Part shown: piece after piece, positions 1-64,000 of the stretch
Layout: every line of letters starts with the position of its first letter
Position numbering within the stretch: position 1 is the stretch's first letter
Origin: Aequorivita antarctica
GTDB lineage: Bacteria > Bacteroidota > Bacteroidia > Flavobacteriales > Flavobacteriaceae
Assembly: GCF_007997155.1 (NCBI RefSeq)
Contig: NZ_VORT01000004.1
Location: 186,001-250,000 of the forward strand
Length of the DNA stretch: 64,000 bases
Direction of reading: 5' to 3'
Notes under the pieces: generated by a model
Told to the model about the DNA's origin: nothing
Seen by the model: the letters and a program-made list of their open reading frames with translations, nothing else
Database searches by the model: none
Position numbers and translations under genes: made by a program

Positions 1-14
1 AAATTGACAAGAAT

Positions 15-677
15 ATGAAATTTACCGACAAAAAAAATCCAGAAACCATATTGACTGAACTTGAAAATTTTCATCCTCAATTTATTCAAAGCTCTCAACG
101 AATTATGGAAGCAGGAAACTCTAAACTTTTTACTCTTGATTTTTTGGCATTGTCTGTTAACAATAGAGCAATTTCTTTAATAAATAGCTACGTCACATTA
201 GTCAAATCTAAAAACTATTTGACAGCAGTTTCTCTTATTAGACTTCAACTTGATAATGCACTAAGATTTTTTGCTTCAACTCTTGTGGAAAATTCAAATG
301 AATTTGCTATGCACTTTATTGACGGAAAACCAATTAAAGATTACGAGGATATAAATGGTAAAAAATTAAGTGATAATTATTTAGCAAAAAAGTTAGATGT
401 CTATTTTAATGGAACTCAAAAATTGTATAATGACACTTGTGGCTACATACATTTAAGCGATAAGCATTTCTTCCCGACAGTTTCAAAAAAGAAAAGAGAA
501 GATTTAAAATTTGGAATACAAATAGGAAGTTCAGATAATTTTAGAATGGATGATAAATTTAAATTTACAAATACAATGCTAGAAGTTTCAAAACTTGTTT
601 TAATAGTAGTCGAACAATGGAAGCACGAAAAAATTAAGTTAAGTGAAATTCACGACAAACAAAATGTACTAAAATGA
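15..677 (+). CDS. Hypothetical protein, 220 aa, function unknown
   Basis: I do not recognise this family. The protein is soluble-looking with no signal peptide or membrane segment. It has a helical N-terminal half, with an AVSLIRLQLDNALRF stretch near residues 72-86, and a CGYIHLSDKHFF motif around residues 141-152. The combination of a helical half, an R-x-Q-x-D helix and a later GYIHLSD motif resembles uncharacterised proteins found on genomic islands, but no catalytic motif can be named. The gene is AT-rich and lies at the window edge on the strand opposite to the next three genes. Its position inside the element that ends at tRNA-Ser suggests mobile-element cargo, possibly defence or stress related. 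That role is inferred from context only. Confidence 0.7.
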   Translation: MKFTDKKNPETILTELENFHPQFIQSSQRIMEAGNSKLFTLDFLALSVNNRAISLINSYVTLVKSKNYLTAVSLIRLQLDNALRFFASTLVENSNEFAMHFIDGKPIKDYEDINGKKLSDNYLAKKLDVYFNGTQKLYNDTCGYIHLSDKHFFPTVSKKKREDLKFGIQIGSSDNFRMDDKFKFTNTMLEVSKLVLIVVEQWKHEKIKLSEIHDKQNVLK

Positions 678-720
678 AAAAATAACCTAAAGAAAAACAA
701 AAAGAAATTTTTAAGAAACA

Positions 721-790
721 ATACAAAATTGCCCCTTTCTGGCGCGGGCGTCTCACCAGTGCCTTCCGCGCTGTCTCGTCCAATATAAGG
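721..790. repeat. GC-rich structured patch in the element
   Basis: About 60 bp of markedly GC-rich sequence interrupts very AT-rich DNA between the convergent ends of the first two genes. It contains inverted arms GCGCGG (742-747) and CCGCGC (766-771), and a second nested pairing CTGG/CCAG. It holds no coding sequence and has no T-run, so it is not an ordinary terminator. It looks like a dispersed palindromic repeat or the trace of an insertion. Confidence 0.4.
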
Positions 791-845
791 TTGTATTATA
801 GCCTATCCAAAACCTAGGATCGCATAAATAGCTCAATAGTGCCGA

Positions 846-2519
846 TTACTTATCATTGCCAATAATCGCAAGAAGTATTTGGCCTTTGAGGGTTAGTATG
901 TATTGTTGGTCTTGGTGGGTAGGGGTGTTAGGGATAGTCATTGTTATCCATCCTAACTTTAATAGTGGGTCTAAATATTTTGCTCTATTGGTACTGTGGT
1001 TTGAGAGTCCTAGCTTCTCCATTAATTCCACCCTTTTAATAGGCCGTTGTACAGCTTTAAGTGTAGCAATGACTTTTTCGTGAACTTCAGTATTAACTAC
1101 AGCAAGAGCTTGGTCATTAGCTTGGTCACTAAGTTGGGATATTTGTATTGTTATATCTTGTGGTATACTATTATCATTAGGTTTAGCTTGGTCATTAGCT
1201 TGGTCATTAAGTTGATCTATAAAGTGACTAAGCTCACTAATATTATTAAAAGAAATCTTTGTATTACTAGTTACAAACAATGGATTAATGTGTAGCACTG
1301 TGAGGAAATAAGTACTTTGTTCATCCGTTTCAAATATAGGCTCAGGAGAACCATTTAACTGCATTGCGTTACGAATGGTAGGAAAACCTGTTCCTCTTCC
1401 TTCTGTGAGATGAAGTTCCTTTAAAAAGTCGCCGATACGCCTATTGCGATAATCTCTAGCCACTATATTTTTATTCTCCTTAAGAATCTGTGCGTTCACT
1501 GGAGGCACTGGTCCAGGAAAGCTAAGTATTTCAATTCTATCAACATGGACTTGGATTTCTATGGGTTTGGCGAGCTCGTAGCCTTTATGGTAAATAGCAT
1601 TTGCCAATGCTTCCTCTATTGCATCAAAAGGATAATTATAGACTCTTTGTGCTTCTGCTTTCCCTTTAATCTTTGTAACAGATTCTTTTATAACATAGGT
1701 ATTTAAATAGGCCAAAGCATTCGTTAATTGTCTATTTAAAGAGCCTTTAAAATACTTTTCTTGAAATTGCTTTCCATCTTCATCTTCTCTTATTACAAGT
1801 TCGATCCAAGAACGATTCATAAAGTTCTCTGGATTTTTTGAAAAAAACAATAGACCGACATTAGTAGGCCTTAAGAATTCCTCAGGACCTTTAGCTATTT
1901 GCATGCGTAAGCATAATTCACTAAAGGATAATGAAGTAGATTCGTTGAACAGCTCACTTCCTATTTCATTTAAATAGGCTTGGATGAGACCCAAGTTTAA
2001 ATCTGTAAGTTTAGCTGTATGATGGATGCGGTCATCAAAAGGAATACGGGCAGTGAGCTCCTGCAATTGTCTTAATTGGTCACCTTTGGCAATGATACTA
2101 TTTGAAGTTTGACGAACGTAGTAATGTCTTTGTGCACCTTTTCCCTGCGTACTAGGCGCTGTATAGGGTCTATTGTCACCCGCTGGGCACCAAATAACTA
2201 AAATATGTTTTTCTTGAAATTTATAAGGCTGTACAAGCGGAAAATAATTGGGCTGAAGTTGATGGGCCAATTGTACTATTTCCTTTTGAATTTTATCTAG
2301 GCTAGCTATGGATAATCCTTGTGGGGGTAAAACTGCTATTCCATCCTTTTCCTCAACTCCAACAATAATATAGCCTCCACCCCAATTATGAAGGTCATTT
2401 GCAAAGGCGCAAATGGTATGGACTATTTCTTCCGGATTCCATCCTTTTTTAAATTCCAATCGCTCCCATTCAATAGAATGCCCATGGAGAAGTACATCTA
2501 GATTAATTGGTAATGCCAT
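846..2519 (-). CDS. AlbA/Schlafen-type ATP-binding regulator
   Basis: A 557-aa protein of the family annotated as ATP-binding protein, RecG-like or Schlafen AlbA_2 domain. An AlbA_2 domain occupies roughly residues 10-155; WERLEFKKG, NWGGGYIIVGVEE and YYVRQTSNS are visible. A GHKL-type ATPase domain (HATPase_c_4) follows at about 285-400, with EEALANAIYHKGYE, EILSFPGPVPP and EGRGTGFPTI. A linker with two QL-x-DQANDQA repeats leads to a C-terminal winged-helix-like segment. Such proteins are usually thought to be nucleic-acid-binding regulators, often on mobile islands; the substrate is unknown. An upstream ATG at 2570 is open, but it lies inside the likely promoter box at 2568-2575, so the start at 2519 (MALPINLD) is preferred. 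It lies in the tRNA-Ser element. Confidence 0.85.
   Translation of the reverse strand: MALPINLDVLLHGHSIEWERLEFKKGWNPEEIVHTICAFANDLHNWGGGYIIVGVEEKDGIAVLPPQGLSIASLDKIQKEIVQLAHQLQPNYFPLVQPYKFQEKHILVIWCPAGDNRPYTAPSTQGKGAQRHYYVRQTSNSIIAKGDQLRQLQELTARIPFDDRIHHTAKLTDLNLGLIQAYLNEIGSELFNESTSLSFSELCLRMQIAKGPEEFLRPTNVGLLFFSKNPENFMNRSWIELVIREDEDGKQFQEKYFKGSLNRQLTNALAYLNTYVIKESVTKIKGKAEAQRVYNYPFDAIEEALANAIYHKGYELAKPIEIQVHVDRIEILSFPGPVPPVNAQILKENKNIVARDYRNRRIGDFLKELHLTEGRGTGFPTIRNAMQLNGSPEPIFETDEQSTYFLTVLHINPLFVTSNTKISFNNISELSHFIDQLNDQANDQAKPNDNSIPQDITIQISQLSDQANDQALAVVNTEVHEKVIATLKAVQRPIKRVELMEKLGLSNHSTNRAKYLDPLLKLGWITMTIPNTPTHQDQQYILTLKGQILLAIIGNDK
1107..1214. repeat. Two 30-bp direct repeats inside a CDS
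   Basis: Two copies at 1107-1136 and 1185-1214 differ at one base and are 48 bp apart. Each is itself made of two AGCTTGGTCA-type units. They encode QL-x-DQANDQA in the linker of the AlbA-type protein. In-frame repeats of this kind can expand or contract by slippage or recombination. Confidence 0.85.
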
Positions 2520-2567
2520 AACGCTAGTATTTTGAATAGATAAAAATAGTCCAATTATGAACCGAAA

Positions 2568-2575
2568 CAAATATA
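2568..2575 (-). promoter_or_regulatory. Promoter -7 box TATATTTG for the AlbA-type gene
   Basis: On the minus strand this reads TATATTTG, a match to the Bacteroidota TAnnTTTG box. It lies 48 nt before the ATG at 2519 and overlaps the ATG at 2570, which argues for the shorter protein. No clear -33 TTG is seen. Confidence 0.45.
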
Positions 2576-2709
2576 GATAAACTAGTTCTAGAGAAGTTCA
2601 TTTGAAATTTTTTTCCAGTACTAAAAAAAATATGAAACATCTAAATTTTAAATTTTAGGAAACCTGAAATTATTATATTTGAAATTCTCCCCAGTTAAAA
2701 TGCACGCTG

Positions 2710-2725
2710 TTACGGTTTTCCGTAA
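2710..2725. other. Small palindrome TTACGG-tttt-CCGTAA
   Basis: A perfect 6-bp stem with a 4-nt loop in the spacer between the AlbA-type gene and the membrane-protein gene. It could be an operator half-site pair or a small RNA hairpin. It has no T-run, so a terminator role is unlikely. Confidence 0.35.
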
Positions 2726-2780
2726 TTGGTGGGTTTGAGTTTGATTTATATTCTGAGGAAACTTGAGTGCATAGTACGAA

Positions 2781-3482
2781 TTAAAGGTTAGAATGCGCGA
2801 CATTGGCTCTTATAGGGTTTAAATAATCCTCCGATTCATAATCCTCAATGAGTTCATCTGCCTTATTGAGTTCATTCTTTAGTTCATAAACCTCTTGCAT
2901 CATCGCACCATCTTTTTCGTTATCAGGGTAAACAGCATGCTCGGGATGTAGTGAAATTATTTCTTTGACTGGTTTTGGTTTTTCGAGAATATTTACATCG
3001 AATGGAGGTTTTGGGGCTGTAAAGGAAAAATAAAGCGTGATTATTATGGATGCAAAAGCCAAAAAAGCGGAAATGCCCAATGACCAATAGGCAATTTTGA
3101 TAGCTTGGGTTGAAGAATGTTGAGCCTTTTGAGCCTGTTCTCTTGATTCCTTCAGTTCTAAATAATCGAGATAATGTTTTACGGTTTTGCCCTTTAAAAA
3201 GTAAGTTTTATTCGAAAAATCCCTATAGGCTTGTAAATTTTCTTTATCTGGAAGATCCTTTATTAATACATTATAATATCTTTTCATTACTACAGACCCT
3301 TGAATAGGCATTAAGGGGGCATCAAAATTTTCAATAAACCATTTTATAAAAGTATATTCTCTTCGACCTTCTATGGGGGCTAATGTTTTTGACTGTAATA
3401 ACTTTTTTAATTCTTTATAAGTAATACCTTCATTGTGGGAATAACCTATCTCCATTGCCTGAATGTAGATATTTGTTTCCAT
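2781..3482 (-). CDS. Hypothetical single-span membrane protein, 233 aa
   Basis: I do not recognise this family. Residues 1-120 are polar and probably cytoplasmic. They include a segment starting near SHNEGITYKELKKLLQ that looks like a small winged-helix or helical fold. One hydrophobic segment lies at about residues 129-153 (AYWSLGISAFLAFASIIITL), followed by a charged, proline-rich tail. The C-terminal part contains an acidic stretch. The gene is codirectional with the AlbA-type gene and the recombinase, and lies in the same mobile region. A sensor or anchor role is possible but nothing in the sequence proves one. Confidence 0.65.
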   Translation of the reverse strand: METNIYIQAMEIGYSHNEGITYKELKKLLQSKTLAPIEGRREYTFIKWFIENFDAPLMPIQGSVVMKRYYNVLIKDLPDKENLQAYRDFSNKTYFLKGKTVKHYLDYLELKESREQAQKAQHSSTQAIKIAYWSLGISAFLAFASIIITLYFSFTAPKPPFDVNILEKPKPVKEIISLHPEHAVYPDNEKDGAMMQEVYELKNELNKADELIEDYESEDYLNPIRANVAHSNL

Positions 3483-3613
3483 CTCAAATTTATTTAGCTA
3501 GTCTAAAATAATCAAAATTTAGGAGAGCGTTGTTTGATTACATTCCTATAAATCTCTACCCCCTGAATATCCTTATGAGGCAATTCGGCATATCCTTTTC
3601 AACGCAATTAGCC

Positions 3614-3686
3614 TCCGTAATTAAACTCTCTTGAAGCTATATGCTAACGCGAAGTTATTTATCGAAGAAGAGAGTTTAATTACGGA
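3614..3686. repeat. Perfect 19-bp inverted repeat in a 338-bp spacer
   Basis: Arms 3614-3632 (TCCGTAATTAAACTCTCTT) and 3668-3686 are exact reverse complements around a 35-nt centre that itself contains TAACgcgaaGTTA. The spacer 3483-3820 has no gene that I can support. The structure has no T-run and could be an element-borne regulatory or recombination site. Confidence 0.8.
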
Positions 3687-3820
3687 AGGTATTGATAAAA
3701 AGACAAAAAAAAATGTCGCTAGTGTAAATTGTGCGTTTTTCTCAATGAAAAGTCAGATATGGATACCAAATTGATTACAACAATCTTTTTATAAAATATA
3801 TGGTTCTCCACGATATTGAA

Positions 3821-5044
3821 CTATGTGAAAGCATTAGACAGTTTATCCTTTAACACCAACATATCATCACTAACTTTTCTATCAAGAATTTTTGCGTAAT
3901 GTTGCGTAGTCTTGAGAGACTTATGTCCTAGCATTTTACTCACCGATTCAATAGGAACTCCATTAGAAAGTGTAACCGTGGTGGCAAATGTATGTCGCGC
4001 CAAATGAAAGGTTAGATTTTTATTGATTTTACACAAATCTGCAATTTCTTTTAAGTAAGCATTCATCTTTTGATTACTTAACACTGGCAATAGAAGATGA
4101 TCTTTTTGAAGTTCTGAATTTTCAGCGTATTTTTCTAATATAGCCTCAGCCGTTGGGAGAATTGGAATATTACTTCGTGTATCAGTTTTAGAGCGGTTTA
4201 TTTTTATCCATTTACCTCCGTCAATTCCAATTACGACATTATTTGCAGAAAGCTTTTTTACATCTGAATAGGCTAGGCCTGTAAAACAACAAAAAATAAA
4301 AATATCCTTAACCTGATCCAACCTTTCTGTATGCAGATCCTTTTCGACCATTGTCTGAATTTCTCCCACGGTAAGAAATTCTCTATCAACTATTTTTAGC
4401 CTCGGCTTCCAATTAGTAAAAGGATCTTTAGTGATCCAATCGTTAGCATATGCAATACGGATTATTTTTTTAAAATTAGTAATGTATTTTATTGCCGTAT
4501 TATGTGCACAATTTCGCGTTGTTTTGAGATAATACTCCAAGCCTGATATAAACTTGTGGTCAACGTCGCTAACTGGAATGTCCTTGACATTATATTCCAT
4601 TAAGATATAATCTTTAACGTGCTTTCTGGCGGTTTTATATCGCTCTGCGGTACCCGCAGCAAAATCCTTACCGATTAGGTTATCTACTTTATCATTATGT
4701 TCTTGAAAGATTTCCAATAGCATTTTGTGATTTTTATTTTTTCCCAAATAAGTGTATTTAATTTTATCTGCAGTAACCAAAACTTCGTTGTTAGATAATT
4801 GCTCCTGAATCTTATTGATTCTGGCTCGTATTGAAGTCATATATCTATTTAACTCACGCGCTTCGGTTAAAGTACCTCTAATTTTACCTGCACCAGGATT
4901 CCATTTGGTTAATAATACTTTGCGTTTGATACTAAATTCACTTCGTTTTGTATCGACGGTGATTCGTGCGTATAGCGGAGCGTATCCGTTTTTATCTACA
5001 GCGCTTCCTTTAGGGTAGAATAGGATGGAAAATGTTGATTGCAT
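3821..5044 (-). CDS. Tyrosine recombinase (integrase) of Bacteroidota type
   Basis: A 407-aa site-specific recombinase that would insert and excise the element at the adjacent tRNA gene. The N-terminal arm-binding domain (residues 5-95) is followed by a SAM-like core-binding domain (about 105-205) and a catalytic domain (about 220-390). Visible catalytic residues are H347 and R350 in HLARHTFAT, H374 in LGHKSLKTT, and the nucleophile Y383 in QHYAKILD. The usual first arginine of the family is replaced: the motif reads FTGLAYSDV, with Ala258. Loss of this arginine is also known in Bacteroidota conjugative-transposon integrases such as IntDOT. The length is normal and the frame intact, so it is probably functional. 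It is transcribed away from tRNA-Ser, with repeats between the two. Confidence 0.95.
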   Translation of the reverse strand: MQSTFSILFYPKGSAVDKNGYAPLYARITVDTKRSEFSIKRKVLLTKWNPGAGKIRGTLTEARELNRYMTSIRARINKIQEQLSNNEVLVTADKIKYTYLGKNKNHKMLLEIFQEHNDKVDNLIGKDFAAGTAERYKTARKHVKDYILMEYNVKDIPVSDVDHKFISGLEYYLKTTRNCAHNTAIKYITNFKKIIRIAYANDWITKDPFTNWKPRLKIVDREFLTVGEIQTMVEKDLHTERLDQVKDIFIFCCFTGLAYSDVKKLSANNVVIGIDGGKWIKINRSKTDTRSNIPILPTAEAILEKYAENSELQKDHLLLPVLSNQKMNAYLKEIADLCKINKNLTFHLARHTFATTVTLSNGVPIESVSKMLGHKSLKTTQHYAKILDRKVSDDMLVLKDKLSNAFT

Positions 5045-5045
5045 A

Positions 5046-5170
5046 GGTGCCTACTTTTTTTCTTTGAATAAAGATACAAAAAATAATAATTAAAAAGTCA
5101 GGTAAAGTATTGTGCAGTAGCATTTAACAAGGTTCGCGGTGCCTATTTTTAGGTTATAAAAACAGGCACC
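5046..5170. repeat. GGTGCCT repeats upstream of the integrase
   Basis: GGTGCCTA occurs at 5046-5053, directly before the integrase start, and again at 5138-5145. The second copy forms an inverted pair with 5158-5170: GGTGCCTATTTTT against AAAAACAGGCACC, 12 of 13 pairs. Repeats of this kind near an integrase gene and its att site are good candidates for integrase or excisionase arm sites. Confidence 0.6.
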
Positions 5171-5184
5171 TAATCAGACACTTT

Positions 5185-5217
5185 TTATTTGATATTGGAT
5201 GCTATTATTTGATATTG
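5185..5217. repeat. 13-bp direct repeats with 20-bp period
   Basis: TTATTTGATATTG occurs at 5185-5197 and again at 5205-5217, exactly 20 bp apart (about two helical turns). They lie between the integrase start and the tRNA-Ser 3' end. Two copies on the same helix face suggest cooperative binding of a recombination protein. This is an inference. Confidence 0.6.
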
Positions 5218-5229
5218 AAGAAAATAAAA

Positions 5230-5260
5230 AAACCCGCTAAACGTAGTGTTTAGCGGGTTT
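5230..5260 (-). terminator. Intrinsic terminator after tRNA-Ser
   Basis: A 13-bp perfect stem (5230-5242 with 5248-5260) around a 5-nt loop. On the minus strand it is followed by a run of T residues, so it would end the tRNA-Ser transcript. Confidence 0.85.
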
Positions 5261-5284
5261 TAGTGAGATTTGATAATCTCTAAG

Positions 5285-5369
5285 CGGAGAAAGAGGGATT
5301 CGAACCCCCGGAGGTGTGACCCTCAACAGTTTTCAAGACTGCCGCATTCGACCACTCTGCCATTTCTCC
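5285..5369 (-). tRNA. tRNA-Ser (UGA anticodon)
   Basis: An 85-nt class II tRNA. The acceptor arms GGAGAAA and TTTCTCC pair, with discriminator G. The D-arm region reads TGGCAGAGTGGTCGAA. The anticodon stem CAGT/ACTG holds the loop CTTGAAA, giving anticodon TGA. A variable arm and the T-arm GGGGGTTCGAATCCC follow. CCA is not encoded. Its 3' end faces the recombinase gene, which makes it the likely attachment site of the 1-5.3 kb element. A spurious reading frame covers this region and should be ignored. Confidence 0.97.
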
Positions 5370-5415
5370 AGTGGTATGCGTGCCTAAGTTTTCTAAAAAT
5401 CTTAGCGGGCCTTCG

Positions 5416-5449
5416 CCCGCCGAAGCAAATGATAGTTTGCGTAGGCGGG
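5416..5449. repeat. Palindromic GC-rich repeat in the tRNA-Ser leader
   Basis: Arms CCCGCC (5416-5421) and GCAAA (5425-5429) pair with TTTGC (5436-5440) and GGCGGG (5444-5449). Only the 3-nt segment between them is mismatched. It lies between the tRNA promoter and the mature tRNA, so it would fold in the precursor. It resembles a dispersed palindrome. Confidence 0.5.
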
Positions 5450-5451
5450 TG

Positions 5452-5459
5452 CAAATATA
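5452..5459 (-). promoter_or_regulatory. Promoter -7 box TATATTTG for tRNA-Ser
   Basis: A minus-strand match to TAnnTTTG, 82 nt before the 5' end of the tRNA. Transcription from here would include the palindromic leader. Confidence 0.5.
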
Positions 5460-5626
5460 AAAAGCTTTTTCAAATATTCCATTTCTTTTTTGATGTTTTT
5501 TCAATCAAATGCAAGCATTAGTAAATATGCTCAAAAGCCCTATAAAAATTAGAGCAAACTCATAGAATCAAACAATAGTTTTAACCATTATATTTTTAGT
5601 AACTTTAATTGCCCAACCAATTACTG

Positions 5627-8600
5627 ATGAAACGCTTAAACCTACTTTTTCTATTATTTCTCTCTGGTCTCGCTTTTTCACAAAATAATAAGCAGGTAGC
5701 TTTTCGTGAACTTACTGTGGCGCAAGGCTTATCCCAAAACAGTGTAGTGAACATTGCTCAAGATAGTACCGGATATATGTGGTTTGCTACTCAGGATGGT
5801 TTAAACAAATATGACGGACGTGATTTTACACACTATGATATTCAATTTGAAGATGTAACACGCCCAACATACAGTAAGCTGGGGAAAATTTACGTGGGTA
5901 AAACAGGCCAATTGTGGATTGTCTCCAACTCAGGAAAGTTGGAAAAATATAATCAAGAGGATAATAGTTTCAAACCCATTTTGAATATTGGCGCTATAAG
6001 TACGGTTATTCAAGATAAAGCCTTGGACTATTATTTGGGTACCTATGAAGAAGGTATTTATAAAATCATCAATCAGACCAATGACACTGTTCAGTTTTTA
6101 AATTCAGAAGATGTAAACCGCACGTTATACGACTTTCTAGAAACTAATAATAATTCCATTTTAGCTACCACGAACAATGGTTTCTTCGAAATTGAAAATG
6201 GCACTTATGAATTTAAAGAAATTCTTCAAGAAACAAACTTTAGTGCCATTTCACAAGCAAAAAATAATACCCTCTATCTGGGAAGCTTTGGTAAAGGTCT
6301 TTTTATAAAGAATCAAAATAACACCAATTTTTCCAGATTTAATGGCTTTGCATCGGTATCGTTGCCCGAAAATTTAATCATTCAGGACCTTTTGGTTGAT
6401 AGACGAAACCAACTTTGGGTTGCAACCTATGGTCAGGGTGTTTATTTGATAAATTTTGAAAAAGAAACTATTCAGCATTTTACCGAAAACAAAAACAATC
6501 CTTATGCTTTGCACTATAACGATGTGCTGTCCTTGTTTGAAGACAATACAGGAACCATTTGGTTGGGCACAGATGGTACGGGGCTGAGCTATTTTGATGA
6601 ATATCTGGTAAAGTTTAATGTGCTTACCAATGATCAGGTGCCGCTCAACGTAAATGTGGACGTTATTAGAGCGATTACAAAAGATTCTGAAAACAATATC
6701 TGGGTGGGAACCTCTGGAAAAGGATTGACGCGTTTTAATATTGACAAACAGGATTTTTATGCTTACACTACTCAAAATTCTAAGCTTTTGGGCGACAGAA
6801 TTATGAGCTTGCTTTTTGATGAAGGCCTGCTATGGATAGGGCACCAAACCCAAGGCCTGCAGCTAATGGATGCCAAAGGAAAAATCACTTCTTTTAGAGA
6901 AACTGCTTCCTTCACAATTTGGAAAATTTATAAAGATGAAAATGGCATACTCTGGCTTTGCACAAGAGATCACGGACTTATTCAATTTGATAAAAGACTT
7001 GGAATTATTCAACAATTCACAAACGAAAATTCAAATCTTACCACAAATAATATTAGAACTATTGAAGAGGGAAGAGATAACGAACTTTGGATTGGAACGG
7101 AAACCGACGGACTCTTTAAGTTTGACTTCAAAACTAAAACGATTGAAAAAGTGGTAAGTATAAATAGTAATGTGAAATCATTATACTTTAATGGCTCAGT
7201 TCTTTTAATAGGAACCAACGGAGAGGGCCTACAAATTTTTAACCCCACAGAAAAAACTGTTGAAAAATTCACAACCAAAGAAGGGTTGCCAAACAATGTT
7301 ATTTATGGAATTCTTCCTGATGAAAAGGGCTATCTATGGATGAGCAGTAACAAAGGAATTACGAAACTAAAAATTGAAAACAATACGATTTCTGAAATCA
7401 AAAATTACAGTAATTATGACGGACTTCAAGCCTATGAGTTCAATACTGGGGCTTATTATAAAGACAAGGAAGGAACCTTATATTTTGGAGGCTTGGAAGG
7501 CCTAAATTGGTTTAACCCCAGCCAGTTATTAACGAATCCAATAAAACCAAAAACTGTAATTTCGGGTTTTGAAGTATTTAATAAAGAGAGAGCTCTTATA
7601 GAAAATCAAAAACTAGAGTATAATGAAAACACCGTAACCTTTACATTTTCATCTTTACATTTTTCCCAACCCGAGCGCAATCAATACAAATATAAACTCA
7701 TAAATAACGATGACGATTGGATTGAAGCAGGAAACAACAACGAGGCACATTATACTAATTTACCTCCTAATGACTATGAATTTCAAGTCATTTCCAGCAA
7801 TTATGACGGTGTTTGGAATACAAACCCAGCAACCTATTCTTTTACAATTTTAAAACCTTGGTATGCTACCAATTTCGCAAAAGTGATGTATGCACTGTTG
7901 ATTCTTTTGCTTGCCTTCTACCTTTACCGATATTTAAAATGGCGCTGGCAAATAAAAAATCAATTGCGGTTGGAGCACGAAGAAACTGAGCGTCTTAAAA
8001 AACTGGATGAACTCAAGACCAAACTCTACACAAATATTTCGCATGAATTCCGGACTCCTTTAACGCTTATTTCAGGACCCATTGAGAGCCAACTAGCAAA
8101 ATCTAAAATTTCCAAAGACGATAAAAAAGAACTATCGCTGGTAAAACAAAATGCAGATAGATTGCTCAGTTTGGTCGATCAAATGCTCGATTTGTCTATG
8201 ATAGATTCTGGGCAACGGAAATTAACGATAATACAAGGGGATCTTTCAATATTGTTCAAACAACTTATAAGTGCATTTCAATATAAGGCAGCTGAAAAAA
8301 AAATAACAATTACCAGCAAAATCTACGATTTAAAAAGTGTTTGGTTTGATAAGGATATTGTAGAGAAAGTGACATCAAATCTTCTGTCAAATGCCATAAA
8401 ATATGCACCGCGCAATAGCAAAATTGTTTTTGAGGCCAGCAGGCAAGAAGAAATATTGGTCTTGTCCATTATAAACAAAACGGAGCATGTTGGGAAGAAA
8501 GATTTAAGTAAATTATTTCAACGTTTTTATCAAGACAATAAACTTTCTGAGGGCGTGGGTGTTGGCCTAGCATTGGTCAGGGAGTTGGTAACACTGGCAA

Positions 8601-9514
8601 AAGGAACTATTATTGCCAATAACATTGATGATGATAAAATTCAGTTTACTGTTTCACTTCCCATAAATAATGCTTCTTTTGAGGCTGATATCACTAATGA
8701 GGTAGGTGTTTCAGTCGCAGAACCTTATATAAACCAAACAGTTAATAATCAAAACAAAGAAAAACCGTTGCTTTTGGTTGTTGAAGACGAAGCCGATATA
8801 CGCGCGTTTATTATTTCAATATTGAAGAATGACTATCAAATCATTGAAGCCAAAAACGGAAAAATAGGTATAGAAATAGCATTAAAAGAATTACCTGACT
8901 TGATTATTAGTGATATTATGATGCCTGAGGTTGATGGTATTGATTTGTGCAATACCCTTAAAACAAATGAACTTACCAGCCACATTCCCATTGTGCTATT
9001 GACAGCAAAAGTAGGCGAAGAAAATGAAATTGTAGGCATAAAAACTGGTGCCGATGCTTATGTAACCAAACCTTTCAACAATGAAAAATTGAAAATATGG
9101 GTCGAAAAACTTATTGAAAACAGAAGGCAACTGCAAAAGCATTTTAGTAAAACCTTAAGCATCAATCCAGAACTTGCAATAACTTCTACCGAAAGTGAAT
9201 TTTTAAAACGTTTGCAAACAGTTTTAGATAAACACATAACAGATTCTGAATTTACGAGTGATGGTTTTGGCAAGTTCATGCACATGAGCCGAACACAACT
9301 TCACCGAAAACTGAAAGCTATAACCGGAATGTCTGCCAGTGAATTTATACGTTCACAACGATTAAAATTGGCCATCAACCTTTTCAAGGAATCTGACGCT
9401 TCCATATCTGAAATTGCCTATCAAGTTGGGTTTAATACGCCTTCTTATTTTAGTAAATGCTTTAAAGAAGTATATAATTGCACGCCCAACGAATACCTTT
9501 CAAAGAATCTATAA
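5627..9514 (+). CDS. Hybrid two-component system regulator (HTCS)
   Basis: A 1295-aa one-polypeptide signalling protein. A signal peptide (residues 1-19, MKRLNLLFLLFLSGLAFSQ) is followed by two seven-bladed Reg_prop-type propellers (about 20-680; WFATQDGLNKYDG is typical) and a Y_Y_Y domain (about 686-745). A membrane span follows at about 748-770, then HisKA with His806 in SHEFRTPLT, and HATPase_c with SNLLSNAIKYAP. A receiver domain has Asp1096 in ISDIMMPEVDG, and an AraC-type DNA-binding domain ends the protein (about 1190-1295). The periplasmic part senses a ligand, usually a glycan fragment, and the C-terminus activates transcription. No SusC/SusD or glycosidase genes are nearby, so target and ligand are unknown. 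A TTG six codons upstream is open, but the ATG at 5627 begins the signal peptide directly. Confidence 0.95.
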   Translation: MKRLNLLFLLFLSGLAFSQNNKQVAFRELTVAQGLSQNSVVNIAQDSTGYMWFATQDGLNKYDGRDFTHYDIQFEDVTRPTYSKLGKIYVGKTGQLWIVSNSGKLEKYNQEDNSFKPILNIGAISTVIQDKALDYYLGTYEEGIYKIINQTNDTVQFLNSEDVNRTLYDFLETNNNSILATTNNGFFEIENGTYEFKEILQETNFSAISQAKNNTLYLGSFGKGLFIKNQNNTNFSRFNGFASVSLPENLIIQDLLVDRRNQLWVATYGQGVYLINFEKETIQHFTENKNNPYALHYNDVLSLFEDNTGTIWLGTDGTGLSYFDEYLVKFNVLTNDQVPLNVNVDVIRAITKDSENNIWVGTSGKGLTRFNIDKQDFYAYTTQNSKLLGDRIMSLLFDEGLLWIGHQTQGLQLMDAKGKITSFRETASFTIWKIYKDENGILWLCTRDHGLIQFDKRLGIIQQFTNENSNLTTNNIRTIEEGRDNELWIGTETDGLFKFDFKTKTIEKVVSINSNVKSLYFNGSVLLIGTNGEGLQIFNPTEKTVEKFTTKEGLPNNVIYGILPDEKGYLWMSSNKGITKLKIENNTISEIKNYSNYDGLQAYEFNTGAYYKDKEGTLYFGGLEGLNWFNPSQLLTNPIKPKTVISGFEVFNKERALIENQKLEYNENTVTFTFSSLHFSQPERNQYKYKLINNDDDWIEAGNNNEAHYTNLPPNDYEFQVISSNYDGVWNTNPATYSFTILKPWYATNFAKVMYALLILLLAFYLYRYLKWRWQIKNQLRLEHEETERLKKLDELKTKLYTNISHEFRTPLTLISGPIESQLAKSKISKDDKKELSLVKQNADRLLSLVDQMLDLSMIDSGQRKLTIIQGDLSILFKQLISAFQYKAAEKKITITSKIYDLKSVWFDKDIVEKVTSNLLSNAIKYAPRNSKIVFEASRQEEILVLSIINKTEHVGKKDLSKLFQRFYQDNKLSEGVGVGLALVRELVTLAKGTIIANNIDDDKIQFTVSLPINNASFEADITNEVGVSVAEPYINQTVNNQNKEKPLLLVVEDEADIRAFIISILKNDYQIIEAKNGKIGIEIALKELPDLIISDIMMPEVDGIDLCNTLKTNELTSHIPIVLLTAKVGEENEIVGIKTGADAYVTKPFNNEKLKIWVEKLIENRRQLQKHFSKTLSINPELAITSTESEFLKRLQTVLDKHITDSEFTSDGFGKFMHMSRTQLHRKLKAITGMSASEFIRSQRLKLAINLFKESDASISEIAYQVGFNTPSYFSKCFKEVYNCTPNEYLSKNL

Positions 9515-9601
9515 ACACTTAAAAAAAGCCAAATTTTTACCACTGAAACATATCTTCTACGTTTTGGAACATTTGTAATATTCTTCATTATACTTTCCTT
9601 A

Positions 9602-9609
9602 TAAATTTG
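9602..9609 (+). promoter_or_regulatory. Promoter -7 box TAAATTTG for the small ORF-DUF4870 pair
   Basis: A match to TAnnTTTG, 22 nt before the ATG at 9632. The upstream region is AT-rich without an exactly spaced -33 TTG. Confidence 0.5.
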
Positions 9610-9631
9610 TTGATATTAAAAGGCCTAATCA

Positions 9632-9769
9632 ATGAAAAACCCCCTTGATAGCAATAAAAAAGACGATGTAATTTATATGAGCATCGACCACCTGAAACAG
9701 GGTAAATATGAATTGAAAATCCTTTTAGATAATAAAGTTATGAAATCCATAAAAATTTTAAAAAAATGA
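9632..9769 (+). CDS. Small protein, 45 aa, coupled to the DUF4870 gene
   Basis: An intact 45-codon frame, too short for most gene finders. It begins MKNPLDSNKKDDVIYMS and ends KVMKSIKILKK. The pattern of a lysine-rich start, an IDHLKQGKYELKILLDNK middle and a basic tail looks like a real small soluble protein. Its TGA stop overlaps the ATG of the next gene (ATGA at 9766-9769), a classic sign of translational coupling, and a promoter box lies just upstream. The function is unknown; it may be a partner or regulator of the DUF4870 membrane protein. Confidence 0.7.
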   Translation: MKNPLDSNKKDDVIYMSIDHLKQGKYELKILLDNKVMKSIKILKK

Positions 9770-10128
9770 AAACAGCAGAAACAGAAACTATTACAACCGA
9801 AGCAAACATTTCGACATCAGAAGGTAAAACTACAGCAATCATTGCTTATATAACTGTAATAGGTTTAATCATTGCTTTTGTTACAAACAACGAAAAGAAA
9901 AACGAATTTACGCAATATCACATTCGTCAATCACTGGGGCTTGCGATTACGGGATTGGTTTTGGGAGCGATAGGAATGATACCCATTTTGGGATGGATTA
10001 TTAACATTCTTGGTTTTTTTGTAATAGTCTATATGTGGGTAATGGGCCTTATGAACGCCATTAATGAAAAGCGAAGCCCAATACCAATTTTGGGTAAAAA
10101 ATATGAAGAATGGTTTAAGAATATTTAA
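9766..10128 (+). CDS. DUF4870-family membrane protein
   Basis: A 120-aa inner-membrane protein of the DUF4870 (Tic20-like fold) family. A polar N-terminus of about 20 residues is followed by three to four hydrophobic segments: about 22-40, 53-75 (LGLAITGLVLGAIGMIPILG) and 76-98. The conserved NEFTQYHIRQSLGL motif lies near residues 43-56. Members are common small membrane proteins in Bacteroidota with no proven biochemical role. It overlaps the 45-aa gene by 4 nt, so the two are one transcription unit. A strong hairpin terminator follows. Confidence 0.9.
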   Translation: MKTAETETITTEANISTSEGKTTAIIAYITVIGLIIAFVTNNEKKNEFTQYHIRQSLGLAITGLVLGAIGMIPILGWIINILGFFVIVYMWVMGLMNAINEKRSPIPILGKKYEEWFKNI

Positions 10129-10172
10129 AACATATCTCCATACATTTTAAATTGTTTAATTAGTAGCAAAAT

Positions 10173-10207
10173 AATAGCGATAAAAGGTCAAAGTTTTTAT
10201 CGCTATT
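10173..10207 (+). terminator. Intrinsic terminator after the DUF4870 gene
   Basis: A perfect 13-bp inverted repeat (10173-10185 with 10195-10207) with a 9-nt loop, followed by T residues. Its right arm overlaps the -7 box of the next gene. Confidence 0.85.
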
Positions 10208-10211
10208 TTTG
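10204..10211 (+). promoter_or_regulatory. Promoter -7 box TATTTTTG for the nitroreductase
   Basis: A match to TAnnTTTG, 26 nt before the ATG at 10238. It shares bases with the right arm of the preceding terminator. Confidence 0.45.
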
Positions 10212-10237
10212 CATTTAATACTAATTCTTTTTTCTAA

Positions 10238-10876
10238 ATGTCTTCAAATACTATTGAAAAGCTACAATGGCGCTACGCAACAAAAAGATTTGATTCTTCA
10301 AAAACTCTTTCAGAGGAAAAGCTGGATATTTTAAAGGAAACTTTTAATCTTACTGCAACTTCGTATGGTTTACAACCTCTTAAAATGGTAGTTGTAAGTA
10401 ATACAGATTTAAAAGAACAATTAATGCCGCTAACATATCATCAAACGCAAGTTCGTGATGCTTCTCATGTTTTAATATTGTGTGTTGAAAAAAGAATTAA
10501 TGAAAACTTTATTGTGGATCATTTCAAAAGGGTAGAGGGAAAGCGGAATACACCACGCACAATTTTAGAACCTTTTGAAAAAGCATTGATAGAAAACTTT
10601 TCTAAAAAACAAGCTCCCGAAATCCGTCAATGGATGGCAAATCAATTATACTTGACCTTGGGTGCCTTGCTCACCGTTTGCGCTGTCGAAAATATTGACG
10701 CCTGCCCTATAGAAGGTTTTGAGCCAAAAAAATATGATCAGTTGCTAGGTTTGGATGAAAAAGGGCTTGAGTCTTTAATAGTACTACCTGTAGGCTATCG
10801 CGACGAATCAGACCTCTTTATAAACTTTAAAAAAGTACGTCGTGGTGTAGAAGAGCTTATAATTGAAATGAATTGA
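10238..10876 (+). CDS. NAD(P)H-dependent nitroreductase family oxidoreductase
   Basis: A 212-aa FMN-binding oxidoreductase of the nitroreductase family (NfnB/NfsB-like), probably cytosolic and homodimeric. The N-terminal signature WRYATKRFDSSKTLSEEKL places the family's conserved phosphate-contacting residues near residues 9-15. TSYGLQPLKMVVV lies at about 44-56, and ACPIEGFEPKKYDQLLGL at about 155-172 is the typical C-terminal FMN-binding part. The length is normal. Such enzymes reduce nitroaromatics or quinones, or act as dihydropteridine reductases; the physiological substrate cannot be assigned. It has its own promoter box and is followed at 81 nt by the aminotransferase gene, which also has a promoter box. 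Confidence 0.9.
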   Translation: MSSNTIEKLQWRYATKRFDSSKTLSEEKLDILKETFNLTATSYGLQPLKMVVVSNTDLKEQLMPLTYHQTQVRDASHVLILCVEKRINENFIVDHFKRVEGKRNTPRTILEPFEKALIENFSKKQAPEIRQWMANQLYLTLGALLTVCAVENIDACPIEGFEPKKYDQLLGLDEKGLESLIVLPVGYRDESDLFINFKKVRRGVEELIIEMN

Positions 10877-10909
10877 GGTTTTAGAATTTCAATTTCACAA
10901 GACAACCAT

Positions 10910-10917
10910 TACCTTTG
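10910..10917 (+). promoter_or_regulatory. Promoter -7 box TACCTTTG for the aminotransferase
   Basis: A match to TAnnTTTG, 40 nt before the ATG at 10958, in the spacer after the nitroreductase gene. Confidence 0.45.
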
Positions 10918-10957
10918 GAATACATCTATTATTCATTGTACATTAATCATTTAAAAA

Positions 10958-12148
10958 ATGCCCGGATTTGAAATTTTTGGCGCCGAAGAGCGCAAACAAG
11001 TAAACGATGTCTTGGAAACAGGTGTTTTGATGCGTTATGGTTTTGACGGTATGCGCAACAACCATTGGAAGGCCAAAGAATTTGAAACCACCTTTGCCAA
11101 AAGAATGGACGTTGATTATTGCCAGTTGGTTTCCAGTGGAACGGCTGCTTTAACAGTTGCTTTGGCTTCAGCGGGAATAGGAGCAGGTGATGAGGTTATA
11201 ATGCCAACGTTCACTTTTGTAGCCAGTTTTGAATCTATTTTGGCTTTGGGTGCGGTACCAATTTTGGTAGATATTGACGATACTTTAACGCTAGATCCAA
11301 AGGCTGTAGAAGCAGCAATTACTGAAAAAACCAAATGCGTAATGCCCGTTCATATGTGCGGTTCTATGGCCGACTTAAAGGCATTAAAGTCAATTTGTGA
11401 TAAACATAATTTAATTCTTTTAGAAGATGCCTGCCAAGCCCTCGGCGGAACTTACGAAGGAAAGCCATTGGGAAGCTACGGCGATCTGGGCTGTTTTTCT
11501 TTTGACTACGTAAAAACAATCACTTGTGGAGAAGGCGGGGCAATTATAACCAATAATAAAAAGTTCGCTCTAAATGCAGATCATTACCAAGACCATGGTC
11601 ACGATCACGTGGGCAATGATCGCGGAGCGGAAACCCATCCTTTTTTGGGGTATAATTTCAGAATATCTGAATTGAATGCGGCAGTTGGTTTGGCACAATT
11701 GGACAAATTGGACGGAATTTTAAAAATGCAAAAACAAAATTATACGATACTTCGCGAAGCATTGGAAACTATTGAAGGCGTTACTTTTAGAAGAGTTCCT
11801 AAAGGCGGCGAGGAAAATTATTCCTTCTTAAATTTCTTCCTTCCTACGGAGGAACTGACCAAAAAAGCACATAAGGCTTTATCTGAAGCTGGCTTAGACG
11901 CTTGTTTTTATTGGTTTACCAACAACTGGCACTATGTAAATGGTTGGGAACATTTGCGAAATTTGAAATCTTTGGGGAATATCTCTTCGGAAGTGAAAGA
12001 CCAAATGCAAGATTTAAACAATACCAATTTCTCAAAAAGTGATGCCGTTATAGGCCGAACTATTTCTTCATTAATAAAAATTGGTTGGACGGAAAAACAA
12101 GTGAATGATCGAGCGGCTAAAATGAAACATATTCTTTCTTCAATTTAA
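10958..12148 (+). CDS. DegT/DnrJ/EryC1/StrS-family aminotransferase
   Basis: A 396-aa PLP-dependent aminotransferase, usually acting on nucleotide-linked keto-sugars to make amino sugars for polysaccharides. The Schiff-base lysine is K186 in CFSFDYVKTITCGEGG. Asp157 in LLEDACQALGG would contact the pyridine nitrogen, and SSGTAALTVAL (59-69) forms the phosphate-binding turn. The substrate is not determinable. No other sugar-nucleotide genes flank it, so it may act alone or with an unlinked cluster. The length and motifs are complete. The C-terminal half (FTNNWHYVNGWEHL) differs from the typical perosamine or PglE enzymes, so a divergent function is possible. Confidence 0.9.
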   Translation: MPGFEIFGAEERKQVNDVLETGVLMRYGFDGMRNNHWKAKEFETTFAKRMDVDYCQLVSSGTAALTVALASAGIGAGDEVIMPTFTFVASFESILALGAVPILVDIDDTLTLDPKAVEAAITEKTKCVMPVHMCGSMADLKALKSICDKHNLILLEDACQALGGTYEGKPLGSYGDLGCFSFDYVKTITCGEGGAIITNNKKFALNADHYQDHGHDHVGNDRGAETHPFLGYNFRISELNAAVGLAQLDKLDGILKMQKQNYTILREALETIEGVTFRRVPKGGEENYSFLNFFLPTEELTKKAHKALSEAGLDACFYWFTNNWHYVNGWEHLRNLKSLGNISSEVKDQMQDLNNTNFSKSDAVIGRTISSLIKIGWTEKQVNDRAAKMKHILSSI

Positions 12149-12292
12149 CATACGATACCTTTAATTATTTAGCGACTAACCTTTTATCCTATTTTATCTG
12201 CCCCATAACGAATAAACGTAATTACTATATTTATTAAGCAGCGAAGTGATTATTTTTACTGCAATCTTGTTTGCAATTTTAATAATGTGGCT

Positions 12293-13660
12293 ATGAAATA
12301 TGTACTGTTTCTTCATGTACTTTTATTTACTATCTCTTCATTTTCACAAGTGGGTATTGGCACCGCAAACCCCAGTGCACAATTGGATATTCGTTCCAGT
12401 TCACAAACAGCCCCCTCAAATATTGATGGTATCCTCATTCCGAAGATCAATAATTTTCCAGGAACTCCACCCACAGCTGCACAGGATGGGATGGTTGTGT
12501 ATGCCACAGGTAGTGGTTCTCCCTCCAAAGGATTTTATTATTGGGATAACAATTCCACAAGTTGGAAAGCCGTAGGCTCAAAAAAAACTGATGATCTATC
12601 TGATGGAAAATCAGACAGCAACGGTTCTTCAATTTTTATGGGAATTGATTCCGGTTTAATGGATGATGGAACAAATAACCGAAACGTGGGAATGGGATTT
12701 AATTCTTTGTACAGCAATGTTGATGGCAGCCGCAATACTGCTACAGGGTTCAATACCCTATACAGTAATACTAGCGGAACAAACAATACGGCATTTGGTT
12801 ATTCTGCATTAAAAAATAGTACTGATTCAAATTCCAATACCGCAATTGGTTCGGGAAGTCTATTAACAAACACAACGGGAGATTATAATACAGCAACGGG
12901 GACTTTTGCATTGAATTCAAATACCTTGGGAAGCTTTAATACTGCAAGTGGTTTTCAATCACTTTTTAGCAATACGGATGGACAATTCAATACCGCTTTA
13001 GGAAATGATGCACTATACAGCAATACAGGCGGAGATTACAATACTGCAATTGGGAAAGAAACTCTTTATAATCTTTCAGGAGGTGATAACAATACCGCTG
13101 TGGGTGTAAGGGCGCTTTATAACCATACGAATGGTGTAAATAATACTGCAATAGGATTTAACGCCCAAGTGCCAAATAGTATTGGATCCAATCAAGTTCG
13201 CTTCGGGAATTCCGATGTTTCACTAGCAGAAATACAAGTAGCATGGACTATAACATCAGATAAGCGATGGAAAAATCAAATCCGCCCATTACCTTATGGA
13301 CTCAATATGGTTTCACAGTTAAAGCCTGTGGATTATATTCGAAAAAATAACGAAAATGGCACTCGTGAGATTGGTTTTATAGCACAGGACGTTAAGGCGG
13401 TGTTGGAAAAATTGGGCTATACCGACCAAGGAATACTAAGCACTGACGATAATGGATTTATGAGTCTACGCTATAATGATTTCATCCCAGTTTTGGTAAA
13501 AGCGGTTCAAGAACAACAAAAATTAATTGAAGATCTTCAAAAAGAAAGAGATGCTTTTGAGGAAGATTATGCCAAAAACAATGAAAAAACCAATGAATTG
13601 GAAAACCGGCTTAAGAAACTTGAAACTTTATTGCTAAATAAAACAATTTCAAAAGACTGA
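12293..13660 (+). CDS. Secreted repeat protein with S74 chaperone tail
   Basis: A 455-aa exported protein. A signal peptide (residues 1-19) ends in SSFSQ. About nine 17-residue repeats follow at about 131-285, each starting NTA-x-G and ending S-N-T-x-G, as in NTAFGYSALKNSTDSNS. They should form a left-handed beta-roll like a trimeric adhesin head. The C-terminal part (about 325-420; SDKRWKNQIRPL and IGFIAQDVKAVLEK) is the intramolecular chaperone domain of phage endosialidase tail spikes (peptidase S74), followed by a coiled coil. In phages this domain trimerises the fibre and then cuts itself off. Here it is fused to a signal peptide, suggesting a cell-surface fibre. A GTG two codons upstream is open, but the ATG starts the signal peptide. 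Confidence 0.88.
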   Translation: MKYVLFLHVLLFTISSFSQVGIGTANPSAQLDIRSSSQTAPSNIDGILIPKINNFPGTPPTAAQDGMVVYATGSGSPSKGFYYWDNNSTSWKAVGSKKTDDLSDGKSDSNGSSIFMGIDSGLMDDGTNNRNVGMGFNSLYSNVDGSRNTATGFNTLYSNTSGTNNTAFGYSALKNSTDSNSNTAIGSGSLLTNTTGDYNTATGTFALNSNTLGSFNTASGFQSLFSNTDGQFNTALGNDALYSNTGGDYNTAIGKETLYNLSGGDNNTAVGVRALYNHTNGVNNTAIGFNAQVPNSIGSNQVRFGNSDVSLAEIQVAWTITSDKRWKNQIRPLPYGLNMVSQLKPVDYIRKNNENGTREIGFIAQDVKAVLEKLGYTDQGILSTDDNGFMSLRYNDFIPVLVKAVQEQQKLIEDLQKERDAFEEDYAKNNEKTNELENRLKKLETLLLNKTISKD

Positions 13661-13661
13661 T

Positions 13662-14810
13662 TTAATAATTTACGTATTCCTTGATTTCCAATCCATAACC
13701 AATCATTCCCACTCGTTTGGTCTGTTCACTATTTGAAAGCAGACGTATTTTATGGATTCCCAAATCGTGAAGAATTTGAGCGCCAATACCAAAATCTTTG
13801 CTGTCCATCTCAATTCGAGGTGCTTTGGCAATTTCGTTTGGTCTTTGGGCTTCTTTCAAGTCCTTTAAACGGTTTAAAAGATTTAGTGACTGGCTCTGTT
13901 GGTTTATGAAAACAATAGCGCCTTTTCCTTCATTATTGATTACGTTGAACATATCGTCCAACTTTTGTTCGGCGTTGTTGGTGAGGGTTCCCAAAATATC
14001 GCCATTAACCAAAGTTGCGTTAACGCGAACCAATACAGCTTCGTTTTCACTCCAATTTCCTTTAGTAAGCGCAATGTGTATTTGATCGTTTGTGGTTTGC
14101 TTGTAGGCACGAAGTCTGAAATCTCCAAACTTTGTACTTATTTTGAAATCTTCTTTTTTTTCTATCAAGGAATCGTGTTCCATTCGGTATTTCACCAAAT
14201 CTTCGATGGAAATAAGCTTTAGATCAAACTTTTTGGCAACTTTCAACAACTGTGGAAGCCTTGCCATTGTACCGTCTTCATTTAAAATTTCAACTAAAAT
14301 CCCAGCGGGTTTCAATCCAGCAAGTCTCGCTAAATCAATTGCAGCTTCGGTATGGCCAGTTCTTCTTAAAACGCCACCCTGCTTCGCGCGCAAAGGAAAA
14401 ATATGTCCTGGTCTTCCTAAATCGTTTGCTTTTGTATTTTCATCAACTAACGCTTTGATGGTTTTTGAACGGTCGTGAACAGAAATTCCAGTAGTACAAC
14501 CGTGGCCAATCAAATCTACCGAAACGGTAAACTGTGTATGATGCAGTACGGTGTTGTTTTCCACCATCATATTCAAATCAAGAGCGTTACAACGTTCTTC
14601 AGTTAAAGGTGCACAAATAAGGCCTCTGCCGTGTGTAGCCATAAAATTTATCATTTCTGGCGTTACCATTTCTGCCGCGGCAATAAAGTCTCCTTCGTTT
14701 TCCCGGTTTTCATCATCTACAACAATGATTATTTTTCCATTGCGAATGTCTTCAATGGCTTCTTCAATAGTGTTAAGTTGAACGGAAGTATCTTTTTCTG
14801 TGGAAATCAT
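13662..14810 (-). CDS. ribB: 3,4-dihydroxy-2-butanone 4-phosphate synthase with degenerate RibA domain
   Basis: A 382-aa protein of riboflavin synthesis. The N-terminal domain (about 10-210) is RibB and converts ribulose 5-phosphate to 3,4-dihydroxy-2-butanone 4-phosphate plus formate. [23 protein letters not shown] and [16 protein letters not shown] carry the metal- and substrate-binding residues. The C-terminal domain (about 215-380) aligns with GTP cyclohydrolase II, but the zinc-binding cysteines are gone: where RibA has SECLTGD this reads NATLVNGD, and the two following cysteines are also missing. GTP cyclohydrolase II activity is therefore unlikely, and a separate RibA is expected elsewhere. 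It ends the FtsK-LolA-LptF/G run but has its own promoter box. Confidence 0.93.
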
Positions 14811-14830
14811 AGCTCTTTATAAAGGTTTTG

Positions 14831-14838
14831 CAAAGATA
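14831..14838 (-). promoter_or_regulatory. Promoter -7 box TATCTTTG for ribB
   Basis: A minus-strand match to TAnnTTTG, 20 nt before the ribB ATG. It suggests transcription independent of the upstream envelope genes. The 78-bp spacer is too short for an FMN riboswitch. Confidence 0.55.
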
Positions 14839-14888
14839 TAAAATGTACAACTGTAATTGGCCAAAAGAAGTTTTGGATTATGGGTGTT

Positions 14889-16334
14889 CTATTCGGATTT
14901 TTTTTTCTTCTTTATTCCTAATAGCCGCTTAATGCGTTGCATAAATGAATCAAAATCGAAAATTCCTTGATCGGTAGTTGCGCGGTAGGTAAGCCAGATG
15001 CTCAACGGAAACATAATCCCCGTACTGATCCAAGATGCTATAAATGGATGCATAGTGCCATCTTCGGCACTGTTTTTTGCGAAAATGCCAATAAAATGGT
15101 AAGTTAAAAACAGCGTAATTGCGACTACCATTGGTAGTCCCATTCCGCCTTTACGGATAATAGCTCCGAGTGGTGCTCCTACAAAAAACAGAATGATGCA
15201 GGCAAATCCCAAAGCATATTTTTCATGAAGTGCTATCTCAGTTTTGTTTAACCGTTTTGTTTTGGATTTGAATTCAACCTTTTTTGCATCTACAGTTTGC
15301 AGGGTTCCTTTGGCATTGTTCAAAGCGAGCTTAACTATTTGTAATTGCTGTGTGGGATTATAAATTTCCAAAATTGAACTGATGGCTGGCGGTTGTGCAG
15401 ATTCCGCGATTTGATTTTCCTGTAATTTCTCTACACCACTTCGGTAATACATATTTTTGGTGTACGCTTCAATATCCTTGGAATAACTGTCAGAAAGTGA
15501 ATCTATCTCAACCCGGAGCTCACTTATGTTATACATGTTCTGGTTGTTCAGATCGTTCTCTTTATCAACATCTTTATTGTTCAGTTCGGTGAGGTCAATA
15601 TTGATGGCATATTCGTCAAAATAACTTTTTGCAAAGGGTTCGCCTTTTTGTTTCGTTGCATTATTCGTCTGAATATCTTCGTAATAATTTCCTTGTTTTA
15701 GGATTAACGATAGCGTATTACTGCCTTCTTCACTTGCAAGTTCCCCATTGTCTGCAATGATTACCGTAAAATTTCCATTGGGCCTTGTTTCATTTTTTTT
15801 GTGAATTACCACATCTTTCAAAAACTGGTCGCGATCGCCACTTTTCTCTTCAACCTTTATATTGAACATATCGCCAATTTGGCTGAACTGTCCTTCAGAA
15901 ATAACCATAGATGGTTGAAATTGTGAAATATTCCGCCGCAGGTTCTGCCATTTATATTCGGAATAGGGGATAACGTTGTTTGCGAAAAAGAAAGCCGTTA
16001 TTGCCAAAATAACAATAAAGCCAATAACACTTCCCATTGCTCGTTGCAGCGATATACCTGTTGACTTCATTGCAGCAAATTCATACTTTTCAGCAAAACT
16101 CCCAAAAACCATCAATGAGGTAACCAAAATGGTCAACGGTAGTACCAAAGGAATCAAGCGTGGGGAAACATACCAAAGAAATTTAAGTACAATCCAAACG
16201 TCCAAGTCTTTTCCGGCCAATTCAGAAATGTAGAGCCAAATGGTCTGAAGGACAAATATGAGCATTAAAATAATGAAGACGCTTACAAACGTCTTCAAAA
16301 AGGTTACCAATATATACCTGTCCAGTATTTTCAC
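14889..16334 (-). CDS. LptF/LptG-family permease
   Basis: A 481-aa inner-membrane permease of the YjgP/YjgQ family, part of the LptB2FG machine that extracts lipopolysaccharide from the inner membrane. It starts MKILDRYILVTFLKTF, the family's typical first helix. Three transmembrane helices lie in the first 125 residues, a long periplasmic jelly-roll domain spans about 125-375, and three more helices follow (AIIRKGGMGLPMVVAITLF is typical). It ends in a lysine-rich tail. The sequence does not decide between LptF and LptG. It lies 10 nt after a LolA-like gene and downstream of ftsK, linking it to envelope biogenesis. Confidence 0.9.
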   Translation of the reverse strand: MKILDRYILVTFLKTFVSVFIILMLIFVLQTIWLYISELAGKDLDVWIVLKFLWYVSPRLIPLVLPLTILVTSLMVFGSFAEKYEFAAMKSTGISLQRAMGSVIGFIVILAITAFFFANNVIPYSEYKWQNLRRNISQFQPSMVISEGQFSQIGDMFNIKVEEKSGDRDQFLKDVVIHKKNETRPNGNFTVIIADNGELASEEGSNTLSLILKQGNYYEDIQTNNATKQKGEPFAKSYFDEYAINIDLTELNNKDVDKENDLNNQNMYNISELRVEIDSLSDSYSKDIEAYTKNMYYRSGVEKLQENQIAESAQPPAISSILEIYNPTQQLQIVKLALNNAKGTLQTVDAKKVEFKSKTKRLNKTEIALHEKYALGFACIILFFVGAPLGAIIRKGGMGLPMVVAITLFLTYHFIGIFAKNSAEDGTMHPFIASWISTGIMFPLSIWLTYRATTDQGIFDFDSFMQRIKRLLGIKKKKKSE

Positions 16335-16344
16335 TTCCGCGCGG

Positions 16345-16983
16345 TTATAGTTTATTTATGTAATAACCGTCTTTTTTGTATTTAGCTTCGTCAAAAGTAA
16401 ACAAGGTTTTGGAAACAGGTTGGTTTGTTTTAAAGGAATTTACGGTAAGCGTATATTTAGTGCCTTTGGCATCTGTCTGAATCAACTTGTAAATATGTTT
16501 TGTCTGCACGTCGACGCCCAAAAGAATATCTTTAATCTCTGCTTTTGAATCGATAGGGATAAGCTTCACATACTGAATTTTTCTACCCTTCACGTTCTGC
16601 TCAATATCCATTTTATAGGTGTAACCTTTTTCATAAAAAGTCAACATTTTTGAAGGGGTAATTTCTTTGTCGTCCTTTGGGTTGTGCAACGAAATGGTAA
16701 CTTCTTCATCTTCGGGAACGATGGTGTAAATGTTTTTTCCGTCGAAAATACGGGTGGTTCCAAGCATATTTAAAACATATTTATCCCCCTGAAGCGTTAC
16801 ATCGCCACGGGTTTCTTGGTTTACGTTTTCCTTGGAATTGTTCAAGTTATATTTGAAATCGATGGTAATGTTATCGTAACTTTTCGCTTTGGCTGAAACC
16901 TCTTTTAGTAAAGATTTTGCGTCCTGTGCCTGCGAAAATGTAGTTATAAAAAGTGCTATTAAAATAATACTTAGCTTCTTCAT
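16345..16983 (-). CDS. LolA-like outer-membrane lipoprotein carrier
   Basis: A 212-aa periplasmic protein with signal peptide (MKKLSIILIALFITTFSQAQ, residues 1-20). The LolA/LolB-type fold carries lipoproteins, or in divergent members other lipids, across the periplasm. LLKEVSAKAKSYDNITIDFK near residue 25 and the internal TRGDVTLQGDKYVL strand pattern fit the LolA family of Bacteroidota. It lies one nucleotide after ftsK and just before the LPS permease gene, in one transcription unit, which supports an envelope-transport role. Confidence 0.88.
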   Translation of the reverse strand: MKKLSIILIALFITTFSQAQDAKSLLKEVSAKAKSYDNITIDFKYNLNNSKENVNQETRGDVTLQGDKYVLNMLGTTRIFDGKNIYTIVPEDEEVTISLHNPKDDKEITPSKMLTFYEKGYTYKMDIEQNVKGRKIQYVKLIPIDSKAEIKDILLGVDVQTKHIYKLIQTDAKGTKYTLTVNSFKTNQPVSKTLFTFDEAKYKKDGYYINKL

Positions 16984-16984
16984 T

Positions 16985-19333
16985 TTAATTAGTGTTAGTT
17001 TCGTTATTTAAAAACTGGTTTAACGCATCAATGGTTGGAACCAGAACCTGTCGAGCTTTGCTACCTTCAAAAGGGCCAACAATTCCAGCTGCTTCTAATT
17101 GGTCTATTATTCTTCCTGCACGATTGTACCCCAGTTTAAGCTTTCGCTGTAACAATGAGGCGGAACCTTGCTGTGCAATTACCAATACTTCTGCAGCTTC
17201 ACGGAACATAGCATCGCGTTCGTCGATGTTAATATCAAGATTTGTGCCACCTTCCTCGCCCACATATTCCGGAAGCAAATATGCGTCTGGAAATGCTTTT
17301 TGCGAACCTATAAATTCCGTAATATCTGCAACTTCTGGAGTGTCCACAAAAGCACATTGAATACGTGTAAGCTCATTGCCTTGTGTATAGAGCATATCGC
17401 CACGACCAATAAGCTGGTCGGCTCCAGAATTGTCCAAAATGGTTCGTGAATCTATTTTACTGGTAACCCTAAAAGCAATACGTGCTGGGAAGTTTGCTTT
17501 TATAATCCCCGTAATCACATTTACAGAAGGTCTTTGTGTTGCAATAATCAAATGGATTCCGATGGCACGTGCAAGTTGTGCCAAACGCGCAATTGGCGTT
17601 TCTACTTCTTTACCAGCAGTCATAATTAAATCGGCAAATTCGTCAATCACTAAAATAATGTACGGTAAATATCGGTGCCCTTCGTTAGGGTTCAGTTTGC
17701 GATTTTTAAATTTGGTATTGTACTCTTTTATGTTGCGAACCATTGCATCTTTTAGCAAGTCATAGCGCGCATCCATTTCAATACAAAGCGAATTCAGGGT
17801 ATTGATAACCTTTGTAACGTCTGTAATTATTGCTTCTTCAGTATCGGGTAGTTTTGCCAAATAATGACGTTCAATTTTGTTGAAAAGCGTAAGCTCCACT
17901 TTTTTGGGATCTACCAAAACGAATTTAACTTCGGCGGGATGCTTTTTATAAAGAAGTGAAGTGAGTACCGCGTTTAAACCAACCGACTTCCCTTGGCCTG
18001 TTGCCCCGGCCATAAGCATGTGAGGCATTTTTGCGAGATCTACCACAAAAGTTTCGTTGCTGATGGTTTTCCCAAACGCAATAGGAAGCTCCATCTCAGC
18101 ATTTTGAAATTTTGCTGAAGCAATCACCGAACGCATAGAAACAACCTTTGGGTTTTTATTTGGAACCTCAATACCAATTGTTCCGCGACCGGGAATTGGC
18201 GCTATAATACGTATCCCTAAAGCAGAAAGCGAAAGGGCAATATCATCTTCAAGGTTTTTTATTTTTGAAATACGTACACCGGCGTCTGGTACAATTTCGT
18301 ATAGTGTAACCGTTGGCCCAACCGTGGCTTTAATGTTTGCAATCCCTATTTTATAATTGTTGAGGGTTTCAACAATTCGGTTTTTGTTTTCTTCAAGTTC
18401 TTCTTGGTTTATCGTTATTCCACTTCCAGCTGTATGGTCTCGTAGCAATTCTATACTGGGAAATTTATATTTGCTCAGTTCCAATCTCGGGTCGAATTCA
18501 CCAAAATCCTTTACTAGTCTATCACTTATATTTTCAATTTCCTCTTCTTCGGCAGCCTGTTCTACTTCCATCTCCACATCGCCTTCAATATCTGACTTTA
18601 GGATTATTTTTTCTGGTGGGGGTGGAGTTACTTTTTCTTCAATATAAGGTTGGGGAACGTCTTTTTCATCTTCAACATTTTCTTCCTCAGAAATAGTTTT
18701 GGAAACGGTAATTTCCTGTTTATCTGCAACAAATTCTGAAGCAATTTGTTTTTTTGAACTTTTGAATGCGCCTATTGCCATTTCAGGAGTTAGCTTTAAG
18801 CGGACAACCAAATAAACAATAAGCACAAAAATCATAATGAGCATGGCTCCAACCAATCCTAGGTAATCCTGAATTAGGTCATTCGTTTCATATCCAATAA
18901 TTCCACTGAAAATGGTAGTTTTTTCTCCAAAGAATCCAAAAAACACCGAAATCCAAAGCATCAATAACAATCCCCAAAACCAAAACTTTGTGAGTTGTTT
19001 TTTGGCATAATCGAAAAAGTAATAAACGCCAGTGAGTGTAACAAGAAACGCAAAAATAAATGCGGAAATCCCGAAACCATTAAAAATGAAGAAATGGGCC
19101 ACATTGGCGCCAAACTTATTGAGCCAGTTTTTTGTTTGCAATTCGCGTTCGGCAAGATTCCCGATTTCGCTCTGGTCGGCCTGCCAGGTGAAAAAGTAGG
19201 AAATAAATGAAAACAGCAAAGCCAATCCCAACAAAAACAAAAAGCTACCCAAAAGTATCTTTTGCTGTTTGGATAGCGAAAAACTTATTTTTTTACGCGG
19301 GGTTGTGGTTGTTGATTTCTTCTTTTTAGCCAT
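16985..19333 (-). CDS. ftsK: DNA translocase FtsK
   Basis: A 782-aa septal DNA pump that clears and aligns chromosome ends during division and activates XerCD recombination. Transmembrane helices occupy about 28-50, 80-108, 118-138 and 155-178. An acidic, proline-containing linker covers about 205-270. The motor has Walker A GATGQGKS at 443-450 and Walker B in IILVIDEFADLI. The C-terminal gamma winged helix (about 715-780; GSASLLQRKLKLGYNRAGRIIDQLE in part) would read KOPS-like sequences. The linker is short compared with the E. coli protein, as usual in this phylum. It heads the FtsK-LolA-LptF/G unit. Confidence 0.97.
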   Translation of the reverse strand: MAKKKKSTTTTPRKKISFSLSKQQKILLGSFLFLLGLALLFSFISYFFTWQADQSEIGNLAERELQTKNWLNKFGANVAHFFIFNGFGISAFIFAFLVTLTGVYYFFDYAKKQLTKFWFWGLLLMLWISVFFGFFGEKTTIFSGIIGYETNDLIQDYLGLVGAMLIMIFVLIVYLVVRLKLTPEMAIGAFKSSKKQIASEFVADKQEITVSKTISEEENVEDEKDVPQPYIEEKVTPPPPEKIILKSDIEGDVEMEVEQAAEEEEIENISDRLVKDFGEFDPRLELSKYKFPSIELLRDHTAGSGITINQEELEENKNRIVETLNNYKIGIANIKATVGPTVTLYEIVPDAGVRISKIKNLEDDIALSLSALGIRIIAPIPGRGTIGIEVPNKNPKVVSMRSVIASAKFQNAEMELPIAFGKTISNETFVVDLAKMPHMLMAGATGQGKSVGLNAVLTSLLYKKHPAEVKFVLVDPKKVELTLFNKIERHYLAKLPDTEEAIITDVTKVINTLNSLCIEMDARYDLLKDAMVRNIKEYNTKFKNRKLNPNEGHRYLPYIILVIDEFADLIMTAGKEVETPIARLAQLARAIGIHLIIATQRPSVNVITGIIKANFPARIAFRVTSKIDSRTILDNSGADQLIGRGDMLYTQGNELTRIQCAFVDTPEVADITEFIGSQKAFPDAYLLPEYVGEEGGTNLDINIDERDAMFREAAEVLVIAQQGSASLLQRKLKLGYNRAGRIIDQLEAAGIVGPFEGSKARQVLVPTIDALNQFLNNETNTN

Positions 19334-19356
19334 TAATGGAACGGTTGTCTTTTTAG

Positions 19357-19364
19357 CAAAAATA
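19357..19364 (-). promoter_or_regulatory. Promoter -7 box TATTTTTG for ftsK
   Basis: A minus-strand match to TAnnTTTG, 23 nt before the ftsK ATG. A TTTG lies about 22 nt farther upstream, roughly at -33 spacing. Confidence 0.5.
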
Positions 19365-19427
19365 CAAATATCAACGATGAAAATTTCAAATTACAAAAAA
19401 CAAATTCCAAATAAGTTTTAATCCTAA

Positions 19428-19787
19428 TTAAAACTTAGGAATGTAAATGATGCACCCAATAATAACAGCGGTAACAGCGGCAAAAAATACTGCACCAGCA
19501 GCAACATCCTTTATAAACCCAATTTTATTGTGAAAGTCAGGATGAACAAAGTCAGCAATTTCCTCGACTGCTGTGTTTAGGCCTTCGATGCTCATTACCA
19601 GACCGATTGCGAGAATTTGAAACATCCATTCAACAGTTGATATTTCAAAATAAAAGCCTGCAATCGTCATCAAAATTGCAATGCTGGCCTGCACCTGGAT
19701 ACTGGCCTCATGGCGGAGCATAAGTAAAGCGCCCTTGAACGCGTAGCCAAAACCTTTAAGACGCTTTCCTAAATACGAATCCCACAT
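19428..19787 (-). CDS. dgkA: Diacylglycerol kinase (DgkA family)
   Basis: A 119-aa integral membrane kinase with three helices that phosphorylates diacylglycerol or undecaprenol. An amphipathic N-terminal part (LKGFGYAFKGALLMLRHEAS) is followed by the signature SIEGLNTAVEEIADFVHPD at about 67-85 and a last helix at about 97-117. The length is typical. It shares TAATG with the stop of tpx upstream (1-nt overlap), so the two are translated together. It precedes ftsK by 94 nt, and ftsK has its own promoter box. Confidence 0.92.
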   Translation of the reverse strand: MWDSYLGKRLKGFGYAFKGALLMLRHEASIQVQASIAILMTIAGFYFEISTVEWMFQILAIGLVMSIEGLNTAVEEIADFVHPDFHNKIGFIKDVAAGAVFFAAVTAVIIGCIIYIPKF

Positions 19788-20287
19788 TAACTTAACGAGT
19801 TTAATGCCGAGGTGTAATCTGGTTCTTCGCCAATACTCGGAACCTGCTCGCTATAGATTACTTTTCCATCTTTGTCCAAAACCACTACCGCGCGCGATAG
19901 TAACCCTTGCAAAGCACCACCGGTCATTTCCACGCCGTAATTTTTTCCGAAGTTGCCATCGCGAAAATCTGAGAGCATGTCCAAATTTTTTATCCCTTCG
20001 GCAGCGCAAAATCGTTTCTGCGCAAAGGGTAGGTCTTTTGAAACACAAAGTATTTGGGTGTTACTAAGTTTTGAAGCTTCTTCGTTAAATCTCCGTGCCG
20101 AGGTGGCACAAACCCCCGTGTCGATACTCGGAAAAATGTTCAGTATTACTCGTGAGCCTTTATAATCGGAAAGTTTTTTTGAACTTAAATCCTCTGCTGT
20201 TAAAGTAAAATTGGGGGCAGTGTCGCCTATTTGTGGAAGGGTTCCAATTGTTTCAATATTGTTTTCGCCAAGTTTTATAGTTGCCAT
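19787..20287 (-). CDS. tpx: Thiol peroxidase Tpx
   Basis: A 166-aa atypical 2-Cys peroxiredoxin that reduces lipid and hydrogen peroxides with thioredoxin as donor. The peroxidatic cysteine is C60 in FPSIDTGVCATSARRFNE, and the resolving cysteine is C94 in QKRFCAAEG, matching C61 and C95 of E. coli Tpx. The length is normal. Its stop overlaps the dgkA start by 1 nt. The ahpC-thioredoxin operon lies 141 nt upstream on the same strand, separated by a terminator hairpin. Confidence 0.97.
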   Translation of the reverse strand: MATIKLGENNIETIGTLPQIGDTAPNFTLTAEDLSSKKLSDYKGSRVILNIFPSIDTGVCATSARRFNEEASKLSNTQILCVSKDLPFAQKRFCAAEGIKNLDMLSDFRDGNFGKNYGVEMTGGALQGLLSRAVVVLDKDGKVIYSEQVPSIGEEPDYTSALNSLS

Positions 20288-20381
20288 TGTTTAGGTTTTT
20301 TTAAATTGAAGTTTAAAGATAAGCATTCGTTTTTGGTTAAATCACTTACAATTTCTTAAAGAAATTTCATTGCAAAAAATA

Positions 20382-20419
20382 AAAAAGTCCCCTCACAATA
20401 AATTGTAAAAGGATTTTTT
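20382..20419 (-). terminator. Terminator after the ahpC-thioredoxin-DUF6952 operon
   Basis: Outer arms 20382-20390 and 20411-20419 pair with one G-T wobble around an inner ACAAT/ATTGT stem. On the minus strand the outer arm ends in a T-run. It lies 10 nt after the stop of the DUF6952 gene. Confidence 0.7.
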
Positions 20420-20428
20420 CAAAATTAG

Positions 20429-20677
20429 CTATCGGTCTATGGAGCCTATCACTTTTTGTGCAAATGCATTTGCTGCATCACGCTCCGGCATACCGTCTTC
20501 AATCATTTTGTGAACTTCTACTGCACCGCAAAGGTTGGTGATAAGTTCGCCAATGATGTCCATTTCTTCTTCTGTTATTCGGTTGTATTCGCTGTAAGAT
20601 TCCAGAACCTCAATACAGTTTTCAATTTGCGCAGCGGAGTTGCTACGTTGAATATGTCTAATTACTGGTAACTTCAT
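20429..20677 (-). CDS. DUF6952-family small protein
   Basis: An 82-aa helical cytosolic protein, recognised as the small family found next to thioredoxin and AhpC in Flavobacteriia. It starts MKLPVIRHIQRSNSAAQIEN and contains the conserved GELITNLCGAVEVHKMIEDG segment near residues 43-62. The biochemical function is unknown. Its start lies inside the end of the thioredoxin gene (20-nt overlap), so it is translationally coupled. The context suggests a role in peroxide or thiol homeostasis. Confidence 0.85.
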   Translation of the reverse strand: MKLPVIRHIQRSNSAAQIENCIEVLESYSEYNRITEEEMDIIGELITNLCGAVEVHKMIEDGMPERDAANAFAQKVIGSIDR

Positions 20678-20972
20678 TTACAAGATCTTTTAAAAGTTCA
20701 AACTTGTTGGTCTGTATTTGATTTACCAATTCGCCATTTCTGAATGTCGCGAAGGTTGGCAGATTGTCCACATTAGCCATTTTTCGACTTTCAGGGAATT
20801 TTTCGGCATCTACCAAAACAAATTTATAATCTTCAGTTTCCGAAGCCAACTTTTTAAATTTTGGTTTCATCACCCTGCAATTGCCACACCATCCAGCTGA
20901 AAATTGAACAATTACGTTCTTTTCTTCAGAAATTAGCTGTTGCAGGCTATCATCTTTTAACTCAATTACCAT
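20658..20972 (-). CDS. Thioredoxin-family protein
   Basis: A 104-aa cytosolic thioredoxin fold with no signal peptide. The active site is WCGNC at residues 28-32, a variant of the usual WCGPC; Asn in place of Pro should alter redox potential. The cis-proline follows VDNLPTFATF near residue 75. The gene lies 3 nt after ahpC and overlaps the DUF6952 gene, so it is probably the dedicated reductant of AhpC. Confidence 0.93.
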   Translation of the reverse strand: MVIELKDDSLQQLISEEKNVIVQFSAGWCGNCRVMKPKFKKLASETEDYKFVLVDAEKFPESRKMANVDNLPTFATFRNGELVNQIQTNKFELLKDLVNEVTSN

Positions 20973-20975
20973 AAT

Positions 20976-21611
20976 CTAGTTTCTCAAATAAGTTGCTACA
21001 GCTTCGCGGGTTGCCAGCATTGCTTCTTTCCCTTCTTCCCAGTTTGCTGGGCAAACTTCTCCTTTTTCTTGTACGTGTGTGTATGCATCAACCAATCTAA
21101 GGAATTCGTTTACGTTTCTGCCCAATGGCATATCGTTTACGCCTTCGTGGAAAATTTTTCCTTCCTCGTCAATCAAATATGTTGCACGGTAAGTAACGTT
21201 GTCACCATCTACCATAAGTAGTCCGGTTTCTTCATCGTATCGCTCGTTGGTAATATCAAGAATCCCCAGTGCATTGGAAAGGTTACGATTGGTATCAGCC
21301 AATAGAGGGTAAGTAACACCTTCAATTCCGCCGTTATTTTTTGGAGTGTTTAACCATGCAAAATGTACTTCGGGAGAATCGCAAGATGCACCAATAACCA
21401 TTGTGTTTCTATCTTCAAATTTTGAAAGCGCCTCTTGAAAAGAGTGGATTTCGGTTGGGCAAACAAAAGTGAAATCTTTTGGATACCAGAAAAGTAATAC
21501 TTTTTTATTGTTTTTTTTTGCTTCTTCAAGCACGTTTAGTTTAAAAGTATCCCCCATTTCATTCATTGCATCTACTGAAATGTTTGGGAATTTTTTTCCT
21601 ACTAATGACAT
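20976..21611 (-). CDS. ahpC: Peroxiredoxin (AhpC/TSA family)
   Basis: A 211-aa typical 2-Cys peroxiredoxin. The peroxidatic cysteine is C51 in FTFVCPTEIHSF and the resolving cysteine is C187 in KGEVCPANW. It detoxifies hydrogen peroxide and organic peroxides. No AhpF follows; instead a thioredoxin is encoded 3 nt downstream. The promoter box lies 38 nt upstream with an inverted repeat behind it, suggesting regulated expression. Confidence 0.96.
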   Translation of the reverse strand: MSLVGKKFPNISVDAMNEMGDTFKLNVLEEAKKNNKKVLLFWYPKDFTFVCPTEIHSFQEALSKFEDRNTMVIGASCDSPEVHFAWLNTPKNNGGIEGVTYPLLADTNRNLSNALGILDITNERYDEETGLLMVDGDNVTYRATYLIDEEGKIFHEGVNDMPLGRNVNEFLRLVDAYTHVQEKGEVCPANWEEGKEAMLATREAVATYLRN

Positions 21612-21648
21612 AATTTTATTTATTTTTTGGATTAATAATTTTCTACTG

Positions 21649-21656
21649 CAAAGATA
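21649..21656 (-). promoter_or_regulatory. Promoter -7 box TATCTTTG for ahpC
   Basis: A minus-strand match to TAnnTTTG, 37 nt before the ahpC ATG. Confidence 0.55.
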
Positions 21657-21695
21657 GAAACTCCTTATGGATAAAGGAAAGTTGCCGAATGGATT

Positions 21696-21715
21696 AATCT
21701 ATAAACCAATAGATT
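21696..21715. promoter_or_regulatory. Candidate operator upstream of ahpC
   Basis: Perfect 7-bp inverted arms AATCTAT and ATAGATT with a 6-nt spacer lie about 40 bp upstream of the ahpC -7 box. The CTAT/ATAG cores recall OxyR sites, but the usual central spacer is 7 nt, so an OxyR assignment is only a suggestion. Confidence 0.35.
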
Positions 21716-21764
21716 TATGCAATAGGTTAAATTTTTAACAATAAATAAAAACTATAGAATTAGA

Positions 21765-23255
21765 TTATGCTTTTTCTGGGGAAGCCAACTGTCTGATTTT
21801 GATTCTGAAAGCAGCAAAAAGAAGAGTCATAAATGGGCTGAGCCAGTTGAAAACCGCATACCCTGCATAATGCAAAGTATCAACGCCAAGAACTCCACTT
21901 TGGTAAGCTCCACAAGTATTCCAAGGTACCAATACAGAAGTTACCGTACCGGAATCTTCCAGAGTTCTTGACAGATTTTCAGGAGCAAGCCCTTTATCTT
22001 TAAAAGCTTTGGCATACATTTTTCCAGGAATTACAATGGCAAGGTATTGATCGCTGGCAGTTACGTTAAGTGCCAAACAGCTTATTACCGTGCTTGCAAA
22101 GAGTCCAAAAACTGTATGGAACATTTTTAACAACGCCTTACTAATTGTTGCCAAAGCACCGATAGCATCCATAATTCCACCAAAGGTCATGGCGCAAAGT
22201 ATAAGCCAGATAGTACCCATCATTTTGCTCATTCCGCCTGCGGTGAAAAGACCTTTCAACGCTTCATTTTCGGTTGGGATGGAAGTTTCAACCGTAATTG
22301 CATTCATGATTCCCTTGTAAGCCGTTTGGAAATCCAAGTGGGTCCCACCTCCAATGGCTGTTACAATATCAGGTTGAAAAATCAACGCGGCTATTCCACC
22401 TAAAAGTGTTCCAATTAATAATGCTATTAAAGGTGAAGTTTTCATAATTATAAGACCAATTACAATAACTGGCACAGCAAATAGCCACGGACTTACGTTT
22501 AGGGCGTCATCTACGGCTGCCAAAATTAAGTGGGTATCTGCTTTTCCTGTAGTATCTAGATTGAGCCCAATAATAATAAAAACAATTAGCGTAATAATAA
22601 TAGTTGGAGTAGTTGTATATAGCATATACCGAATGTGGGTAAACAAATCGGTTCCAGCCATAGCAGGTGCAAGGTTTGTGGTGTCACTCATCGGCGAAAT
22701 TTTATCCCCGAAATAGGCTCCAGAAAGTACCGCACCAGCAGTCATTCCCAAAGGAACGTGAAGCGCATCTGCAATACCTATTAAGGCAATACCAACTGTT
22801 GCAGAAGTAGTCCAACTACTTCCTGTGGCAACGGAGATTATTGCACAAATGATAACACAGGCTGCAAGAAAAATTGTTGGATTTAAAACTTGTAAACCAT
22901 AATAAATCATTGTTGGGATAATGCCGCTAATAAGCCAAGTTCCCGCCAAAGCACCTACCATCAATAGAATCAAAATGGCGCTTGCAGTTGATTTTATGTT
23001 TACCGCTACCTCTTCCAGCATTTGGTCAAAACTCACTTTATTGAAAAAGCCAACAATAGCCGCAACCGCACCACCAAGCAAAAGTACAAATTGATTGGAA
23101 CCACTCAAAGCGTCGCTGCCATAAGTATAAACGTTATAGGCTAGCATTCCAATGAGCGCAAAGACAGGGATTAGTGCTTCCCAAATATTCAGTTCTACGT
23201 TTTCTACAACCTGATCGTCTTTGGGATCTGTGGGCTTGATTTCTTGACTTTGCAT
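21765..23255 (-). CDS. nhaC: NhaC-family Na+/H+ antiporter
   Basis: A 496-aa inner-membrane antiporter with about 11-12 transmembrane helices. It exchanges Na+ for H+, or in some members malate/lactate or other organic ions. Family motifs seen are TGSSWTTSATVGIALIGIA near residue 146, the GAYFGDKISPMSDTTNLAPA region near 180, and VPWNTCGAYQSGVLGV near 447. The N-terminus is cytosolic and acidic. It is a single gene: the upstream PLP-enzyme gene is separated by a terminator. Confidence 0.92.
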   Translation of the reverse strand: MQSQEIKPTDPKDDQVVENVELNIWEALIPVFALIGMLAYNVYTYGSDALSGSNQFVLLLGGAVAAIVGFFNKVSFDQMLEEVAVNIKSTASAILILLMVGALAGTWLISGIIPTMIYYGLQVLNPTIFLAACVIICAIISVATGSSWTTSATVGIALIGIADALHVPLGMTAGAVLSGAYFGDKISPMSDTTNLAPAMAGTDLFTHIRYMLYTTTPTIIITLIVFIIIGLNLDTTGKADTHLILAAVDDALNVSPWLFAVPVIVIGLIIMKTSPLIALLIGTLLGGIAALIFQPDIVTAIGGGTHLDFQTAYKGIMNAITVETSIPTENEALKGLFTAGGMSKMMGTIWLILCAMTFGGIMDAIGALATISKALLKMFHTVFGLFASTVISCLALNVTASDQYLAIVIPGKMYAKAFKDKGLAPENLSRTLEDSGTVTSVLVPWNTCGAYQSGVLGVDTLHYAGYAVFNWLSPFMTLLFAAFRIKIRQLASPEKA

Positions 23256-23317
23256 AGGGAAATTTTAAAATGGAATGTAATGTTACGATTTTGTAAAAAC
23301 CTATGCAAATTAAAAAA

Positions 23318-23338
23318 GGGAACAGATTATCTGTTCCC
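23318..23338 (-). terminator. Intrinsic terminator after the PLP-enzyme gene
   Basis: GGGAACAGA (23318-23326) pairs with TCTGTTCCC (23330-23338). On the minus strand it is followed by a T-run (AAAAAA on the plus strand). It lies 30 nt after the stop codon. Confidence 0.85.
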
Positions 23339-23367
23339 CTTTAAAATTTATTTTAGAAATAAGTTAA

Positions 23368-24567
23368 TTACAGAATATTAACTTCAACCATACATTCACG
23401 CATCATTTGGTAGGTGCGCTTAATATCGTTGTCCAGCCCAATACTGAAACGTATCAACCCATCACTAAGTCCCATTTCTTTTTGTTCTTCTTCAGGAATT
23501 TCGGAAGAAGTAGAAGAGCCTGGTGCACTGAAAAGTGTTTTGTAAAAGCCAAGACTTACTGCCAAATACCCAAGATTTCGTTTCTGCATTAACTCCATTA
23601 ATTCGTTGGCTTTGTCAATTCCGCCTACATCAACAGTCATCATACCACCGAATCCGTATTCTTCATTCATCATTTTTTTGAAAAGCTGATGACCAGAATG
23701 TGACTTCAATCCTGGATAAACAGTTTTTAAACCATCGGCCTCAAATTTTTCAGCTAAATACAATGCATTTTCACTGTGTTGTTTTATACGAATGTGAAGG
23801 GTTCTAAGATTTTTCAAAATAGAAGCCGCGCGCAAACTGTCCATTGCAGGGCCTAATAACATATTGGCGCCATCGTTTACATTTCGAAGGGCATCAATAA
23901 ATTCTTGTGTACCACAAGTTACACCGCCCATGGTGTCGCTACTTCCGTTGATGAATTTTGTTAGACTGTGCAAAACTACGTCGGCACCCAATTCTGCTGG
24001 CGAAATGCTCAAAGGCGAAAATGTGTTGTCAACCAATAATTGTAGTCCGTGTTTCTTCGCAATTTTTGAAAGCGCTTCAATATCGGCAATTTCCAAAAGT
24101 GGATTGCTCACGGTTTCGCAGTAAATTATTTTTGTGTTTTCAGTAATGGAATTTTCAACTTCATCTAGTTTGGTAATATCAACAAACGTAGTTTCAATAT
24201 TTAATCGTGGTGCAAAGTTTTTCAGAAAAGCATAAGTTCCACCGTAAATAGTACGACTAGAAATAATATGGTCTCCCGCTTTGCAAAGTTGTAAAATAGC
24301 TGGTGTTATGGCGCCCATTCCGCTTGCAGCAACGTTTGCGGTCTCAGTTCCTTCCATCGCCGCTAAAGCTTGACCTAAATATAGATTAGAAGGGGTAGAG
24401 TGGCGGGAATAGAGATAACATCCTTCGGCATTTCCTTCAAAAGTATCGAACATCGTTTTTGCTGAAAGAAATGTATAAGTTGAAGAATCTGAAATAGAAG
24501 GATTAACCCCTCCAAATTCACCGAAGTATTGTAAATCCTGAATTTTGTCTGCTGGTTTAAAGGCCAT
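23368..24567 (-). CDS. Trans-sulfuration-family PLP enzyme (Cys/Met metabolism)
   Basis: A 399-aa enzyme of the Cys/Met metabolism PLP family (methionine gamma-lyase, cystathionine gamma-synthase or gamma-lyase). The PLP lysine is K204 in VLHSLTKFINGSSD. YSRHSTPSN near residue 53 replaces the usual YSR-x-GNPT phosphate-contacting motif, and AASGMGAITPAIL at about 80-92 and VDNTFSPL at about 179-186 are typical. The substrate cannot be fixed from sequence; gamma-lyase-type chemistry is most likely. A start nine codons upstream (24594) is open, but MAFKPADKIQ fits the family start better. It is followed by a strong terminator. Confidence 0.88.
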   Translation of the reverse strand: MAFKPADKIQDLQYFGEFGGVNPSISDSSTYTFLSAKTMFDTFEGNAEGCYLYSRHSTPSNLYLGQALAAMEGTETANVAASGMGAITPAILQLCKAGDHIISSRTIYGGTYAFLKNFAPRLNIETTFVDITKLDEVENSITENTKIIYCETVSNPLLEIADIEALSKIAKKHGLQLLVDNTFSPLSISPAELGADVVLHSLTKFINGSSDTMGGVTCGTQEFIDALRNVNDGANMLLGPAMDSLRAASILKNLRTLHIRIKQHSENALYLAEKFEADGLKTVYPGLKSHSGHQLFKKMMNEEYGFGGMMTVDVGGIDKANELMELMQKRNLGYLAVSLGFYKTLFSAPGSSTSSEIPEEEQKEMGLSDGLIRFSIGLDNDIKRTYQMMRECMVEVNIL

Positions 24568-24710
24568 GATAGTGTTTTTCTGATTGTTTGGCAAAATTGC
24601 GAAAATTTAAAAGAGTGGTCAAACTATAAACCAATTCGTTTTAAAAATTTCATTTTCATATTTGACTAAATTTTATTGATTATAACTTATACTATCTAAG
24701 CTATAACTGT

Positions 24711-24718
24711 TAAATTTG
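24711..24718 (+). promoter_or_regulatory. Promoter -7 box TAAATTTG for lpdA
   Basis: A match to TAnnTTTG, 25 nt before the lpdA ATG. Confidence 0.5.
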
Positions 24719-24743
24719 CACTTCAATTTAAAAGAAATACTTT

Positions 24744-26147
24744 ATGAGCACTTATGATGTAGCAATAATAGGTTCAGGTCCGGGTGGATACGTAGCGGCA
24801 ATCCGTTGCGCACAATTGGGAATGAAAACCGCAATCATTGAAAAATATGACGTTTTGGGTGGAACTTGCCTAAACGTTGGCTGTATTCCCAGCAAGGCAT
24901 TGTTGGATTCGTCACATCATTACGAAGATGCCATGAAGCATTTTGAAGAGCATGGAATTGAAATTTCTGGCGATATAAAATTGAATTTGAAAAAAATGAT
25001 TGAACGCAAAGCTTCGGTTGTTGACCAAACCACCAAAGGAATTGCGTTTTTGATGGATAAAAATAAAATTGACGTTTTCACAGGAATGGGTGCTTTTAAA
25101 GATGCAACCCATATTGAAATTACTAACGGCAAAAAGAAGGAAACCATTGAAGCGAAAAATACAATTATTGCTACAGGAAGTAAGCCTGCAACGCTTCCTT
25201 TTATAAAATTGGACAAAGACAGAATTATCACTTCAACCGAAGCTTTAAATATGAAAGAAGTTCCAAAACACCTTGTGGTTATTGGTGGTGGAGTGATTGG
25301 TTTGGAACTTGGACAAGTATATCATCGATTGGGCTCAGAAGTTTCCGTAGTGGAATATATGGATCGAATTATACCAACAATGGATTCCGCACAAAGCAAG
25401 GAATTGATTAAAGTAATGAAGAAACAAGGCATTAAATTCTTCATTTCACATAAAGTTTCCGCAGTTTCTAAAAAAGGAAAAGAAGTTACGGTTACGGCTA
25501 CCGATAAAAATGATAAAGAAGTAACGTTCAAAGGAGATTACTGCTTAGTTTCAGTGGGAAGAAAACCTTATACTGATGGTTTGAAAGCTGAAAACGCAGG
25601 TGTAAAAATCACCGAACGCGGAATGGTTGACGTTAACGATCATCTTCAAACAAACATTAAAAATATTTACGCCATTGGCGATGTGGTTCGCGGCGCGATG
25701 CTTGCGCACAAAGCTTCGGAAGAAGGTGTTATGGTAGCAGAAATAATTGCAGGGCAGAAACCACATATTGATTATAACCTAATTCCGGGCGTAGTTTACA
25801 CTTGGCCAGAAGTTGCATCAGTGGGAAAAACTGAGGAACAACTAAAAGATGCCAATGTTGAATATAAAGTAGGTCAATTTCCGATGCGCGCTTTGGGAAG
25901 AAGCCGAGCTAGTGGTGATACCGATGGTTTCGTTAAAATTCTTTCCGACAAAAAAACCGATGAAGTTTTGGGAGTTCATATGGTCGGCGCACGTGTAGCC
26001 GATGTAATCGCTGAGGCAGTTACAGCTATGGAATTCCGTGCGAGTGCTGAAGATATTGCTAGAATGAGCCACGCACATCCAACCTATGCAGAGGCAGTGA
26101 AAGAAGCTGCACTTGCCGCTACTGATGGTAGGGCGCTTCATATTTAA
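24744..26147 (+). CDS. lpdA: Dihydrolipoyl dehydrogenase
   Basis: A 467-aa FAD-dependent E3 component of the pyruvate, 2-oxoglutarate or branched-chain dehydrogenase complexes and the glycine cleavage system. It reoxidises dihydrolipoamide with NAD+. The FAD-binding GSGPGGYVAA lies at 10-19, the redox disulfide is C42/C47 in GGTCLNVGCIPSK, the NAD-binding motif is VIGGGVIGLELG near 180, and the catalytic His-Glu pair is in HAHPTYAEAVKEA near 445. It is complete and monocistronic, with no E1 or E2 gene nearby, so it probably serves several complexes. Confidence 0.97.
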   Translation: MSTYDVAIIGSGPGGYVAAIRCAQLGMKTAIIEKYDVLGGTCLNVGCIPSKALLDSSHHYEDAMKHFEEHGIEISGDIKLNLKKMIERKASVVDQTTKGIAFLMDKNKIDVFTGMGAFKDATHIEITNGKKKETIEAKNTIIATGSKPATLPFIKLDKDRIITSTEALNMKEVPKHLVVIGGGVIGLELGQVYHRLGSEVSVVEYMDRIIPTMDSAQSKELIKVMKKQGIKFFISHKVSAVSKKGKEVTVTATDKNDKEVTFKGDYCLVSVGRKPYTDGLKAENAGVKITERGMVDVNDHLQTNIKNIYAIGDVVRGAMLAHKASEEGVMVAEIIAGQKPHIDYNLIPGVVYTWPEVASVGKTEEQLKDANVEYKVGQFPMRALGRSRASGDTDGFVKILSDKKTDEVLGVHMVGARVADVIAEAVTAMEFRASAEDIARMSHAHPTYAEAVKEAALAATDGRALHI

Positions 26148-26170
26148 GTAAAGATTAATTGAATAAAAAA

Positions 26171-26193
26171 ATGTCGGCAAATTCTGCCGACAT
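26171..26193. terminator. Bidirectional terminator between lpdA and sodC
   Basis: ATGTCGGCA (26171-26179) pairs with TGCCGACAT (26185-26193) around a 5-nt loop. An A-run lies before and a T-run after, so it can end transcripts from both convergent genes. Confidence 0.9.
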
Positions 26194-26218
26194 TTTTTTA
26201 TGAAATAAGATCAAAAAA

Positions 26219-26809
26219 TTATTTTATAATTCCACCACAACTTATTCTTCCTCCAGCATCGCCAGTAGGTTGAGTGGTAAAGTCGTCTTTTCCTTCGTGT
26301 ACTATTATGGCTTTGCCAAGAATGTCTTTATTTTCATCCCCACAGCCTATACACCATTCGTCGGTTTGCATAGAAACTTTTCCTATTCCTTGGGAATCCG
26401 CTTCAAAGTTACCAATATCACCTTTGTGATATCCTTCTGCATCTCCCCATTTACCGTGCTTGGCGTGCGTTGGGTTCCAGTGACCGCCAGAAGAAGTTCC
26501 GTCTGCTGCGCTACAATCTGCTTTTTCGTGAATATGGATTGCATGGGTTCCCGGTTTAAGACCTGAAAACTTGGCTTCAAATGTCACCATTCCGTTTTCT
26601 TCGGAAAAATAAGCTTCACCTTGTGCGGTACTTCCGCTTTTAGACTCCATTGTAACAGAAACTGTTTTGGGCTGATCTTGTTGTGTAGCAGAATCCATTT
26701 GGATAGAATCATTCATTCCATCCGTATTGTCCATATCTTTTTTTTCGTTTTTACAGCCTACAAATACGGTAATCGCAAGGGCTGCAAATAATATTCCTAA
26801 TTTTTTCAT
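26219..26809 (-). CDS. sodC: Cu/Zn superoxide dismutase, lipoprotein
   Basis: A 196-aa envelope enzyme that dismutates superoxide. A lipoprotein signal ends in FVGC with Cys19 as lipid anchor. After a low-complexity linker rich in Met, Asp and Gln (about 20-48), the SOD domain shows copper and zinc ligands in HAIHIHEKADC (H92 and H94), GGHWNPTHAKHG and GYHKGDIGNF, and a late His near 171. C99 and C191 should form the conserved disulfide. An extra pair in EWCIGCGDEN (C153 and C156) is not part of the classical enzyme. It converges on lpdA and shares its terminator. Confidence 0.94.
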   Translation of the reverse strand: MKKLGILFAALAITVFVGCKNEKKDMDNTDGMNDSIQMDSATQQDQPKTVSVTMESKSGSTAQGEAYFSEENGMVTFEAKFSGLKPGTHAIHIHEKADCSAADGTSSGGHWNPTHAKHGKWGDAEGYHKGDIGNFEADSQGIGKVSMQTDEWCIGCGDENKDILGKAIIVHEGKDDFTTQPTGDAGGRISCGGIIK

Positions 26810-26948
26810 TTGGAAATTTTTTAATAGTTAATGTTATGTTGGTTAAATTTTAAGATTATTAAAGGTATGATTTCAATTCGCCGTGCGCAAAATTTTAGAT
26901 AAATCTTAGCATTTAATTTTTGCAATACTTAAAACTGTATTATTAAAA

Positions 26949-28163
26949 TTAGTCAACAAGTTTTGTAATAACTTGGGTTTTGCTGTGTAAAGTTTTGTGA
27001 ACGGGACATTTATCAGCAATTTGGAGTAGTCTTTTCTTTTGTTCTTCAGAAAGAATCCCCATTATTTTTATTTCGCGAGTAAAGGTATCTATTTTGGTAG
27101 AATCTTCTTCACAGTGAATACAATCCACAGCGTGGTCTTTGGAATAATTGATGTGGCAGATAACATTTTCTACTTCCCACTTTTTTCTTTTAGCGTACAT
27201 TTGAATGGTCATCACAGTGCAAGCGGCAAGTCCTCCGGAAAGAAACTCATAGGGCGAAGGGCCAAAATTGTTTCCGCCAAATTCAGTTGGTTCATCAGCT
27301 ATAAAATAATGATCTCCCAATTTTAAATTTGTTGAAAATTTATCATCACTATTTAAACTTGCCGCAACTTTGCTCTTGCTTTTTATTTCCTTAGGGGGTG
27401 GTATTTCAACATAGCGCGTGGCCCAACCAGCAATAACTTGTCCAACATAACGCGAATCTTTTTTTTCCGAAAGCATATGATCCACACCATCCAAGGAAAC
27501 AAAGCTCTTTGGGTGTTGTGCTGCTTTGTAAATTTCTTCTGCGTTATTTATACCTACTACAGTATCTTGGGGTGAATGTAAAATTAAAAGTGCTTTACCA
27601 AAACTACTAACAATATCTATTAGCGAATTGTTTTTAAGATCTTCCAAAAACTGTTTTTTAATAGTAAAATCTACTCCTCCTAAATTCACTTTTGCTTTTC
27701 CATTTTTATTAATTTCCTGAGTGCTATCTTTTAAAAGATGCATCACGTGCAAAGGATGGCTGGGCGAATTAATTACTGCTACTGCTTTTATAGATGGAAT
27801 TTTTGAAGCTGCAAATATAGCTGCAGCGCCGCCCAACGAGTGGCCAATCAATATAGTCGGAGCCATATAGTTTTTTTTCAAAAAGTTAGCGGCTTCTACA
27901 AGATCATCAACATTTCCCGAGAAATTGGTGTTTTCAAAATCTCCTTCGCTTTCACCCAAACCTGTAAAATCAAAACGGAGTACTCCAAAACCGGCAGCGG
28001 TTAAAGCACGTCCAATATTTTTTACGGCTGTCAAGTTTTTTGTACACGTAAAGCAATGTGCAAAAATGACAAAGTTGTGTGGCTTTTGGTCCAAGGGAAG
28101 TTCCAACCTGCCTGCCAGTTGTTCTTCATCTTTGTTAGTAAAAGATACTTTTTGAATGTTCAT
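26949..28163 (-). CDS. Alpha/beta hydrolase-OsmC fusion protein
   Basis: A 404-aa two-domain protein. The N-terminal part (about 1-255) is a serine hydrolase with nucleophile S109 in ILIGHSLGGAAA, and an Asp and His later (HSPQDTVVG and GVDHMLSEK). The C-terminal part (about 275-404) is an OsmC/Ohr-like peroxidase domain with the redox cysteines in GGLAACTVMT and ADKCPVHKTL. The fusion is a known family; its likely role is breakdown of lipid or organic peroxides, with the hydrolase releasing them. The lipid-kinase gene upstream ends 5 nt before it, so they form one operon. Confidence 0.93.
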   Translation of the reverse strand: MNIQKVSFTNKDEEQLAGRLELPLDQKPHNFVIFAHCFTCTKNLTAVKNIGRALTAAGFGVLRFDFTGLGESEGDFENTNFSGNVDDLVEAANFLKKNYMAPTILIGHSLGGAAAIFAASKIPSIKAVAVINSPSHPLHVMHLLKDSTQEINKNGKAKVNLGGVDFTIKKQFLEDLKNNSLIDIVSSFGKALLILHSPQDTVVGINNAEEIYKAAQHPKSFVSLDGVDHMLSEKKDSRYVGQVIAGWATRYVEIPPPKEIKSKSKVAASLNSDDKFSTNLKLGDHYFIADEPTEFGGNNFGPSPYEFLSGGLAACTVMTIQMYAKRKKWEVENVICHINYSKDHAVDCIHCEEDSTKIDTFTREIKIMGILSEEQKKRLLQIADKCPVHKTLHSKTQVITKLVD

Positions 28164-28168
28164 AAAAG

Positions 28169-29074
28169 TTATTTTTGTAATTGTAATTTACAGAATGAAT
28201 CGGGCACAGCCATCAAAATCTTTTCCTTTCCTATTGATGCTGTGACTTCGTCAATTTTACCCAAAAACTCACCATCTATTTGGAAAGGAACTTTTCTTTT
28301 TGAGTTAATCTTTGCTTTGTTGGTTGAAATAATACGAACAAAATCTGGTGACATTTTTTGTTGGTCGTTAATTGTTTTAAAAATTTCAATGAAGTCAAGG
28401 TTTTTGAAAATAAGGATTTCAAACTTACCGTCGTCCATTTTTCCGTGGGGGTTAATGTTGGCGCCTGTTCCAAATTTGTTCCCATTTGCAATAGCGAGCA
28501 GAATTCCAGTTTCTTCAAATGTTTCCTCTTCTGTCTCAACTTTAAATTGAAAAGGTGATTCTGAATGTAAAAGTGTGGGAATGGACTGTAGAAAATAGCC
28601 CAGTTTTCCTCGGATACCAGAATTTTCGTAGTTGTTTATGAGTTCCGCATTCAGACCCAAATCGGCAATATGTAAGCAAATCCGGCCATTGATAGTGACT
28701 GCATCCAGTTTTATGGTGCAGTCAGAAAGCGCAATTTCAATTTGTTCCAGAAGGGTTTCCGGTAAATTGAAATTTACAGCTATTCCGTTTGCCGAACCTG
28801 CAGGAATTATTCCCAAACAGATATCGGTTCCTAAAACACATTGTGCGACCAACGAAATTGTTCCATCGCCGCCCGCTACAACAATCCGTGATGGGTTTAT
28901 TTCTTTTATCAGGGAATTAATAGCTTCTTTGTCCTTTTTTCCGCTAGTTTCATAAAGTTTGAAATTGTAATTTCTGTTTTTAGCTTCTTCTTTAACTGAA
29001 GCTATTATCGTGGATTTGTTGCAATCGCCTGAGATTGGGTTGACTACAAGTAAAATGTAATTTTCTGAATTCAT
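28169..29074 (-). CDS. Diacylglycerol kinase-like lipid kinase (YegS/BmrU type)
   Basis: A 301-aa soluble lipid kinase of the DAGK catalytic-domain family, with ATP-binding motif VVAGGDGTISLVAQ near residue 67. PAGSANGIAVNF near residue 92 and the C-terminal FQIDGEFLG strand are typical. It would phosphorylate diacylglycerol, phosphatidylglycerol or a related lipid at the inner membrane. The next gene, the alpha/beta hydrolase-OsmC fusion, starts 5 nt downstream, pointing to joint lipid or peroxide metabolism. Confidence 0.9.
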   Translation of the reverse strand: MNSENYILLVVNPISGDCNKSTIIASVKEEAKNRNYNFKLYETSGKKDKEAINSLIKEINPSRIVVAGGDGTISLVAQCVLGTDICLGIIPAGSANGIAVNFNLPETLLEQIEIALSDCTIKLDAVTINGRICLHIADLGLNAELINNYENSGIRGKLGYFLQSIPTLLHSESPFQFKVETEEETFEETGILLAIANGNKFGTGANINPHGKMDDGKFEILIFKNLDFIEIFKTINDQQKMSPDFVRIISTNKAKINSKRKVPFQIDGEFLGKIDEVTASIGKEKILMAVPDSFCKLQLQK

Positions 29075-29139
29075 TAGTATAGATTGTTTTTAAATTTAAG
29101 TAATTTGGAAATGCTAAACCGTTAACGAAATCTCAATAA

Positions 29140-30105
29140 GTGAAGCTTGATTTAAAACTCTACCGAGGCTATGTAAATGACGAGGAACTCGTTGTTTTTG
29201 GGCACGTTTTTAAATCTTGGGCGCCAGATAAATACAGAATGGACCGCAAAGGCATTCGTCATGCAGTTTCGGTCATCCATATGTTCCGAATAAAACCATT
29301 GGAAAATGTTGAGATTAAACTGAAGTTTAAGAATACTGAAGTAACTACCAAAACTTTGGCAGATGGTTATTTTCGGTTTACAATTCCTTATTCTGAAAAG
29401 ATTGAAAGTGGGTGGCATCCCTATGAAGTGAGTTGTAAAATCTACGATTACGGTATTGTTGAAAATTCTGAATTATTAAAACCTTTTGAAAGTAAAGTTG
29501 GGGTTATTTCAGATATTGATGATACCTTTTTAGTTTCGCACAGCGGAAATTTTCTAAAAAAATTATATGTACTTCTTCTAAAAAACATCAACAAGCGCAA
29601 GGTTTTTGAAGATGTAGTACCATATTACCAAGCCTTGAGCAGGGCAGGGCAGGAGAATAAGATGGCTTCAAATTCATTTTTCTATGTTTCCAGCAGTGAA
29701 TGGAATTTATATGAATTTATTGATTCCTTTGCACGACTGCATAAATTTCCAAAAGCCGTTATAAAGCTAAAAAAAATTAAAACGGGAATCTCTGATTTTC
29801 TTTTTACCGGAAGGGGAAGCCACGACCATAAGTTCGAAAAGATTAAGGATATAATTATGTTCTACCCAAAACTTGAATACGTTTTATTAGGCGATGATTC
29901 GCAGAAGGATCCGCATTTATACGAAAGGATAGTAAAGATTTTTCCGCAAAATATTAAAGCTATTTACATTAGGCAAACTTCCCGAAGGAAGAAACAACAA
30001 ACCACAGCGATTCTTAAAAATATTGAATCCATGAATGTTTCAACTTGCTATTTCAGCAAAAGTGAAGAAGCGATTGCACATTCTGAAAGCATCAGAATTC
30101 TGTAA
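29140..30105 (+). CDS. App1-type phosphatase domain protein (DUF2183)
   Basis: A 321-aa protein with the HAD-like App1/DUF2183 domain. The catalytic motif DIDDTFLV near residue 127 provides the DxDxT nucleophile, and FLFTGRGSHDHK plus YVLLGDDSQKDP are later acid-phosphatase motifs. The yeast relative is a phosphatidate phosphatase, so a lipid-phosphate substrate is plausible. The N-terminal part (about 1-110) is a beta-rich, carbohydrate-binding-like domain. The start is GTG at 29140; no ATG in frame lies before it. It is divergent from the lipid kinase gene, which suggests a linked lipid function. Confidence 0.85.
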   Translation: MKLDLKLYRGYVNDEELVVFGHVFKSWAPDKYRMDRKGIRHAVSVIHMFRIKPLENVEIKLKFKNTEVTTKTLADGYFRFTIPYSEKIESGWHPYEVSCKIYDYGIVENSELLKPFESKVGVISDIDDTFLVSHSGNFLKKLYVLLLKNINKRKVFEDVVPYYQALSRAGQENKMASNSFFYVSSSEWNLYEFIDSFARLHKFPKAVIKLKKIKTGISDFLFTGRGSHDHKFEKIKDIIMFYPKLEYVLLGDDSQKDPHLYERIVKIFPQNIKAIYIRQTSRRKKQQTTAILKNIESMNVSTCYFSKSEEAIAHSESIRIL

Positions 30106-30113
30106 AATTGCTA

Positions 30114-32054
30114 CTATTTTACTTCTTTTGATTCCATTTTGTTATTATCTAAAGTGGTCTGCCCTTCACCTTTTAAGTATTGGTCTAAAAACTTCAGGAT
30201 TTTTCCGTAAGCTACAATTTCATTTTCCTTTTTTACGAAGCCGTGACCTTCATCTTCAAAAACAACATATTCCACAGGAACACCATTCTTTTTAACACCT
30301 TCAACAATTTCGTCTGATTCAATTTTAAGAACTCTGGGATCTTGTGCACCTTGCAAAACCATTAAGGGTTTGGTTACATTTTCGGTATGAAACAATGGTG
30401 AAATCTGCTTTAAGCGAACAGAATCCGCGGTATTTGGATTACCCATTTCTGTGTAAAGTGCGTCTTTAAAAGATTCCCACCATGGTGGAATACTTTTTAA
30501 AGTCCGCATCCAGTTGGTAACACCAAAAATATTAACTCCAACCTTAAATTCTTCTGGAGCAGATGTCAAGGCGGCCATTGTCATAAATCCACCATAGGAA
30601 CCACCTAAAATTCCAATCTTATCTTTATCAATGATGTCTTGACTTGCCAACCAATCTTTCCCAGCAATACAATCTTTCAAATCTTTATCTCCGTGATTTT
30701 GATCATCCATCTTATAGAAACTCTTACCATACCCACTACTTCCGCGGTTATTGACAGCCAGAATTGCATAACCGTGATTTACCAAATATTGAATCAAAGA
30801 ACTAAAACCTTGCCTTGACTGGCCGCCTGGACCACCGTGAACCCAAACCAGTGCTGGAGCCTTATTTTCCAAATTGGCTTGCTTTGGTTGGTAATATATT
30901 GCAGGAATTTCCAAACCGTCAAATGATTTGAACCTAACAACTGTTGCTTCTACCAAATCGGTTGGATTTATTTCTTTGTTCAAAACATCAGTAAGTTTGT
31001 GATATTTTCCAGATGCAATATTATAGGAGTAAGTGTTTGTGGGAAGTTGTGAACTACCAACGGTCAACAACGCCATTGTTTCATCTTTTGAAAAACTGGC
31101 GGCATCAATTGCTTGTCCATCAATTTCAGGAAAATTCAATTCTTTTCCTGTGGCAACCTCTGTTACGTACATCTTTGTTTTGGCGTCTTCATTTGAAAAA
31201 AGAACCTGGTACTTTCCGTTGTGGGTAAAATAGAAAGCATTAATGTCCCAATTTTTTTCCATAACCTTCTCTTTTGAGCCATCTTCAATGTTGTATTTCA
31301 TTAAATAGCTAAACTCAGAATTATCATCGGTAGTGTAATAGAATGATTTTCCATCTGGCGAAAAATCCTGAGGAGTATTTTTGCACACTGACTCATTTAT
31401 TTTCGTTTTTACATTCGTTTTTCTGTTTAATAAATACATATCATTGTCATTCGTATTTATGTCTTTCGATAATAGCAAATAGTTTTTATCTGCTGAAATT
31501 CCTCCAAAATCCATATTATCTTCATTCTTTAATATAAGTTTCGGTTTGAAAGTCGCAATGTCCATTTCGTAAACATCCATCATTTGTGGACTGCGTTCAT
31601 TGCTGTTGTAATAGAAACTTTTACCATCTTTTGCCCAACCTTGAAATAATGCCCTAACATTTTTTTCAGGAGTCAATCTTTTTATTCCATTACTGTCTTT
31701 CACAAAAATTTTAAAAATCTCATCTCCATTCCCGTCCATTCTAAAGAGAATTCTATCGTCATCAGGAAAATAGGAAATACCATAAATTGAAGCACTGTCA
31801 GACTGAGTGATAGGCATAAATTCACCACCTTCCGCAGAAACGTTGTACATATTGTAAACCCCGGAGCGATTGCTGGTTATCAAAACCTTGGACTTGTCTG
31901 AAGAAAAACCATTTGCCGAAGCCTTTTCATTATCCATAAATTGCTCTATAGAGTAGGTTTTTAATTCAGCGACTTCTTTAGTCTCGGTTTTTGGCTTGTC
32001 TTTGCAGGCAACGAAAAGTAATAATGCGAAACCGAATAAACTAAGATTTTTCAT
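30114..32054 (-). CDS. S9-family prolyl oligopeptidase, lipoprotein
   Basis: A 646-aa exported serine peptidase. The lipoprotein signal ends LLLFVAC with Cys17. A WD40/PD40-like beta-propeller covers about 35-360 (FSPDGKSFYYT is typical). The catalytic domain has S486 in GILGGSYGGF, D572 in LQGAQDPRV and H604 in EDEGHGF. It would cleave short peptides, with the propeller limiting access. Its promoter box lies 40 nt upstream. It converges on the App1-type gene with only 8 nt between. Confidence 0.95.
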   Translation of the reverse strand: MKNLSLFGFALLLFVACKDKPKTETKEVAELKTYSIEQFMDNEKASANGFSSDKSKVLITSNRSGVYNMYNVSAEGGEFMPITQSDSASIYGISYFPDDDRILFRMDGNGDEIFKIFVKDSNGIKRLTPEKNVRALFQGWAKDGKSFYYNSNERSPQMMDVYEMDIATFKPKLILKNEDNMDFGGISADKNYLLLSKDINTNDNDMYLLNRKTNVKTKINESVCKNTPQDFSPDGKSFYYTTDDNSEFSYLMKYNIEDGSKEKVMEKNWDINAFYFTHNGKYQVLFSNEDAKTKMYVTEVATGKELNFPEIDGQAIDAASFSKDETMALLTVGSSQLPTNTYSYNIASGKYHKLTDVLNKEINPTDLVEATVVRFKSFDGLEIPAIYYQPKQANLENKAPALVWVHGGPGGQSRQGFSSLIQYLVNHGYAILAVNNRGSSGYGKSFYKMDDQNHGDKDLKDCIAGKDWLASQDIIDKDKIGILGGSYGGFMTMAALTSAPEEFKVGVNIFGVTNWMRTLKSIPPWWESFKDALYTEMGNPNTADSVRLKQISPLFHTENVTKPLMVLQGAQDPRVLKIESDEIVEGVKKNGVPVEYVVFEDEGHGFVKKENEIVAYGKILKFLDQYLKGEGQTTLDNNKMESKEVK

Positions 32055-32093
32055 AAAGGTGTATTTTTGCAGTTATCTTGTTGATTTTCAAAA

Positions 32094-32101
32094 CAAATCT
32101 A
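32094..32101 (-). promoter_or_regulatory. Promoter -7 box TAGATTTG for the S9 peptidase
   Basis: A minus-strand match to TAnnTTTG, 39 nt before the ATG at 32054, in the divergent spacer to the VWA gene. Confidence 0.5.
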
Positions 32102-32194
32102 TGAAATTTTGTTTTATTTGAATGGATTATTTTTTTGGTAGTAGTTTAACGTTTCGGTTTTTTTTTTAAACAAGGAATGTTTTAATTTTAGATT

Positions 32195-33316
32195 ATGAAT
32201 AAGAAAGATGCCAAAAGCGGATTTATCTTCACCAAACACACTCCCAAAGACCAATCGCCATTCGAGAAACTTTTTGATGTTTTTCAAGAATTGATTACCC
32301 ATACTTCTGGAGATTTTGACGAAGCGATGGACTGGTTGAAACAGATAGATGAAGAATATAAGCTTACAACAGAAGATTATACGCTGGATGACTTTGTTGA
32401 AGACCTTAAAAAGAAAGGGTACCTCCGTGAAGAAATAAAGATGGATGGTACAAACGGATTGGCCATCACTGAAAAAACAGAAAGAGCACTTCGGAAGCGA
32501 GCTTTAGAACAGATCTTCGGAAAACTCAGGAAAAGTGGTGCTGGCAATCACCGAACCAAACAAACGGGGAGGGGAGATGAACAAGCAGGAGAATTTCGCG
32601 ATTATCGTTTTGGCGATTCGCTAGAACAAATCTCGATGACTGAGAGTTTCAAAAATGCCCAGATAAATCACGGTATGGGAGATTTTACGCTCTCTGAAAA
32701 CGATTTGGTGGTTGAGGAAACCATGTACAAAACCCAGATGAGCACTGTGCTAATGATTGATATTAGCCATAGTATGATTCTCTATGGTGAAGACCGAATT
32801 ACTCCCGCGAAAAAAGTAGCCATGGCCCTTTCAGAATTTATTACAACCCGTTATCCAAAGGATACATTAGATATATTGGTCTTCGGAAATGATGCTTGGC
32901 CCATTAAAATTAAAGATTTACCATATTTAAATGTTGGACCTTACCACACCAACACAGTTGCGGGACTTCAATTAGCAATGGATTTATTGCGAAGAAAACG
33001 AAACACCAACAAACAGATTTTTATGATTACCGATGGAAAACCTAGCTGCGTGCGGCTTCCGGATGGACGTTATTATAAAAACAGTAACGGTCTTGACAGT
33101 TATATTGTAAATAAATGTTACGCAATGGCTTCGCAAGCAAGGAAACTTCATATCCCGATTACAACTTTTATGATTGCTGAAGATCCTTATTTAATGCAAT
33201 TTATTGAGGAATTTACAGCAGCCAATAAAGGCAAGGCATTTTACACAGGTTTAAAAGGTTTGGGCGAAATGATATTTAGCGATTACGAAACAAATAGAAA
33301 GAAAAGAATTAGATAA
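32195..33316 (+). CDS. VWA-domain protein partner of a MoxR-type ATPase
   Basis: A 373-aa cytosolic protein. The C-terminal von Willebrand A domain (about 180-365) has an intact MIDAS start, DISHSMI, near residue 189, and a later conserved Asp in MITDGKPSC. The N-terminal part is charged and helical and unlike known domains. In bacteria such VWA proteins work with AAA+ MoxR or chelatase ATPases, which is encoded next and begins directly after the stop (TAAATG). The pair resembles the BchD/BchI arrangement, but there are no chlorophyll or cobalamin genes, so a chaperone or metal-insertion role is only inferred. Confidence 0.88.
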   Translation: MNKKDAKSGFIFTKHTPKDQSPFEKLFDVFQELITHTSGDFDEAMDWLKQIDEEYKLTTEDYTLDDFVEDLKKKGYLREEIKMDGTNGLAITEKTERALRKRALEQIFGKLRKSGAGNHRTKQTGRGDEQAGEFRDYRFGDSLEQISMTESFKNAQINHGMGDFTLSENDLVVEETMYKTQMSTVLMIDISHSMILYGEDRITPAKKVAMALSEFITTRYPKDTLDILVFGNDAWPIKIKDLPYLNVGPYHTNTVAGLQLAMDLLRRKRNTNKQIFMITDGKPSCVRLPDGRYYKNSNGLDSYIVNKCYAMASQARKLHIPITTFMIAEDPYLMQFIEEFTAANKGKAFYTGLKGLGEMIFSDYETNRKKRIR

Positions 33317-34783
33317 ATGATGAATATAGAAAAAATCAAAACCTTTGGCGAACTTAAAAAAGCGGGTTACGAACCAAAATCAATAAAAGAAGAATTACGC
33401 CGCAATTTACTTCAAAAAATAATGAAGAAGGAAACGCCTTTTGTGGGTATTCACGGCTATGAACTTACCGTGATTCCAGAATTGGAACGCGCTATTCTTT
33501 CAAAACACAACATTAACCTTTTAGGACTTCGCGGCCAGGCCAAGACCCGATTGGCACGCCAAATGGTGGGACTTTTGGATGAATATATTCCCGTTGTTGA
33601 AGGTAGCGAGGTAAACGACGATCCTTTCAAGCCAATTTCCCGATTCGCAATAAACTTGATGCACGAAATGGGAGATGACACGCCTATAACTTGGTTGCAT
33701 CGGAACGATCGCTTTTCAGAAAAATTGGCAACGCCAGACGTTACGGTTGCAGATATCATTGGTGATGTTGACCCAATAAAAGCTGCAAACCTAAAATTGA
33801 CATATGCGGACGATCGCGTAATTCACTTCGGGATGATTCCCCGAAGTAACCGGTGTATTTTCGTGATTAACGAATTACCTGATTTACAGCCGCGTATTCA
33901 AGTTGCACTTTTTAATATTTTGCAGGAAGGCGATATCCAGATTCGTGGTTTTGCCGTTCGCTTGCCTTTGGATATACAATTTGTTTTCACGGCGAACCCA
34001 GAGGATTACACAAACCGCGGAAGTATTGTAACTCCGTTAAAAGATAGAATTGGCTCTCAAATATTAACGCATTATCCCGAAGACATCAAAACCGCTCGCA
34101 CAATTACCGAGCAAGAAACAGCAGAAGCCATCAAAACAAAATCTAATATATACGTACCCGAATTGGCAAAGGATGTTTTGGAACAAATAAGTTTTGAAGC
34201 TCGTGAAAATGATTTTATTGATGCCAAAAGTGGCGTGAGTGCACGTTTAAGTATTACCGCTTTTGAAAATCTTTTGAGTACCGCAGAAAGACGCGCATTA
34301 CACAGTGGAGATGAAAAAACCAGTGTGCGCTTGGGGGATTTTATAGGTATTATCCCGTCTATTACTGGGAAAGTAGAATTGGTTTATGAAGGTGAGCAGG
34401 AAGGTGTTTCCCAAGTTGCTCAGCAACTGATTGTGGATGCCGTAAATACAACTTTTAAGGAACGATTTCCAAAAATAGAAAAACTCACCAAAGATGGTGA
34501 TGCAGATCCATATGCTGAAATAGTAGCTTGGTTCTTTGAGGAAAATGACTTTGAATTACTTGATTCCTATACTGATGAGGAATATAAAAATGAATTGGAT
34601 CGAATTATCCCATTGCAACAGTTGGTTGAAAAATACCAGCCGGAAACTTCTAAAACGGACAGTTATTTTTTAAAAGAAGTAATTCTTTGGGCTTTAGCTG
34701 AAAACAAAAAACTGAGCAAATTCAGTTTGGGGAATGGCTTGCATTTTAAAGATTTGTACGGAAGCTACATCAGCGGACTTTAA
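33317..34783 (+). CDS. MoxR/magnesium-chelatase-type AAA+ ATPase
   Basis: A 488-aa cytosolic AAA+ ATPase, 25% longer than classic MoxR proteins. Walker A is GLRGQAKTRLARQM near residue 71, a degenerate form with Ala replacing the second Gly. Walker B is CIFVINELPDLQ near 184; NELPDL replaces DExN. The later sensor regions are typical of the sigma-54-interaction or chelatase group. The C-terminal extension (about 400-488) is unique. It follows the VWA gene without spacing and is therefore translated with it. A bidirectional terminator follows. Confidence 0.9.
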   Translation: MMNIEKIKTFGELKKAGYEPKSIKEELRRNLLQKIMKKETPFVGIHGYELTVIPELERAILSKHNINLLGLRGQAKTRLARQMVGLLDEYIPVVEGSEVNDDPFKPISRFAINLMHEMGDDTPITWLHRNDRFSEKLATPDVTVADIIGDVDPIKAANLKLTYADDRVIHFGMIPRSNRCIFVINELPDLQPRIQVALFNILQEGDIQIRGFAVRLPLDIQFVFTANPEDYTNRGSIVTPLKDRIGSQILTHYPEDIKTARTITEQETAEAIKTKSNIYVPELAKDVLEQISFEARENDFIDAKSGVSARLSITAFENLLSTAERRALHSGDEKTSVRLGDFIGIIPSITGKVELVYEGEQEGVSQVAQQLIVDAVNTTFKERFPKIEKLTKDGDADPYAEIVAWFFEENDFELLDSYTDEEYKNELDRIIPLQQLVEKYQPETSKTDSYFLKEVILWALAENKKLSKFSLGNGLHFKDLYGSYISGL

Positions 34784-34800
34784 GTTTTCATCAAAACAAA

Positions 34801-34831
34801 ATCCTGCCAGATTTATAAAAACTGGCAGGAT
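34801..34831. terminator. Bidirectional terminator between the MoxR-type and LysM genes
   Basis: ATCCTGCCAG (34801-34810) pairs perfectly with CTGGCAGGAT (34822-34831), followed by T-rich sequence. It serves two convergent genes. Confidence 0.9.
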
Positions 34832-34851
34832 TTTTCTTTTTTTACAGAAAA

Positions 34852-35229
34852 TTAAATATTTGGAATTACCAATTCATCACCAGGATGAATAAGATCTGCA
34901 GATTTCAACTTTCCTTTGTTAGCTTCAAAAATAGCGTTGTATTTGTTTGCGTTGCCATAATAATGTTTCGCAATTTTACTTAAAGATTCACCGCTTTTTA
35001 CGGTGTGGTGCGCAAAAACAGAGGCATCAGCAACCTTTATATCAGCCATTATATCTGAAGGGTTCTCACCTCCAACACGTTTTATTTCGTCCCAAAGAAG
35101 GTTTTTTTCATAAGGCGTCTTTGCAGTTCCCCAAACTTTTAGTTGGCCGTTTTCTTCTTTTACATCACCGTTTTGAATATTTAGTTTTTCACCTAAATCC
35201 AGAACACTTTGGTATTTTGACTTTATCAT
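34852..35229 (-). CDS. BON-LysM protein, Kbp/YgaU-like
   Basis: A 125-aa protein without a signal peptide. The N-terminal BON-type domain (about 15-65) precedes a C-terminal LysM domain (about 75-123; HHTVKSGESLSKIAKHYYGN is its start). This domain order and length match E. coli Kbp (YgaU), a cytosolic potassium-binding protein, so cytosolic or peptidoglycan-binding roles are both possible. The upstream region is AT-rich with a near promoter box TATCTTTA. Confidence 0.88.
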   Translation of the reverse strand: MIKSKYQSVLDLGEKLNIQNGDVKEENGQLKVWGTAKTPYEKNLLWDEIKRVGGENPSDIMADIKVADASVFAHHTVKSGESLSKIAKHYYGNANKYNAIFEANKGKLKSADLIHPGDELVIPNI

Positions 35230-35400
35230 TTTAATTATTTTATAAGTTAATACCTTAAAGATAATACTTCTGTAAACTTTAACTTTCAGATTTACAAAAT
35301 TTTAGGAATTATTAAGACTATTTAAGATTCATTATAAAAAATAGTTGAAAGTTTAACTAAAAATTAAAGAGAATATTAAAAAAAATCATTCCACTTAGAA

Positions 35401-35408
35401 TATCTTTG
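35401..35408 (+). promoter_or_regulatory. Promoter -7 box TATCTTTG for the fasciclin gene
   Basis: An exact TAnnTTTG match, 30 nt before the ATG at 35439. It covers the earlier TTG (35406) that could extend the frame, which rules out the longer start. Confidence 0.65.
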
Positions 35409-35438
35409 ACGCAAATATTTAAATCAACGATAACTATT

Positions 35439-36071
35439 ATGAAACTAAAAACAATTGTAATGTCTCTGGCTGTAGTAGCAATGCTTTTCGCAAGCTGTGA
35501 AGACACAAAAAAGAAAGAAGCTGAGGCTCAAGCTCAGGCTGAACAAATGCGTATGGAGCGCGAAAAAGATTCTTTGATGAAAGTTGAGGCAGACACTCAG
35601 GCTAAGATGGCTGAAATGGAAGCTAATTCAATTGCTGCAAAAGCAATGGGTAACTCTGATCTTTCTACATTGGTAAGTGCTCTTCAAGCTGCTGATATGT
35701 CTCAAACTTTGAAAGGTGAAGGCGACTATACAGTTTTCGCTCCAACTAATGAAGCTTTCAGCAAAGTGCCTAAAGCAACTATGGAGAATTTAATGAAGCC
35801 TGAGAACAAAACTCAACTTCAAAAATTACTTCAATATCACGTGCTTCAAGGTAAAATGAATGCTGCTGATGTTTTAGCAAAAATTAAAGCTGCCAACAAT
35901 AAGCTTGATGTAACAACAATGAATGGAGAAACTTTAACCTTATCTGAAAAAGGTGGTAAAGTAATGATTAAAGATGCAAAAGGAAATACAGCTACTGTAA
36001 CTAGTGCTGATATGGACGCATCAAATGGTGTGGTACACGTTGTAGATAAAGTGTTGATGCCAAAAATGTAA
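35439..36071 (+). CDS. Fasciclin-domain lipoprotein
   Basis: A 210-aa lipoprotein. The signal peptide MKLKTIVMSLAVVAMLFASC ends in a lipobox with Cys20. A long charged helix rich in Ala, Glu and Gln (about 22-70) spaces the domain from the membrane. One fasciclin (FAS1) domain covers about 72-210; YTVFAPTNEAFSKVP and the final HVVDKVLMPK are its H1 and H2 motifs. FAS1 domains mediate adhesion. The codons are optimal and the promoter matches well, so expression may be high. A hairpin terminator follows. Confidence 0.92.
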   Translation: MKLKTIVMSLAVVAMLFASCEDTKKKEAEAQAQAEQMRMEREKDSLMKVEADTQAKMAEMEANSIAAKAMGNSDLSTLVSALQAADMSQTLKGEGDYTVFAPTNEAFSKVPKATMENLMKPENKTQLQKLLQYHVLQGKMNAADVLAKIKAANNKLDVTTMNGETLTLSEKGGKVMIKDAKGNTATVTSADMDASNGVVHVVDKVLMPKM

Positions 36072-36096
36072 TTCATTTTAAAATGAATTTTGAAAG

Positions 36097-36120
36097 AAAA
36101 GCTCCAGCAATGGGGCTTTT
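36097..36120 (+). terminator. Intrinsic terminator after the fasciclin gene
   Basis: AAAAGCTCC pairs with GGGGCTTTT (one wobble) around a 6-nt loop, followed by a T-run. An 18-bp perfect palindrome (ATTCATTTTAAAATGAAT, 36071-36088) lies just before it. Confidence 0.8.
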
Positions 36121-36122
36121 TT

Positions 36123-36794
36123 TTATGTGGAATTTCTACCTAGATATTCAAGTTTCTTTAAATCTTCTTTGCTTTCAATATGAATACCGGTTCCATTTTT
36201 AATAAGTAGATTTTGCGTTGTTATATCAAGAACATCTTCATAATAATGATCGGTAATAATTATTCCTTTTTCAAGCTTTAGTTTGTTGAGGAGATTTTTT
36301 ATTTCAATTTTAAACAATGGCTCAATCATAGAAAAAGGCTCATCGAGCATCATAAAAGGATGGTCCAGGTTTCCCACTAATAAAACTTCCAAATAACGAA
36401 TTTGGCCTAGTGATAATTCTCCAACTTTTTTAGCTGTCAATTTTGCAATTTGTAAATCGTAAAAGATAGTATCTTGCTTTTTTTCTTCTGAAAAATATAT
36501 AGGAATTAAATCCCGAACCTTAATGTCTTTCGGTAAAAAGGAATGTTGAGGTAGGTAAGCGATACATTCTGAGGAAATATTGCTAGAAGGATTGAATTTT
36601 ACCCCATCAATTGAAATACTGATTGAAACTTTTTTTAATGATCCGAATATCATTTTCAACAAAGTAGATTTTCCGCAGCCATTTCTGCCGAAAATTCCCA
36701 AAACTTCTCCTGTTTTCAACGAGAAAGAAACTTCTTTGAGAACTTCTTTTTTTCCAAAACTTATTGCAGCATTATGTAATTTGAAGATTGCCAA
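36123..36794 (-). CDS. ABC transporter ATP-binding protein
   Basis: A 223-aa nucleotide-binding subunit. Walker A is GRNGCGKST at 36-44, the Q-loop region is YLPQHSF, the signature is LSLGQIRYLEVL near 130 (LSLGQ for LSGGQ), and Walker B is FMMLDEPFS, followed by switch His in IITDHYYED. The start lies inside the end of the small membrane-protein gene (23-nt overlap), indicating a two-gene transporter. It converges on the fasciclin gene. Confidence 0.93.
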   Translation of the reverse strand: MAIFKLHNAAISFGKKEVLKEVSFSLKTGEVLGIFGRNGCGKSTLLKMIFGSLKKVSISISIDGVKFNPSSNISSECIAYLPQHSFLPKDIKVRDLIPIYFSEEKKQDTIFYDLQIAKLTAKKVGELSLGQIRYLEVLLVGNLDHPFMMLDEPFSMIEPLFKIEIKNLLNKLKLEKGIIITDHYYEDVLDITTQNLLIKNGTGIHIESKEDLKKLEYLGRNST

Positions 36795-37080
36795 ATATGA
36801 AAATTAGGAATATAATTAGAACTGAAAAAACAGGAATACCGACCAAAATATTCATAACAAATGAAACTTTAAAAAGCTTCCATTTAGTAAGCCCAAGGTT
36901 AAAGTAGAAATAGAATTGGTTATTATAAAACGTTCTAAATCCTATAAAGCCAAAAAGTAAACCTATGGATACGAAAAGCACAAAGCCCCAAAATAAGCCT
37001 ACATAGAGCATGCTTAAAATAGAAAAAGACACGATAAAAGGAAAAATGGTTTTATAGAATTGCCAATAGGCTCGGTACAT
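36772..37080 (-). CDS. Small membrane partner of the ABC ATPase, 102 aa
   Basis: A 102-aa hydrophobic protein with about three transmembrane segments (about 12-30, 30-50 and 75-100) and a short FRTFYNNQFYFYFNLGLTKWKLFK loop in between. It overlaps the ATPase gene by 23 nt and so is probably its membrane subunit. At 102 residues it is far smaller than a normal ABC permease (usually over 200), and would have to oligomerise or work with another protein. No known family is recognised with confidence. Confidence 0.7.
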   Translation of the reverse strand: MYRAYWQFYKTIFPFIVSFSILSMLYVGLFWGFVLFVSIGLLFGFIGFRTFYNNQFYFYFNLGLTKWKLFKVSFVMNILVGIPVFSVLIIFLIFIFGNLQIT

Positions 37081-37096
37081 TTTTTAAAGCTTAGAA

Positions 37097-40000
37097 TTAA
37101 TGACAGCTACAACCTCCATCCATAAAACCTTGGGTTTCCTGATGCCAAGGGAAAGCTTGGTTGTATTTATCCATCTCCCAGAAAAAAGGAAGACGTTCTT
37201 TAGGGTTGTTGCCAATTTCATTCATAGTTTCGGTATCATACAATCTGCCGTTAATCATTACCATCTTTATCGATTCTGTGTTTTCAATATCTTCCAATGG
37301 GTTTTTATCCATCACGATTAAATCAGCAAGTTTTCCAACTTTCAAAGAGCCAATATCTTCACCGGCACCAATATATTCCGCAGAATTAATTGTTGCAGCT
37401 TTCAAAGCTTCCAAATTACTCATTCCGCCTTGTTGGAGCATCCACGTTTCCCAATGTGCGCCCAAACCTTGTAACTGTCCGTGCGCGCCCATATTCACCT
37501 TTACGCCAGCATCGCTCAAACTTTTTACGGTTTCTGAAACCAAAATATGACCATTTTTATATTCTTCCTGTGGAGTTTTCATTCGGTGACGGGAGCGACT
37601 GTCCACAATACTTCTAGGCGTGAATGTGAGCAGTTTTTTGTTTTCCCAAACATTATCGCGTTCATAATAATAGAATTCACCGTTCATTCCGCCGTAATTA
37701 ACAATTAAGGTTGGTGTGTAGCCAGAACCGCTTTCTCCCCAAACTTCAAGCACATCTTTATAAACTGGCGCCACGGGAATGTTGTGTTCAATACCCGTAT
37801 GGCCGTCAATAACCTGAGTTATATTATGATAAAAAGTAGATCCGCCTTCTGGAACCACATTAATTCCCATTTCTCTGGCGGCCTGAAGCACTTGTTGACG
37901 TTGGTCACGGCGTGGTTGGTTATAGCTTTTCACACTTTTTGCTCCAAAGGCTTTCGTGCGGCGAATACTGCTTCTGGCGTCTTCCAAATTATTAATAACG
38001 GCTTTGAAATCGCCATCGGCGCCATAAAGGATAAAACCTGTTGAAAACAATCGCGGCCCCACCAATTGTCCACTTTTTTGAAGCTCAGAAAGCGTAAAAA
38101 CAGTTTCGGTATTTGCCGAAGGATCGTGCGATGTAGTTACACCAAAAGCCAAGTTTGCCATAAAAGGCCAGTATTGTTGCGAGGGAAGTCCATCACGGAA
38201 AGCTCCTACGTGAGCGTGTGCATCTACCATTCCTGGCATTATAGTTTTTCCTTCTGCGGAATAAATTTTTGTCCCTACAGGAACAGAAACCTTATCGGCT
38301 TCGCCAATAGCTTCTATTTTATTGCCGTTAATGACGATGGTTCCGTTTTCAATTACGTTTTCATTTTCCATTGTGATGATTCGCGCATTAGTGAAAGCAA
38401 TCCTTCCACTAGGCTTATCAACAGCTGCTTGTAGGCCAATCTTTGTACCAGTTAATGTTATTTCAGGTACTTTTTCTGGGGAACCTGATAAAAAAGTAAA
38501 CCTGTTTTTTAATTCATTGCTAAAATACTCATCGCCTAGAGTCCACATTATTTTTTGGCTGTTTGGCGACCAATGTATATTTATCCCAGCATCCTTGGCG
38601 AGTTGGGAAACAGGCACGGCCTTGGTTTTGTCATCCAAGTCAATGGTTTGGCCATTAAGCACTAAGGGAGCCACAAATAATTTGTGAAGGTTTGTAAAAG
38701 CAATCCATTCGTTATCTGGACTTGGTATTAATCTATTGGCATATTTGGAAGTGATATGAGTTTTTTCATCATTTCCATCAAGATTTACACTGATGAGTTT
38801 CTTTTCAATTTCTCCAAAATAGGTTCCACCGGTTTGAAGAAAAATTCGTTTTCCGTCTTTGCTAAACATCGGGTATTCGCCTTTATCAACAACGAACTTT
38901 TCATTGTTTCCATTGGAATCCATCACATAAATTCCGTCATTTTTTGTAAAAGTGAAACCTTGATCGGTGTTTCCGTTTTCTTTTCTAAAGGTTATTTGGG
39001 ATGCGTTGGGAGAAAAGGAAGGAGTTCTATAAATACCTTTTTTTGATGTTAATTTCAAGGGGTTTCCTCCCTTGGTTGAAACTTTATAAATACCACCTTT
39101 TTCGACGTCGTTCCATGTTACATAAATTATTTCGGAACCATTGGGTGAAAAGCTTGGTTCAAATTCAAAATCTTTACTATTTGTGAGGCGTTGCGGTTTG
39201 CCATTGGGCAATTCTTTTTTATATAAATGGCCCAATGCACTAAAAACAATATATTTCCCATCTGGTGAAGTTACAGTGTGGCGAATCATTTTTGGCGTAA
39301 AAGTTTCAGTTTCAATTTTATTATTGAAATGAACCGTTTCCGCCAAATCTATATTTACGTTTACTGTAAAAGGGATGTTGACAACTGCCAAAGAGGTCAC
39401 GTCTATTTTGTTGATTTTTCCACCGCTCCAAAAAACAATTTCGTTATTGTTGGGCATCCAGCTAAAATTGGGATAAACTCCAAAAAGAGCCCACGCTTCT
39501 TGCTGGTCTTTATTCAATTGGTCATAAATGGGCCATTCTTCCCCAGTTTCTAAATTTTGAATAAACAGCACACTCTTGGTACGAACTCTTTTTACAAAAG
39601 CAAGTTTTTTACCATCTCTTGAAATTGTAGGCCTTGCTGCACCGCCAGGTCCGCCCGTTATTGTTTCGGTTTTTCCGGTTGCAAATTCATATCGTTTTAT
39701 TACATAAATTTGGTCATTAGGATCTTTATTGTATTGAAAATAACCACCTGGGTACATATCTTCACTATAATAAAGATATTTTCCATCTGGGGAAACAAAC
39801 GGTTCGTTTACATCCTGTTGATCGTTTTTACGCTTTGTTAATTGTAAACCAGTTCCTCCAGATTTATGATACTGCCACATCTCTCCGGCGCCCAAACTTC
39901 TTTCAGAAGAAAAATGTTTACGGGCAATTAAATAATTTCCGTCTGAGCTCCAAACAGCATTATTTAACAAGCGGAAATCTTCTTTGGTGACTTCTTTTGC

Positions 40001-40390
40001 ATCGCTGCCATCAGCATTCATAACCCAAATATTATCGCCACCACCAGCATCACTTGTAAAGGAAATTTTGGTGCCGTCTGGACTGAATCTGGGTTGTATT
40101 TCAAACGGAATTCCCGCTCTGATTACTTTAGCGGTTCCGCCCGAAATAGGCATTGTATATATATCGCCCAGCATATCAAAAGCAATGGTTTTACCATCTG
40201 GACTCACATCGAGATTCATCCAAGTACCTTCATTTGTTGAGAAGGAGTGGGTTTTATAGTTGAAATCTTTTCCGGGATTAGCAACTTCCCATTTTGGTTC
40301 TTCTTTTTCCTTATCCTTCTTTTCTTCTTTTTCCTGAGCATAAAAAGATGTTGAGATAACTAGACATAATAAGAATGGAAAAATTTTCAT
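37097..40390 (-). CDS. Exported amidohydrolase with TolB-like propeller
   Basis: A 1097-aa secreted or periplasmic protein. The signal peptide ends near residue 18 (MKIFPFLLCLVISTSFYA), followed by a lysine/glutamate-rich segment. PD40/TolB-like propeller blades occupy about 45-640 (FSPDGTKISFTSDAGG is typical). A metal-dependent amidohydrolase domain covers about 665-1050, with the metal site start MPGMVDAHAHVG. The C-terminus ends in a Cys-x-Cys-His tail (GGCSCH). The substrate is unknown; related proteins are imidazolonepropionase- or prolidase-like. The adjacent small genes are not obviously related. Confidence 0.9.
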   Translation of the reverse strand: MKIFPFLLCLVISTSFYAQEKEEKKDKEKEEPKWEVANPGKDFNYKTHSFSTNEGTWMNLDVSPDGKTIAFDMLGDIYTMPISGGTAKVIRAGIPFEIQPRFSPDGTKISFTSDAGGGDNIWVMNADGSDAKEVTKEDFRLLNNAVWSSDGNYLIARKHFSSERSLGAGEMWQYHKSGGTGLQLTKRKNDQQDVNEPFVSPDGKYLYYSEDMYPGGYFQYNKDPNDQIYVIKRYEFATGKTETITGGPGGAARPTISRDGKKLAFVKRVRTKSVLFIQNLETGEEWPIYDQLNKDQQEAWALFGVYPNFSWMPNNNEIVFWSGGKINKIDVTSLAVVNIPFTVNVNIDLAETVHFNNKIETETFTPKMIRHTVTSPDGKYIVFSALGHLYKKELPNGKPQRLTNSKDFEFEPSFSPNGSEIIYVTWNDVEKGGIYKVSTKGGNPLKLTSKKGIYRTPSFSPNASQITFRKENGNTDQGFTFTKNDGIYVMDSNGNNEKFVVDKGEYPMFSKDGKRIFLQTGGTYFGEIEKKLISVNLDGNDEKTHITSKYANRLIPSPDNEWIAFTNLHKLFVAPLVLNGQTIDLDDKTKAVPVSQLAKDAGINIHWSPNSQKIMWTLGDEYFSNELKNRFTFLSGSPEKVPEITLTGTKIGLQAAVDKPSGRIAFTNARIITMENENVIENGTIVINGNKIEAIGEADKVSVPVGTKIYSAEGKTIMPGMVDAHAHVGAFRDGLPSQQYWPFMANLAFGVTTSHDPSANTETVFTLSELQKSGQLVGPRLFSTGFILYGADGDFKAVINNLEDARSSIRRTKAFGAKSVKSYNQPRRDQRQQVLQAAREMGINVVPEGGSTFYHNITQVIDGHTGIEHNIPVAPVYKDVLEVWGESGSGYTPTLIVNYGGMNGEFYYYERDNVWENKKLLTFTPRSIVDSRSRHRMKTPQEEYKNGHILVSETVKSLSDAGVKVNMGAHGQLQGLGAHWETWMLQQGGMSNLEALKAATINSAEYIGAGEDIGSLKVGKLADLIVMDKNPLEDIENTESIKMVMINGRLYDTETMNEIGNNPKERLPFFWEMDKYNQAFPWHQETQGFMDGGCSCH

Positions 40391-40408
40391 GTTTAAAATA
40401 TTAGGCGG

Positions 40409-40981
40409 TTAATTTCTTGATTTAATATTGTTTTCGCAGAGCGTTAGTATTTCTGAAACTCTTTTGTTTCGGGTTTCTTCCCGCTTGGCTTGGTTCAACC
40501 AATAAAGATAGCTTTTTCTATAACTACGGCTAAAATTTTCAAAATTTGTTAAGGCTTGTTTGTTCTGCTTAAATGCTTTTTGAAGATCTTCTGGAATTAT
40601 TAAATTTTCCACATCGTCCAAAGCAGTCCAGCTACCATTTTTCTTGGCTTCAGCAATTACTTTTTTTCCGTTTATATGAAGAAGACCTTCTTTTTCTAAT
40701 TCTTTCAAATGAGATTTATTGAGGGCGCTCCAAACGCTTTTCGGGTTTCGAGGACAAAAGTATTGCTGCCGCCTTCCATTGCCAAGGCTTTTCACCGTAC
40801 TGTCTATCCAACCGAAGCAAAGAGCTATTTTAACGGCTTCTTCCCAACGCATAGATGGGATATCCATTTCTACTTTGTAAAAAATTAGGTAAACGCCTTG
40901 CACGTGCGTTTTGTGGTTTTCATGCAGCCATTCCCGCCATTCAGTATCATCTTTAAAATAAAGTGTAGGCTTAGAACTCAT
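40409..40981 (-). CDS. YdeI/OmpD-associated family protein
   Basis: A 190-aa cytosolic protein of the YdeI/OmpD-associated family (bacteriocin-protection, DUF1905-related). It starts with LYFKDDTEWREWLHENH. WEEAVKIALCFGWIDSTVKSLG near residue 45 and YYWLNQAKREETR-type C-terminal residues are characteristic. The function is unproven. Its ATG overlaps the stop of the M1 peptidase gene (TAATG), so the two are translated together. Confidence 0.87.
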   Translation of the reverse strand: MSSKPTLYFKDDTEWREWLHENHKTHVQGVYLIFYKVEMDIPSMRWEEAVKIALCFGWIDSTVKSLGNGRRQQYFCPRNPKSVWSALNKSHLKELEKEGLLHINGKKVIAEAKKNGSWTALDDVENLIIPEDLQKAFKQNKQALTNFENFSRSYRKSYLYWLNQAKREETRNKRVSEILTLCENNIKSRN

Positions 40982-42612
40982 TATTTTATTTTTTCGGAAT
41001 TCACATAGAAATCTTCTTTAATCTGAAAATTTAAAATAGGGGAAGAGTGCATTTTCGTTTTCCATTCCGAAGAAGGGTAAATCCATTCTTCTTTACCGTT
41101 TATTTTAGAAATAACCGGCATATCAAAATTTTCAATAATGTCTACATATCGATATTTCAGATTTTTTCCATCAATGGAATATTCAATTTTTGGAACAATT
41201 ATGCCTCTTAAATATTGATCAAAAAACACAGTGAGGTCTATTCCGCTTTTTTGGCTAATGTAATCTTCAATCTGTTTGGTGGTAACGGTTTGGTGATAAA
41301 ATTCTTGGTTCAGTCCACGTAGAATACTTCGCCATTTTTCGTCATCTTCAATAAGTTGCCGAATCATATGAAGTATGTTTCCACCTTTGTAATACATATC
41401 GCTACTTCCAGAATTGTCAACGTTGTATTGCCCAATAATTGGACTTTCGTTCATAATCTTTTTTCGGGTGCCGATAACGTATTCCGAAGAAGCCTTTTTT
41501 CCATAGTAATAGTCTAAATACAAATTTTCAGAATAGTTGGTAAATCCTTCATGAACCCACATATCTGCCACATCTTTATTGGTGATGTTGTTGGCGAACC
41601 ATTCGTGGCCGCTTTCATGGATAATTATAAAATCGAACTTTAATCCCCAGCCAGTTCCCGAAAGGTCACGGCCTAAATAACCGTTTTTAAATTTATTTCC
41701 GTAAGTCACGCTGCTTTGGTGTTCCATTCCCAAATAGGGTGTTTCAATCAGCTTGTAGCCATCTTCATAAAAGGGGTAGGGGCCAAACCAATGTTCAAAG
41801 GCTTTCATCATCATTGGCGCCTGTTTGAATTGTTCTTTTGCCTTTGCTTCATTTTCGCGAAGCACATAATAATCCATATCCAGTATTCCTTTTTCACCTT
41901 CATATTTTTCACTCCAATGCACATAATCCCCAATGTTTATGTCTACACCGTAAGCGTTTATAGGGTTTACCACTTGCCACACCCAGGTTTTTGTAATGTC
42001 GGTTTCAATTACTTCTATTAATTTTCCGTTGCTCACGTCCATCAAATCTTTTGGTGCGGTTACTGAAATTGTAATGCCATTGTCCGGTTCATCGGAAGGG
42101 TGGTCCTTCAATGGCCACCAAACGCTGGAGCCAATGCCTTCGTTGGAAGTTGCTATAAAATCTTTTCCGTTACTGTCCTTTTCCCATGTAAAACCACCAT
42201 CCCAGGGCGGACGTCTCGCGATAATAGGTTTTCCAGAAAAGTAAATTGTGATTTTTTCTTCCTTGCCTTTTTCCTGCTTTTTTTGAAGTTTTAAAAAATG
42301 TGCATTTTCTTCGGAAGTGTATGAGATTTCTTTTCCTTCTTGAAGGATTCTATCAATCTTCATTGGATTTTGCAAGTCAATTTGCATGACCTCATTAGGT
42401 TCTAAAATTTTATAGGAAATCGTGTTACTGCCTATAATGGATTTTTCGGAAGGATTTACGATAACTTTCAAGTCGTAATATGTAACATCAAACCAAGCTC
42501 TTTCTGGAGTTATGCTGCCGCGAAGGGTGTCGGCACGGGTGAATTCCTGTTGGGAAAAAATTGAACTTACTGAGAAAACACAAAATGAAATAAACAATAA
42601 TTTTTTCAACAT
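40981..42612 (-). CDS. M1-family metallopeptidase, exported
   Basis: A 543-aa zinc aminopeptidase with a signal peptide (MLKKLLFISFCVFSVSSIFS, 1-20). Zinc ligands H332 and H336 lie in HESGHEW, and E355 in WVHEGFTNY. The substrate-recognition motif GMEHQS at 295-300 is a variant of GAMEN. An N-terminal beta-sandwich covers about 30-230. The length is shorter than E. coli PepN (870), because the C-terminal HEAT-like domain is absent, as in many periplasmic Bacteroidota members. A tandem-repeat array begins 13 nt upstream. Confidence 0.94.
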   Translation of the reverse strand: MLKKLLFISFCVFSVSSIFSQQEFTRADTLRGSITPERAWFDVTYYDLKVIVNPSEKSIIGSNTISYKILEPNEVMQIDLQNPMKIDRILQEGKEISYTSEENAHFLKLQKKQEKGKEEKITIYFSGKPIIARRPPWDGGFTWEKDSNGKDFIATSNEGIGSSVWWPLKDHPSDEPDNGITISVTAPKDLMDVSNGKLIEVIETDITKTWVWQVVNPINAYGVDINIGDYVHWSEKYEGEKGILDMDYYVLRENEAKAKEQFKQAPMMMKAFEHWFGPYPFYEDGYKLIETPYLGMEHQSSVTYGNKFKNGYLGRDLSGTGWGLKFDFIIIHESGHEWFANNITNKDVADMWVHEGFTNYSENLYLDYYYGKKASSEYVIGTRKKIMNESPIIGQYNVDNSGSSDMYYKGGNILHMIRQLIEDDEKWRSILRGLNQEFYHQTVTTKQIEDYISQKSGIDLTVFFDQYLRGIIVPKIEYSIDGKNLKYRYVDIIENFDMPVISKINGKEEWIYPSSEWKTKMHSSPILNFQIKEDFYVNSEKIK

Positions 42613-42624
42613 AATAATTTTATT

Positions 42625-42666
42625 AAATCACAAATCACAAATCACAAATCACAAATCACAAATCCC
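42625..42666. repeat. Tandem AAATCAC repeat, left arm of S23 cassette 1
   Basis: Five perfect 7-bp units AAATCAC and a sixth, AAATCCC. It lies between the M1 peptidase start (42612) and the stop of the S23 gene (42675). On the transcript it can pair with the copy at 43063-43075 upstream of the S23 gene. Confidence 0.9.
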
Positions 42667-42674
42667 ATATTTCT

Positions 42675-43031
42675 TTACTTCGATTTTCTTTTTTCTACAA
42701 TTGCGGAAAAAATCTTTCTTAGTTCATCCGCCTCATTAATTAATTCAACCAATTTAATATCATATTGGTTATTAAAGTCATTTTGGAGTAATTTTAACCA
42801 AAGAAGCGATTCTTTTGCTTCCTTCCTGCATATTTTAATTCTGAAGTCAAAATCTTTATCACTTACATGCTCATTTGATTCTATATAGTTAGCTGCTACA
42901 GAGCCTGAAGATCTAATTAGTTGTTTCCCATCTTCAATATTTGCAATACTTTTTTGAAATGAATAAACTAACTTCCGAACAGATTTTGCAAACAAGTAAG
43001 TTCTAATTTCCAAATCATAAGGTTTTTCCAT
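42675..43031 (-). CDS. Four-helix-bundle protein (S23/IVP family), copy 1
   Basis: A 118-aa helical protein of the family first seen in intervening sequences of 23S rRNA (S23/IVP), related to the Avd accessory protein of diversity-generating retroelements. The family motif appears as QLIRSSGSVAANYIES near residue 37, with KICRKEAKESLLWLKLL near residue 70. Members form basic four-helix pentamers or related rings that bind nucleic acids. The gene lies between the M28 and M1 peptidase genes on the same strand, not in rRNA, and is flanked by inverted AAATCAC-type repeats. Only about 25% similarity to the second copy is seen by eye. Confidence 0.88.
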   Translation of the reverse strand: MEKPYDLEIRTYLFAKSVRKLVYSFQKSIANIEDGKQLIRSSGSVAANYIESNEHVSDKDFDFRIKICRKEAKESLLWLKLLQNDFNNQYDIKLVELINEADELRKIFSAIVEKRKSK

Positions 43032-43062
43032 AAACGAATTTTTCTTATATTTTTCTTTTGTT

Positions 43063-43075
43063 ATTTGTGATTTGT
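43063..43075. repeat. Right arm of S23 cassette 1
   Basis: ATTTGTGATTTGT is the exact reverse complement of ACAAATCACAAAT, which occurs several times in the array 42625-42666. The two arms enclose the S23 gene. Confidence 0.6.
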
Positions 43076-43090
43076 ATTTTTTGAGATTTA

Positions 43091-44422
43091 TTATTTAAAC
43101 ACCGAATTCGGAAAAACAACCACACTTTCAAACCCATCTTTTCCAACGGAGACCAGTCCGAAGAATGAATTATCAATCACAATTCCTTTCAATGTAAATT
43201 CTGAAACATCACCCACGTAGCGACTGTGGTCCCAATTGGGCGAGGTGGTGTCGCGCCAATATATTTTATAGCCCACTGCGCCGTCCACTTTTTCCCATTT
43301 CAGTTTTGCAGAGGGTTCCACAACACCGCCAATGGCAACATTTTTTGGTTCGGGTGGTGCAGAGGCTATACTCGCCAAATTTATTGCGTTCACCGCTGTG
43401 AGTTTTGCTGCATAATCAAAGTTTACAAATTCCAGTTTATCGCCGTATTCAATTCCGTTTTCGGTTCTTAAATCTTGATGTTGGTGGTTGTAATCTTCGT
43501 GCGCTTCCATTATTCTAATTCCGGCCCAACCCAAATCATTGAAGGGGCGGTGATGTCCGCCGCGGCCAAAACGATCCAAACGGTAAACCATCATTGGGTT
43601 CATTTCTGGCATGTAAGTTTGTGTGGTTTTAAAAACGTAACGGGCAAGTTGACGGGAAATTCCATCCACTTCACCACCGTAAAACCGTCGCATTTCACGT
43701 TCGCGCTCTGTTTCTGTTGGCGGAACTGGCTCAGAAAAAATCCTAAAATCACGATTGCTTATTACACCACCAACACCTTGAATGTTGCCAATCATATCAT
43801 TATTTAAAACTCCGATAATTTCCCATCCATTCGCTTTAGCGTATGCAGCAAAACCTTTTCCGCCGAAAAGTCCTTGTTCTTCACCACTCAAACCTAAATA
43901 AATGATGCTGTTTTCAAATTTGTATTTCGAAAGAACTCTTGCCGCTTCAATAGTTCCCGCCATTCCGCTGGCATTATCGTTTGCGCCTGGCGCATCTTTG
44001 GTGAAATCACTACCATCACTATTTCTGGAATCGATATCGCCGCTCATAATGATGTAACGATTTGGGTATTTTGCTCCTTTTTGAACTGCTGCAACATTAA
44101 CAATCCAAGTATCTTGGGGAACCCGGTCATTGCCTTCTGCTTTTACAAAATCTTTTTGGTAAAAAACATTTAGGCAGTCTTTACAATCTTTCGAAATGGT
44201 TTCAAATTCACTTTTGATCCATCTCCGCGCTGCGCCAATGCCGCGTGTACTGCTAATAGTGTCGCTAAAAGTGTTACGCGTACCGAAATTTGCTAGCGTG
44301 CTTATATCTGCTTCAATCCTTTCTGAAGAAACGGAATTGATAATATCATATATTCTTTGATCGGTTTGGGAAAACAAGGAAAACGATATGCTTAAAATAA
44401 AACAGGAGAGTAGGCTTTTCAT
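43091..44422 (-). CDS. M28-family metallopeptidase with a fibronectin-like domain
   Basis: A 443-aa exported zinc peptidase. The signal peptide is MKSLLSCFILSISFSLFSQ (1-19). The peptidase M28 core (about 30-335) has metal ligands in MSGDIDSRNSD and PGANDNASGMAGTIEA, the catalytic Glu in LGLSGEEQGLFGG, and a later HHRPFNDLGWAG region. A fibronectin type III-like domain follows (about 350-443; VGYKIYWRD). A start 31 codons upstream is open, but its extra residues are unlike a signal and the ATG at 44422 starts the leader directly. Confidence 0.92.
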   Translation of the reverse strand: MKSLLSCFILSISFSLFSQTDQRIYDIINSVSSERIEADISTLANFGTRNTFSDTISSTRGIGAARRWIKSEFETISKDCKDCLNVFYQKDFVKAEGNDRVPQDTWIVNVAAVQKGAKYPNRYIIMSGDIDSRNSDGSDFTKDAPGANDNASGMAGTIEAARVLSKYKFENSIIYLGLSGEEQGLFGGKGFAAYAKANGWEIIGVLNNDMIGNIQGVGGVISNRDFRIFSEPVPPTETEREREMRRFYGGEVDGISRQLARYVFKTTQTYMPEMNPMMVYRLDRFGRGGHHRPFNDLGWAGIRIMEAHEDYNHQHQDLRTENGIEYGDKLEFVNFDYAAKLTAVNAINLASIASAPPEPKNVAIGGVVEPSAKLKWEKVDGAVGYKIYWRDTTSPNWDHSRYVGDVSEFTLKGIVIDNSFFGLVSVGKDGFESVVVFPNSVFK

Positions 44423-44480
44423 TGGCGGAATTTTGTTTAAAAATAGCAAAAAGAAAGACGAAGACCTACTAGGTAATAAA

Positions 44481-44531
44481 AAACCTAACAGATTAGATTG
44501 CTTCGTGTTCCGCAATGACTCTGTTAGGTTT
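44481..44531 (-). terminator. Palindromic repeat acting as terminator of the PD40-like gene
   Basis: AAACCTAACAG (44481-44491) pairs with CTGTTAGGTTT (44521-44531), with an inner ATTGC/GCAAT stem. On the minus strand the stem is followed by a T-run, 29 nt after the stop of the next gene. A related repeat lies at 60609-60671. Confidence 0.75.
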
Positions 44532-44559
44532 GAGAAGACAATCTCTTAAATTAAGTTAA

Positions 44560-45423
44560 CTAATTTTCTCCAACGATGGCAAGTTTTCTTCCATCAGGGC
44601 TTATCGCCATTCGGGAAATATTTTTAACTCCATATTCTTCAAGGGAAGCAACACGGTTCCATTCTGTTTCGCCCAGCGTGTCGTACATATAGAGTTTGTT
44701 GCCGCTACCAACAAGGATTTGCGTATCATTGATCCAAACGCAGTCCTGAATGCCGATCGGCAATTCGCAAATAAAGAAACTTTCATAAGAATTCATATCC
44801 AGTAGATATAAATCTAAATTGCCTTCTTCGTTGACCAAAGAATAGCTCATGGAAGTAACTTTTGGGACTTTTTGAAGCGAGCGTCCAGCATTGTAAAATA
44901 AGGTGTCGGCAGTTTTTGTCCGTAAATCTATCATTGCCAAATCCATTTTATCACCATCCAAAACTGTAGCGAGCATTTTTTTATCGTTGTAGAAAGCGAA
45001 GTACGCAACTTGTAAATCTTTAATTATTTCAGAAGAATTACCCGTTTCCGAACTGTACCGATACAATCGCTGTAATCCGTCTTTGTCCAGTCTAACTGCT
45101 GCCACATCGTTATTTGAAGTAAATTTTTGAGGAGAATATTCGCCCCCTTCAGTTTTTTTATTGACCCACTTTTGAAGTTTTGAAGTCAAGTTATATTCTG
45201 AAATGTCTGTTTGCCCGTCATTGTTTCCCGCGAAAACAATCGTTTCGTTTGAAATAAAGGATGGTTGATTGTCATAGCCTTTATTGTTTGAAATATTTCG
45301 GACGTTCAACAATTCCAAACCTTCGTATGCTGGAGCGATATCAAAAACATACACATCGGTGTTTTGTTGTGCAAAGCTGAAAACGGAGGTCGTGATTGTG
45401 AAAAGGAAAAGGAGTTTTTTCAT
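44560..45423 (-). CDS. TolB/PD40-like propeller protein, exported
   Basis: A 287-aa exported protein with a signal peptide (MKKLLFLFTITTSVFSFAQQ, 1-20). The rest is a set of beta-propeller-type repeats (VRNISNNKGYDNQPSF, ETIVFAGNNDGQTDISEYN, ISPDGRKLAIVG). It resembles the TolB propeller family but carries no enzyme motif. It may act as a binding scaffold. A promoter box lies 26 nt upstream and a strong hairpin follows the stop. Confidence 0.82.
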   Translation of the reverse strand: MKKLLFLFTITTSVFSFAQQNTDVYVFDIAPAYEGLELLNVRNISNNKGYDNQPSFISNETIVFAGNNDGQTDISEYNLTSKLQKWVNKKTEGGEYSPQKFTSNNDVAAVRLDKDGLQRLYRYSSETGNSSEIIKDLQVAYFAFYNDKKMLATVLDGDKMDLAMIDLRTKTADTLFYNAGRSLQKVPKVTSMSYSLVNEEGNLDLYLLDMNSYESFFICELPIGIQDCVWINDTQILVGSGNKLYMYDTLGETEWNRVASLEEYGVKNISRMAISPDGRKLAIVGEN

Positions 45424-45448
45424 TTAAAATATTTTTGTTTTTAAATAA

Positions 45449-45456
45449 CAAACTTA
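45449..45456 (-). promoter_or_regulatory. Promoter -7 box TAAGTTTG for the PD40-like gene
   Basis: A minus-strand match to TAnnTTTG, 25 nt before the ATG at 45423. Confidence 0.5.
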
Positions 45457-45478
45457 GAACCAAATTTTCAATAAAAAT

Positions 45479-45506
45479 AAAACCGCCACATTTCTGAAGC
45501 GGTTTT
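45479..45506 (-). terminator. Terminator at the end of the fad operon
   Basis: AAAACCGC (45479-45486) pairs with GCGGTTTT (45499-45506). On the minus strand a T-rich stretch follows. It lies 21 nt after the fadE stop. Confidence 0.8.
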
Positions 45507-45527
45507 AAGAATAATTTATCAATTCAG

Positions 45528-47339
45528 CTAAAACGGATACGTATTTTCCGAAATAACTTTATGTGCAATTGTACGTCTCAACTCACCAATATTCGGCATG
45601 TTTTGATATTTGGTGAAACGTTTAAGCCCCATCAACATCGCGCGTTGTTCATCTCCTTCAGAGAAGGAAAGAATTGCTTCTTTTGCTTTTACGGTTATAA
45701 TATCTACTGCATGGTAAAGATACAATTGCGACATTGCTACTTGTTCTTTTTGTGTTTCTTCCCCAAAGCGTTTTGCGTTCTTTTCAGTTCGTAAAATTCC
45801 GCTTTCAGCCATGTAGATTTCAATCAAGATATCTGCTGCAGCCAATAGTGTCTGCTGGTGTTCTTCCAAATCGTTACCGTATTTTTGAACGGCGCTTCCG
45901 GCAACCATTAAGAATACCTTTTTCAGTTTAGCGATCATCGCTTTTTCTTCGGAAAGCAATTCGGAGAAATCTGGTTTTTCAAAAGAAGGAATTCCCATCA
46001 ATTCTGCGGCAACTGCTTGTGCAGGATTCAAAAGATCTACGTGTCCTTTCATTGCTTTTTTCACTAGCATACCAACGGCCAACATTCGGTTGATTTCGTT
46101 GGTACCTTCATAAATACGGGCAATTCTAGCATCACGCCAAGCAGATTCCATTGGTGTATCTGCACTGTAGCCCATACCACCATAAATCTGAATTCCTTCG
46201 TCAGCACAATTTTGAACATCTTCGGAAACGGCTACTTTTAAGATAGAACACTCAATAGCATATTCTTCAACTCCTTTTAATTCGGCTTCTTGATGGCTGT
46301 TGCCAGCTTTTATGCGAAGCGCAATTCGATCTTCAATATTTTTTCCAGCGCGGTAACTAGCACTTTCGCTAACATAAGCGTTGGTTGCCATTTCAGCAAG
46401 TTTCAATTTTATTGCTCCAAATGAAGAAATTGGAACATTAAACTGAATCCGCTCATTCGCATATTGAACCGCGTTTGCAATTACACGTCGTTGCGCATCA
46501 AGACTCGCCGCCGCAAGTTTTATTCTACCAACGTTAAGAGCGTTCATTGCAATTTTGAAACCTTCGCCGCGCTCGCCTAACATATTTTCTACTGGAACTT
46601 TGGTATCACTAAAGAAAACCTGACGAGTAGAGGAGGAGTGAATACCTAATTTCTTTTCTTCCTCGCCCATTGAAATTCCATTTTCAGGGTCGTTTTCAAC
46701 AATAAATCCTGTGATGTATTTATCGTCTTCAATTCGGGCAAAAACAATCATGGTATGACAAAAACCTGAATTTGAAATCCACATTTTTTGTCCGCTGATG
46801 GAGTAATGTTTTCCATCTTCAGAAAGTACGGCTTTTGTTTTTCCGCTGTTGGCATCGCTTCCCGCACCTGGTTCAGTTAACGCATAAGCTCCAAACCATT
46901 CGCCAGTAGCGAGTTTTGGGACGTATTTTTTCTTCTGTTCTTCTGTTCCGTATAGAGTAATTGGAAGCGTTCCAATACCTGTATGTGCGCCAAATGCTGT
47001 AGCTACAGAACCTGTTGCACCAGAGATGTAATCACAAACCAACATAGTGGTAACGAAACCCATTCCTAGTCCGCCATATTCCTCTGGCACAGCAACACCA
47101 AGAAGACCTAACTCTCCAGCTTTGCGCATAACTTCTTCAGTTAACGCGTAATCTTTATGCTCAAAACGTTCCTTAAGTGGCCAAATTTCACGGTCAACAA
47201 ATTCCTTAACGGAATCGCGCATCATTTTTTGTTCTTCGGAAAAGTCTTCTGGGGTGAAAACGTCTTCAGCTTTTGTTTCTTTTACTAGAAATTGGCCTCC
47301 GCGAAGCAATTCATTTTTTGTTGTTTCTGTTGTATTCAT
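45528..47339 (-). CDS. fadE: Acyl-CoA dehydrogenase (FadE)
   Basis: A 603-aa FAD enzyme for the first step of beta-oxidation. The dehydrogenase core (about 30-420) has the FAD/substrate motif YALTEPGAGSDANS near residue 150, and IYEGTNEINRML near 410 with the catalytic Glu. The C-terminal extension of about 180 residues places it with the long, VLCAD/ACAD9-like group. It is the last gene of the operon FadN-FadA-FadE, as in the Bacillus subtilis fadNAE operon. The spacer to fadA contains inverted repeats. Confidence 0.96.
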   Translation of the reverse strand: MNTTETTKNELLRGGQFLVKETKAEDVFTPEDFSEEQKMMRDSVKEFVDREIWPLKERFEHKDYALTEEVMRKAGELGLLGVAVPEEYGGLGMGFVTTMLVCDYISGATGSVATAFGAHTGIGTLPITLYGTEEQKKKYVPKLATGEWFGAYALTEPGAGSDANSGKTKAVLSEDGKHYSISGQKMWISNSGFCHTMIVFARIEDDKYITGFIVENDPENGISMGEEEKKLGIHSSSTRQVFFSDTKVPVENMLGERGEGFKIAMNALNVGRIKLAAASLDAQRRVIANAVQYANERIQFNVPISSFGAIKLKLAEMATNAYVSESASYRAGKNIEDRIALRIKAGNSHQEAELKGVEEYAIECSILKVAVSEDVQNCADEGIQIYGGMGYSADTPMESAWRDARIARIYEGTNEINRMLAVGMLVKKAMKGHVDLLNPAQAVAAELMGIPSFEKPDFSELLSEEKAMIAKLKKVFLMVAGSAVQKYGNDLEEHQQTLLAAADILIEIYMAESGILRTEKNAKRFGEETQKEQVAMSQLYLYHAVDIITVKAKEAILSFSEGDEQRAMLMGLKRFTKYQNMPNIGELRRTIAHKVISENTYPF

Positions 47340-47358
47340 TTTTTTTTAGATTTTAGTA

Positions 47359-47401
47359 GTTAGTACTGAGTATTGAGAAAATCTCACTACCCAATACTCA
47401 C
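47359..47401. repeat. Face-to-face arms: possible empty S23 cassette
   Basis: GTTAGTACTGAGTATTGAGA (47359-47378) is followed 3 nt later by its inverted form (47382-47401; 16 of 20 match within the pair). These arms match the arms that flank the S23 gene between fadN and fadA (19/20 and 17/20). No gene lies inside. They fold into a long hairpin in the fadA-fadE spacer of the mRNA. Confidence 0.75.
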
Positions 47402-47414
47402 ATCTCAATACTTT

Positions 47415-48605
47415 TTATTTCAAAAATTCATATACACCTGCAGCACCTTGTCCGGTTCCCACGCACATTGTCACCATTCCGTATTTTCCTTGTAGGTTTC
47501 GTTTGCGCATTTCATCAAAAAGTTGCGTGGAGAGTTTTGCTCCTGTACAACCCAATGGGTGGCCCATAGCGATTGCACCTCCGTTTACGTTTACAATTTC
47601 TTTGTCTAAACCAAGTCCGCGGATTACAGCTAATGATTGTGAAGCGAATGCCTCGTTCAATTCTATAAGCTCAATTTGGTCTTGCTTTAATCCAGCTTGT
47701 TTCAATGCTTTTGGGATTGCGTATAATGGACCGATACCCATTATGCTTGGTTCAACACCAACTGGTGCATAACTTACAAGCCTAGCAATGGGTTCAATAT
47801 TTAGTTCTTTCACCATTTCTTCACTCATAATTACGGTGAAGGAAGCACCATCACTCATTTGTGAGGAGTTTCCAGCTGTAACACTTCCACCAGCGGCAAA
47901 AACAGGGCGAAGTTTTGAAAGGGCTTCAATATTGGTTCCTTTTCTTGGGCCTTCGTCTTTGGTTACGGTATATGTTTCTGTTACTTTTTTTCCAGCATCG
48001 TTTACAAAAGTGTGTTCCACATCAATAGGAACTATTTGATCATCAAAGCGACCTTCGTCTTGAGCTTTAAGCGCTCTCATTTGACTAGTATAAGCGAACT
48101 CATCTTGATCTTCACGGGAAACGTTGTATTTTTTGGCAACTGCTTCAGCAGTTAAACCCATATTCCAGTAATAATCTTCGTGGCCTTCTTTCGCCATTTT
48201 ATAATCTGGAACAGGCTTGTAACCTCCCATTGGAATGTAGCTCATGCTTTCAGCTCCACCGGCTATGATGCAATCTGCCATTCCACTTTGGATTTTTGCT
48301 GTTGCAATGGCGATAGTTTCTAATCCTGAAGCGCAATAACGGTTCACCGTCATACCAGGAATTTCAACGATATCCAATGCCATTAACGAAATCAGGCGCC
48401 CCATGTTTAGTCCTTGCTCTGCTTCAGGCATCGCGTTACCAACTATTACGTCATCAATTCGTTTTTTATCGAGTTGTGGCAATTCGTTTAATATATATTT
48501 AATGGTTTCCGCTGCGAGTTCGTCTGGACGTTTGAAGCGAAAAACTCCACGAGGTGCTTTTCCTACTGCGGTTCTGTATGCTTTTACTATATATGCTGTT
48601 TTCAT
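47415..48605 (-). CDS. fadA: Acetyl-CoA C-acyltransferase (FadA thiolase)
   Basis: A 396-aa cytosolic thiolase that cleaves 3-ketoacyl-CoA to acetyl-CoA and a shortened acyl-CoA. The nucleophile is C91 in NRYCASGLETI, the His is in GGAIAMGHPLGCTGA near residue 350, and the second Cys is in MCVGTGQGAAG near 380. It is the partner of FadN. An S23 gene between two repeat arms separates it from fadN. Confidence 0.97.
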   Translation of the reverse strand: MKTAYIVKAYRTAVGKAPRGVFRFKRPDELAAETIKYILNELPQLDKKRIDDVIVGNAMPEAEQGLNMGRLISLMALDIVEIPGMTVNRYCASGLETIAIATAKIQSGMADCIIAGGAESMSYIPMGGYKPVPDYKMAKEGHEDYYWNMGLTAEAVAKKYNVSREDQDEFAYTSQMRALKAQDEGRFDDQIVPIDVEHTFVNDAGKKVTETYTVTKDEGPRKGTNIEALSKLRPVFAAGGSVTAGNSSQMSDGASFTVIMSEEMVKELNIEPIARLVSYAPVGVEPSIMGIGPLYAIPKALKQAGLKQDQIELIELNEAFASQSLAVIRGLGLDKEIVNVNGGAIAMGHPLGCTGAKLSTQLFDEMRKRNLQGKYGMVTMCVGTGQGAAGVYEFLK

Positions 48606-48624
48606 TTTTGTTTAGTATTTAGAT

Positions 48625-48644
48625 GTTAGTATTGAGTATTGAGA
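48625..48644. repeat. Left arm of S23 cassette 2
   Basis: GTTAGTATTGAGTATTGAGA. It ends 4 nt before the stop codon of the S23 gene (plus-strand coordinates). It is the reverse complement, at 19 of 20 positions, of 49005-49024. Confidence 0.9.
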
Positions 48645-48648
48645 TAGC

Positions 48649-49002
48649 TCATTTTTCTAACGATTTTATTAATGCATAATTCATTTTTTGAAGTTCAACA
48701 ACCTTGGATAAAATAGGATTTACAATGTCTTCCGAACAAATTGAAAGTTTATTTGATAGTAATAATTGAGTAAAAAGTTCATATGAAGAACCGTTTGCAA
48801 TTCCGAGAAAATTTTTAAACTCACCGTTGGTATTTCTTCCTGCTCCCTCCGCTATATTCGAAGGAATTGAGACAGCGCTTCTTCGCAGCTGACTTATCAA
48901 GCCAAACTTCTCTTCTTTTGGGAAATTTGTGGTTAATAAATAGACTTCTTCAGCAACTTCCATTGCCTTATTCCAAATCTTTAAATCTTCTAATTTGTGC
49001 AT
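48649..49002 (-). CDS. Four-helix-bundle protein (S23/IVP family), copy 2
   Basis: A 117-aa helical protein of the S23/IVP family. The hallmark is GLISQLRRSAVSIPSNIAEG near residue 34; LEDLKIWNKAMEVAEEVYLL forms helix 1. Members bind nucleic acids and are known from 23S rRNA intervening sequences and DGR accessory proteins. Here the gene sits inside the beta-oxidation operon between fadN and fadA. The start ATG at 49002 lies 2 nt from the right arm. A TTG at 49017 would extend the frame into the repeat (encoding SIEK) and is rejected. It is cotranscribed with fadN, with only 31 nt between. Confidence 0.92.
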   Translation of the reverse strand: MHKLEDLKIWNKAMEVAEEVYLLTTNFPKEEKFGLISQLRRSAVSIPSNIAEGAGRNTNGEFKNFLGIANGSSYELFTQLLLSNKLSICSEDIVNPILSKVVELQKMNYALIKSLEK

Positions 49003-49004
49003 TT

Positions 49005-49024
49005 TCTCAATACTCAATTCTAAC
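49005..49024. repeat. Right arm of S23 cassette 2
   Basis: The reverse complement reads GTTAGAATTGAGTATTGAGA, one mismatch from the left arm. It fills the spacer between the fadN stop (49034) and the S23 start (49002). Confidence 0.9.
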
Positions 49025-49033
49025 TACTCAATT

Positions 49034-51442
49034 CTAATTTCTAAGAGGTTTCCCTTTTTGAATCATATGTTGAAGTCTTTCCAAAGTCTTTCTTTCTCCA
49101 GTTAAACTTAAGAAAGCTTCCCTTTCAAGATCGAGTAGGTATTGCTCACTCACATAGCTTGCTTCGCTTAAATCGCCACCTGCCATAACATAGGCTAGTT
49201 TGTTGGCTATTTTCTTGTCGTGCTCGCTGATGTAATTTCCAGCAAACATTTGGTCGGTTCCAACGAGGAACATTCCCAAGGCTTGTTTTCCAAGTACCTT
49301 AATATCTGTTCTTGGAATTGGTTTCGTATAACCTTGATCTGCCATAAATCGCGCTACTTCTTTAGCTGCAGCAATTTGTCTGTTTTGGTTAACGATTACA
49401 ATATCTTTTCCTTTCTGAAGAATTCCGGTATCATAAGCTTCATATGCAGAAGTGGAAACCTTTGCCATGGCGATAGTCAAGAAATATTCTTGAAGTGTGT
49501 TGAGTTCAACATCATCTTTTCTAAATAGATCACTTGCGCGCATTGCCATTTCTTTGGAACCACCACCACCAGGAATAACCCCTACGCCGAATTCTACCAA
49601 ACCAATGTAACTTTCAGCGGCTGCAACTACTCTGTCTGCGTGAAGGGTGAACTCGCAACCACCGCCCAAGGTCATTCCGTGTGGTGCAACCACAACTGGA
49701 ATAGAGGAGTAGCGAAGGCGCATGCTCGTATCTTGAAAATATTTTATAGCGGCGTTCAATTCTTCGTATTCCTGCTCTACAGCCATCATAAATATCATCC
49801 CGATATTGGCGCCTACTGAGAAGTTTTTGCCGTTGTTGGCAATTACCAAACCGTCGTAATCTTTTTCGGCCATGTCAATGGCTTTGTTGATTCCTGCCAA
49901 AACATCACCGCCAACAGAATTCATTTTACTAATAAATTCTACATTTAAAATCCCATCGCCAAGATCTTCAACTACAACTCCGTTATTTCTAAAAACTTCA
50001 GAGGTTTTACGGATGTTGTCTAAAATAATAAACGAATCCTGTCCGGGAACTTTTACGTGCTTTTTCTGTGGAATATCGTAGTAATAGGTATTTCCGTCTT
50101 TTATAGTGTAGAAAGAATCAACGCCAGCTTCAAGCATTTCATTTACCCAAGCGGCTGGTTCTTTTCCTAATTCTTTTATTAATTCAATGCCTTTTTTAAC
50201 GCCAACGGCATCCCAAATTTCGAAGGGACCATTATCCCAGCCGAAACCTGCTTTCATAGCATCGTCAATTTTATAAAGCTCGTCGGTTATTTCAGGAATT
50301 CTTTTGGAAACGTAAGCGAACATCGCCCCGAAATTCTTTCGGTAAAACTCTCCTGCTTTATCCTCTCCTTTTATAAGAATTGGAAAACGGTCAGTAACTT
50401 TATCAACCGATTTCGTTTTTTCCAAAGTGCCGAAAGCTGCTTTTTTGCTTTTTCGGTAGTCTAAAGAATCTAGGTCGAGGGTGAGGATTTCACTACTGCC
50501 ATCATCATTTTTCACTTTTTTGTAAAAACCTTGGCCGCTTTTACTTCCCAGCCATTTGTTTTCCATCATGGTGTCAATGAAGCCTGGAATTTGGAAAATT
50601 CCGTGTTCTTCATCATCGGGAACATTGTCGTAAATTCCTTTTGAAACGTGTACTAATGTGTCCAATCCAACAACGTCAACGGTTCTAAAGGTTGCAGATT
50701 TGGGTCGGCCAATAACTGGACCGGTCAATTTATCAACTTCTTCAACAGTTAGACCCATTTCCTTCACTTGGTGAAAAAGGCTTTGGATGCCGAAGATTCC
50801 AATTCTGTTTCCTATAAAGGCTGGTGTGTCTTTTGCAACTACGGAAGTTTTTCCAAGGAATTTTTCACCATAACCATTTAAAAAGTCTAAAACTTCAGTT
50901 GAAGTTTTAGGTCCAGGAATAATTTCAAAAAGTTTTAAGTATCGCGGTGGATTGAAGAAGTGTGTTCCGCAGAAGTGTTTTTGAAAATCTTCACTGCGGC
51001 CTTCGCTCATAAATTTTATAGGAATACCAGAAGTATTCGAGGTAATAAGTGTACCAGGCGTTCTGTGTTTATCAAGGTTTTCAAAAACCTGTTTTTTAAT
51101 GTCCAACCGTTCAACAACCACTTCAATTATCCAGTCGGCAGTTTTTACTTTTGAAATATCGTCTTCCAAATTTCCGGTGGAAATGCGTTTTGCAAAATCT
51201 TTGTGATAGAGTGGGGCAGGGTTGCTTTTAATGGCTTTCTGAAGATCGCCATCCACAATTCTATTTCGAACCACTTTGTCTTCAAGGGTAAGCCCTTTTT
51301 TCTTTTCGTCGTCGTTCAGCTCGCGGGGAACAATGTCCAGCAAAAGCACTTCCACGCCAATGTTTGCGAAATGGCAGGCAATGCCACTTCCCATAATTCC
51401 GGAACCAATTACCGCTACTTTGTTAATTCTTCTTTTTGACAT
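49034..51442 (-). CDS. fadN: 3-hydroxyacyl-CoA dehydrogenase/enoyl-CoA hydratase (FadN type)
   Basis: An 802-aa bifunctional beta-oxidation enzyme. The NAD-dependent hydroxyacyl-CoA dehydrogenase comes first (about 5-450; GSGIMGSGIACHFA near residue 13 and CGTHFFNPPRYLKLFEI near 157). The crotonase-like enoyl-CoA hydratase domain follows (about 500-720; VVVAPHGMTLGGGCEFTLHA). This order is reversed relative to E. coli FadB and matches B. subtilis FadN. It is the first enzyme gene of the operon, 6 nt after the MarR gene. Confidence 0.95.
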   Translation of the reverse strand: MSKRRINKVAVIGSGIMGSGIACHFANIGVEVLLLDIVPRELNDDEKKKGLTLEDKVVRNRIVDGDLQKAIKSNPAPLYHKDFAKRISTGNLEDDISKVKTADWIIEVVVERLDIKKQVFENLDKHRTPGTLITSNTSGIPIKFMSEGRSEDFQKHFCGTHFFNPPRYLKLFEIIPGPKTSTEVLDFLNGYGEKFLGKTSVVAKDTPAFIGNRIGIFGIQSLFHQVKEMGLTVEEVDKLTGPVIGRPKSATFRTVDVVGLDTLVHVSKGIYDNVPDDEEHGIFQIPGFIDTMMENKWLGSKSGQGFYKKVKNDDGSSEILTLDLDSLDYRKSKKAAFGTLEKTKSVDKVTDRFPILIKGEDKAGEFYRKNFGAMFAYVSKRIPEITDELYKIDDAMKAGFGWDNGPFEIWDAVGVKKGIELIKELGKEPAAWVNEMLEAGVDSFYTIKDGNTYYYDIPQKKHVKVPGQDSFIILDNIRKTSEVFRNNGVVVEDLGDGILNVEFISKMNSVGGDVLAGINKAIDMAEKDYDGLVIANNGKNFSVGANIGMIFMMAVEQEYEELNAAIKYFQDTSMRLRYSSIPVVVAPHGMTLGGGCEFTLHADRVVAAAESYIGLVEFGVGVIPGGGGSKEMAMRASDLFRKDDVELNTLQEYFLTIAMAKVSTSAYEAYDTGILQKGKDIVIVNQNRQIAAAKEVARFMADQGYTKPIPRTDIKVLGKQALGMFLVGTDQMFAGNYISEHDKKIANKLAYVMAGGDLSEASYVSEQYLLDLEREAFLSLTGERKTLERLQHMIQKGKPLRN

Positions 51443-51448
51443 ATTATA

Positions 51449-51904
51449 TTATTTTTCTGAATCGTATATTTTCTTTGAATTTACCAACTCGTTTATTGTA
51501 TTTGCTACTTTTCTAAATGTTTGCAATTCTTCTACCGATACATTTTTTTGAACGGCTTCATCAAAACCTAATACTACTCCTTTTGAGAAATCGCGCATTT
51601 CTTTTCCGAAATGAGTTAAATGTATCAACACACCGCGACCATCATCTGGGTTTGGTTTTCGCTCTATCAATCCTTTTTGCTCCATAGCTTTCAAGGTACG
51701 TGAAAGGCTAGTGGCTTCCATTCCCATTTTGGGTCCCAGCGCAGTGGAAGGTGTTCCTTCTTCAGGATCGATGCTGATTAAAGCAAAGCCTGTGGCCATT
51801 GTACTTCCTTTTTTTCCTGCTTCTTCATTGTACATTTTTGTGACGCTCATCCAAGTGGATCTCAGAATATAATCTATAGTTTTCTCTTTATGTTTTTCTT
51901 TCAT
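51449..51904 (-). CDS. MarR-family regulator of the fad operon
   Basis: A 151-aa winged-helix repressor. DNA-recognition helix residues lie in GMEATSLSRTLKAMEQKGLIER near 63-85 and the wing in KPNPDDGRGVLIHLT. It is the first gene of the fad operon (6 nt before fadN), so it most likely controls fatty-acid degradation, with acyl-CoA as possible ligand. A start 17 codons upstream is open but overlaps the promoter box, so the ATG at 51904 (MKEKHKEKTIDYIL) is chosen. Confidence 0.92.
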   Translation of the reverse strand: MKEKHKEKTIDYILRSTWMSVTKMYNEEAGKKGSTMATGFALISIDPEEGTPSTALGPKMGMEATSLSRTLKAMEQKGLIERKPNPDDGRGVLIHLTHFGKEMRDFSKGVVLGFDEAVQKNVSVEELQTFRKVANTINELVNSKKIYDSEK

Positions 51905-51929
51905 TGAAGATTTTGAAAAAGTGGAAAAC

Positions 51930-51937
51930 CAAAGATA
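51930..51937 (-). promoter_or_regulatory. Promoter -7 box TATCTTTG for the fad operon
   Basis: A minus-strand TAnnTTTG match, 25 nt before the MarR start codon. Confidence 0.65.
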
Positions 51938-51944
51938 CAAAAAT

Positions 51945-51964
51945 TTATTATGCACGCATAGTAA
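51945..51964. promoter_or_regulatory. Candidate MarR operator over the fad promoter
   Basis: An imperfect palindrome with core TATGC-AC-GCATA and flanking TTA/TAA; 8 of 9 arm pairs match. It starts 7 bp upstream of the -7 box, covering the -33 region, where a repressor would block RNA polymerase. An autoregulated MarR/fad operator is inferred. Confidence 0.5.
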
Positions 51965-51977
51965 ATAAAGAACAAAT

Positions 51978-52505
51978 TTATGCTTTCTCCACTACAGAAT
52001 AATTCAGTTTTCCATCAACAACATTTGCTGGGGCGGTGTAAGGGTGCTCTGTGGCAGTATATTCGCCCATAATGTGCATTACGACCCAACCTTCAACTTT
52101 TAAAATATCTGCAATTAAAGAGCGATGGCAGCTCCACCATACTGCTTCGGCACACATTATGGCTGTATTTTTTTCGCAAGCAATTTCCTTAAGAATTTTT
52201 AAAGCTTCTTGAAATTGTTCTGTTTCCATATAGTCAGCATATCCTTTAAAGGAATCGAGCCGCCATGCATTGTTTTTTGAATTTGTTTCGGGTTTTCTAC
52301 GACCTCCCAAATCGACTAGATGTGTATATGCAATTCCGTTCTCGGGAAGGGAAATTTTCAAACTGTCTTTGTTATACTGTGGAAATTTTCGCGAACCGGG
52401 ATAATGGCGCACATCGACGAGCATTTTTATGTTGAAGGAATCCAACAATTTTAAAAATTCGTCGAGAGAGCGGGTAGAGTGGCCGATGGTCCAAATAGTC
52501 TCCAT
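51978..52505 (-). CDS. DUF488-family protein
   Basis: A 175-aa cytosolic protein of DUF488. It starts METIWTIGHSTRSLDEFLKL. LVDVRHYPGSRKFPQYNKD near residue 30 and CAEAVWWSCHRSLIADIL near 117 are the two conserved motifs; the Cys and Arg/His residues suggest a catalytic or nucleic-acid role. The biochemical activity is unknown. It is transcribed toward the MarR gene, 22 nt upstream of the operator. Confidence 0.87.
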   Translation of the reverse strand: METIWTIGHSTRSLDEFLKLLDSFNIKMLVDVRHYPGSRKFPQYNKDSLKISLPENGIAYTHLVDLGGRRKPETNSKNNAWRLDSFKGYADYMETEQFQEALKILKEIACEKNTAIMCAEAVWWSCHRSLIADILKVEGWVVMHIMGEYTATEHPYTAPANVVDGKLNYSVVEKA

Positions 52506-52582
52506 TTCTAATGGATAATTTTCCCTTAAAGATAAGAAATCAGGAAGGTACTTAGAAGAATTGTTACTTGTTTAACGGAACT

Positions 52583-52909
52583 TTAATTGGTTACAAATTT
52601 TAGCCCCACGATGGAAGCGATAAGCGTAGAAAGAAAAAACACACGCCATAAAGTAGCTGGTTCGTTAAAATAGAGAATACCAACCAGAACGGTGCCCACA
52701 GCACCAATTCCAGTCCATACGGCATAAGCCGTGCCGATAGGAAGTGTTTTTGAGGCTTTTATAAGTAAAAACATACTAATAAAAAGGCAGAGCAAGAACC
52801 CGCCGAACCACAGTTTAGACTCCCAACCATTGGTTTCTTTTACTTTTCCCAGACAGGCAGCAAAACCCACCTCAAAGAGGCCGGCAATTATTAGGAGGAT
52901 CCAGTTCAT
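52583..52909 (-). CDS. Small multidrug resistance protein, Gdx/SugE type
   Basis: A 108-aa four-helix membrane transporter of the SMR family, working as an antiparallel dimer. The proton-coupled residue is E13 in LLIIAGLFEVGFA. LPIGTAYAVWTGIGAVGTV at about 56-74 is the guanidinium-exporter (Gdx/SugE) signature, so guanidinium export is more likely than drug efflux. It begins 11 nt after the acyl-CoA ligase gene and shares its transcript. No guanidine riboswitch fits in that gap. Confidence 0.9.
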   Translation of the reverse strand: MNWILLIIAGLFEVGFAACLGKVKETNGWESKLWFGGFLLCLFISMFLLIKASKTLPIGTAYAVWTGIGAVGTVLVGILYFNEPATLWRVFFLSTLIASIVGLKFVTN

Positions 52910-52920
52910 TTTGTATGTTT

Positions 52921-54702
52921 TTATGAAGTATGCCCATAAATTTCATTGTACAAATCTATATACTGCGCTTTTATAATCTTACGTTTCATTTTCATAGTAG
53001 GCGTTAGTTGTCCGCCTTCAATGCTCCAAACATCTGGTGTTAACTCAAACCTTTTAACTTTTTCCCAATGGCCGAAATTTTCGTTGTAAAGGTCCACTTC
53101 TTTTTGGATGCGGTCTATCACTGCTTGGTTTTTAATGATTTCTTTGGGATCGGAAGGGAGATCTCTTCCTTTTTTACTTCCCCATTCTTTAAGGAATTCA
53201 AAATCAGGCTGGATTAGGGCGGCTGGCATCTTTTCGCCTTCGCCAATAACCATAATCTGCTCTATAAAGCGCGACTGCTTCATTATGTTCTCAATTACTT
53301 GAGGTGCTACATATTTGCCGCCGCTAGTCTTGAACATTTCTTTTTTACGGTCGGTTATCTTTAAAAACCCTTCGCTGTCAATCTCACCAATATCACCTGT
53401 GTGGAAATATCCATCTTTTATTACTTCGTCAGTCTGTTCTTGGTTTTTGTAATAGCCAATCATCACTTGTGGGCCTTTCACCAAAATTTCCCCGTCCTCC
53501 GCAATTTTAACTTCGGTTTCTTTAAGGGGTTTTCCCACGGTTCCAATCTTAAATCCGTGGTTGCGCATATCGTTCACGGAAACTACTGGAGAGGTCTCAG
53601 TAAGACCATAACCCTCCATTACTGGAATTTGGGCAGCATTGAAAACACGTGCCAAACGGGGTTGTAGCGGTGCGCTACCAGAGGCAATAGCTTTTAAATT
53701 TCCACCAAGAGCTTCGCGCCATTTGCTGAAAATAAGTTTGTTTGCCAATTTAAGCTGGCTTTCATACCACCAGCCGTTTTCGCCGTAGGGTTCGTATTTT
53801 AGACCTAAATCTATTGCCCAAAAGAACAGCTTCTTCTTTATGCCAGAAAGTTCTCCTCCCTTGGCATATATTTTATCGTATACTTTTTCGAGTACGCGCG
53901 GTACTGCGGTCATCACTTCGGGTTTTACTTCTTTTAAGTTATCGCTGATGGTCTCGAGAGATTCTGCGAAATAGAGTTCCACTCCGCAATACTGATACAT
54001 ATAATGCAACATGCGTTCGTAAACATGGCACACAGGCAAAAAGCTCAAAGCCGACGATTTTCCAAGTTCAATGGGCAATCTTTCAGCACTGAATTTAGCG
54101 TTGCTGGCAATGTTTTTATGCGAAAGCATTACTCCTTTAGGTTTTCCGGTGGTTCCAGAGGTATATATTAACGTTGCCACATCATCTTCGTGAATGGCTT
54201 CTTTTCTTTTATCTAATTCGTTTTGGTTGCTTTCGTCCTTTCCTTTTTCCAAAACTTCGCTCCAGTTTTTTGCGCCTTTAACTTCATCAAAAGTGTAAAC
54301 CTCTTTTAGCGAGGGCACGTTCGCTTTAATGGCCATCACTTTATCGTAAACTTCTTTGTCGGAAACAAAGCAATACAAGGATTCACTGTGGTTGAGAACA
54401 TATTCGTACTCACTCTCTGAAATTGTTGGATACACTGGCACATCCTGCGCGCCAGTTTGCATAATGCCTATATCGCATATATTCCATTCGGTGCGATTGG
54501 TGGTAGAAATTAATGCTACTTTATCGTTGGGTTTTACCCCCATATTAATTAAAGCTCTACTTATTGCATTGGCCTTAGCTATATATTCCTGAGTAGAAGT
54601 TGCCTTCCATTCGCCACTGTATTTGGTAACTAGGGCTTTTTCTTGTGGATATTTTTCTAGTTGATAGTATGGGAAGTCGAAGAGTCTTTTTGGATCTGTC
54701 AT
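52921..54702 (-). CDS. fadD: Long-chain acyl-CoA synthetase (AMP-binding)
   Basis: A 593-aa ligase that activates fatty acids with ATP and CoA. The AMP-binding P-loop is LIYTSGTTGKPKGVMLSH near residue 179, the adenylate motif GYGLTETSPVVS lies near 380, and YFHTGDIGEIDSEGFLKITD near 445 with the later KTSGGKYVAP hinge forms the C-terminal lid. It is the long-chain (FAA1-like) subtype, AMP-forming. Together with FadN, FadA and FadE it completes a beta-oxidation pathway, though it is in a separate transcription unit. Confidence 0.93.
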   Translation of the reverse strand: MTDPKRLFDFPYYQLEKYPQEKALVTKYSGEWKATSTQEYIAKANAISRALINMGVKPNDKVALISTTNRTEWNICDIGIMQTGAQDVPVYPTISESEYEYVLNHSESLYCFVSDKEVYDKVMAIKANVPSLKEVYTFDEVKGAKNWSEVLEKGKDESNQNELDKRKEAIHEDDVATLIYTSGTTGKPKGVMLSHKNIASNAKFSAERLPIELGKSSALSFLPVCHVYERMLHYMYQYCGVELYFAESLETISDNLKEVKPEVMTAVPRVLEKVYDKIYAKGGELSGIKKKLFFWAIDLGLKYEPYGENGWWYESQLKLANKLIFSKWREALGGNLKAIASGSAPLQPRLARVFNAAQIPVMEGYGLTETSPVVSVNDMRNHGFKIGTVGKPLKETEVKIAEDGEILVKGPQVMIGYYKNQEQTDEVIKDGYFHTGDIGEIDSEGFLKITDRKKEMFKTSGGKYVAPQVIENIMKQSRFIEQIMVIGEGEKMPAALIQPDFEFLKEWGSKKGRDLPSDPKEIIKNQAVIDRIQKEVDLYNENFGHWEKVKRFELTPDVWSIEGGQLTPTMKMKRKIIKAQYIDLYNEIYGHTS

Positions 54703-54763
54703 GATAGTATTGTTGAGGAAGTGAAAATAGCAATTTTTTTTAAGTTTCTCTTTGAAACAAAAA

Positions 54764-54788
54764 AGGAATGAAAAATTTTGCCATTCCT
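54764..54788 (-). terminator. Terminator after the LRR-like gene
   Basis: AGGAATG (54764-54770) pairs with CATTCCT (54782-54788). On the minus strand a T-rich run follows. It ends the 54856-55380 transcript before fadD. Confidence 0.7.
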
Positions 54789-54855
54789 ATAAAAATATGG
54801 AAAGTTTTTATCTTTCTATTTTAAAAACCGCGATTCTTTTTTTGAATGAAAGATT

Positions 54856-55380
54856 TTAAAATATGGGTTTTTCAGGATTGCCAAAGGCATCTGTAGTAAA
54901 ACATGTATCTAAATAAATATTACAATTTGGCATACGCTCCTTTAACTGAATTGCCTTTTGATCAATATCTTCTTCATTCTCCTCCGAATCCAAAAAAATC
55001 TCTCTCAAACTTTGGTTGTTCAAGCTTTCGCATAAATGGGTAAGGGTGATTGCTGTTTTGGTAAGGTTTAGATTTTCCAAAGATTCCATTTTGTTGAAAT
55101 ACGGAATGCTTTTTTCGGTAATACTACTGTGGTTTCTTAAATACAGGATTTTCAAATCCTTAAACTTGCTTATATACTTAACACCTTCATCAGTAACAAG
55201 CGTTTCTTTTAGATGAATCTCCAATATGGAAGTAACCCGTAAACTAAGAAAATAGAAGAAATCATCGTCTTCTTCGGAATCTATTCTTTTCAGCGCACCC
55301 CATTCTTTGGGGATGTCTTCCAGTTTTTCAATGCGAAAATGGCGTTTCCAGAATTTTTTTTCTTCTTTTGAAAGGTTCAT
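54856..55380 (-). CDS. Leucine-rich-repeat-like hypothetical protein
   Basis: A 174-aa cytosolic protein with no signal or membrane segment. Residues 60-140 contain three or four leucine-rich-repeat-like units (GVKYISKFKDLKILYLRN and MESLENLNLTKTAITLTHL). The N-terminus is charged (MNLSKEEKKFWKRHFR). It probably binds another protein. It stands alone, with a terminator after it. Not recognised beyond the LRR pattern. Confidence 0.75.
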   Translation of the reverse strand: MNLSKEEKKFWKRHFRIEKLEDIPKEWGALKRIDSEEDDDFFYFLSLRVTSILEIHLKETLVTDEGVKYISKFKDLKILYLRNHSSITEKSIPYFNKMESLENLNLTKTAITLTHLCESLNNQSLREIFLDSEENEEDIDQKAIQLKERMPNCNIYLDTCFTTDAFGNPEKPIF

Positions 55381-55501
55381 TTTAACGAGTTATAATTCAG
55401 TTTCAGCGAAAATTACAAAGCTTTCTGTGTTCATTCTTTTTACTATCACATTGGTAGTTTTATAAAATCTCTCCCAGTAAAATTAAGGTAAATAGTTTGC
55501 T

Positions 55502-56866
55502 TTATTCATTAACATTGGCATTAGTTAAAATCTCTTTAAAAGCATATAAATCTGAATATGTATTATATCTAAATGGTATATGTAGCCATCCAGCTCCGTA
55601 CGTTGCATCTTCTATTTTAGTATGGTCATTTCCAGGTCCGTGTGGGATGTAGCCATTTATTTGATAAAACCGTATAGCATTTACATTTTCAAAGTAACCT
55701 AGGTTTGAACCATATTGATTCAAGTTGATTTTGTCAAAAGCCAAATAAAACCATTCATTTGTTGAACCATAGACATTTGTGGGGTTTGAAATGTTATGAA
55801 CGTATATAATTATTCCCTCGTCAATTATTTTATAGTCATATGTTTTCTCTTTACCTTTTTCTTTTACAATCGATTTCACAAAGTTTGTTTCAAAAAAGTC
55901 TTTAATATAATTATGGGCTGTGTTATTTATTTTTGCGCTATTAATGTCAGGTTCTGTTGCTGTATTTAAATTTGTTTTATTGCAATAACTGGCTAAATGT
56001 TTCATTGCAAATTCAATGTTTGAAATTAAATCTTCATCACTTGAATCAATATTTAAAAATGAATGATCTGTATAAGTGAATTCATCCTCCGGTCGAATTA
56101 TTCCAGCAGCGAAGGTTTTTCTAATACAGATATCCTTATTGTACGTAAACTGGTTGTATTTATTAATGGACGCTATTGAAGTAGGGATGGTTTCGCTATA
56201 TTTTACCCCAAACATATTTGAATAGTCAAAAACTAAATTACAATCGTCAATACTTACAAGTTTTAGATTGTAGGTATAACTATCTACTGTCGAATTATTC
56301 TTTAATTTTTCCCTTAACCACGATATTGTTTGCTCTTTGGTAAATTTTTGAATCTCCTTGTTAAATGGGGATTCAGCCTTCTTTTCTTTCAATTCATACA
56401 ATCGGGTAAGCAGTTGTTCAAGTGCCTCTTTATCGATGGTTAGAATATAGAACTTAAATTTTGCTGAAGATGATGGATATTCATCTGCCGTTTTTGTACT
56501 TGTAAAGTGTTCATCTTTAAAATTTTGCTTAAAATTTAGCTCTACAACCTGAAGATCGTTATTGGCGAATTCAGTATAGATAAAATAATCGAAAAAATGA
56601 TTCCAAGAAATCTCGGTGGCACGGCTAATCCATTCATAATCACTTTTACCACCAGGTATTGTGTTAACGGTTATCTCTTTTTCTGTAAAAACCTGTTTAC
56701 CCAACTTGTCATCTTTTTTTGAAAACACATCGTTTGTTTGCACTTTTTCGACCTGGGTCTTAGCTACTAATTTTTGAATGCTGGTAAAAACTTCTTGTTT
56801 GGTTTGGGCAGTTATCAGTACGCAATAAAAGAGGGCAATAATTACAAATGTTAGTTTAGTTTTCAT
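55502..56866 (-). CDS. Hypothetical exported protein, 454 aa
   Basis: A signal peptide (MKTKLTFVIIALFYCVLITAQ) is present. The mature part is rich in Lys, Asn and Thr and mixed alpha/beta, with no motif I recognise. The sequence is marked by KKAESPFNKEIQKFTKEQTISWLREKL (part of a helical segment) near residue 180 and ends in LHIPFRYNTYSDLYAFKEIL. It may be a periplasmic or cell-surface protein. It lies downstream of a YwqK-type gene with an 83-nt gap. Confidence 0.7.
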   Translation of the reverse strand: MKTKLTFVIIALFYCVLITAQTKQEVFTSIQKLVAKTQVEKVQTNDVFSKKDDKLGKQVFTEKEITVNTIPGGKSDYEWISRATEISWNHFFDYFIYTEFANNDLQVVELNFKQNFKDEHFTSTKTADEYPSSSAKFKFYILTIDKEALEQLLTRLYELKEKKAESPFNKEIQKFTKEQTISWLREKLKNNSTVDSYTYNLKLVSIDDCNLVFDYSNMFGVKYSETIPTSIASINKYNQFTYNKDICIRKTFAAGIIRPEDEFTYTDHSFLNIDSSDEDLISNIEFAMKHLASYCNKTNLNTATEPDINSAKINNTAHNYIKDFFETNFVKSIVKEKGKEKTYDYKIIDEGIIIYVHNISNPTNVYGSTNEWFYLAFDKINLNQYGSNLGYFENVNAIRFYQINGYIPHGPGNDHTKIEDATYGAGWLHIPFRYNTYSDLYAFKEILTNANVNE

Positions 56867-56949
56867 AATTGTAATTCTAATTGTTTTTAATTGATTATTA
56901 CAGTATTCATTAACTTAGATTTGTTCAATATTTTTAAAATTGTTCTGTT

Positions 56950-57972
56950 TTAATATCCTCGAAGATCCTTCCAATCTTCTAAAATTTTCAGAACCGCTGC
57001 TTTATCTTCCGGCAAAAATTTACATTTAAAATTATCACTTTCTTCCTTCGTAATCCCGAATTCATCATCATCCATTTCATATGCTATATCGTCATAAAAA
57101 TAGAATTCGACCACGAAAAAGTCTTTATATTCATTATATCTATACTTGTCAAAATCACTCCAATCAATGCCAGAATAGGTTTCTTGCCATCTCATACTCT
57201 TAGATTCTAAAGTAATAATGAAGGTATTGGCGGAGAGTTTTTGCGAAACTTTTGTGGGATCTGTGTATGTGTCCACACGGGAAATTTTATCTAAATATTT
57301 TTGTATTGGCGGGATGTTATCTGATTGTTTACCATCAAAATATTTAATGGTATCTTCTAGTTTTCCGTTTTTATCGTAATAGTTCCAATCTCCGGCTTCT
57401 ACCCCTTCAATGTATTTTCCAACAGATTCCAAATTTCCGTTGTCATAATAAGATTTCCATATTCCTGTTGCATCTCCATTCTCAATTTCTCCAATTTCCT
57501 TTAGTTTGCCATTTTCGTGATAGATTTTATTTTCGCCATATTTTTTTCCATTTATGAAATTTGCAACTTCGCTTAACTGCCCGTTTTCATAATAGGTAAT
57601 TGTTTCTCCATTTCTGATTTCATCAATAACATTTCCAATTTTATGCAATTGCCCATTTGGGTAATACATTTTAGTTTGTCCCGTTAGTTTACCATTAACA
57701 AAATTTCCGGTCATCGCTATTTTTCCATTTTCAGAATAGCTTTTCGATTCCCCCACTTGTATATCATTTATAAAATTTGCAACTCCTTTTAAATTCCCAT
57801 TTTCATAGTAGCTTTTCCATTCCCCAGTCATTTTATCACCAATTTTATTTCCAATTGATTTTAGGTTTCCGTTTTCGTAATACTTTTTCACTTCGCTTTC
57901 TTCGGTTTGACAAACAGCAATTGTTGAAATGAGCATACAAAAAATGATCAGTATGGTTTTATTTGTTTTCAT
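56950..57972 (-). CDS. YwqK-type MORN-like repeat protein, exported
   Basis: A 340-aa exported protein with a signal peptide (MKTNKTILIIFCMLISTIAVCQ). Eight MORN-like repeats of about 23 residues cover about 29-210, each with YYENGNLK or a variant (YENGQLSEVANFINGK). Family annotation as a toxin-antitoxin antitoxin refers to YwqK of B. subtilis; here there is no toxin partner and a signal is present, so the name is only structural. It is 3 nt after the stop of the 57976 gene, in one operon. Confidence 0.85.
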   Translation of the reverse strand: MKTNKTILIIFCMLISTIAVCQTEESEVKKYYENGNLKSIGNKIGDKMTGEWKSYYENGNLKGVANFINDIQVGESKSYSENGKIAMTGNFVNGKLTGQTKMYYPNGQLHKIGNVIDEIRNGETITYYENGQLSEVANFINGKKYGENKIYHENGKLKEIGEIENGDATGIWKSYYDNGNLESVGKYIEGVEAGDWNYYDKNGKLEDTIKYFDGKQSDNIPPIQKYLDKISRVDTYTDPTKVSQKLSANTFIITLESKSMRWQETYSGIDWSDFDKYRYNEYKDFFVVEFYFYDDIAYEMDDDEFGITKEESDNFKCKFLPEDKAAVLKILEDWKDLRGY

Positions 57973-57975
57973 TAT

Positions 57976-58479
57976 TTAGGGGGTGTTGGTTTTTAAATAA
58001 TAATAGGAAACCTTCAAATCGGGATCTTTAAAAATAAGCTCGTCTGTAGTGTTTTTCAATACTTTAAACTCATTTTTATCTCCCGTTTCCCATTCCAAAA
58101 GCAGCATTTTTTTGTCTAAAAGATATTCTCCAGAAAGGGAATTGCCTGCAAGTTGTGCACTATTGTAAAAAGCGCCATTCGGTTGGAAATCAATTGTAGT
58201 TTGATGGTATTTGTTGAGCAGCAGTGCCGCTTCCGCGTTCATAGCCTCTAAATCATCAACATTTAATCGTTGTTCCGCTGAAAGTTCTTCATACAGGGCT
58301 GCTTTAAAAACAGCAAGTAATAATTCGTTGTTATTTGCATCGCCACTAAGTGTTTTTTTGAAACTCACTTTTTGCAATTGCCACTTCCCAATCATGTTGT
58401 TTCCAACTTGCGCAGCTACTGATGTGCTTATTAAAGTGAGTGCAATAAATGTGAAAAGTGAATTCTTAAAGGCTTTCAT
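57976..58479 (-). CDS. Lipocalin-like exported protein
   Basis: A 167-aa exported protein with a signal peptide (MKAFKNSLFTFIALTLISTSVAAQ). The mature part begins NMIGKWQLQKVSFKK and ends ELIFKDPDLKVSYYYLK, the pattern of small lipocalin-like beta-barrels of Bacteroidota. No catalytic motif is seen. It is the first gene of a two-gene operon with the YwqK-type gene. Confidence 0.7.
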   Translation of the reverse strand: MKAFKNSLFTFIALTLISTSVAAQVGNNMIGKWQLQKVSFKKTLSGDANNNELLLAVFKAALYEELSAEQRLNVDDLEAMNAEAALLLNKYHQTTIDFQPNGAFYNSAQLAGNSLSGEYLLDKKMLLLEWETGDKNEFKVLKNTTDELIFKDPDLKVSYYYLKTNTP

Positions 58480-58563
58480 AGCAGAGGCAGTGTTAAATTA
58501 CAGGCAAACAGTTATAATTTTTATAGTATTTACCCAAATAAATTCAATTAATAAATCTTAGAC

Positions 58564-58583
58564 AATACTCCAAATGGAGTATT
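58564..58583. terminator. Hairpin after the LuxR gene
   Basis: AATACTCC (58564-58571) pairs with GGAGTATT (58576-58583) around AAAT. T residues follow on the plus strand but only weakly on the minus strand, so its role as a terminator of the minus-strand LuxR gene is uncertain. Confidence 0.4.
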
Positions 58584-58592
58584 TTTTGAATA

Positions 58593-59354
58593 TCAAATCA
58601 ATCCCTGCAAAATACTTTGTTTAATTAATTGTGATGTGTTTTTGCAAGCTGTTTTCCCAAGTATATTGTTGCGGTGCTTTTTTACGGTTAACGGGCTTAT
58701 AAACAATTGTTCTGCAATTTCACTCGTACTTAGCCCGTCAGAAATTAACTTTAGAATATCAATTTCCCTTTTGGAATATTTTACCGAAGAGTCAGTGACA
58801 TTATCAACATCTATGTTCATAAAGGAAGGATTGCCATTTAACCCAATCAATGAGATTTGGTTGGTATTCGTTTTAGTCAAATGGTCTATCCGGGTGTGGA
58901 TGTTGAGCGATTTGCCAAACTTTCCATGTTCATCCAAAGTCAATAAAAGAGCTTGGTGATTGAGCATTGCGTATTCACCGTTTTTCATTCTGCTTCTAAA
59001 TGAAAAACAGGATTTGTAGTTTAAAACCTTGTCTATGCCCAATGTTCCAAATAAAAACTCAATATTCCTTTGTTCAGCTTTGGCAACAAACTCCATATCG
59101 TCCGGGTGGATGGTTTCCAAAATATCCTTAAAGCTTACGGTTTGGGAATCAAATCCGTGAATATCCATAATAGATGGACTTACATTGGAAAGCGACATAT
59201 CAAAAAAGTCTACGATATAATAGTAAAAAGGCCCCGTACTTATAACGGAGCTAATTACATCTTCAAAATTTATTTCAGGAAGTAAGGTGTTTTGTGTTGT
59301 GGTTTGTTGCGAATTTGTCCATACTGAATTAAGTTTTTCAATTTCTAAATTCAT
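58593..59354 (-). CDS. PAS-type LuxR-family transcriptional regulator
   Basis: A 253-aa regulator without signal peptide. An N-terminal PAS-like sensing domain covers about 30-160 (PFYYYIVDFFDMSLSN and ILETIHPDDMEFVAK are typical). The LuxR helix-turn-helix follows at about 185-250; SKREIDILKLISDGLSTSEI and LFISPLTVKKHRNNILGK are its two helices. The ligand is unknown. It is the only regulator of the accessory cluster and may control the exported genes downstream. Confidence 0.88.
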   Translation of the reverse strand: MNLEIEKLNSVWTNSQQTTTQNTLLPEINFEDVISSVISTGPFYYYIVDFFDMSLSNVSPSIMDIHGFDSQTVSFKDILETIHPDDMEFVAKAEQRNIEFLFGTLGIDKVLNYKSCFSFRSRMKNGEYAMLNHQALLLTLDEHGKFGKSLNIHTRIDHLTKTNTNQISLIGLNGNPSFMNIDVDNVTDSSVKYSKREIDILKLISDGLSTSEIAEQLFISPLTVKKHRNNILGKTACKNTSQLIKQSILQGLI

Positions 59355-59572
59355 AAACTTGCTAGTTGTTTTGTAGTAAATATATACTTTTTTAATTAAC
59401 AGATATTAGTTGTCCCACCTTCGTAGAAAAAGTTTAGGGGGGCAAAGATTTTTACTTCTTAGTTATCTGTTAAATATTGTCTATGGCGGGACGCTCCCAC
59501 TAGCATTGGTGATTCTTCAAAAAAGTTTCGTATTTTTAAGAACAATAACCACCGCTAACAACCACCGTAACC

Positions 59573-60487
59573 ATGAAAAAGCTGCTATTTCTTTTAATTT
59601 TAATACTGGTGGCGCCATGCTGTATTGCGCAGTCCACAGATTGCTCCCAGGGCAATGGCACCTACAAGTACCGCACAGTACTAATGGAGAGCATCCCCGT
59701 TGACTTTAACAAGGATGATTTTCTGGATTTTATAGTGGCGCGCGACAATATTTCTAGCCAGGACTTGACCACGCTTACTGATGGCATAACCGCTGTATAT
59801 AGAACCATTCCCTCCTTAGATCCGCATAAGTTGATTACCATAGATGCCACTGTGGATATATATTCCATCCTGGATAGTTTGGAAAACTCCCTTGATATAT
59901 TTTTTTGTGTGATTAGGGATTGCGTCCAGCAGGACGGAACCTATAGTTATTTTGCCACCCTTGTGGAAGGGCCCATTGCAATTGATTTTGACAAGGAAGA
60001 CTTTATAGCTTACATTACCGCCCGCGATGTAATTTCCGGTGCTGACCTGGCCCTGCTCAACGAACATATAACCACTGTGGAAAAAGCGTTTCCCTTTTTC
60101 CAATCAGATTTTCTGAAGAGAACTGTTCTCATTAATGCTACAGCAGAAATATATGGAATATTGGAAAGCCTTACCAATTCTCTTGAGTTTTTTGAGTGCA
60201 TTGATGATAACATCATATTAGCGTTGGGGGAAGTGCCGACCGCGCAAAGTGCAATACTATTTCCAAACCCGGTAACGGAACAGTCGGTACTTCAACTGAA
60301 CCACCCATCCCATACCCTGCGGTTAGAGCTCATCAATACTCTTGGTCAGTTGGTTTACAGTAGCTTGCATTCGGGAGCGGAAAGTATAGCGTTAAAAAAC
60401 CTACCCGTGCCCCCGGGAATTTCGTTTCTTAAAATATACCATATGATGGATGGGAGGGTTGAAATATTAAAGGTGGTAAAGGAGTAA
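59573..60487 (+). CDS. T9SS-exported protein with two tandem domains
   Basis: A 304-aa exported protein. The signal peptide (MKKLLFLLILILVAPCCIAQ) is followed by two homologous units of about 90 residues (about 21-112 and 113-207). Each starts DCxQxxGTY, contains VDFNKDDFLDFIVARDNIS or IDFDKEDFIAYITARDVIS, and ends LEFFEC or LDIFFC. The C-terminal domain (about 220-304; LFPNPVTEQSVLQLN and LKIYHMMDGRVEILKVVKE) is a type A sorting domain for T9SS. The gene is visibly richer in GC than its neighbours. A terminator-like repeat follows. Confidence 0.8.
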   Translation: MKKLLFLLILILVAPCCIAQSTDCSQGNGTYKYRTVLMESIPVDFNKDDFLDFIVARDNISSQDLTTLTDGITAVYRTIPSLDPHKLITIDATVDIYSILDSLENSLDIFFCVIRDCVQQDGTYSYFATLVEGPIAIDFDKEDFIAYITARDVISGADLALLNEHITTVEKAFPFFQSDFLKRTVLINATAEIYGILESLTNSLEFFECIDDNIILALGEVPTAQSAILFPNPVTEQSVLQLNHPSHTLRLELINTLGQLVYSSLHSGAESIALKNLPVPPGISFLKIYHMMDGRVEILKVVKE

Positions 60488-60608
60488 TAAACCATTCATT
60501 ATTTGTTAAGTACCTCACGCTCGCGCGCCGCAGGCAGGTTTGCAACGCGTGACAACCTCATAACAATTTTAACAGACCAATAGTTATTATAAAGTAAACA
60601 TCGCGATA

Positions 60609-60671
60609 AGACCTATCAGGAGATTGCTTCTCCCGATAATTATCGGGATCGCAATGATACCTGTTAGGTCT
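60609..60671 (+). terminator. Palindromic repeat, terminator of the T9SS gene
   Basis: Twelve-base arms pair with one mismatch and contain inner ATTGC/GCAAT and CCCGAT/ATCGGG stems; T residues follow on the plus strand. It is related to the unit at 44481-44531 (same GATTGCTTC and CGCAATGA inner segments). Confidence 0.6.
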
Positions 60672-60797
60672 TTTTCTGGTAGCATCCCCACCGTGTCCTT
60701 TGTGCCTTCTTTGTGTCCATTGTGGTAACCCTTAATCCGACCCTCGGCTGCTGCGGGCGTCCCTGAGTAAACTAAACTTAGCTCACATAAAACAAAA

Positions 60798-60830
60798 AAA
60801 ACCGTTTACAAAATACTTGCAAACGGTTTT
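60798..60830 (-). terminator. Terminator of purL
   Basis: AAAACCGTTT (60798-60807) pairs with AAACGGTTTT (60821-60830). On the minus strand a T-run follows, 20 nt after the purL stop. Confidence 0.85.
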
Positions 60831-60849
60831 TATTAAATATAGAATATTC

Positions 60850-63800
60850 CTAGATTTTTTCAATCCATTCACGAGCATTAACCAAGGCTTGAACCCAAGG
60901 AGAAACTTCGTCATTCATCCTGTCTTTTGGATAATACGCCCAGTTCCATGGAAACGTAGAACGCTCCAAATGCGGCATCATTACTAAGTGACGACCCGTT
61001 TTATCGGTCATCATTGCGGTATTGAAATCGCTGCCGTTTGGGTTTGCAGGCAATGCATCATAACCATATTTCGCTACAATATTATAATGCGATTCTTTAT
61101 TCGGAAAACTGAATTTTCCTTCCCCGTGTGCAGACCAAATTCCTAAAGTACTACCCGTCATTGAAGACAGCATCACAGAATTGTTCTCTTGAATTTTTAC
61201 AGAAGTAAAAGTACATTCAAACTTTCCAGTATCGTTATGAAGCATTTTGGGCTTTTCTTCATCTTCTGGATTCAATAGTCCGAGTTCCACAAAAAGTTGG
61301 CAACCATTACAAACGCCAAGTGAAAGAGTGTCTTCCTTTGCAAAGAAATTCTTTAAAGCTGTATTTGCTTTTTCGTTATACAAAAATGCACCGGCCCAAC
61401 CTTTTGCACTTCCCAGCACATCACTATTACTGAAGCCACCAACGGCAACCAATAGTTTAATTTCTTCCAAATCCTCACGTCCTTCAATCAGATCGGTCAT
61501 ATGCACATCTTTTACATCAAACCCTGCAAGGTGCATCATGTATGCCATTTCACGCTCGCTATTACTTCCTTTTTCACGGATAACGGCGGCTTTTATTTTC
61601 GGTGTTTCAGAATTAAGTTGCGGAAGTTTTCCATTGAAATTCTTCGGAAACTCAAACTTTAACGGTTGATTTTTATAATTACTGAAACGTTCTTTAGCAA
61701 GTCTTTCCCCGCTTTGGTTTCTGTCTAACAAATAAGAAGTTTTATACCAAGCATCACGCATTTCAGGAATACTGAAGGTAAGTTCTTCGGAATTGTTTTT
61801 TATTTGAAGTGTTTCATTTTCTGAAACCGTTCCAATTTTTTTGAAATCGATATTCTTTTCAGTAAGCATCTTTTCAACTGAAACATTTTCGGAAGCTTGA
61901 ATCACAACGCCGGCATTTTCAGCAAATAGCAATTTCACCATATCACTTTCCCCTAAACCTGAAAGATCCAGATTTGCACCTAAGTTAACATCAGCAAAAC
62001 ACATTTCTAGTAAGGTAGTTATCAATCCACCAGAAGCAACATCGTGTCCAGCTAGGATTTTTCCTTCTTTAATCAGTGCCTGTAAAGTGTTGAAAACAGT
62101 TTTCACATAGTCCGCACTTTTTACATCTGGAGCTGCATTTCCGATTGAATTCAAAACCTGTCCAAAAGAAGAACCGCCTAATTTAAACTTATCCTGAGAA
62201 ATATTGATGTAATAGATACTTCCACCGTTTTTCTGAAGAACGGGTTCCACAACTTTCTTAATGTCATTACAATTTCCAGCGGCAGAAATAATTACGGTTC
62301 CAGGAGAGATCACTTCCCCGTCTTTGTATTTCTGCTTCATTGAAAGTGAATCTTTTCCAGTTGGAACGTTGATTCCCAAATCAATTGAAAACTCTGAAAC
62401 GGCTTTCACTGCTTCATATAATCTTGCATCTTCGCCTTCATTGTTACAAGGCCACATCCAGTTTGCGGAAAGAGAAACGCTTTTCAATCCATCTTTCAAT
62501 GGCGCCCAAACTATATTGGTCAAAGATTCAGTAATAGCATTTCGCGAACCTGCAGCAGGATCAATCAAGGCCGTTAATGGCGAATGACCTATAGAAGTGG
62601 CAACGCCTTCCTTTCCGTGGTAATCCAGCGCCATTACCCCGCAATTATTCAACGGAAGTTGCAACGGCCCTGCGGTTTGTTGCTTTGCAACGCGACCCGT
62701 TACACAACGGTCTACTTTATTGGTAAGCCAATCTTTACAAGCCACGGCTTCCAATTGAAGCACTTGCTCTAAATATTCTTTTATTTTTGAAACTTCATAA
62801 TCAGGATTTTTGTAATTCCTGTTTACGGTTTTGTCTTTCATTATGGTTTTTGGGGAGCTGCCAAACATATCCTCCAAAGCGAAATCCATTGGTTTTTCAC
62901 CTTTTTTATTTTCAAAGCAAAAGCGTTGATCGCCGGTAACCACGCCAACTTCATACATTGGGGAGCGTTCGCGATCGGCAACTTTTTTCAGCTTTTGGAT
63001 ATTTTCTTCATTAATAATCAATCCCATTCGTTCTTGGCTCTCATTGCCCATAATTTCCTTTGCGGATAGGGTAGGGTCGCCAATGGGAAGTTTATCGAGT
63101 TCAATTCTCCCGCCAGAATCTTCAACCAATTCGCTCAAACAGTTTAAATGTCCACCCGCACCGTGATCGTGGATGGAAACTATTGGGTTTTCATCACTTT
63201 CAACCATTGCGCGAATAGCGTTTGCAGCACGTTTTTGCATTTCGGGGTTGCTTCGCTGGATTGCATTCAGCTCAATTCCGCTGTGGAATTCACCTGTATC
63301 TGCTGAAGACACTGCAGCACCACCCATCCCAATTCGGTAATTATCGCCACCTAGGACTACTATTTTATCACCTACTTGCGGTTTGCCTTTAATGGCTTGG
63401 GTCGCTTTTCCGTAGCCAATTCCGCCTGCTAACATTATAACTTTATCAAAACCCAATCGTCGTGCTTCCTCTTCATGTTCAAATGTTAAAACGGAACCAG
63501 CAATTAATGGTTGCCCAAATTTATTCCCAAAATCTGAAGCGCCATTACTAGCTTTAATCAAAATATCGAGCGGCGTTTGGTATAGCCAATCGCGTTCTTT
63601 CATTCCTTTTTCCCATGGTCTTTCATCATTCAACCGTGAATAGGAAGTCATATAAACCGCTGTTCCGGCTAATGGCAACGAACCTTTTCCGCCAGCCAAA
63701 CGGTCGCGAATTTCACCACCGCTACCAGTTGCTGCACCATTGAATGGCTCAACGGTTGTTGGGAAATTGTGGGTTTCAGCTTTTATTGAAATCACACTCT

Positions 63801-64000
63801 CAAAATCCTTTTCTTCGTACCAATCAGGTTTGTCACCACTTTTTGGTGCCCATTGTTTCACTTTTGGGCCTTTTACGAAAGCCACGTTGTCTTTATATGC
63901 CGAAACAATATCGTTTGGATTTTCGGCAGAAGTCTTTTTAATAAGTTTGAATAGGGAAGAGGGCATTTCCTTGCCGTCAATTTCAAATACCCCGTTGAAA
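60850..64000 (-). CDS. purL: Phosphoribosylformylglycinamidine synthase, N-terminus cut
   Basis: At least 1050 residues are present. The reading frame stays open to the window edge, so the N-terminal domain (about 170 residues expected) lies beyond 64000; the Met at 63966 is internal. The enzyme converts FGAR and glutamine to FGAM in purine synthesis. The ATP/FGAR domains show HNFPTTVEPFNGAATGSGGEIRD in part, and VSIHDHGAGGHLN. The C-terminal glutaminase domain has the nucleophile Cys in LGVCNGCQLFVELGLL and later His and Glu in MMPHLERSTFPWNW. It is the large single-chain form. Confidence 0.97.
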   Translation of the reverse strand, partial: FNGVFEIDGKEMPSSLFKLIKKTSAENPNDIVSAYKDNVAFVKGPKVKQWAPKSGDKPDWYEEKDFESVISIKAETHNFPTTVEPFNGAATGSGGEIRDRLAGGKGSLPLAGTAVYMTSYSRLNDERPWEKGMKERDWLYQTPLDILIKASNGASDFGNKFGQPLIAGSVLTFEHEEEARRLGFDKVIMLAGGIGYGKATQAIKGKPQVGDKIVVLGGDNYRIGMGGAAVSSADTGEFHSGIELNAIQRSNPEMQKRAANAIRAMVESDENPIVSIHDHGAGGHLNCLSELVEDSGGRIELDKLPIGDPTLSAKEIMGNESQERMGLIINEENIQKLKKVADRERSPMYEVGVVTGDQRFCFENKKGEKPMDFALEDMFGSSPKTIMKDKTVNRNYKNPDYEVSKIKEYLEQVLQLEAVACKDWLTNKVDRCVTGRVAKQQTAGPLQLPLNNCGVMALDYHGKEGVATSIGHSPLTALIDPAAGSRNAITESLTNIVWAPLKDGLKSVSLSANWMWPCNNEGEDARLYEAVKAVSEFSIDLGINVPTGKDSLSMKQKYKDGEVISPGTVIISAAGNCNDIKKVVEPVLQKNGGSIYYINISQDKFKLGGSSFGQVLNSIGNAAPDVKSADYVKTVFNTLQALIKEGKILAGHDVASGGLITTLLEMCFADVNLGANLDLSGLGESDMVKLLFAENAGVVIQASENVSVEKMLTEKNIDFKKIGTVSENETLQIKNNSEELTFSIPEMRDAWYKTSYLLDRNQSGERLAKERFSNYKNQPLKFEFPKNFNGKLPQLNSETPKIKAAVIREKGSNSEREMAYMMHLAGFDVKDVHMTDLIEGREDLEEIKLLVAVGGFSNSDVLGSAKGWAGAFLYNEKANTALKNFFAKEDTLSLGVCNGCQLFVELGLLNPEDEEKPKMLHNDTGKFECTFTSVKIQENNSVMLSSMTGSTLGIWSAHGEGKFSFPNKESHYNIVAKYGYDALPANPNGSDFNTAMMTDKTGRHLVMMPHLERSTFPWNWAYYPKDRMNDEVSPWVQALVNAREWIEKI

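Follow-up and report, generated by a model that had tools for sequence, protein, structure and literature searches.

An S23 gene bracketed by inverted heptad repeats in the fad operon of Aequorivita antarctica, a probable copy of a widespread mobile operon-spacer cassette

The spacer between the fadN-type and fadA genes of Aequorivita antarctica holds a gene of the S23 (four-helix-bundle, IVP) family between two inverted arms, both of which are runs of 7-nt repeats. We found this arrangement in a 64,000-nucleotide stretch of the genome, hereafter the window (contig NZ_VORT01000004.1, positions 186,001 to 250,000), and comparison with relatives leads us to regard it as probably one copy of a widespread class of operon-spacer cassettes, about 0.4-0.6 kb in size, that move as a whole in a homing-like manner. 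On our best reading, the S23 cassette is to mRNA what the intervening sequence is to rRNA, and it spreads in a homing-like way.

The S23 gene lies on the minus strand at window positions 48649..49002 (ATG at 49002, stop codon at 48649) and encodes a protein of 117 residues, which in a profile search exceeds the curated cut-offs of both PF05635 (E = 1.4e-38, 131.7 bits against a cut-off of 33.8) and TIGR02436 (E = 6.3e-36, 122.9 bits against a cut-off of 24). It is the sole listed open reading frame of at least 80 codons within the cassette, which comprises the whole spacer from the fadN stop codon to the fadA start codon (48606..49033, minus strand, about 430 nt). Upstream lies the fadN-type gene for 3-hydroxyacyl-CoA dehydrogenase/enoyl-CoA hydratase (49034..51442, minus strand), whose best NCBIfam model is NF052272 (FadB) at 591.5 bits, below the cut-off of 999. 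Downstream lies fadA (acetyl-CoA C-acyltransferase; 47415..48605, minus strand; TIGR01930 over its cut-off), followed by the next gene of the operon, a fadE-type acyl-CoA dehydrogenase (45528..47339, minus strand; NF058590, 1.8e-223, over its cut-off). The original prediction, made from the letters of the DNA, had placed an S23 gene in inverted arms between fadN and fadA, and the profile matches of the gene and of its two neighbors, to FadB and acetyl-CoA acyltransferase models, bear this out.

On the transcript, the 5' arm of the hairpin occupies 49005..49037 (minus strand), consists of the heptads TTAGAAT TGAGTAG TTAGAAT TGAGTAT TGAGA and overlaps the fadN stop codon; the 3' arm (48612..48644, minus strand) is 33 nt long and 85% complementary to it. 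A shorter pair of 20 nt had been predicted, 48625-48644 with 49005-49024, and these segments are indeed reverse complements at 19 of 20 positions, with the one difference already noted, and lie 4 nt from the S23 stop codon and 2 nt from its start codon as described; this inverted pair is real, but the true pair extends to 33 nt (48612-48644/49005-49037). With up to 3 mismatches allowed, the 20-nt arm has four matches in the window, itself included, against 0.03 expected by chance. The minimum-free-energy fold predicted for 48600-49045 contains a long stem (z -2.73; 1 of 100 shuffled sequences equally stable), and an Rfam search of 47000-49600 returned no match. The S23 protein at this site is under purifying selection: dN/dS is 0.045-0.13 among the 15 pairs of its six orthologues there, and over all pairs of S23 genes at the fadN-fadA site it falls in the same range in 23 of 24, with 0.22 in one. 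Because it is constrained by selection, the protein is presumably made.

The cassette is not the one-off that it had been taken for. Ten S23 genes are found in the A. antarctica genome itself by PF05635 search, each of the 28 congeneric genomes carries 5-21 PF05635 genes (317 in sum), and the family occurs in 157 of 198 sampled Bacteroidota genomes. We examined 130 of the 317 congeneric matches, mostly the higher-scoring ones (loci L011-L040 were left out of this harvest), and kept 125 elements, the other five having less than 150 nt of flank. Matched inverted arms with a score of at least 24 surround 99 of these 125 S23 genes, compared with 5.2% of mismatched arm pairs and 3 of 48 genes of the window; the remaining 26 fall below the repeat threshold. 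The arms have a median length of 30 nt and a median complementarity of 85%, starting 2 nt past the upstream stop codon and ending 10 nt before the next start codon (97 elements). Compared with themselves, the arms of these 97 elements match at 0.60 for lag 7 and 0.57 for lag 14, and no other lag from 2 to 13 exceeds 0.36. In 118 of 123 elements (two of the 125 had no context call) the S23 gene is in sense with two co-directional neighbors; one case is antisense and four are convergent. The baseline is 55% of 383 genes.

The sequence of the heptad varies from site to site, so the arm is not a fixed terminal repeat. Among 99 arms we counted 72 distinct top heptads, two of them found at more than one site; top heptads were chosen by count with ties broken arbitrarily, and the figure of 72 is inflated by degeneracy. 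What is kept across sites is the period of 7, the complementarity and the strand polarity, with G exceeding C in the 5' arm in 87 of 99 congeneric and 62 of 72 distant arms. When arm partners were shuffled, none of 10,000 shuffles reached the observed mean in the genus set, in the distant set described below, or among the 39 S23 genes of its fadN-fadA sites (own-partner mean 30.9, shuffled 20.2). Shuffles confined to each of six S23 subfamilies reached the observed mean in 0, 515, 0, 362, 109 and 1223 of 10,000 cases. The own partner is the single best arm in 22 of the 125 congeneric elements and among the top three in 61; it is seldom the single best because related elements share heptads. 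Likewise, at the fadN-fadA sites it is the single best in 10 of 39, heptads there being partly shared.

We defined sites by single linkage on flank similarity, and because the fad spacers and another cluster fall together in site 0, the resulting 31 sites are a lower bound. Nine of ten sampled downstream neighbors had a match (several below cut-off since the proteins are partial; one had none), the best matches being cysN, folD, sdhB, hemE, hisF, obgE, nqrE, part of metH, and paaY; the neighbors of the other S23 loci are open reading frames. Ectopic spread looks rare, with 9 of 6968 different-site pairs reaching 70% protein identity. Across different sites, arm similarity shows no significant correlation with protein similarity (Spearman 0.04; 34 of 500 permutations as high), and we therefore make no claim that a given S23 subfamily has a heptad of its own at all sites; at protein identities of 0.6-0.7, 25% of 77 pairs have an arm score of at least 26 compared with 1.5-3.2% in lower bins, which is suggestive only. 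Broken S23 copies exist among the congeners. At site 6, one cassette (L072) lies just 5' of a gene that matches methionine synthase starting at model position 315-330; this metH appears split, with the cassette close to the split. At the cysN site, the arms of L143, L147 and their relatives resemble, by eye, direct rather than inverted repeats of a partly self-palindromic heptad, and their inverted-repeat score is low.

The same anatomy extends beyond the genus. Our distant set comprises 108 of 110 loci (two were dropped for short flanks), 78 of them named loci and 30 from the phylum sample. Arms scoring at least 24 flank 57 of the 78 and 15 of the 30, versus 9.6% of mismatched pairs, and 36 of the 108 genes lie below the repeat threshold. 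In these 72 distant arms, self-match is 0.64 at lag 7, and apart from lag 14 no other lag exceeds 0.29. Of 105 distant loci, 98 have S23 in sense between co-directional genes. By our assignment rule, the S23 gene occupies the fadN-fadA spacer in 39 of the 108 loci and the fadA-fadE spacer in nine, in a set partly picked by similarity to the S23 protein studied here; in L284, L290 and L296, an S23 gene apparently lies between fadN- and fadA-like genes on the opposite strand of the locus. High arm scores also occur in records labelled as other phyla (L213, Ignavibacteriae; L274, Clostridia; L258, Syntrophobacterales; L283, Acidobacteriaceae) and low ones in L240 (Alphaproteobacteria) and L273 (Bowmanella), though several such records are metagenome bins and may be misassigned.

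Relatives differ in what fills the fad spacers. Across 27 congeners, the fadN-fadA spacer holds an intact S23 gene of one of three types (in 6, 3 and 4 genomes), a broken S23 gene in one, and no S23 gene in 13, where it measures 78-117 nt with an inverted-repeat score of 17-34. Among 29 other genomes of the phylum, the same spacer is empty at 6-26 nt in eight, contains S23 in four, contains an inverted repeat of at least 22 without a detected S23 gene in 14, and holds other sequence in three. The fadA-fadE spacer is 21-26 nt long in five congeners and contains S23 in nine of the 29 other genomes. Spacer comparison, proposed as a check for presence and absence of the cassette, has therefore found relatives without S23 at the fadN-fadA site; the accompanying statement that the cassette sits where related operons have nothing is true for some relatives, but S23 recurs at this site across many genera. 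By eye, the spacer states seem not to follow the fadA tree. Comparing filled with empty alleles by eye, we saw no target-site duplication or clean empty-site junction; the whole spacer differs, and the differences include the fadN stop codon. A G+C-rich hairpin of the type CCTCCCC...GGGGAGG occupies the fadN-fadA spacer of L043, L048, L060, L064, L328 and L329, and among four congeners some pairs of it also look moved as a unit. In L340, a fadN-fadA spacer of 471 nt has a strong inverted repeat and no S23 gene by profile, possibly enclosing other cargo or a decayed copy.

We compared cassettes with their flanks in 175 same-site pairs; 16 of the 125 elements fall outside these pairs, scoring required at least 0.6 protein and 0.65 flank identity, and same-site pairs share phylogeny and are hence not independent. 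In 17 of the 175 pairs, representing nine site/subfamily combinations, the cassette is more than 92% identical (gaps uncounted) and at least 8 points above its 300-nt flanks. The excess of cassette over flank has a median of just 0.7 points over all 175 pairs (93 positive); the majority thus resemble cases of plain descent or of transfer long ago. In the pair L054/L061, the cassettes are 96.3% identical over 546 nt without gaps versus 82.5% and 86.0% in the flanks, and dS is 0.081 in S23 versus 1.5 in fadA; in L122/L094, S23 dS is 0.0 versus 1.2 and 1.1 in the flanks; and in L046/L058 the two spacers are 96.3% and 96.4% identical. Averaged over the nine combinations, identity drops from 0.93 inside the cassette to about 0.90 over the 30 nt next to it and then mostly to 0.80-0.87, and in several transferred pairs it stays raised for about 90-270 nt on one side. 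For the 122 of 175 pairs with a finite dS (the other 53 had none), S23 dS is less than half the mean flank dS in 60, less than a fifth in 18 and more than twice in 6. Control windows inside fadA show the same spike in 1 of 2457 cases (450 nt) and 5 of 3510 (300 nt). In the six pairs with flanks more than 93% identical, the cassettes average 88%, so the cassette is not simply slow-evolving. These comparisons indicate that arms and S23 gene move horizontally together, as one unit, to the same spacer of the same operon. The mobility first suggested for the cassette is supported both by the relatives lacking S23 at the site and by the horizontal transfer of cassettes as units, and its suggested IVS-like nature by the S23 gene lying in a long hairpin within a protein operon.

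Hairpins of the same build without a gene are transferred too. Among 19 same-type pairs of similar length and at least 75% identity, six show unit transfer by at least 8 points, the best being L050/L063 (99% over 98 nt versus 87% in the flanks), which argues that S23 is not needed in cis. One such gene-less hairpin, with the heptad of the fad cassette (TATTGAG), fills the fadA-fadE spacer of A. antarctica (47340..47414, minus strand; predicted fold z -3.76, 1 of 200 shuffles as stable), a spacer that in other species holds an S23 cassette or is empty. The gene-less heptad hairpins are probably derivatives of S23 cassettes or pre-existing or pre-occupied sites. Two of them, L015 and L022 near position 1500, lie in tight spacers that, named by eye, seem to be atpA-atpG and atpD-atpC. 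The window also contains a second S23 gene (42675..43031, minus strand, 118 residues; PF05635 2.3e-10), with an arm of AAATCAC heptads at 42628..42663 and an opposite arm at 43049..43084 located by inverted-repeat scan.

We assessed the genomic background by pattern and family searches plus a 450-kb sample of the A. antarctica genome (383 genes). Nine ungapped inverted repeats in this sample score at least 34, and a loop longer than 50 nt is found only in those of the window's two S23 genes. A flanking inverted repeat of at least 24 surrounds 12 of the 383 genes, both S23 genes included, and one of at least 28 surrounds four: the two S23 genes, one other, and fadA, which stands between two such elements. 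Heptad arrays are common, with 19 in 450 kb by our criterion; arrays of periods 5, 6, 8 and 11 number 0, 4, 3 and 4, and those of period 10 number 16. The TATTGAG heptad occurs at many S23-free places in the genome, either in hairpins such as L015 and L022 or in solo arrays, and since it is frequent in S23-free spacers, arm sequence alone is no signature. The concern that the arms might occur genome-wide without S23 genes is therefore justified for the heptad itself, but within elements the two arms match each other far better than in shuffles.

The nearest known kind to these cassettes is the S23-bearing intervening sequence (IVS) of 23S rRNA. Passages of one account (PMC4990558) describe the Coxiella IVS as 428 nt long, with an S23 ORF, 28-bp terminal inverted repeats and a link to RNase III; S23-bearing IVSs as scattered in distribution, with horizontal transfer; and the Coxiella S23 ORF as undergoing reductive evolution and apparently not made. 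As far as these passages go, the fad cassette resembles the IVSs of Coxiella and Leptospira in its size of about 0.4 kb, its S23 ORF as the loop and its terminal inverted repeats of similar length (33 nt here); its class also shares with them a scattered distribution and horizontal transfer. Unlike them, it lies between fadN and fadA, outside any 16S or 23S rRNA gene; its class has arms of 7-nt repeats that differ by site, many copies per genome and gene-less hairpins of the same build; and, unlike the Coxiella ORF as described in those passages, its S23 gene is under purifying selection. Because protein, size and stem are shared but the location is another, we do not file the cassettes as rRNA IVSs. 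S23-family ORFs are likewise found in some inserts of CPR rRNA genes, and according to excerpts of PMC11270868 the majority of those inserts are positioned at a stem-loop's top or base.

Several other known systems share single traits with the cassettes. Orphan "four helix bundle protein" genes of Bacteroidota (TIGR02436/PF05635) belong to the same protein family as the cassette S23; one S23-family gene lies between the genes for guanylate kinase and nicotinate-nucleotide adenylyltransferase within phage regions of two Flavobacterium columnare strains, according to a table in PMC5524665. In such sources as excerpted, these orphans figure as annotated genes only, and we found no paper that describes heptad brackets, operon-sense placement or unit mobility for them. 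The TAACTGA heptanucleotide repeats of Beggiatoaceae, Cyanobacteria and Bacteroidetes are, in the sections of PMC4679880 drawn on, intergenic and almost all direct repeats of one fixed heptamer. They share with the cassette arms a 7-nt period and intergenic position; the cassette heptad, unlike the heptamer so described, varies, is paired in inverted orientation and is associated with S23. The Avd protein of diversity-generating retroelements is a distant homologue of S23 (NF033474, 21.9 bits, far below the cut-off of 80), and we rejected an assignment of the cassette S23 as Avd given this score and the lack of a reverse transcriptase beside the gene. REPIN/RAYT elements and MITEs are palindromic intergenic repeats with gene-bearing and gene-less forms, and are alike to the cassettes in these respects. 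A REPIN/RAYT assignment fails because the A. antarctica genome has no Y1 transposase match, and an IS or MITE assignment because the copies lack a common terminal repeat sequence, even though the diversity of top heptads is inflated by degeneracy. Among open-licence PMC papers we found no description of S23 cassettes in protein operons, which does not prove their absence in print.

In these cassettes, a sense S23 gene and its inverted arms of 7-nt repeats take up the space between two co-directional genes. We propose that, once transcribed into the polycistronic mRNA, the arms would form a stem that leaves the S23 reading frame in its loop, as in 23S rRNA intervening sequences. This hairpin might be cut by RNase III or another enzyme, and S23 may bind its own hairpin, as its relationship to pentameric S23/Avd proteins suggests. 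The cassette enters the same spacer in other species and replaces its prior content, with flanking tracts that are short or lacking, and the element itself may drive this spread. Xanthomonas S23 is a toroidal homopentamer of four-helix bundles in the parts of PMC4990558 consulted, and 2gsc and 2rld are solved structures of S23 relatives. In biofilms of Flavobacterium psychrophilum, the genes with differential expression include one of the S23 family (excerpt of PMC5787105), so at least one member of the family is transcribed. A homing-like pattern of same site and short tracts is seen, though ordinary short-tract recombination can yield it too, and no enzyme likely to drive homing is apparent in the cassette, S23 being its sole listed ORF of at least 80 codons. 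Reverse transcriptase domains (RVT_1) occur in 9 of 28 congeners, with one match in the A. antarctica genome, while Y1 transposase (PF01797) is present in 19 of 28 and has no match in that genome or in G006; judged by the presence of these domains, mobility driven by either is not supported, as they are too patchy to be required. The sole reverse transcriptase match in A. antarctica (G000:C43:146453-146986) shares its contig with the S23 gene, at a distance of about 88 kb, and in another genome (G008:C1:116037-118199) three Y1 transposase matches with equal scores lie within about 2 kb. We would advance only tentatively the larger claim that S23 cassettes form a new homing-element class of polycistronic mRNA, in which a four-helix-bundle protein and a heptad hairpin jointly copy themselves into defined gaps between the cistrons of core operons, throughout Bacteroidota and perhaps outside it, with rRNA intervening sequences as a special case.

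The main rival to homing-like spread is passive exchange, in which spacers evolve fast through heptad slippage and fold-back copying and are swapped by short-tract homologous recombination in their conserved coding flanks, S23 riding along. We consider this a serious possibility, if short of probable. It would account for alleles that differ across the whole spacer, fadN stop codon included, and for the apparent lack of a mobility enzyme, and it is made more likely by gene-less hairpins being transferred as well (in 6 of 19 same-type pairs) and by the raised flank identity on one side of several pairs. Less easily reconciled with it are the fall in mean identity from 0.93 within the cassette to mostly 0.80-0.87 beyond the first 30 nt, the rarity of equivalent spikes in fadA coding windows, and flanks that are mostly 10-25% diverged and thus poor recombination substrates, although choosing pairs by cassette-over-flank excess favors short tracts and weakens this case.

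Alternatively, hairpin and S23 might be a resident regulatory device of the operon, acting on mRNA stability, translational insulation or fadN/fadA stoichiometry and patchy through loss. Purifying selection on S23, strict sense orientation, sites upstream of genes best matching cysN, folD, sdhB, hemE, hisF, obgE and nqrE, and recurrence at fadN-fadA across genera (39 of 108 loci, in a set partly picked by similarity) would fit such a host function; we nevertheless find it unlikely, as S23 is at fadN-fadA in just 4 of 29 sampled genomes, with the spacer empty in eight, and in 14 of 27 congeners (one broken), and as S23 types and hairpins replace one another and broken copies occur. Still less probable is a retro-mobile element, whose sense hairpin RNA would be bound by Avd-like S23, reverse-transcribed in trans and inserted into operon spacers: sense orientation, transcript-borne anatomy and the kinship of S23 with Avd (the weak NF033474 match, and PMC10053308 as excerpted) agree with it, but RVT_1 is found in just 9 of 28 congeners, and G006 carries 17 S23 genes and no reverse transcriptase match. 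That an orphan S23 gene landed by chance in A+T-rich low-complexity spacer DNA is highly improbable; the heptad does occur at many S23-free places and heptad arrays are common, but arms are matched within elements in the shuffles and are rare around other genes in the control set.

To our knowledge, no function has been described for S23 proteins, whose genes have been met with in rRNA inserts and as orphans without explanation. The great majority of the S23 genes examined here share one anatomy, in sense in an operon spacer within a matched heptad hairpin, and some of these cassettes have demonstrably moved as units into fixed sites. This gives S23 a testable role, that of binding or spreading the hairpin RNA, and ties together the intervening sequences of rRNA, the orphan S23 genes and the Avd proteins. 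The cassettes also suggest that the spaces separating core genes are subject to a source of change that has been overlooked.
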